Part shown: positions 1 to 20,509 of the stretch, one piece after another
How positions within the stretch are numbered: position 1 is the first letter of the stretch
How the letters are laid out: each line of letters starts with the position of its first letter
Virus record (IMG/VR): IMGVR_UViG_3300030098_005638
Span: 1-20,509 of that record
Direction: 5' to 3' (one strand)
DNA length: 20,509 nt
From: a virus
Position numbers and translations under genes: made by a program
Notes under the pieces: model-generated
The model's input: only the letters and a program-made list of their open reading frames with translations
The model's database searches: none
What the model was told of the DNA's origin: nothing

Positions 1-618
1 TGCAATTAGCTTTGCGTCTCTGTCACTTTTAGCACACTCCAAAACAGATTGGAGAGTGGGCATGCCGTGGCCGGTCTGAATTCTTGTTGAACAAATTGAA
101 CCACCACCGATTCCAACTTTCACACTGTCAGCGCCCCAATCTGCCAGATCGTTAAAAGCCTCTAGAGTTGCAACGTTGCCCGCCATCAGATGAATTTTGT
201 GAGTTTTATGATCGAATGCCTTCCTGAGCGTGGTTAATGCCTTGCGAACCAGCACATGATGACCATGTGCAACGTCCAAACACAGGATGCGACAACCAGC
301 CTCAACCAAGGAGGCGGCTCGTTCTTCATAGTCTCCAGTGACACCAACTGCACAAGCAACGTGGCCTTTTACCTTCTTTGCAAGCTCAACTTGCTCTTCA
401 ATAGTATTATATCTGTGAATCACCCCCAGCCCGCCGGCGGAACTGATAGCCGTGGCCATATCAGTTTCAGTAACTGTATCCATGGGGCTAGACAAAATGG
501 GCAAACTCAAATATGTATAGTCATCCAGGTAATTTGAAGTATCAATCTCTGATCTGCTTTCAATATCTGAATATTTAGGTACTAATAAAACATCATCGTA
601 TGTTAGTGCTTCTCGCAT
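1..618 (-). CDS. guaB: IMP dehydrogenase / GMP reductase family protein, CBS-less (3' end outside window)
   Basis: Only the first 206 residues are in the window; the gene runs off its left edge. The N-terminal YDDVLLVP motif, the SSPMDTVTE motif, GGLGVIHRY, the D-x-AHGH strand, GGNVAT-like MAGNVAT (146-151), [14 protein letters not shown] (167-179, catalytic Cys176) and TGHGMP are the hallmarks of the IMPDH/GMPR (beta/alpha)8 barrel. In typical bacterial GuaB two CBS domains are inserted after the GGxGxIH segment. Here the chain goes directly from residue 80 into [11 protein letters not shown], so that regulatory insert is absent. The enzyme would either oxidise IMP to XMP or reduce GMP to IMP; the missing C-terminal half is needed to decide. 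The start ATG at 618 follows a strong AGGAGG (short spacing) and overlaps the end of the upstream DUF3310 gene by 16 nt, which suggests translational coupling. Confidence 0.9.
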
Positions 619-848
619 GATCCTCCTTTTGTTTTTTCAACTTCTTCAATCAGGCGATTGAGATACCAGCGCGCCTTTTTTAAATCTTCAAGAGATTTCC
701 CCTTATAAGGGTGCCTAGTCACGTATTTTATAATATTACTTTCTGGATAGTCCATCTTCCAAGAACGAATGTAGTCGTATGTTTCAATGGCTTGTTCACC
801 CTTCCAATTAAAATTATAATGTTTCGGTTTGTTTATTTGGTCCGTCAT
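603..848 (-). CDS. DUF3310 family protein
   Basis: This 81-aa protein carries the features I associate with phage DUF3310 proteins: an N-terminal NKPKHYN segment, a central E(T/A)-Y-D-Y-I-R-S helix, then NIIKYVTRHPYKGK and EDLKKARWYLNRLIEE. The family is common in tailed phages and often sits near nucleotide-metabolism genes. It is sometimes labelled nucleotide-kinase-like, but I know of no firmly established reaction. The start ATG at 848 is preceded by GAGAGGAAG, a good ribosome binding site. It overlaps the upstream zinc-ribbon gene by 35 nt and the downstream IMPDH-like gene by 16 nt, so the three genes are probably co-translated. Confidence 0.85.
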   Translation of the reverse strand: MTDQINKPKHYNFNWKGEQAIETYDYIRSWKMDYPESNIIKYVTRHPYKGKSLEDLKKARWYLNRLIEEVEKTKGGSCEKH

Positions 849-1122
849 TCTTCCTCTCTATTCTCTTTTGTAAATCCTCAACAAGATTTCTAGCTCTCTC
901 CCAGCATTCGGGACAATAAAGATTAACTTTTTCTTCTTCTTGTCGCACAACTACGCTCCAAGACATTACCTGTTGTTTATCCATCTTATCAAAAGGTTTT
1001 TCACATGTCAAGCAATTTGAAGGAAGTTTTCCAAATAAAGCAACTTTTGTTGCCATTTCTTTCTCAGCATTTTTTTTAGATTTTTTAGCTTGCGCTCTTC
1101 TAAGTTTTCTTTCTATACTCAA
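814..1122 (-). CDS. small zinc-ribbon protein, unknown function
   Basis: A 102-aa protein with a very basic N-terminal helix (about residues 4-22, rich in K/R/A) followed by two Cys pairs, CLTC and CPEC, about 37 residues apart. This spacing would make a four-Cys zinc ribbon with the stretch VMSWSVVVRQEEEKVNLY between them. I chose a TTG start at 1122 because it overlaps the TGA stop of the lysozyme gene (TTGA) and has GAGG five bases upstream. The in-frame ATG at 1173 would overlap the lysozyme by 55 nt and has no good binding site. Function is not recognised; a basic helix plus zinc ribbon suggests nucleic-acid binding, but that is inference. Confidence 0.7.
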   Translation of the reverse strand: MSIERKLRRAQAKKSKKNAEKEMATKVALFGKLPSNCLTCEKPFDKMDKQQVMSWSVVVRQEEEKVNLYCPECWERARNLVEDLQKRIERKNDGPNKQTETL

Positions 1123-1982
1123 GATACCCTCATTTCTTCTAACTGGCCACCAGCCATCCAATTTAAGTCGCAACGCCCTTTAACGCCGGGGCAGCTACCG
1201 TGACCCGTATATTGCCACACATCCCACTCTTTCCAGCCTCTCAATTTATTTCCTGGTCCTACAAGATGGTCTTTACGAATATAGCGTGCCCACCAAACTG
1301 GATAGTCAATAAGTGTATTAAGGCTTTCTTTGTCTGCCTTAGCTAAAAACAGATCCCACGCCCATTTCGCAGTATAGATTACTGGCTTATTGCCAGCGCC
1401 AACTTCTTTTTCAACAACTTCTAGCCAGCGAAGAGACCAATCAACATTATATTGATCATCTGTTTTCATGCCCTTCTCTACATCTAAGGTCGGCAATAAA
1501 TCACCTTTATTTAAACCAACCTTTTCCATCACTTTTAGAAAATGATGCGCTTCGCGTTCAGCATCTACCATTGGATCGGAATGATTATTATAGTCTGGAC
1601 GTCCAAAGTGATACCCACCTACAATTAACCCAGCGTCTCTAGCGCCAGCAAACTTTTCTTTGTGGCCTCGATTAGTGTGTGTCTGTCCTTCTGTGGCCTT
1701 TATCCAAACATACTTAACGCCAGCATCAGCAACTTCCTTCCAGTTGATTTTCCCATTCCATGCGCTAACATCAATACCTGCAAGCACTTCAATGCCCATA
1801 TGACCAAAAGTCTGTGGTCCAGCAATGCCATCCACAGTTAATCCATTTTCTTTTTGGTAGTCCTTTAGTGCCTTTTCAGTTTTTGGGCCAAAATCCCCAT
1901 CTTTACCTGTTAATAGGCACCCCTGTAATCTTTTAACCTCTTGGCCTTTATCGCCTTTTCTCAAAATATATCTCAAACTCAT
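1119..1982 (-). CDS. GH25 lysozyme (muramidase) with N-terminal peptidoglycan-binding domain
   Basis: A 287-aa cell-wall hydrolase. Residues about 5-60 form a PG_binding_1 type module (GDKGQEVKRLQ ... DGDFGPKTEKALKDYQ ... VDGIAGPQT). From residue 69 a GH25 catalytic barrel follows: GIDVSAWNG (Asp71), IKATEG (Glu98) and the diagnostic TLDVEKG with the DxE pair Asp167/Glu169. GH25 enzymes cleave the beta-1,4 bond between MurNAc and GlcNAc. There is no signal peptide or membrane segment, so it would need a holin or another route if it acts in lysis, or it could be a virion-associated enzyme. The ATG at 1982 has AGGAG nine bases upstream and follows the dUTPase stop by 1 nt. An ATG 39 nt further upstream lies inside dUTPase and is less likely. 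Confidence 0.93.
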   Translation of the reverse strand: MSLRYILRKGDKGQEVKRLQGCLLTGKDGDFGPKTEKALKDYQKENGLTVDGIAGPQTFGHMGIEVLAGIDVSAWNGKINWKEVADAGVKYVWIKATEGQTHTNRGHKEKFAGARDAGLIVGGYHFGRPDYNNHSDPMVDAEREAHHFLKVMEKVGLNKGDLLPTLDVEKGMKTDDQYNVDWSLRWLEVVEKEVGAGNKPVIYTAKWAWDLFLAKADKESLNTLIDYPVWWARYIRKDHLVGPGNKLRGWKEWDVWQYTGHGSCPGVKGRCDLNWMAGGQLEEMRVS

Positions 1983-1983
1983 T

Positions 1984-2451
1984 TTATCTGTCTCCTGTAC
2001 TACCAAACCCACCGCTTCCACGTGTTGAACCTTCGTTTAGAGCATCAAGCATAACTTCTTCTATGCCACAGTGTATGATAGGAATTAATACTGCCTGTGC
2101 TATTTTATCCCCTGGTTTGATATATTGAGTATGTAAACCAATGTTGTGAAGGTTAACATAAACTTCTCCATCATAGCCGGGATCTACAACACATGCTCCA
2201 GTAATTAGTTTTCTCTTTGAGGCAATGCCCGACTTGTTCTTAATTTCTAACATGTTACCGTAGGGAACCTCAATTTTTAGGCCCGTTGGCACAAGCTTTG
2301 ATTCACGAGGGCATATAGCTAATCCATCCCTCTCAACAATATCGCTTCTTTCTCCATTCGGACAATAAAATAAGTCCATCCCTGCGTCTGTTTTGTGTGC
2401 TCTAAGTGGCAATCGTGCCTCTGGTCTAATTTTATATACTTTTAAATTCAT
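1984..2451 (-). CDS. dut: dUTPase (trimeric dUTP diphosphatase)
   Basis: A 155-aa protein with all five motifs of homotrimeric dUTPases in order: motif I AHKTDAGMDL (residues 18-27), motif II NKSGIASKR, motif III VVDPGYDGEVYVNLHN, motif IV GDKIAQAVLIP, and motif V RGSGGFGSTG at the flexible C-terminus (144-153). It hydrolyses dUTP to dUMP and pyrophosphate. This keeps uracil out of phage DNA and supplies dUMP for ThyX, which is encoded upstream in the same transcription direction. The ATG at 2451 has AAGGAG at good spacing. The gene begins 9 nt after the DNA polymerase stop and ends 1 nt before the lysozyme start, so it belongs to the same operon. Confidence 0.96.
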   Translation of the reverse strand: MNLKVYKIRPEARLPLRAHKTDAGMDLFYCPNGERSDIVERDGLAICPRESKLVPTGLKIEVPYGNMLEIKNKSGIASKRKLITGACVVDPGYDGEVYVNLHNIGLHTQYIKPGDKIAQAVLIPIIHCGIEEVMLDALNEGSTRGSGGFGSTGDR

Positions 2452-2460
2452 AGCTTCTCC

Positions 2461-5400
2461 TTATGCTAACATTCTAAAATTGTATTTAATTGATCGCGTG
2501 CTGAACCCCCATTGTTCGTCGTAATCCAGCTTGCTCATATATGGATGGTTAATATATATTTCATCTCGTTGTGGGTCTACGCCCCAGCATTTAATTGAAG
2601 TAACTGTAGAAGTATTATCAATTACTTTCAGAATCCAATATGTTTTACCATTCTTTGTCTTTTTCGAAATTACTTCTCTCGGAATAAACCATGCAACTCC
2701 CAAATCATTATCCCACTCTCCAATTGGAGGAACTTTGTAATGATCCAATCTTTGCATCACAGAATTGTCTAAGACTAAATCCATAGGAAACACCCCAGTA
2801 AGAGAGACTAGATTATTAATCTTTTCTTCATCATTGAAGTCGCCCTCTGGAGAATATAACTCTATGTTCTCTTCAAACTTCTTAAGATTCTTTGGGCGAT
2901 CCACGACAGCAGCAGACCAAAAGTGTTTAAGCCCTGTGAATCTATCATCCACCAAACTGTTCAACGCTCCGCTGCGAGATAAAACATCCAAAGCCTTTTT
3001 ATTCAACTTGCTATAGACAATATTCTCGTTAAACAAGAACTCTTCAATAGCGCTGAAAGGTCTATTATCGATGATCTGCTCAATTGCCTTTTCTCCCAAG
3101 CCCTTCAATGAAGTCAAAGGCTGAATTAAGGTTTTGTTATCTTCTGCAATTTCCCAAACTGTCCCTGACCTATTTACATCAATGGGGTCGATTTTAAATT
3201 TAAACTTTTGTGCAAGATTAATTGCCTTCTCTTTTCTTGTTTCAGGCTCTTTGTCAAGAAACGCTGCCATCCATTCTGCTGGATAGTAATTAAACAACCA
3301 CGCACACTGATAAGAGATAATAGAGTACGAAACAGCATGTGACTTATTAAAACCATACCCTGAAAAGTATTCAAACTTTTTCCACATCTTCTCTGCCCAA
3401 CTTTTAGACAGTCCCTTCTCCACACAACCTGCAACGAACTTAAGTTTTATTTTGTTCTTTTGTTTTGCAACTGCTCCCGTTCCTTTTTTGGTAAGAAGTT
3501 TGCGAAGTTTATTGCCCTCATCCAAGCTCAAGTCTTTGCCAAGCCTATGTGCCAACAAAGCAATCTGCTCCTGAAAAATCAAGAATCCATAAGTTTCCTC
3601 TGTTAGATCCTTTACATGATCATGCTCATATACAATATCTTCAGGATTCTTCTTTGCTTTCACATAGAGTTTGTCAACGTCTGCACCCAAAGGTCCGGGA
3701 CGATAGATAGATGTAATTGCAGCCACATCAATGATGTTTCTAGGCTTTGCCTTTCTGCAAAATTTCTGGGCGCCGTTTTCTGTAAACTGAAATATTCCAG
3801 CCCACTTTCCTTTATGGAAAATGTTTTCGTAAACCTTCTGATCATTCAAGTCAATCTTTTCTGGATGTAGATACTCATCATAATATCTCTTAACATCCTT
3901 GAATGTCGGACTATCAACTCCGTGATGGCGCTTCAAGATGTGGCCAATTGCACCCTCGATCATTTTAAGTGTCGAGAGTCCAAGAATGTCGAACTTAATA
4001 AAGCCCATTGGCTCAAGGTGTCTAACGTTCTGACCTTCTGACCAAGGTGTTTGAGTGACACCGCCACTATTAATCAATGGCATGTACTTATTCAAGTCCT
4101 CGCCTATCACAACACCGCCAGCATGACGAGAAACAGAGCGCATCTGACCATACAACACATTAATATGGTTCGCTACATGTGGGTATTTATTGAGAAACTG
4201 TTTCAAAGACTCTGAAAATTCCATCACTTCCTCAAAAGTTGGAGTGTAGACACCTGATTTAATTCCATGTTTCTTTTTGGCCAACGGAGTTGCTTCTTTA
4301 AGCATCTTCGACGTAACGCCATTCACTTCTGTAAAAGGTATCTGATAAAACTTAGATATGTCTTTAACTAAGGAGCGCAATTGCAAAGTGTTAAAGTTTG
4401 AGATTGGAACAACTTTATCTCCACCCCACTCTTCAATCAACATTTCTTTAAGTTCCATTGGGTCTGATACATCATAATCAATATCAGGATAATCTTGTGC
4501 ATCCCTTCGCATAAAACGAGAGAATAGAAGATTATATTTAATGGGATCAATTTGTGTTATCCCTAAGACATAGGCAATTAGCGAACCGGCTGCTGAACCG
4601 CGACCAGGGCCAGTTATTTGCACAGAGTTAGCTTTATCAACAACTGCATTCATAGTGAGGAAGTATTTACTAAACCCTCGATCTTCAACAACTTCTAACT
4701 CTTCTTTAAGTCTATCCGTATATGTTTCATTTGTTTGTAGGTTCAGAGATCTTAGACCCTCGAAACAAAGCTGTGAGAGCGCCTGTGAGGCCGTAAAACC
4801 CGCTGGGACTACAAAGTCTGGGAGTCTTACCGTATTGTCCGGTAGAAACGCTTCTATGCGGTTGTGAGCGATGTTGTATGTCTCTTTGATTGAGGCCATT
4901 ACCAAATCGTCGTCATATTCGAATCCGCACTCTTTTGAATACCTCTTATAAGACTCCCACATCTGATCGCCGTTTTTAGGATAAAGCTCGTATCCAATTT
5001 CCTCAACGCCGTCTGGCAACTCAGAAGTCATCCAGGAAGGCATACCGCCTTTACCAAGCCACCCTAAGCGTTTATATAGCTCTCTATCTTTCCATGCCTG
5101 TGCAGAGGGATAGTGACTGTCGGCAGTTGAAATAAGCTGAAACCCGTACTTGCCAGAAGTTTGAATAATATATTTATTTAGCTCATGTTGCTCAGGAATG
5201 TTGTTCCACTGAATTTCGCCATACCATCTATCACCGAAAATATCTATCATCTTTTCTGTGGTTTTGTTCATTGCACTCAATACTGCATCGCGCCCATTAT
5301 CTCGGTTTTCCCAGTAATCTCCAGCATATACGCCGCCGAGACAAGCACTGGCTGCGATAACACCTTCATTGTGCTTTTTCAACATTTTATAGTCAACACG

Positions 5401-5886
5401 AGGAAAGCGATAAAAGCTTTCTTTTGAGAAAGATTTAGAAACCATCTTGAAAATATTGTTAAGGCCAGTCTGATTCTGAGCCAACAAGATTAAGTGCCGT
5501 CGTCGATTTAGTATGTTTTTAACTGCGGTCTTTGATGAGCCCTCATCTTCAATTGTCGTGGCCGATCTTGACGCATCTAAGCCGCGTTTAGCCTTCTTGT
5601 CTTCTTTAGCTTTCTCATACTCCTCTTTCCACTCAGAAAGGCTCGGCAAGAAGTAAGCCTCAACTCCAAAAATGGGCTTAAAGTTTTTCCCCTCAGATTG
5701 CATCTTTTTTGCATGTAACACTTGATATGCCATGCCATTCATATTTCCGTGATCTGTCAACGCTAGTGCGTCACAGCCATTTTCATACGCATAGTCCATA
5801 TGCTCTTGAGGATATCCCAAGCCATCAAAAGGACTGCCAACACCACTATGTGCATGTAACCCAACAAAAGGTATTTTACTCTTCAT
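2461..5886 (-). CDS. dnaE: DNA polymerase III alpha subunit, DnaE type
   Basis: A 1141-aa C-family replicative polymerase, close to the size of cellular DnaE (about 1160 aa). The N-terminal PHP domain (about 1-265) keeps the full metal-ligand set known from proofreading-active DnaE proteins: His11, His13, Asp21, His46, Glu76, His131, Cys182, Asp256 and His258. The polymerase core follows, with GPGRGSAAGS (426-435), PDIDYD carrying catalytic Asp470 and Asp472, and KFDILGLS supplying the third Asp. A helix-hairpin region (LKGLGEKAIEQI) and an OB-like C-terminus follow. The ATG at 5886 (MKSKIPF) has GGAG nine bases upstream; an ATG 15 nt earlier is possible. It overlaps the preceding gene by 11 nt. 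Two promoter-like sequences lie upstream inside that gene. No proofreading subunit, clamp or loader is seen in this window. Confidence 0.96.
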   Translation of the reverse strand: MKSKIPFVGLHAHSGVGSPFDGLGYPQEHMDYAYENGCDALALTDHGNMNGMAYQVLHAKKMQSEGKNFKPIFGVEAYFLPSLSEWKEEYEKAKEDKKAKRGLDASRSATTIEDEGSSKTAVKNILNRRRHLILLAQNQTGLNNIFKMVSKSFSKESFYRFPRVDYKMLKKHNEGVIAASACLGGVYAGDYWENRDNGRDAVLSAMNKTTEKMIDIFGDRWYGEIQWNNIPEQHELNKYIIQTSGKYGFQLISTADSHYPSAQAWKDRELYKRLGWLGKGGMPSWMTSELPDGVEEIGYELYPKNGDQMWESYKRYSKECGFEYDDDLVMASIKETYNIAHNRIEAFLPDNTVRLPDFVVPAGFTASQALSQLCFEGLRSLNLQTNETYTDRLKEELEVVEDRGFSKYFLTMNAVVDKANSVQITGPGRGSAAGSLIAYVLGITQIDPIKYNLLFSRFMRRDAQDYPDIDYDVSDPMELKEMLIEEWGGDKVVPISNFNTLQLRSLVKDISKFYQIPFTEVNGVTSKMLKEATPLAKKKHGIKSGVYTPTFEEVMEFSESLKQFLNKYPHVANHINVLYGQMRSVSRHAGGVVIGEDLNKYMPLINSGGVTQTPWSEGQNVRHLEPMGFIKFDILGLSTLKMIEGAIGHILKRHHGVDSPTFKDVKRYYDEYLHPEKIDLNDQKVYENIFHKGKWAGIFQFTENGAQKFCRKAKPRNIIDVAAITSIYRPGPLGADVDKLYVKAKKNPEDIVYEHDHVKDLTEETYGFLIFQEQIALLAHRLGKDLSLDEGNKLRKLLTKKGTGAVAKQKNKIKLKFVAGCVEKGLSKSWAEKMWKKFEYFSGYGFNKSHAVSYSIISYQCAWLFNYYPAEWMAAFLDKEPETRKEKAINLAQKFKFKIDPIDVNRSGTVWEIAEDNKTLIQPLTSLKGLGEKAIEQIIDNRPFSAIEEFLFNENIVYSKLNKKALDVLSRSGALNSLVDDRFTGLKHFWSAAVVDRPKNLKKFEENIELYSPEGDFNDEEKINNLVSLTGVFPMDLVLDNSVMQRLDHYKVPPIGEWDNDLGVAWFIPREVISKKTKNGKTYWILKVIDNTSTVTSIKCWGVDPQRDEIYINHPYMSKLDYDEQWGFSTRSIKYNFRMLA

Positions 5887-6763
5887 TATTATCGACTCCA
5901 ATCAAATTCCACTCATGATATCCTAACACATCACCCTCCGGTTTGTCAAGAGAATTTTCACTTCCTAAATAAGTTTTTAATCCTTCCCAGCTTCCTATAT
6001 TGTGATACCACGGTAGCTCCAAATTAACGTCTTCCATTATAACATTTCTAAACACTTTGTCAAGTTCAAAAAATCTCGCTGACCATCTTTCTTCTACTGG
6101 GATTCTTTTCGATGCATTGTAGTGTGAAAACTCTCCAGTGCCCTCTTTTCTAATAATTCTACGAGCCTCTTTAAAGTCTTCTGCATCGAAAGTAAATCCC
6201 AAATATTCATTATCTTTTACTGTCTGGTTGTTAAAAGATACGTGAAAATCTTTTTTACTAGATATTTTACTTCTATATGGTAACAATAATTCTGGGTCAT
6301 AAACACCATACGGAAATGCAGCATAATATTTATCAGGAATAACCCACTTACTTATTGTTTTACTTAACCAATAAGAAGTTAGTGCGCCGTATAAAACACT
6401 CCATCCCAAACAATCTCTTTTATCTCTATCTTTTGGATGGATCGGAACGTAATAAATTGGAATTGTTCTCTCAAATTGTTTTGGTGCCCTTTTTCTTGGT
6501 AAATTATATTTTAAAGGATCTTGAACAAAATCTCCAAGGCGATGTCTTATAAGAGGCTGCATGTCGTCATGACACACAATCCAAATAGTTTCACAGCCAG
6601 CACAAGCACATTCCCATACGGCGCGCTCTATGGCCAAGTAATTACTAGAAATTGGCTGCAAGCAGTCGTGCCAAGGAAAATTAAAATCTAGCTTTTGACC
6701 AGCAACCGGTACAATACCCGCTAGATGAAAGCTGGTTGTGAGTTGTATTCCCTTTTCGATCAT
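5876..6763 (-). CDS. nucleotidyltransferase-like protein, unknown substrate
   Basis: A 295-aa protein. Residues about 14-75 follow the pattern of NTP-transferase (GT-A/Rossmann-like) N-termini: AGIVPVAGQ, then PWHDCLQPI, YLAIERAVWECACAGCETIWIVCHDD. This mimics the VPVAGxGTR ... LLPI ... IExxVxxxxxAGxxxIxIV layout, but the canonical GTR of sugar-nucleotide transferases is replaced by QKLDF, so activity cannot be assumed. The rest (KDFHVSFNN, GFTFDAEDFKEARRIIRKEG, WSARFFELDKVF) is not recognised. The start ATG at 6763 overlaps the preceding gene by 4 nt (ATGA). The end overlaps dnaE and contains two promoter-like sequences. It may work with the Rossmann-like protein encoded just upstream. Confidence 0.6.
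   Translation of the reverse strand: MIEKGIQLTTSFHLAGIVPVAGQKLDFNFPWHDCLQPISSNYLAIERAVWECACAGCETIWIVCHDDMQPLIRHRLGDFVQDPLKYNLPRKRAPKQFERTIPIYYVPIHPKDRDKRDCLGWSVLYGALTSYWLSKTISKWVIPDKYYAAFPYGVYDPELLLPYRSKISSKKDFHVSFNNQTVKDNEYLGFTFDAEDFKEARRIIRKEGTGEFSHYNASKRIPVEERWSARFFELDKVFRNVIMEDVNLELPWYHNIGSWEGLKTYLGSENSLDKPEGDVLGYHEWNLIGVDNNEE
5920..5949 (-). promoter_or_regulatory. putative sigma70 promoter upstream of dnaE (weaker)
   Basis: TTGACA at 5944-5949, an 18-nt spacer, then TAGGAT at 5920-5925 on the minus strand. The predicted start is near 5913, giving a leader of about 27 nt before the dnaE ATG. It lies inside the end of the preceding coding region, so the match could be partly chance. The extended CTTGACAAA -35 block is the same as at other promoters in this window. 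Confidence 0.4.
6036..6063 (-). promoter_or_regulatory. consensus sigma70 promoter inside the gene upstream of dnaE
   Basis: Both hexamers are perfect: TTGACA at 6058-6063 and TATAAT at 6036-6041, separated by 16 nt. The predicted start is near 6029, so the transcript would have a leader of about 140 nt before dnaE. The sequence lies within the coding region of the 295-aa protein (codons for ELDKVF through NVIM). Such a match is rare by chance even at this base composition. It would give the polymerase its own expression, separate from the upstream genes. Confidence 0.55.
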
Positions 6764-7488
6764 TTGAACTCCAATTTTTCAGTATTCTTATATGTGTGCA
6801 TCTTAGCTTTTATTACTTCTCGTCGATCAACTTCTAGCTTTAAAGCGTACTGGTTATTGCCACCACATTTTCTGCCTCCAATGCCAGCCTTTTTCATCAT
6901 ATCCGTAACTTTAAATTTTACATAAGTGTCGGAATATTCAAAGTCTTGTAGTTGAGAAGAATTTAGATAAGATATTGAAACTAAGTCTTTCTTTTTTGTG
7001 TGATTGCCATCAATTCTTTCGGATGGGTAGAAATATACCTCTTTCACGAGATTATCATCGGTCTTAAAAAATTCATGATCATGCATTTGGCAAGATTTTG
7101 TAACAATCCAGTCTAAGACTATAAAATCTTCATTTTCTTTTTGAGGGGTTGGTAGCCCAAATACTTCTTCATCATCAAATATTATGGCCTTATCATAAGT
7201 GTATTTAATCACGCGTGCATCTCTAGTTGTAATGCTGATCTCTTCCTCTTTAATTCGAGTGCTTTGTGCCTTTACGCCCAGTAGATTTAAGCCAGAGTTT
7301 GAAAGCAAATAATATAATTTGTGCCATTGAACCAAGGCGTTTTTATTATTAATTTTCTCAAAACGATGAGGTTTTTTAATTTTGTTTATTATTAATGGTA
7401 AGTTATTGGTGTGCGAATAGAGAAGTGCAGAAAGATTGCCTCCTACAACAACGCTGCCTAAATGACGTTTTGGGAGCGTTAAAAGCAA
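6760..7488 (-). CDS. unknown protein with Rossmann-like N-terminus
   Basis: A 242-aa protein of unrecognised family. The N-terminus, GSVVVGGNLSALLYSHTNN followed by a PLIINK strand, looks like the first beta-alpha-beta unit of an FAD/NAD-binding Rossmann fold, with VVGGNLSA in place of GxGxxG. No other cofactor motif is obvious, so a degraded or divergent oxidoreductase is only a suggestion. The start is TTG at 7488, directly after the TGA of the upstream gene, with GAGGG four to five bases before it. No in-frame ATG lies near enough to keep the Rossmann-like strand. It ends in a 4-nt ATGA overlap with the nucleotidyltransferase-like gene, which suggests linked function. Confidence 0.55.
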   Translation of the reverse strand: MLLTLPKRHLGSVVVGGNLSALLYSHTNNLPLIINKIKKPHRFEKINNKNALVQWHKLYYLLSNSGLNLLGVKAQSTRIKEEEISITTRDARVIKYTYDKAIIFDDEEVFGLPTPQKENEDFIVLDWIVTKSCQMHDHEFFKTDDNLVKEVYFYPSERIDGNHTKKKDLVSISYLNSSQLQDFEYSDTYVKFKVTDMMKKAGIGGRKCGGNNQYALKLEVDRREVIKAKMHTYKNTEKLEFK

Positions 7489-7731
7489 TCATCCCTCTTT
7501 TTTGCAAGTGTGTGCCTTTTGATGAATTTTTACAACACCATGTTTCCACTGCTCTAGAATCTTGAAATGATTTTTCTTAGAGTGTTTTTCAGTATTTTCA
7601 TTATTGATATGGTGTCGCTGCTTGGTGATTTGGCTAGACCACTCAGCCAATATCTTTTCATAATTTGCTTCTTTTGCTGGGGCGACTGTTGCCCAACATA
7701 AAACTATAATTATCATCACGTATTTAATCAT
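7489..7731 (-). CDS. small secreted protein, unknown function
   Basis: An 80-aa protein starting at ATG 7731 after a GGGGAG binding site. The N-terminus is a typical Sec signal peptide: MIKYV, a hydrophobic run (MIIIVLCWATV), then APA followed by KEANYE, so cleavage after APA is likely. There is no lipobox Cys. The mature part is short, basic and rich in His, Lys and Asn, with two similar segments, YEKILAEW and HFKILEQWKHG, that may be an internal duplication. It sits directly behind the exported lytic-transglycosylase-like gene and ends at the start of the Rossmann-like gene. A periplasmic role in lysis or envelope modification is possible, but I do not recognise the family. Confidence 0.6.
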   Translation of the reverse strand: MIKYVMIIIVLCWATVAPAKEANYEKILAEWSSQITKQRHHINNENTEKHSKKNHFKILEQWKHGVVKIHQKAHTCKKEG

Positions 7732-7753
7732 TTTTTTCTCCCCGTTGCCCAAA

Positions 7754-8344
7754 TTAACATCCAGGCTCTTCTCTTAAATCTTCAATTATTCTATACCATC
7801 TTTTAAGATGTTTATAATGTGATGGAGACTGATAACAACGAAAGTTGTTTCCTTTATTAGATCGCCCACGTGTCGTTTGTACCCACGCTACAACCCATTT
7901 TTTAATGTTATTGTGCCTTTTGCACCAGCCTCTCTTGTCAATTTTGCCCCTCTGGTGGACAATGTGTTGCATCCATGCACGTGAAGACTGTATGTGGTCA
8001 TAGCGATCCACAATATATTTAGTTGTCCACCATGAGTGCAATTGTACGATACCTTTTGCCAATGGGATTCTTCGACCTTTGCGCGTAGTCCAATCTCCTT
8101 TAGCTCGTGGATTGTATCCACTTTCATTACATGCGGCTGCAAGCAGCATTCCTCTCAACTCCACAGGTATATTATACTCTTTAAAAAAGTGTTTTTCAAC
8201 TTCAATTAAATCATCAACAATTTTTTGATCAACATCTTGCCACTTCTTGGTGTGGCACTCATAAATAGCAGCCTCTCTAATCTCATCATAAGTTGGCGGC
8301 GGTGAAACCGAAATTGCCAACGTTGCTAGAATTCCAATAATCAT
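7754..8344 (-). CDS. exported lytic-transglycosylase / SLT-like lysozyme
   Basis: A 196-aa protein. Residues 1-14 (MIIGILATLAISVS) form an uncleaved anchor or short signal sequence. The core contains LLAAACNESGYNPRAKGDW with the likely catalytic Glu74 in the ES(G/Y) signature of SLT/goose-type lysozymes, followed by AKGIVQLHSWW in place of the usual GLMQ. The C-terminal part is very basic with many W, Y and H residues, compatible with peptidoglycan or nucleic-acid surfaces. Such enzymes cleave the MurNAc-GlcNAc bond, usually forming the 1,6-anhydro product. With its membrane signal it could act as a Sec-exported endolysin. The ATG at 8344 follows AAGGAGAATAGA, and the thyX stop is 1 nt upstream. 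Confidence 0.72.
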   Translation of the reverse strand: MIIGILATLAISVSPPPTYDEIREAAIYECHTKKWQDVDQKIVDDLIEVEKHFFKEYNIPVELRGMLLAAACNESGYNPRAKGDWTTRKGRRIPLAKGIVQLHSWWTTKYIVDRYDHIQSSRAWMQHIVHQRGKIDKRGWCKRHNNIKKWVVAWVQTTRGRSNKGNNFRCYQSPSHYKHLKRWYRIIEDLREEPGC

Positions 8345-8345
8345 T

Positions 8346-9056
8346 CTATTCTCCTTTCCTTACTGATTGATAAGACTCATAAGCAATTGGAAAGAGGTCT
8401 GAGGTTATCTCTAAGACCGCTTTCGCCACTTGCTGAATTTCCCATTGCGCACCTTCGTGAATGCGTAAGTCAATAAATTTAAATAGGTTATTCAAGTTGC
8501 AAGTGCCATAATATTCTGTATATAAATTCTGAGGTAAGACACCGCGAGCTTGTTCACGGCAAACACCAGCCTCAGTTAATTTTTCATAAAGCGCCAAAGA
8601 GTTTTTATGGTGTTCCTTAACAACGTGCGATGCCAAAGTGTTTAAAATGTCACTTGGCATTACTGGGTCAAAACTCTCGTCCACTGACGCCTGACGATTT
8701 GATTTGCTCTGTTTTCTAAAATCTCTAGGCTCATAGAATTCCAAATTAAAATCAGTATATCGTCTACTGATTTCGTTGTAAGACCATGTGCGATGCCTAT
8801 GATGCTGAGAGCGTATAAACAACGGCACCTTAAATCTAAGTGTTACAACACAATGTTCTAGTGTTGAAGTGTGCCTATGCTTTATTAAATACTTTATTAA
8901 TTTGCGATCACGGTCGCTAACTTCATCAACGTGTTTACCGAAACTAACCCTAGCGGAATTAACAATTGTAACATCACTACCCATATGGGAAACGTACTCA
9001 ACAGAACCAATATTATCTTTAAATATTTCAATTTTACGCCTATAATTTTCTACCAC
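8346..9056 (-). CDS. thyX: FAD-dependent thymidylate synthase ThyX
   Basis: A 236-aa protein with the diagnostic ThyX motif RHR-x7-S at Arg87-His88-Arg89 to Ser97 (HHRHRTWSYNEISRRY). Other conserved blocks are NSARVSFGK, IKHRHTSTLEHC and the C-terminal GVCREQARGVLPQNLYTEYY. It methylates dUMP to dTMP using methylene-tetrahydrofolate, FADH2 and NADPH, so it acts after dUTPase. The start is GTG at 9056, overlapping the last codons of the preceding gene by 7 nt with AAAGGA upstream. The nearest in-frame ATG (residue 25) would cut into the conserved N-terminal strand. It lies in the same operon as ribonucleotide reductase and the co-chaperonin gene. Confidence 0.96.
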   Translation of the reverse strand: MVENYRRKIEIFKDNIGSVEYVSHMGSDVTIVNSARVSFGKHVDEVSDRDRKLIKYLIKHRHTSTLEHCVVTLRFKVPLFIRSQHHRHRTWSYNEISRRYTDFNLEFYEPRDFRKQSKSNRQASVDESFDPVMPSDILNTLASHVVKEHHKNSLALYEKLTEAGVCREQARGVLPQNLYTEYYGTCNLNNLFKFIDLRIHEGAQWEIQQVAKAVLEITSDLFPIAYESYQSVRKGE

Positions 9057-9745
9057 TTCAATCCTTTCTTACTTTTTTTCATAGCCTCAAACCAAGATTT
9101 TGGCTGAGAAGTCTTTTTAGACTCTTTAAGTTGAAAGTGTTTTCCGCTAGCCCTAGACCAAAAATCAGCATCTTTAGAAACAGTCTCTACACTTGTCCAA
9201 GGGCCAGCCCATGAATCTTGTATTTGATTGCCGTCTTTATCATATGCATTGATAACCTTAACATCTTTACCTCTTGATGTTGTGGCCACCTCTCCAAAGA
9301 TAAATGCCTCTTGATTGTATTTCCGAGAGATCTCAACGGCAGTATCAAATAAAGATTCTGCACTACTTTCTTCTACATCTTCTCCTCGTCCATGAGTCGT
9401 GACTAAAACACTGTTTTCAGTCACATGAATTGGCTCATCCAATTCTACTTCTACTTCTTCGCCTGTTTCTGGATCTACTTCTGTTTTAGTGGTTTCCTTA
9501 AAGCCGCCTTTTAATTCGGTAAAAGGAAAACCCGCAGCAGCAAAATCCTGCTTCATTTGTTGGTACATCTGTTGATTCTCTGATTGGCTCCGTTCGTGCC
9601 TATCAGAAGACATAATCACAAATGGATGTCCTCCTTCAATGTGGCCTCTTACCCTATTGTAAGAACTCATCTCTTTGATGAGATTTTTTTCAGCCATAGC
9701 TTCTCTTACTAATTGATATACTTCAGCCTTTGATAAGTTTTCCAT
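9050..9745 (-). CDS. DUF3293-like protein with N-terminal tag
   Basis: A 231-aa protein. Residues 4-16 (LSKAEVYQLVREAM) match the N-terminal tag of two other proteins in this window (see the genes at 17139 and 17687). The following body, HPFVIMSSDRHERSQSENQQ ... AAGFPF ... ENSVLV ... AVEISRKYNQEAFIFGE, resembles the DUF3293 pattern (PFxIITAxNP ... SExxNxxR ... LxRxFxQxAIF); I rate this match as moderate. An acidic linker (about 80-100) interrupts it. The C-terminus is rich in Lys (KESKKTSQPKSW, KKSKKGLKW). The ATG at 9745 has GCGAGG upstream. Function unknown. The VRE-A sequence in the tag resembles a T4-type prohead protease site. Confidence 0.6.
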   Translation of the reverse strand: MENLSKAEVYQLVREAMAEKNLIKEMSSYNRVRGHIEGGHPFVIMSSDRHERSQSENQQMYQQMKQDFAAAGFPFTELKGGFKETTKTEVDPETGEEVEVELDEPIHVTENSVLVTTHGRGEDVEESSAESLFDTAVEISRKYNQEAFIFGEVATTSRGKDVKVINAYDKDGNQIQDSWAGPWTSVETVSKDADFWSRASGKHFQLKESKKTSQPKSWFEAMKKSKKGLKW

Positions 9746-9768
9746 TCATATGTACCTCGCTTGTTGTA

Positions 9769-10050
9769 CTACGTCATATGAACTCCATAGACATAGTTTT
9801 CTAGTACTAAATAGTAAGTTTTATTGCTTAATACTATTTCTTGTACCATAGTTTCATCCACAACAATTTCTTTATTCTTGCAGTCTAAAACTTTTTCGCA
9901 ATCCTCCGCTGCGTCTATAACATTATACACCCCATGCAAAGATTTTTTAGCTAATTTATACTCATCAGGCACCAAAACTAAAGAGTCTTCTTTTTCCTCT
10001 TTAGCTTCCACCTTTTCTATCAAAATATATCGATTAACTGGCTTAAGCAT
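9769..10050 (-). CDS. GroES/gp31-like co-chaperonin
   Basis: A 93-aa protein with the layout of a Cpn10 subunit: an N-terminal strand KPVNRYILIEKVE, a flexible acidic loop (EAKEEKEDS) ending in the hydrophobic LVLVP that would bind GroEL (compare the IVL tripeptide of the GroES mobile loop), a central GVYNVIDAAEDC strand in the place of GEVLAVG, and a C-terminal ETMVQEIVLSNKTYYLVLENYVYGV strand pair. Phage versions such as T4 gp31 replace host GroES to fold the capsid protein; that role here is inference. The ATG at 10050 has GGAG six bases upstream and overlaps the preceding gene by 8 nt; the longer in-frame extension has no support. Confidence 0.75.
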   Translation of the reverse strand: MLKPVNRYILIEKVEAKEEKEDSLVLVPDEYKLAKKSLHGVYNVIDAAEDCEKVLDCKNKEIVVDETMVQEIVLSNKTYYLVLENYVYGVHMT

Positions 10051-10333
10051 CCTTAGCTCCAAACTTGCGCTCAATGGCGTCAAACATATCATTTAAGTCA
10101 TCCATATCGGCACCCTTTTCATAAAGTCGAAATGCTTTGACCGCTGCCCAAATATCATCCTTAGAGAGCCAGCCATTTTCAATGAACTCTTTTCTCAATT
10201 CCTTCTTTTGTTCCTTATATGGTTCCATTGCCTCTTCAATAGCCAACATTGATTTAAGGTAATTAACAACGTATTGTTCTTTGGCCTCTTCCTCATTCAA
10301 GTTTTCATCAACTAGCTTTAAACTACTGCTCAT
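10043..10333 (-). CDS. small helical protein, unknown function
   Basis: A 96-aa, largely alpha-helical protein with high Glu/Lys content. The central part (AIEEAMEPYKEQKKELRKEFIENGW ... DDIWAAVKAFRLYEKG) recalls the pattern of GapR/DUF2312-like proteins, in which a coiled helix precedes a short G-x-x helix, but the match is weak and I do not assign it. The ATG at 10333 has a perfect AGGAGG at good spacing, so high expression is likely. It begins 9 nt after the ribonucleotide reductase stop and overlaps the co-chaperonin start by 8 nt. Confidence 0.6.
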   Translation of the reverse strand: MSSSLKLVDENLNEEEAKEQYVVNYLKSMLAIEEAMEPYKEQKKELRKEFIENGWLSKDDIWAAVKAFRLYEKGADMDDLNDMFDAIERKFGAKDA

Positions 10334-10342
10334 GTTTTCCTC

Positions 10343-12202
10343 CTATTTAATTTCACATGCTCCACCGGCGCACGCTAGTTCGCCAGTGAGATCAGTATTA
10401 TCATCATACTCGATAACGTTCTTTAAGTCAACCCCTTTTAGAGTTTTAATTAAACTATTATATTCTTCCTCTGTGCAATCTTCAAAGGGGGCTTGCTTGT
10501 ATGTGCCACCATCATAAGGAAGCACGCTTAGACCATTATAATAGTCACGATTATCCCACATCCACTTTCCAACAGTTTCCCAGTCTTTTTCCTTAATACT
10601 TATTGTGGCAGAAACGTTATGTGTGTTTTGTCCTCTACTGTGTCCGGGCCTAATCCATTCTTTGCTAACCTTCTTAACTCGACGTAAGAGTTTTAAAGGA
10701 GTTTCATGACGAAGAATTGAATCTTCTGGAGCATTTTGAGGCACACTAATTACTGCTGTATCATGTGGTCTAAAATATTCATCTTCAATTAATTCTGGGT
10801 GATATATCGATAAGTGAGTGTAAATTGCCTCATTTTTACCAACGCGCAAACGACGGATATAATAATCGTTATGCCACGCATGAATGCCGCTAGATGTACC
10901 CAAGGTTAAACTTGTTGTACCGGCTGGCTTTACACAAGTTGTTCTCGCTGCTGGCTTAATGTCAATTAACGCTGCAACTCTTTTGTTTTCTTCTTTTACT
11001 GCCTTTGCTGCCGCCTTCATATCAAGTTTAAGTACTTTTCCAGAACCAATCCCTGTCATAGATACACCAATGAGTGCATCTTTTTCTGTATTTCTTCTCC
11101 ACACATCTCTGAGATAGTGAAAGTCAGTGTAACTAGCTTGTAGCGTACCGATTAATGTTGCTGCTCTTGCTCTTGCCTCATATTCCTCTTGAGTCTCCAC
11201 ATCAGATGCATTTATTTCAGTTAGGTTACAAAATTGATATGGTCTCAATGCAATTTCACAACAAGGGTTTGTGCCCCAATCTTTATCATTTGTGAAATAA
11301 AACCCTGGTTCTCCTGCGCCACTAGCTTTAACTCTCTCCCACAAATCCTGAAAATATTCTTCTGTAATTCTATGGCGCATTAGGACCACCGAATTATTGG
11401 CTCGCCCTCTCTGTGGGTTTTTCTCCCACCAATAGCCACTTTTAGCAGCAATCATTTCATCATCATCTGCACTAAAGAGAGCAATTAGTGCCGCTCTTCG
11501 AATTCCACCAGCCAAGACGGCATCAGCAATATGGCAAATAATATCATGTACTTCGATAGGAGTTAATTTATCACCAGTCTCTTTCTGACATAAAAGGCCC
11601 TCTAATTTAACTAAGCACTCTCGCAAAGGTTGTGGACCTGGAGCTTTCCCGCCAGAAGTTAAAAGCCTCGCACCTTTCGGTCGTATATCGCTGTAGTCAA
11701 AGCGAATTTTTGAACCACCGTAGAAATAACTTTTCATCAGTACTTTAACTGCATCTGCCCACCCTTCAATAGAATCGCCAATTAAATGTCTCCGAGAGCG
11801 CTTAGTAGAGGGGGTTTGAATTTCCGGTAGACTTTCCACATGATGCGCCTGAATACTATATCCCACGCCAGTTCCACCCAAAAGCAAAAACATAACTTCA
11901 CTAAAGGAGCGCCAGTCATCAATTGGCAAAAAAGCGCAATTAAAAACTCGATTTGGGGCGACCTCAATTGGTTTACCTCCAAATTGCATGGACCTCATAG
12001 AAGGCAGAACTTTCTTGGCATACACATATTTATAAGCCTCATTAATCTCTTCCTTAATATGAGGGAATTTCTTTACATGCATTTTTTTATTTCTATCTAC
12101 TAATTCTTCCCAAGTTTCTCTTCGTTGTTCTTCAGGAAGATACCGTGCATATTTCATGTGTACTGTGATGTCTGAAAGAATCTGTCTTGCTATATCTGTC
12201 AT
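10343..12202 (-). CDS. nrdJ: adenosylcobalamin-dependent (class II) ribonucleotide reductase, monomeric type
   Basis: A 619-aa enzyme that reduces ribonucleotides to deoxyribonucleotides. Visible active-site elements are Cys89 (FNCAFLP), the NPCCE motif with Asn312, thiyl-radical Cys314 and Glu316, and Cys325 (FCNLTEIN), the likely partner of Cys89 in the redox pair. The C-terminal tail has Cys611 and Cys616 (C-x4-C) ending EIK, as in the monomeric triphosphate reductase of Lactobacillus leichmannii (RTPR, about 739 aa). The gene is about 120 residues shorter than that enzyme, so some insert is missing. It needs host or environmental B12 and works without oxygen. The ATG at 12202 follows the helicase stop without a gap (TAAATG). 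Confidence 0.95.
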   Translation of the reverse strand: MTDIARQILSDITVHMKYARYLPEEQRRETWEELVDRNKKMHVKKFPHIKEEINEAYKYVYAKKVLPSMRSMQFGGKPIEVAPNRVFNCAFLPIDDWRSFSEVMFLLLGGTGVGYSIQAHHVESLPEIQTPSTKRSRRHLIGDSIEGWADAVKVLMKSYFYGGSKIRFDYSDIRPKGARLLTSGGKAPGPQPLRECLVKLEGLLCQKETGDKLTPIEVHDIICHIADAVLAGGIRRAALIALFSADDDEMIAAKSGYWWEKNPQRGRANNSVVLMRHRITEEYFQDLWERVKASGAGEPGFYFTNDKDWGTNPCCEIALRPYQFCNLTEINASDVETQEEYEARARAATLIGTLQASYTDFHYLRDVWRRNTEKDALIGVSMTGIGSGKVLKLDMKAAAKAVKEENKRVAALIDIKPAARTTCVKPAGTTSLTLGTSSGIHAWHNDYYIRRLRVGKNEAIYTHLSIYHPELIEDEYFRPHDTAVISVPQNAPEDSILRHETPLKLLRRVKKVSKEWIRPGHSRGQNTHNVSATISIKEKDWETVGKWMWDNRDYYNGLSVLPYDGGTYKQAPFEDCTEEEYNSLIKTLKGVDLKNVIEYDDNTDLTGELACAGGACEIK

Positions 12203-13570
12203 TTAATTTCCCCTCTTTTTTCTATAATTTTTATATTTCTCTTGCAAACTCTGCTCTTGTTTTTTAACTTCGCTTTTTTTGATTTCATCAAATGTCTCAA
12301 TCTGCGGAAGTACATCAATCTTAACATTAGCGGTATCCATAAATATAGGATACACCAAGCCATCCGGTCCATTCCTATTTTTAGCAATAAAAATTCTTCC
12401 TCCATTGCTATTTTTATGTTGAATAGTCCTAGAGATAGAGAAAATGAAATCTGCTACAAAACACTTGTTAAAAGCTTCTGATATGGCCTCCATTGTTATA
12501 ACTTCAGCATTTAAACCAGATCGATTCGTCTGCGATGCTGTCCATATCGGACATGAATTCTCTTGAGCCAAACCTCTTAACTCTTCATAAATAGATTCTA
12601 ACTGGTGTCTTTTCTCATCATTTTTAGAATTTGAGCGTAATAAATCTCCATAATCTACAATAATCATATCAACCGAAATTTCCTGTTGTTGTAACTTCTC
12701 TAAATGATTACGAAGTGTTTCCACTCTAGCAGATTTAGTTGGATATTCTTTAACAATTAATTTTCCTGGAATATCTTTAATTTCATCATAAATTTCCTCT
12801 TTTTTATTGAAAAGTTCTTGTAGTGGAATCCCAGTAATACAACTATCATAGCGAGAGGCAACAATTGTATCTGCCAACTCTAAAGTGTAATGAACTACTG
12901 TTTTTCCTTCTTTAACGGCTTGGGCGCCCAAATGCACCAAGGCCATTGATTTTCCTGCGCCTGTCGGCGCAATAACCACGCCAAGTTCTCCATTTCCAAT
13001 GCCTCCCTTAGTCAAGCCATCAACAACTTTCCATCCTGTGGTGATAGGATCTCTAGCCTTAATTTCAAACCTTTTTTCAAAATCTTCAATATAATAATAT
13101 CCATCGTCGTTATCATTCCCAAGCTTCATAGCATTGTTAATGAGCGTCTGAATATCATTAAAAGAAGATTTCTTAAGTAGTGGTACTGACTTTAATATTG
13201 CCTCTTTTAAAACTTGTTTTTTACAAAAGTCCACAGCCGTGTCTTTAATATATTCTTCGTCCTGCACCTCGGTCTTTGACATGCGCGCAAAGAAGTCACG
13301 AATTTGCTTCGTTATTAGCTCATTCTCATTTGCTATTTCTGTTCTCAGAATCGTTGTCATTATAGATTCAGATGGCTGTCTTGAGTATTTTTCTTTATAA
13401 TTGAAAATCAATCGCACAAACACTTGCAAGTATTTAAACTCTAGGAAATTAATGTTTAGCACCTCCTTCATTTGATCTGCAAAGCCTCTGCTTTCAAAAA
13501 TCATTTGGCACATATTTTCTTGGAAAGACTTTCCAAATTGAGAGAAATCTTCTTGTTCGCTATAATTCAA
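12203..13570 (-). CDS. dnaB: DnaB/gp41-type replicative helicase
   Basis: A 455-aa RecA-fold hexameric helicase. An N-terminal helical domain (about 1-150) is followed by the linker and ATPase core: TTGWKVVDGLTKGG (DnaB-like entry), Walker A APTGAGKS at 201-208, HYTLELADTIVASRYDS (H1a region with catalytic Glu), Walker B MIIVDYGDL with Asp306, and the SQTNRSG sensor loop. It would unwind the replication fork for DnaE; no primase domain is fused. The start is TTG at 13570, with a perfect GGAGG eight bases upstream, and no in-frame ATG fits better. Its own promoter and a 16-bp palindrome lie just upstream, so it is the first gene of a transcription unit reaching at least through the reductase genes. 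Confidence 0.95.
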   Translation of the reverse strand: MNYSEQEDFSQFGKSFQENMCQMIFESRGFADQMKEVLNINFLEFKYLQVFVRLIFNYKEKYSRQPSESIMTTILRTEIANENELITKQIRDFFARMSKTEVQDEEYIKDTAVDFCKKQVLKEAILKSVPLLKKSSFNDIQTLINNAMKLGNDNDDGYYYIEDFEKRFEIKARDPITTGWKVVDGLTKGGIGNGELGVVIAPTGAGKSMALVHLGAQAVKEGKTVVHYTLELADTIVASRYDSCITGIPLQELFNKKEEIYDEIKDIPGKLIVKEYPTKSARVETLRNHLEKLQQQEISVDMIIVDYGDLLRSNSKNDEKRHQLESIYEELRGLAQENSCPIWTASQTNRSGLNAEVITMEAISEAFNKCFVADFIFSISRTIQHKNSNGGRIFIAKNRNGPDGLVYPIFMDTANVKIDVLPQIETFDEIKKSEVKKQEQSLQEKYKNYRKKRGN

Positions 13571-13585
13571 TGTTGCGACCTCCGA

Positions 13586-13601
13586 GTGATAACTCTATCA
13601 C
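13586..13601. promoter_or_regulatory. palindromic operator candidate (copy 1)
   Basis: GTGATAGAGTTATCAC (minus-strand reading) is a perfect 6-4-6 inverted repeat covering the -10 box of the helicase promoter. A copy with 15 of 16 matching bases lies just downstream of the SSB promoter at 20065-20080. A dimeric repressor bound here would block RNA polymerase. The binding protein is unknown and not obviously encoded in this window. Confidence 0.6.
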
Positions 13602-13621
13602 GTTTATTGCACGTTTGTCAA
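13592..13621 (-). promoter_or_regulatory. sigma70 promoter of the helicase operon
   Basis: TTGACA at 13616-13621, an 18-nt spacer and TAGAGT at 13592-13597 on the minus strand. The predicted start is near 13585, leaving a short leader containing GGAGG before the TTG start at 13570. The -10 box lies entirely inside a 16-bp palindrome. Confidence 0.65.
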
Positions 13622-13636
13622 GAGTAAAGTTATTAT

Positions 13637-13978
13637 TTATTTCCATACTACTTGTATTCCAATGATGAGGACAGACAAAAAAAGACAAACTAAAGTCTTT
13701 GGGACCAATATGCTCTCTTTCAAAAGAAAATACGTTAGCACCGCGAAAATAACATTAGAAACCCCAAAACCAATCAGCTTTGAAGTCCATAAAAGACCTG
13801 TATCTTCCACTATATATTTAATGGCATACCAGAAACACAAACCCATTGGAATGGCAAAAATGAAATTTGACAACATTGGCTTATCTTTCCACCAATCCCA
13901 AACAAACTGTGAATTAAACTGAAACCACGCTATTATATTACCTAGAGTGAAAAATAGAATTCCTATTAATGTTTTCAT
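13637..13978 (-). CDS. small multi-pass membrane protein (half-transporter-like)
   Basis: A 113-aa integral membrane protein with four hydrophobic helices: about 1-20 (MKTLIGILFFTLGNIIAWF), 32-52, 60-83 and 90-111. The order and length recall half-size drug/metabolite-type transporters and a family of small phage membrane proteins that begin with a W-F-Q/Q-F-V-W segment. No substrate can be inferred. The ATG at 13978 follows AAAGGAAAACAC and overlaps the stop of the preceding gene (ATGA); a longer in-frame start lies inside that gene and is rejected. It is the last gene before the helicase promoter. Confidence 0.7.
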   Translation of the reverse strand: MKTLIGILFFTLGNIIAWFQFNSQFVWDWWKDKPMLSNFIFAIPMGLCFWYAIKYIVEDTGLLWTSKLIGFGVSNVIFAVLTYFLLKESILVPKTLVCLFLSVLIIGIQVVWK

Positions 13979-14202
13979 GTGTTTTCCTTTAAAACCAAAT
14001 CTGCTTCTGTTTCTATCCAAACTCTTGCCCCACAAGATAATGGTTTGTCTGGAGAGTATATAACCTTACAAGGACCGTTAATTACCACCTCGTGGCAATA
14101 ATCATTTGATTTGTACGTCTTAACTGTCAACACTGGTTCTCTTTCTCCTGTCTTGTGGTTGCGACGAATTATATGTTGATTGACGTGAATTCTTTTTTTC
14201 AT
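13975..14202 (-). CDS. conserved small phage protein, unknown function
   Basis: A 75-aa protein beginning MKKRIHVNQHIIRRN, with GEREPVLTVKTYKSNDY, a GPCKVIYSPDKPLSCGARVWIET block and an acidic end. I recognise this as a type of small, conserved, all-beta-looking protein often present in tailed phages next to HNH or replication genes, without known function. Its start ATG overlaps the HNH gene stop by 4 nt and its end overlaps the next gene by 4 nt, so the three are translationally coupled. Confidence 0.75.
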   Translation of the reverse strand: MKKRIHVNQHIIRRNHKTGEREPVLTVKTYKSNDYCHEVVINGPCKVIYSPDKPLSCGARVWIETEADLVLKENT

Positions 14203-14639
14203 GCACTTCTCTCTAATTTATTGAAGTAGTTTCTGACAGTACTTGCGTGCCATTTACCACCACGACGAGTGCTAATGCCGGTTTCATTGAATGTTTTTGC
14301 AATGCTGGCGAAAGACATTCCTTGTTTACGAAGATTTCTTAGCATTGGTTCAATTTTGTTTGCATAAGCTACGGCCTGTTTCTTTTGCGTGTTTCGTCCT
14401 TTTTCTCCAACCTCAGTAATTTTAGGGTTGCCAAGTGCAACACCGCGTTTCTTGGCGCGTGCAAGGCCCTCTTTCGTCAATATAGACGAAGCCATCCGTT
14501 TTTTGCGATGATGTGCCTTTGCGTGACATTCTAAACACAGCGGAACGGTTTTGGTGCCGCCGCGAGAACGAGGCACTGGATGATGATGGTGAATTTCGAC
14601 TGACGTCGCATTGCACTCCCAACAATCGCCAACTTTCAT
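14199..14639 (-). CDS. HNH endonuclease fused to a serine-recombinase-like DNA-binding tail
   Basis: A 146-aa protein with two parts. Residues 1-50 form an HNH nuclease with zinc Cys pairs C6/C9 and C35/C38, an IHHHHPVPRSRGG core and LCLECHAKAHH. Residues about 55-75 (LARAKKRGVALGNP) match the linker of serine recombinases (AKARGVKLGRP type). Residues 100-143 are a helix-turn-helix (MSFASIAKTFNETGISTRRGGKWHASTV), the usual recombinase C-terminal module. The recombinase catalytic domain is absent. The ATG at 14639 follows AGGGGG at six bases. A longer open frame upstream is just translation of the tRNA gene and is excluded. Its position beside an interrupted tRNA suggests homing or mobility, which is inference. 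Confidence 0.82.
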   Translation of the reverse strand: MKVGDCWECNATSVEIHHHHPVPRSRGGTKTVPLCLECHAKAHHRKKRMASSILTKEGLARAKKRGVALGNPKITEVGEKGRNTQKKQAVAYANKIEPMLRNLRKQGMSFASIAKTFNETGISTRRGGKWHASTVRNYFNKLERSA

Positions 14640-14659
14640 TTGTTGCCCCCTAGTTAAAG

Positions 14660-14732
14660 TACTCCCGGTAGGACTCGAACCTACGACCGAGCGGTTATGA
14701 GCCGCCTGCTCTACCAACTGAGCTACGGGAGT
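14660..14732 (-). tRNA. tRNA with CAU anticodon (elongator Met or Ile2)
   Basis: A 73-nt complete cloverleaf. The acceptor arms ACTCCCG and CGGGAGT pair perfectly, the D arm reads TAGCTCAGTTGGTAGAGCA, the anticodon loop CTCATAA gives CAU, and the T arm contains GGTTCGAGTCC. The A1-U72 pair argues against an initiator tRNA. CCA is not encoded. Methionine and lysidine-modified isoleucine tRNAs cannot be told apart here. Confidence 0.95.
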
Positions 14733-14738
14733 AGTTGT

Positions 14739-14876
14739 TTACTCTTCTTCGAACCTTCGCATTTCAGCGTCCATTCTATCATTTAAGACTTCAATTTCTT
14801 TTTGCATCTTTATCATATGATATGCATACCCAATAACGCCGACGCAACCAAACAAAGCAATAATATAAAATTCCAT
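14739..14876 (-). CDS. 45-aa single-pass membrane protein
   Basis: A short gene between two tRNAs. ATG at 14876 has GGAGG at good spacing and the frame closes with TAA after 45 codons. The product has one hydrophobic helix (about residues 3-19, FYIIALFGCVGVIGYAY) followed by a charged, mostly acidic helix (QKEIEVLNDRMDAEMRRFEEE) likely to form a coiled coil in the cytoplasm or periplasm. The layout recalls small i-spanin or accessory lysis proteins, but there is no partner gene here and I do not assign that role. Confidence 0.7.
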   Translation of the reverse strand: MEFYIIALFGCVGVIGYAYHMIKMQKEIEVLNDRMDAEMRRFEEE

Positions 14877-14898
14877 TTAATCCTCCTTAATTAAAAAG

Positions 14899-15088
14899 TA
14901 CCAGGGGTTGGATTTGAACCAACGACCTCCGCTTCGTACATAGATCCACCTTGCATGGGTGTTTCCACCTCAGACCCAATCGCCACTAATTACGGTGGGG
15001 GCGATTCCCCGTGCGCTTGCAACGCGATTCCGTGTGTGGACCTTTGGCTTCCTACTAACGGCGCTCTGACCACCTGAGCTACCCTGGT
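14899..15088 (-). tRNA. tRNA interrupted in the anticodon loop, possible tRNA-Val(UAC)
   Basis: Two tRNA halves surround a long insert. The 5' half (15057-15088) gives acceptor ACCAGGG, D arm GCTC/GAGC and anticodon-stem CCGTT. The 3' half (14899-14933) gives stem AGCGG, variable loop AGGTC, T arm GTTGG/CCAAC with TTCAAAT, acceptor CCCTGGT and discriminator A. Acceptor pairing is perfect over 7 bp and the stem halves pair (one G-U), so the halves belong together. Between them lie 123 nt instead of 7. Removing the 116 nt between two GTA repeats restores a 7-nt loop, AGTACGA, with UAC anticodon. Position 33 would be G, not the usual U, so decoding is uncertain. CCA is not encoded. Confidence 0.75.
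14937..15055 (-). other. structured insert within the tRNA (intron candidate)
   Basis: About 116 nt (GTA repeats at 14937-14939 and 15053-15055 make the exact ends ambiguous). It is more GC-rich than its surroundings and folds by eye into a closed structure. An outer 8-bp helix pairs 15036-15043 with 14942-14949 (AGGTCCAC with GTGGATCT). Inside are a GCG-stem hairpin (15013-15025), a 7-bp helix pairing 15000-15006 with 14978-14984 (AATCGCC with GGCGATT), and a GAAA-tetraloop hairpin (14958-14969). I find none of the conserved group I core sequences, and it is shorter than usual group I introns. It codes for nothing evident. Confidence 0.6.
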
Positions 15089-15093
15089 ATATG

Positions 15094-15177
15094 TAGCCGA
15101 AGAGGGATTCGAACCCTCACACCCGTTGCGGATAACGGATTTTAAGTCCGTTGTGTCTACCATTCCACCACTCGGCC
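15094..15177 (-). tRNA. tRNA-Leu(UAA)
   Basis: An 84-nt class II tRNA. The acceptor is GGCCGAG with TTCGGCT (G-U at both ends), the anticodon loop CTTAAAA gives UAA, the variable arm is long (TATCCGCAACGGG region), and the T arm reads GAGGG TTCGAAT CCCTC. The discriminator is A and CCA is not encoded. It reads UUA, a codon favoured by AT-rich phages. It is the first gene after the promoter at 15192-15220. Confidence 0.95.
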
Positions 15178-15191
15178 AATTTATTTTAATC

Positions 15192-15220
15192 ATTCTATCT
15201 TAAATTTTTATAATTGTCAA
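15192..15220 (-). promoter_or_regulatory. sigma70 promoter of the tRNA / HNH operon
   Basis: TTGACA at 15215-15220, a 17-nt spacer and TAGAAT at 15192-15197 on the minus strand. The predicted start (near 15185) lies about 8 nt before the tRNA-Leu 5' end. The promoter sits between the preceding gene's stop and the tRNA and would drive tRNA-Leu, the interrupted tRNA, the 45-aa protein, tRNA-CAU and the HNH gene cluster. Confidence 0.75.
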
Positions 15221-15226
15221 GACTTT

Positions 15227-15742
15227 TTAAACAATATCGTATTTTTTATCGCCGCGATAATTTACAAACCATTGCGGAATTTTATTTTTCGGATAGCGCA
15301 TTCTCGGCTTTGAAGCATAAAATTTGCGATAAGATTCGACAATATTGTCAGAATGAAATTCATAAGGCATCGCTAACGGCAATCGTGTTGGCTCGCTAGA
15401 GGGAAAAAGAGACGGATCATACAAATCCATACACTTTTCCAACACATACAAACATTTATGTATTTTACCAAAGCGCTCTGTGTACTCTTCTAGCATCGCC
15501 ATTGTGTGCTCAACAAGAGCCTCAAAGTTAGCTGATGAGTTACAAACCCACTTGGTAGATGGATGATGTTTGTGTGTAGAGCGATAAGGTGTAATTTGTT
15601 CTCCTGCCTGTTCATTGAGCACTGTGCACAACATCTGGCAAGATTCCAAAATCATCTTAACTACACGATAATTATCTTGTGACTGAGCGGATTTAACCCA
15701 ATCAATATTATTACCAGTTCCTTCAATAGCAAATATATTCAT
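15227..15742 (-). CDS. conserved T4-like phage protein of unknown function, leaderless start
   Basis: A 171-aa protein. Its blocks NIFAIEG, YRVVKMILESCQMLCTVL, YRSTHKHHPSTKWV, NFEALVEHTMAMLEEYTERFGKIHKC, and the C-terminal MPYEFHSDNIVESYRKFY...KPRMRYPK follow the pattern of an uncharacterised protein common in T4-like phages (HVVKMxxESAQxLxT ... HPxxxW ... LxxExxxRxGKxHKS). Function is not known to me. The ATG at 15742 lacks a Shine-Dalgarno sequence; instead a strong promoter ends six bases upstream, placing the predicted transcript start on the A of ATG. Confidence 0.75.
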   Translation of the reverse strand: MNIFAIEGTGNNIDWVKSAQSQDNYRVVKMILESCQMLCTVLNEQAGEQITPYRSTHKHHPSTKWVCNSSANFEALVEHTMAMLEEYTERFGKIHKCLYVLEKCMDLYDPSLFPSSEPTRLPLAMPYEFHSDNIVESYRKFYASKPRMRYPKNKIPQWFVNYRGDKKYDIV

Positions 15743-15748
15743 AAATTT

Positions 15749-15777
15749 ATATTACCAAAGCATTCGTTAATTGTCAA
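15749..15777 (-). promoter_or_regulatory. sigma70 promoter producing a leaderless mRNA
   Basis: TTGACA at 15772-15777, a 17-nt spacer and TAATAT at 15749-15754, with TGG directly before the -10 (extended -10). The hexamer's last base is followed by AAATTT and then ATG, so the seventh base downstream, the expected +1, is the A of the start codon at 15742. There is no room for a ribosome binding site. Confidence 0.75.
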
Positions 15778-15779
15778 GT

Positions 15780-16031
15780 TTAAATTGCATAGCAAGAATA
15801 TTCGTACAGTTGCCATGCGCATGCATTTTCTTCATAACACCAAACTTCTGCACACTCACTGTAATAATAAATATCCTCTGCATGCCAGATACAACATGGG
15901 CCAACACATTCATCAGGATCGTTATAATAAGGCGTTTCGTCATATCCACATGGAATGTACTCTTCTTCGAAGTGAACTGTACATCCAGCAAGAGCCAACA
16001 AAATCAAAAAAACTTTTATTTTAAAAATCAC
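15780..16031 (-). CDS. cysteine-rich lipoprotein
   Basis: An 83-aa protein with a lipoprotein signal: MIFKIK, a hydrophobic core (VFLILLALA) and lipobox LAGC with Cys17 to be lipidated after cleavage. The mature part is rich in Cys (about eight more), Tyr and Glu and carries a strong negative charge, so it is probably disulfide-bonded at the outer or inner membrane. I do not recognise the family; superinfection exclusion or receptor masking is typical of small phage lipoproteins, but that is only a possibility. The start is GTG at 16031 with AAGGAG upstream. It follows tRNA-Arg, and its end overlaps the promoter region of the next gene. Confidence 0.75.
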   Translation of the reverse strand: MIFKIKVFLILLALAGCTVHFEEEYIPCGYDETPYYNDPDECVGPCCIWHAEDIYYYSECAEVWCYEENACAWQLYEYSCYAI

Positions 16032-16049
16032 TTTTATCTCCTTGAACAG

Positions 16050-16123
16050 TACCCTCGGCAGGATTCGAACCTGCGACCCTCGGATTAGAAGTCCGATGCT
16101 CTATCCAACTGAGCTACGAGGGC
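16050..16123 (-). tRNA. tRNA-Arg(UCU)
   Basis: A 74-nt cloverleaf. The acceptor is GCCCTCG with CGAGGGT, the D arm TAGCTCAGTTGGATAGAGCA, the anticodon loop CTTCTAA (UCU), and the T arm GCAGG TTCGAAT CCTGC. The discriminator is A and CCA is not encoded. It reads AGA, a codon frequent in AT-rich phages. It lies 5 nt after the exonuclease stop and is probably processed from that transcript. Confidence 0.95.
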
Positions 16124-16128
16124 ATATG

Positions 16129-17097
16129 TTAAGTTTCTTTTTTGCCGCCTACCACAATTTTTCTAAAAGATGTATAAAGGTCATTCCAATTTGTTTTGCC
16201 AATTCCATCTTCAAGCATCATACCATTTGTTGCAGTTTTATTAAAGGTCAAATCAGTATCTCTAATGATATGCTTGATCTTAGTTTTATTCTGCACAGAA
16301 ATGCTTGGAGCATACAACTGCATTAACTGGTAGTTTTCTTTTATTACATCTTGGCCCTCAACAATATTTTGATAAGCCTTTAAAGTAGAATTGGCGTTTT
16401 CACAAAATTCTGCAACTTCATTAATGGTGTATGTCTTTTCTTCCGACAGGAATGGCAAACGCTTTGCAATGGTTGGTAAACCGATCCCCTTAATTCCGTC
16501 TAGATTATCACTCTTGTCTCCGACAATCGCTCTTGCTAGTGCAAAATTAGTTGGATGGATACCAAACTTTTCAACAATGTCATTTTTGTTTAGAACCTCT
16601 TTTTGTGTGGGCCTATATGCAACCGTTTTGTCGTCAAGTAGTTGAAAGAAATCCTTATCGCTTGAAACAATTACTTTCTGCCAATCTTCAAAATCAGGAA
16701 GTTGAGCTACAAAAGAAATTACATCATCTGCTTCTGAGCCATCTGAAACCAATTGTGTTACTGGAAAATTATTTAAATATTCCACTAAACGTATTTGTTG
16801 CCAAACCTTATTCTGAAGTTCCTCTTCTTCTGTAAGGTTTTTGACGTCACGATTAAGTCTTAGCGGCTTTCTCCCTTCTTTATAATTTTTATTAACAATT
16901 TTGCGTCTTGCGCTGCCGCCTTTACCGTCCCAACAAATAACAACTCTATCAGGTTTAATTTCTCTACAAAGTTTCTGTAAAATTTTAAGAAATCCAGCAG
17001 TTCCACCAATGGGATCTCCATTTGTAGACAAGGCTGGATTAACAATATACGCTCTCAAGAATTGATTGAGCGCATCAATAATCATTATTCTTTTCAT
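16129..17097 (-). CDS. FEN-family 5'-3' exonuclease (RNase H / Pol I exonuclease type)
   Basis: A 322-aa nuclease with the ordered metal ligands of the FEN/5' nuclease family: Asp8 (IIDALN), Asp57 (CWDGKG), Glu122/Asp124/Asp125 (SEADDVI), Asp147/Asp149 (SSDKDFFQL), Asp194/Asp197 (GDKSDN), followed by the helix-hairpin-helix GIKGIGLPTIAKRL. It would remove RNA primers and 5' flaps during lagging-strand synthesis, like T4 RNase H or the exonuclease domain of Pol I. The ATG at 17097 has no ribosome binding site; a strong promoter ends seven bases upstream, so the mRNA is predicted to be leaderless. It is encoded apart from any polymerase domain. Confidence 0.93.
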   Translation of the reverse strand: MKRIMIIDALNQFLRAYIVNPALSTNGDPIGGTAGFLKILQKLCREIKPDRVVICWDGKGGSARRKIVNKNYKEGRKPLRLNRDVKNLTEEEELQNKVWQQIRLVEYLNNFPVTQLVSDGSEADDVISFVAQLPDFEDWQKVIVSSDKDFFQLLDDKTVAYRPTQKEVLNKNDIVEKFGIHPTNFALARAIVGDKSDNLDGIKGIGLPTIAKRLPFLSEEKTYTINEVAEFCENANSTLKAYQNIVEGQDVIKENYQLMQLYAPSISVQNKTKIKHIIRDTDLTFNKTATNGMMLEDGIGKTNWNDLYTSFRKIVVGGKKET

Positions 17098-17104
17098 GTA
17101 GACT

Positions 17105-17133
17105 ATAATAACAAACTAGGAAAAGTTTGTCAA
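17105..17133 (-). promoter_or_regulatory. sigma70 promoter of the exonuclease gene (leaderless mRNA)
   Basis: TTGACA at 17128-17133, a 17-nt spacer and TATTAT at 17105-17110. Seven bases (AGTCTAC) separate the -10 box from the ATG at 17097, so transcription should begin on or one base before the start codon. It fills the 41-nt gap between the upstream gene's stop and the exonuclease. Confidence 0.8.
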
Positions 17134-17138
17134 GGTTT

Positions 17139-17675
17139 TTATGCTGTTTCTTTAGCTATTTTGGTTGCAGTCGCATACATTACGCTTTTAGCATCTTTGC
17201 CGTATCGCTTTTCAAAATCTGATTTGTTCTTTTTCATGCCTTTAACGACTTTCTCTTTTTCTTTGTCTTCTGCTTTTGAAAGTTTCCGCTCCTCTAGCTC
17301 ATCTTCCTCTATAACTTGCTTTTTATAAAATTCTCCAGAAGGTGGAGTTCCCTCACCAAATCCGCGCTCTTGAAGGGTGGGCTTATCAACCAACTCGTCA
17401 CCACGCATATAATTTAAAACTGAAGTTAAATAATCTTGAGCTTTTGTTATCTTTGACTCAACCCATTCCTCAAGATTAGTTTCATCTGTAATAGAATCTT
17501 GTATCATTGTTGCCAACTCAGCAGTGCGTGCAAGTTGCTTTCTCGCCATTGAACCTTCACCGCCATGACCTTCTTCAAGCTTTTTAACAAAGTTTTCCTC
17601 ATGGTCCAGTGCGGCCATTATTACATATAGCTCTTCTTTAATAATTTGCTTGAGTCTAGTTTGTGAGAGTTTCAT
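17139..17675 (-). CDS. N-terminally tagged acidic helical protein, possible capsid-associated
   Basis: A 178-aa, highly charged protein. Residues 1-16 (MKLSQTRLKQIIKEEL) match the N-terminus of the next upstream gene. The body has a helical segment with GGEGSMARKQLARTAELATMIQD and LEEWVESKITKAQDYLTSVLNYM. A KE-rich linker and the C-terminus KNKSDFEKRYGKDAKSVMYATATK follow; I associate the last block with marine T4-like phage proteins but cannot name a function. The IKE-E sequence in the tag resembles a T4 prohead protease site. The ATG at 17675 has only a weak AGAG upstream and lies 11 nt after the previous stop, so coupling is likely. Confidence 0.65.
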   Translation of the reverse strand: MKLSQTRLKQIIKEELYVIMAALDHEENFVKKLEEGHGGEGSMARKQLARTAELATMIQDSITDETNLEEWVESKITKAQDYLTSVLNYMRGDELVDKPTLQERGFGEGTPPSGEFYKKQVIEEDELEERKLSKAEDKEKEKVVKGMKKNKSDFEKRYGKDAKSVMYATATKIAKETA

Positions 17676-17686
17676 ATTGAGGCTCT

Positions 17687-18055
17687 CTACTCTTCATAAG
17701 CAATTTGTGCGTATGAGGGGTCCGTATCCGTTGTGTGGTGGAGTTTGGTTTGTGCATCAGACGCATCTTGCGAAATAGAGGGCCCACCGATTCGTGCATC
17801 TTTGCCTTGGGTGATCGTCAATGCTTGCACCCATTTGTCAAATTGATGACCTTTTAGTGGTTCGTCGGTTTCTCTGCTTAGAAGTTGGCCTAGTTCATCA
17901 ATATAAGCTTTTTTAACTTCGTCACGCATGCGTTTAATATAACTACTATCTTTCTTTGCCAGTGGTAGTTCTTCACCGACCTCCATTCCCTCGGCAGATG
18001 CAGCTTGCCATTCTTCCCTGATTAACTGTTTAAGTCTTGATTTCGTTAGTTTCAT
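17687..18055 (-). CDS. N-terminally tagged small protein, unknown function
   Basis: A 122-aa protein beginning MKLTKSRLKQLIREEW, nearly the same as the start of the protein encoded next downstream, while the rest is unrelated. The body contains SSYIKRMRDEVKKAYIDELGQLL and HQFDKWVQALTITQGKDARIGGP, then a polar tail with DTDPSYAQIAYEE. Function is not recognised. The ATG at 18055 has AAGGAGG upstream, with a hairpin (18078-18096) before it. It follows the recombinase gene by about 50 nt. Confidence 0.65.
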   Translation of the reverse strand: MKLTKSRLKQLIREEWQAASAEGMEVGEELPLAKKDSSYIKRMRDEVKKAYIDELGQLLSRETDEPLKGHQFDKWVQALTITQGKDARIGGPSISQDASDAQTKLHHTTDTDPSYAQIAYEE

Positions 18056-18077
18056 GCTAGAAAGCCTCCTTGTTTTA

Positions 18078-18096
18078 GCTACTATTAATTAGTAAC
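18078..18096 (-). promoter_or_regulatory. hairpin in the leader of the tagged-protein genes
   Basis: A 7-bp stem (GTTACTA with TAGTAGC, one G-U) around the loop ATTAA, between the recombinase stop and the next gene's ribosome binding site. It is not followed by a T-run in the direction of transcription (the T-run precedes it), so it is not an ordinary terminator. It may be an mRNA processing or stability element. Confidence 0.35.
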
Positions 18097-18106
18097 AAAA
18101 AATGGT

Positions 18107-19210
18107 TTATTCCCCATCTTCGTAGAAAGATTCTGCGGAACCTGTGCGTTTATCAAATTTCATGATAATTTCTTCATCCATTATCTCTAAAACTCGCTGT
18201 TTAAATTTAGGTTCTTCAAGTTTCTTTTTCCAACCTGCGCTCTGAAATTTGTCGGACGTGCCATCACCATAATCAAGTGTAAACCATGCGCCAGCGTTCG
18301 ATAGGTGCGGCGAGCCTTTAATCGCATCCAGCCAACTTTCTTCGTCTTGTACTCCAATTTCCTCTCCCCATAAAATTTTAAAATTACACTGTCTTCCAGC
18401 AGTTCCAAAGCGAGATTTCTCAAGTTTTACTTTTACCTCAGAACCAATTCGATATCCTTTATCATCAGTGATAAAAGATGCCTTTGCTTTGCGCCCAGTG
18501 AGCCACACACGCAACGAATAAGCATAAATCATAGCTTTGCCGCCCGGAGTCATATAGGGCGTTGTAAGAGCCTCTGAAGGGCTTCTAGTGATATTTGTTT
18601 TAAGTTGGTTTAATACCAGAAATGTCGATTGACTATTTGCAATTGGCACTGTAAGTTTTGACATACCCTTTGCAAGAATTCTAGCCTTTACTGCCATCGA
18701 CGACAGAGGATTAAAATCTCCCTCAATATCTGAAACGGCAGGTGTTAAAGCTAGAGAATCCCAGATAAATAACATTTTATTTTCATTAGAACCTAAAAGT
18801 TCTTCAATTGTTTCTAGAACGAACTCTACAGATGTTGCTTGTACATATAATAGATTATCCACATTACAACCAGCTTTTTCTAAAAACCCAGGATCAATTG
18901 CAGACTCTGAATCGAAATATACAACATCAATACCCATTTTCTGGGCGTTTGCAGCAATTTGTGCTGCCATATATGATTTACCTGTTGCTTCAAGTCCTGC
19001 GACTTCAACAATCTTTCCTACTGGAATTCCTGCCAACTGTCCTCTACAAATAATACTATCAAGCCATCTAGAACCTGTGGGAATCCATTCCTTAACAATT
19101 GTAGGACTATCTTCATTTAAATTGTGTGCTACATTAATTCCAGCCTTCTTATTGATAAGTTTGCGCATGTCGGCAATAGAAAGCTTGCCAGCTTTTTTAT
19201 TCTTAGCCAT
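18107..19210 (-). CDS. recA: RecA/UvsX-type recombinase
   Basis: A 367-aa strand-exchange ATPase. Visible are an N-terminal helical segment, IPTGSRWLDSIICRGQLAGIPVGKIVEVAG (RecA/UvsX entry), Walker A GLEATGKS (72-79), YFDSESAIDPGFLEKAG with the catalytic Glu, the MLFIWDSLALTP Walker B strand, the LVLNQLKTNI region, and TPGGKAMIYAYSLRVWL. It would form filaments on single-stranded DNA for recombination-dependent replication and repair, with the gp32-like protein encoded just upstream. The ATG at 19210 has TAGGAG at good spacing. A terminator separates it from the SSB gene, so it is probably expressed by partial readthrough or from a promoter not identified here. Confidence 0.94.
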   Translation of the reverse strand: MAKNKKAGKLSIADMRKLINKKAGINVAHNLNEDSPTIVKEWIPTGSRWLDSIICRGQLAGIPVGKIVEVAGLEATGKSYMAAQIAANAQKMGIDVVYFDSESAIDPGFLEKAGCNVDNLLYVQATSVEFVLETIEELLGSNENKMLFIWDSLALTPAVSDIEGDFNPLSSMAVKARILAKGMSKLTVPIANSQSTFLVLNQLKTNITRSPSEALTTPYMTPGGKAMIYAYSLRVWLTGRKAKASFITDDKGYRIGSEVKVKLEKSRFGTAGRQCNFKILWGEEIGVQDEESWLDAIKGSPHLSNAGAWFTLDYGDGTSDKFQSAGWKKKLEEPKFKQRVLEIMDEEIIMKFDKRTGSAESFYEDGE

Positions 19211-19230
19211 TCTAACTCCTATTCTATGTT

Positions 19231-19260
19231 AAAAAATGAGGCATCTGTTACCCATGCCTC
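19231..19260 (-). terminator. rho-independent terminator after the SSB gene
   Basis: On the minus strand a 7-bp stem GAGGCAT / ATGCCTC with a 9-nt loop (GGGTAACAG) is followed by ATTTTTT. It lies between the SSB stop codon (19276) and the recombinase start. It should reduce transcription into the recombinase gene, setting a high SSB to recombinase ratio. Confidence 0.85.
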
Positions 19261-19275
19261 CCTGCGGTTTACAGC

Positions 19276-20037
19276 CTAACTACCAAGAAGATCAGCAAAA
19301 GCTTGGTCAACGGAAGTACTAGATTTTTCCTTCTCGCCGCCATCATATTTGGTAGTTTCTGTGGAGTTCTCTTCTGGGTCAGAATCGCCCAAAAGGAACT
19401 CATCTAGCATAGCCTGAACCTCTGCAAAAGATTTTCGGCTAGCTGAAAATAGCTCATCAAAATCTGGCACATCGTCCAAAAATTCACGGCATCTTTCCGG
19501 TTCTTTACAAAGCGAGGAACTTCGTCGGCGGGGTGTAAGTTGTGTAACTGGAAATTGTGCTCCAGCAGGTTTACCGTAAGTCAGCACAAGATCTGTACCG
19601 CTCTCGGCGTCAGTGATATCTCCATATTCAGGATTTAGTACTAGATTTAAGAGGGTTTCATATACGGTCTTACCGAAGCCCCAAACTCTAACACCTTTAT
19701 CCTCTTCGCCTCGTACAACAACGGGTGCGAAGAAACGTTGACGTGCAGAAAGCTTTTTGGCCATTCGTTTGCTATCTTCCGTGCCTTCTTGCCAAAGTTG
19801 ACGCACAAAAGAATCCAATGGACAATCTTCTCCAAAGTTTCGCTTTGGACTTAAAAATCCTGGATTGTCTCCAACATTATAGTGGAACCAGTAATCCTTG
19901 AAGGGATCTCCATCAGCAGTGGGAACAATACGAATTGTTTGTTCACCGTCTTGAGGTCGCCAAAAACGATTGTTGTTGCCGCCTTTATTCTCAAGAGCAT
20001 TTTTTCGCTCTCGCATTTTTTTCATATCAATAGCCAT
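19276..20037 (-). CDS. gp32-like single-stranded DNA-binding protein
   Basis: A 253-aa protein with the layout of T4-type gp32. A basic N-terminus (MKKMRERKNALENKG, likely for cooperative binding) is followed by an OB-like core starting NNRFWRPQDGEQTIRIVP, with aromatic KDYWFHYNVG, FGKTVYETLLNL and YGDITDAESGTDLVLTYGK. The C-terminus is very acidic, ending DQAFADLLGS, as used for protein contacts. The zinc site of T4 gp32 seems absent: only one Cys (EDCPL) lies in the corresponding region. It protects replication intermediates and works with the recombinase, helicase and polymerase. The ATG at 20037 has AAGGAG upstream. A strong promoter and a palindrome precede it. Confidence 0.85.
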   Translation of the reverse strand: MAIDMKKMRERKNALENKGGNNNRFWRPQDGEQTIRIVPTADGDPFKDYWFHYNVGDNPGFLSPKRNFGEDCPLDSFVRQLWQEGTEDSKRMAKKLSARQRFFAPVVVRGEEDKGVRVWGFGKTVYETLLNLVLNPEYGDITDAESGTDLVLTYGKPAGAQFPVTQLTPRRRSSSLCKEPERCREFLDDVPDFDELFSASRKSFAEVQAMLDEFLLGDSDPEENSTETTKYDGGEKEKSSTSVDQAFADLLGS

Positions 20038-20064
20038 AATTTATTTTCTCCTTTTTAAGTCAAT

Positions 20065-20080
20065 GTGATAACTCTCTCAC
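20065..20080. promoter_or_regulatory. palindromic operator candidate (copy 2)
   Basis: GTGAGAGAGTTATCAC (minus-strand reading) differs at one base from the perfect palindrome at 13586-13601. It lies at about +7 to +22 from the predicted start of the SSB promoter, where a bound repressor would block initiation or early elongation. With the flanking bases it extends to TGTGA-N8-TCACA. Confidence 0.55.
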
Positions 20081-20093
20081 ATCGCTGGTTTGT

Positions 20094-20122
20094 ATAATAC
20101 TATAAATTTATTTCTTTGTCAA
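20094..20122 (-). promoter_or_regulatory. sigma70 promoter of the SSB gene
   Basis: TTGACA at 20117-20122, a 17-nt spacer and TATTAT at 20094-20099 on the minus strand. The predicted start is near 20087, giving a leader of about 50 nt that contains the palindrome and an AAGGAG ribosome binding site. It overlaps the stop region of the upstream gene. Confidence 0.8.
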
Positions 20123-20465
20123 GTCTAAAATTATTATTTTGTACCACAGAACTATTCAACAGACCATAAACGTAAGGCACGTCATAATTCGTAGAATATA
20201 TTCCGTAACTGACCTTTATTTTATCATATTGTTTCAAAATTTTAAGTTGTTCTGAGATGTTTTTCATTAAACTTCCGTCCGACTTTAATAGCTCTTCAGG
20301 CATGCCATAATAATAACACTTCTGTCTGGGGATGTCAAGATCAAAAAACACTTTTTCTTCATTATTTTCATAAGAGACCATACTGAAGGTTGAAATTCTT
20401 GCAACATCCAAGATTTCATCGAAAGTGTCTATTTCTGATTTAGAGTGATTAAACACATTAACCAT
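20100..20465 (-). CDS. hypothetical protein with internal promoter
   Basis: A 121-aa protein of unrecognised family, mixed alpha/beta in appearance: DTFDEILDVARISTFSMVSYE, KVFFDLDIPRQKCYYYGMPEELLKS, then YDKIKVSYGIYSTNYDVPYVYGLL. The ATG at 20465 has no clear ribosome binding site and overlaps the end of the preceding frame by 8 nt, so translational coupling is the likely mode. Inside it, TTGACA (20333-20338), 17 nt and TATTAT (20310-20315) form a good promoter whose +1 would be the ATG of Met55 (20303). That could produce a 67-residue leaderless short form. Confidence 0.55.
   Translation of the reverse strand: MVNVFNHSKSEIDTFDEILDVARISTFSMVSYENNEEKVFFDLDIPRQKCYYYGMPEELLKSDGSLMKNISEQLKILKQYDKIKVSYGIYSTNYDVPYVYGLLNSSVVQNNNFRLDKEINL
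20310..20338 (-). promoter_or_regulatory. possible internal leaderless promoter
   Basis: TTGACA-N17-TATTAT inside the coding region of the 121-aa protein. Six bases separate the -10 box from an in-frame ATG (Met55), the same geometry as the promoter at 15749-15777. Coding constraint could explain part of the match. Confidence 0.45.
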
Positions 20466-20509
20466 ATGAATTGTCGATGTTATTAATTGATTTAAGCTGT
20501 TGTAATGTT
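20458..20509 (-). CDS. C-terminal end of an unknown gene (cut by window edge)
   Basis: The last 16 codons of a frame entering from the right edge, reading TLQQLKSINNIDNSYG and ending with TAA at 20458-20460. Its stop overlaps the start of the 121-aa gene by 8 nt, the spacing seen between other genes here. Too short for identification, and it could be a chance frame. Confidence 0.4.
   Translation of the reverse strand, partial: TLQQLKSINNIDNSYG

Follow-up and report, generated by a model that had tools for sequence, protein, structure and literature searches.

What is encoded where the two halves of a phage tRNA gene are held apart by more than a hundred nucleotides in the anticodon loop? The locus lies on the minus strand of a 20,509-nt stretch, which was analyzed as a whole and is called the window here (IMG/VR virus record IMGVR_UViG_3300030098_005638, positions 1-20,509). 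An earlier note, made from the sequence of the window, offered three readings: an unusually small self-splicing or host-spliced intron, a new structured element, or a tRNA inactivated by insertion. Phage tRNA-mimicking noncoding RNAs are poorly understood, and the present family, in which the tRNA arms are clear, the inner domain is conserved and an RNA model is available, provides a testable example. Our literature searches returned no description of this RNA. With a probability of roughly 0.7, we interpret the locus as the gene of a phage-encoded tRNA-like noncoding RNA of ~180-190 nt that is stable and is not a decoding tRNA.

tRNA Arms in the Window

The tRNA halves seen in the earlier note are real: the four stems (acceptor, D, anticodon and T) are paired on the minus strand (Table 1), and the covariance model R1 places the RNA at 14897-15088 with 208.5 bits. 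In the alignment A1, which holds 8 sequences, the acceptor, D and T arms pair as in tRNA (RF00005) in all of them. The acceptor stem has compensatory changes at three of its seven pairs and the T stem at three of five, both remaining 100% paired, and the anticodon stem has two pairs with such changes (CACC/GGTG in L018). The elbow is not uniformly tRNA-like, as G18-G19 are missing in L016 and L019, and C56 is missing in L019.

The RNA departs from RF00005 in the anticodon loop, which should have 7 nt, U33 and a usable anticodon and was not found in this form. Taking out 116 nt of the window does leave the loop AGUACGA, with UAC as the anticodon and G at position 33, and the caution that had been voiced about this G was justified. 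In its default mode ARAGORN misses the gene. With introns allowed, it reports a 98-nt C-loop intron and a CAT anticodon, with boundaries other than those of the GTA-flanked 116 nt; this call is uninformative, because anticodons and boundaries differ in the relatives. Annotation should take warning, as the gene escapes tRNA scanners run at default settings, and scanners that allow introns assign it inconsistent boundaries and anticodons.

Table 1. Features of the tRNA-like RNA gene and its upstream region in the window.
Feature	Position	Strand	Remarks
Whole tRNA-like RNA gene	14899..15089	-	mature 5' end expected at 15088, discriminator A 14899
Acceptor stem, 5' strand ACCAGGG	15082..15088	-	7 bp with 14900-14906
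D arm GCTC-AGGTGGTCA-GAGC	15063..15079	-	4 bp, invariant in 8/8 sequences
Anticodon stem, 5' strand CCGTT	15057..15061	-	pairs with 14929-14933
Insert, type A form, in place of the anticodon loop	14940..15055	-	116 nt between GTAs
Closing helix of inner domain, 5' strand AGGTC	15039..15043	-	5 bp with 14942-14946
Inner helix, 5' strand ACGG	15030..15033	-	pairs with CCGT 14992-14995
Hairpin GGGG-AATCG-CCCC	14998..15010	-	pairs in all sequences, core pairs invariant
Inner helix, 3' strand CCGT	14992..14995	-
GCGA, candidate pseudoknot strand	14980..14983	-	with hairpin-loop TCGC 15001-15004
Hairpin CACC-CATGCAA-GGTG, conserved ATGCA loop	14947..14961	-	100% paired
Closing helix of inner domain, 3' strand GATCT	14942..14946	-	100% paired, one pair G-U/A-U
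Anticodon stem, 3' strand AGCGG	14929..14933	-
T arm GTTGG-TTCAAAT-CCAAC	14907..14923	-
Acceptor stem, 3' strand CCCTGGT	14900..14906	-
tRNA-Leu(UAA)	15093..15177	-	directly upstream, few nt away; same neighbor in L013
Promoter-like TTGACA-17-TAGAAT, ahead of tRNA-Leu and tRNA-like RNA	15192..15220	-	11/12 consensus matches

Distribution Among Phages

Apart from the window record, 8 IMG/VR contigs contain homologs of the RNA. Every member belongs to an uncultivated phage known from metagenomes, in most cases from a partial contig, and the members fall into 7 lineages including that of the window, several of them without relationship in the flanking genes. Two near-identical contigs turned up in an exact search for a portion of the insert. 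With the neighboring DnaB-like helicase as protein query, 10 loci of 80-100% amino acid identity were obtained; among these, L013 carries a diverged version of the RNA in the same place after tRNA-Leu, and L005, L006, L007, and L011 have the tRNA-Leu without the tRNA-like RNA. Patterns taken from different conserved parts of the RNA recovered L014, L015, L016, L018, and L019 in other genomic settings, so that independent conserved patterns converge on the same set of members. Eight matches to a looser pattern (L020-L027) are without the element and were discarded as chance.

The copy in L018 lies inside a tRNA array on a 284-kb contig and that in L013 on a 190-kb contig, and within the stretch compared L015, L016, and L019 have no flanking protein in common with the window. 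R1 gives ~199-214 bits for all members, with one copy per record; its E-values are rough, because the calibration was a short run. As judged from these records, the RNA is a single-copy gene of several phage lineages, situated within a tRNA cluster or elsewhere. Two exact scans with core patterns gave zero matches in 84,980 prokaryote species genomes, and blastn searches of cultured phages (window and L018 as queries) and of plasmids (L018 as query) found no copy, their output being empty or limited to fragments of tRNA arms and matches by chance.

Structure of the Inner Domain

The insert is GC-richer than its surroundings, as the earlier note had observed (56% vs. 39% for the window), and 71 of 109 compared columns are invariant across the 8 sequences. 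Not all helices that had been drawn from the single sequence withstand the comparison. In the 8-bp closing helix the outer six pairs always form, but the next two break in L019, where their bases form a covarying hairpin instead, and the helix shows no compensation across the relatives. The hairpin with the GAAA tetraloop, likewise read from a single sequence, is broken in 12% of the cells, with zero compensatory change.

Three of the four pairs of the hairpin with the ATGCA loop are compensated (CACC/GGTG, CACT/AGTG, CGTT/AACG), and the inner helix is paired in all sequences, having an A-U pair in one type of insert (type A, ACGG/CCGT) and C-G in the other (type B, CCGG/CCGG). The candidate pseudoknot TCGC/GCGA is complementary in 8/8 sequences, with bases that never vary. 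Among the unpaired columns 39 of 67 are invariant in the insert vs. 11 of 27 in the arms, and therefore the unpaired bases of the inner domain probably matter.

Over the whole alignment, 95% of the cells of the 43 proposed pairs are paired and 11 pairs have changed on both sides. When partners were slid by up to three columns as a control, 0-3 double-changed pairs remained, and none of 500 shuffles matched the observed pairing, the number of double-changed pairs or the covariation score. The covariation counts are nevertheless modest, because only ~7 independent sequences of the family are known. Folding energy does not differ significantly from that of shuffled sequences (z = -0.28 for the insert, -0.85 for the whole RNA) and was therefore not used as evidence for structure; the case for a structured insert is made by conservation together with covariation, folding energy alone being insufficient. 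As the alignment shows, pairing in the tRNA arms and in two or more inner helices has been preserved by compensatory changes. A coding role of the insert was also considered and rejected, because the indels between the types are not multiples of three and the stems covary.

Insert Types and Genome Backbone

An extra GC-rich hairpin distinguishes type A (window, L002, L014, L015) from type B (L013, L016, L018, L019), which is without it. Insert identity amounts to 92-99% within type A and 87-94% within type B, and to 65-74% between the types. Comparison with the flanking genes indicates that the types do not track the genome backbone. The neighbors of the RNA in the window and in L013 are roughly 55-90% identical at the amino acid level (exonuclease 80%), yet the inserts are of different types. 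Between the window and L014 the inserts are 95% identical and the arms 75%, the neighboring genes ranging over 65-90% (exonuclease 65%, two other genes 77% and 90%). Recombination between co-infecting phages would explain this mismatch, as would intron-like mobility. Four-taxon site counts on the incongruence of arms and insert found few informative sites in the arms.

A HNH-like motif gene lies at 14199-14640 (-) of the window, just 3' of a tRNA-Met, and is missing from the near-identical relative L010/L002, which suggests a free-standing homing endonuclease recently gained or lost. Mobility of the insert by way of this gene was rejected, because L010 carries the insert without it.

Intron, Pseudogene or Unspliced RNA

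An intron should leave a usable anticodon loop behind. When every 7-nt loop that can be made from the bases of either side was enumerated in six lineages, four never gave U33, and in L014 and L016 it was obtainable only with different anticodons (GAC, GGA); joining at a fixed junction produces a Val, Tyr, Cys, Ser, Arg or undefined tRNA, depending on the lineage. The GTA direct repeat is missing from L013, L014, L015, L016, and L018, and L013 (4077-4269) has 11 extra nt, CGTTTATATAA, at the 5' junction between anticodon stem and insert. The earlier note had proposed to compare the same tRNA with and without the insert. Insert-bearing relatives were indeed found, but a search for the empty site in 14 related records, all possibly incomplete, gave no insert-less allele, and relatives without the insert are also without the entire RNA. 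Each of these points is arguable alone; together, the failure to obtain U33 and an anticodon, the unshared GTA repeat, the 11 nt in L013 and the lack of an empty site favor an RNA that works unspliced.

We therefore regard it as unlikely that a tRNA gene is interrupted here by an intron of a new kind and of unusually small size (~105-116 nt), be it a self-splicing ribozyme or an intron removed by endonuclease and ligase of phage or host. The location in the anticodon loop, the invariant unpaired positions, which recall a ribozyme core, the exchange of types A and B between backbones and the acceptance of most joined arms as tRNAs by ARAGORN would all suit such an intron. However, in addition to the junction evidence above, the loop residues of the arms vary in length and sequence, the last anticodon-stem pair is lost in L013 and L018, and the Rfam models of group I and II introns found no match in the window even at E up to 10. 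The small intron of the earlier note is thus disfavored, with its repeat unconserved, no acceptable junction in common and no insert-less copy, while its remark that group I hallmarks are absent holds. Less likely still is that the insert represents a new ribozyme class of ~105-116 nt that would splice or cleave itself out of a tRNA-like precursor, with two exchangeable types moving between phages; if spliced, the insert would be far smaller than any known self-splicing RNA. We give hardly any credence to a tRNA pseudogene disrupted by a mobile or random sequence. It would accommodate G33, the mixed signatures of the D and T loops and the want of a sensible anticodon, but distant phages have conserved both insert and arms, with compensatory changes in the stems, which contradicts the inactivated tRNA of the earlier note; moreover, the members have no target-site duplication in common, and one copy per record does not resemble a dispersed repeat. 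The new structured element, the remaining proposal of that note, is supported by the conservation in several phage lineages and by the covarying pairs.

It is also highly unlikely that the RNA belongs or is related to a known tRNA mimic, i.e., YrlA (Y RNA), tmRNA or T4 species 1 RNA. All of these pair tRNA-like arms with an extra domain, and T4 rnaC, whose gene belongs to a tRNA cluster, possesses a T arm. On the other hand, the YrlA/Y RNA covariance model did not match the window at E up to 10, ARAGORN found zero tmRNA and the Rfam tmRNA model was likewise negative, and R1 reached only 5 bits, with a rough E of 0.36, on the T4 tRNA region that contains rnaC (filters off). The topology of YrlA is reversed as well, that RNA ending in its Ro-binding stem (PMC8394870).

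A Model for the tRNA-Like RNA

In the model that we prefer, that of a stable tRNA-like RNA, the acceptor, D, anticodon-stem and T arms would form a scaffold in which a domain of ~105-116 nt, likely pseudoknotted, replaces the anticodon loop. Transcription would proceed behind tRNA-Leu or from an own promoter, and, by analogy with tRNA biology, host RNase P, 3' processing and CCA-adding enzymes would mature and stabilize the RNA like a tRNA. The inner domain exceeds the arms in conservation within each type and is probably the functional surface; as the working part, it would bind a protein or RNA of host or phage during infection. The tRNA shell may confer stability and perhaps tRNA mimicry, e.g., by baiting a host factor that binds or cleaves tRNA. 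Such a decoy role against a host factor is our guess, for which YrlA, suggested as a possible competitor for an anticodon nuclease (PMC7790460), offers an analogy. Counting against the model, the insert sits exactly at the tRNA intron site and its types ignore the backbone, which leaves room for a mobile intron.

Promoters and Neighboring Genes

The tRNA-Leu(UAA) and the tRNA-like RNA are probably co-transcribed. The promoter-like sequence ahead of them (Table 1) comes from a scan with 2 matches against a chance expectation of 1.8. In L014, a perfect TTGACA-17-TATAAT ends 22 nt upstream of the RNA. A gene for a DenV-like pyrimidine dimer glycosylase is located at 15227-15742 (-) of the window, and its ortholog in L014 is also directly upstream of the RNA. 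L005 has a 51-nt tRNA remnant (5280-5330) upstream of tRNA-Leu and behind a promoter-like sequence, in which acceptor and T arms are kept and the anticodon region is gone.

A second conserved and apparently structured RNA adjoins the tRNA-like RNA in both L018 (4304-4436, -) and L016 (1642-1774, +), with 85% identity over 134 nt. Its pattern matches these two IMG/VR contigs only, and it has no Rfam match. Elsewhere in the window, the gene at 9050-9745 (-) matches the Pfam S-adenosylmethionine lyase family; in other phages this enzyme is a SAM-depleting factor.

Comparison With Known RNAs

None of the catalogued RNA families matches the insert domain. Rfam scans of the window (to E 10) and of relatives (E 10 or E 1) returned ordinary tRNAs and chance matches only; for the group I intron core (P3-P8, with the G-binding site of P7) no match was obtained up to E 10 in the window or up to E 1 in L018, L016, and L019, and group II introns (domain V, ends) were without a match in the same four records. 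Some bacterial tRNAs, such as Azoarcus tRNA-Ile and cyanobacterial tRNA-Leu, likewise have a group I intron in the anticodon loop, whereas the present insert has neither a model match nor a conserved spliceable junction. To our knowledge, the smallest natural introns of that kind are about twice as long as this insert. A 2014 review placed all phage group I introns then known in protein-coding genes (PMC3984707). Archaeal bulge-helix-bulge tRNA introns are similar in size and location, but their 4-bp helix between two 3-nt bulges is absent at the present junction, where most members have a 2-bp GU/AC pairing flanked by 1 nt and 1-2 nt, forming a small internal loop.

YrlA resembles the present RNA in being modular, with D-, T- and acceptor-like tRNA arms and a second domain (PMC8394870). 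The Ro/Rsr-binding stem of YrlA contains its paired 5' and 3' ends (PMC8394870), whereas in the present RNA the two ends meet in the acceptor stem and the extra domain lies internally, on the anticodon side.

The closest analog is T4 species 1 RNA (rnaC, misc_RNA T4s001), a 139-nt RNA annotated as a small stable RNA beside the T4 tRNAs. We know of no function of the T4 species 1 and 2 RNAs. The predicted fold of rnaC is without a canonical D arm, whereas the present RNA keeps the acceptor, D, anticodon-stem and T arms, and the inner domains differ, with no sequence match. Nevertheless, both are small phage RNAs of tRNA clusters (in the present family, some members), with a T arm near the 3' end and, for the present RNA, a stability that its tRNA arms would provide, and both have a long structured extension in the place of ordinary arms.
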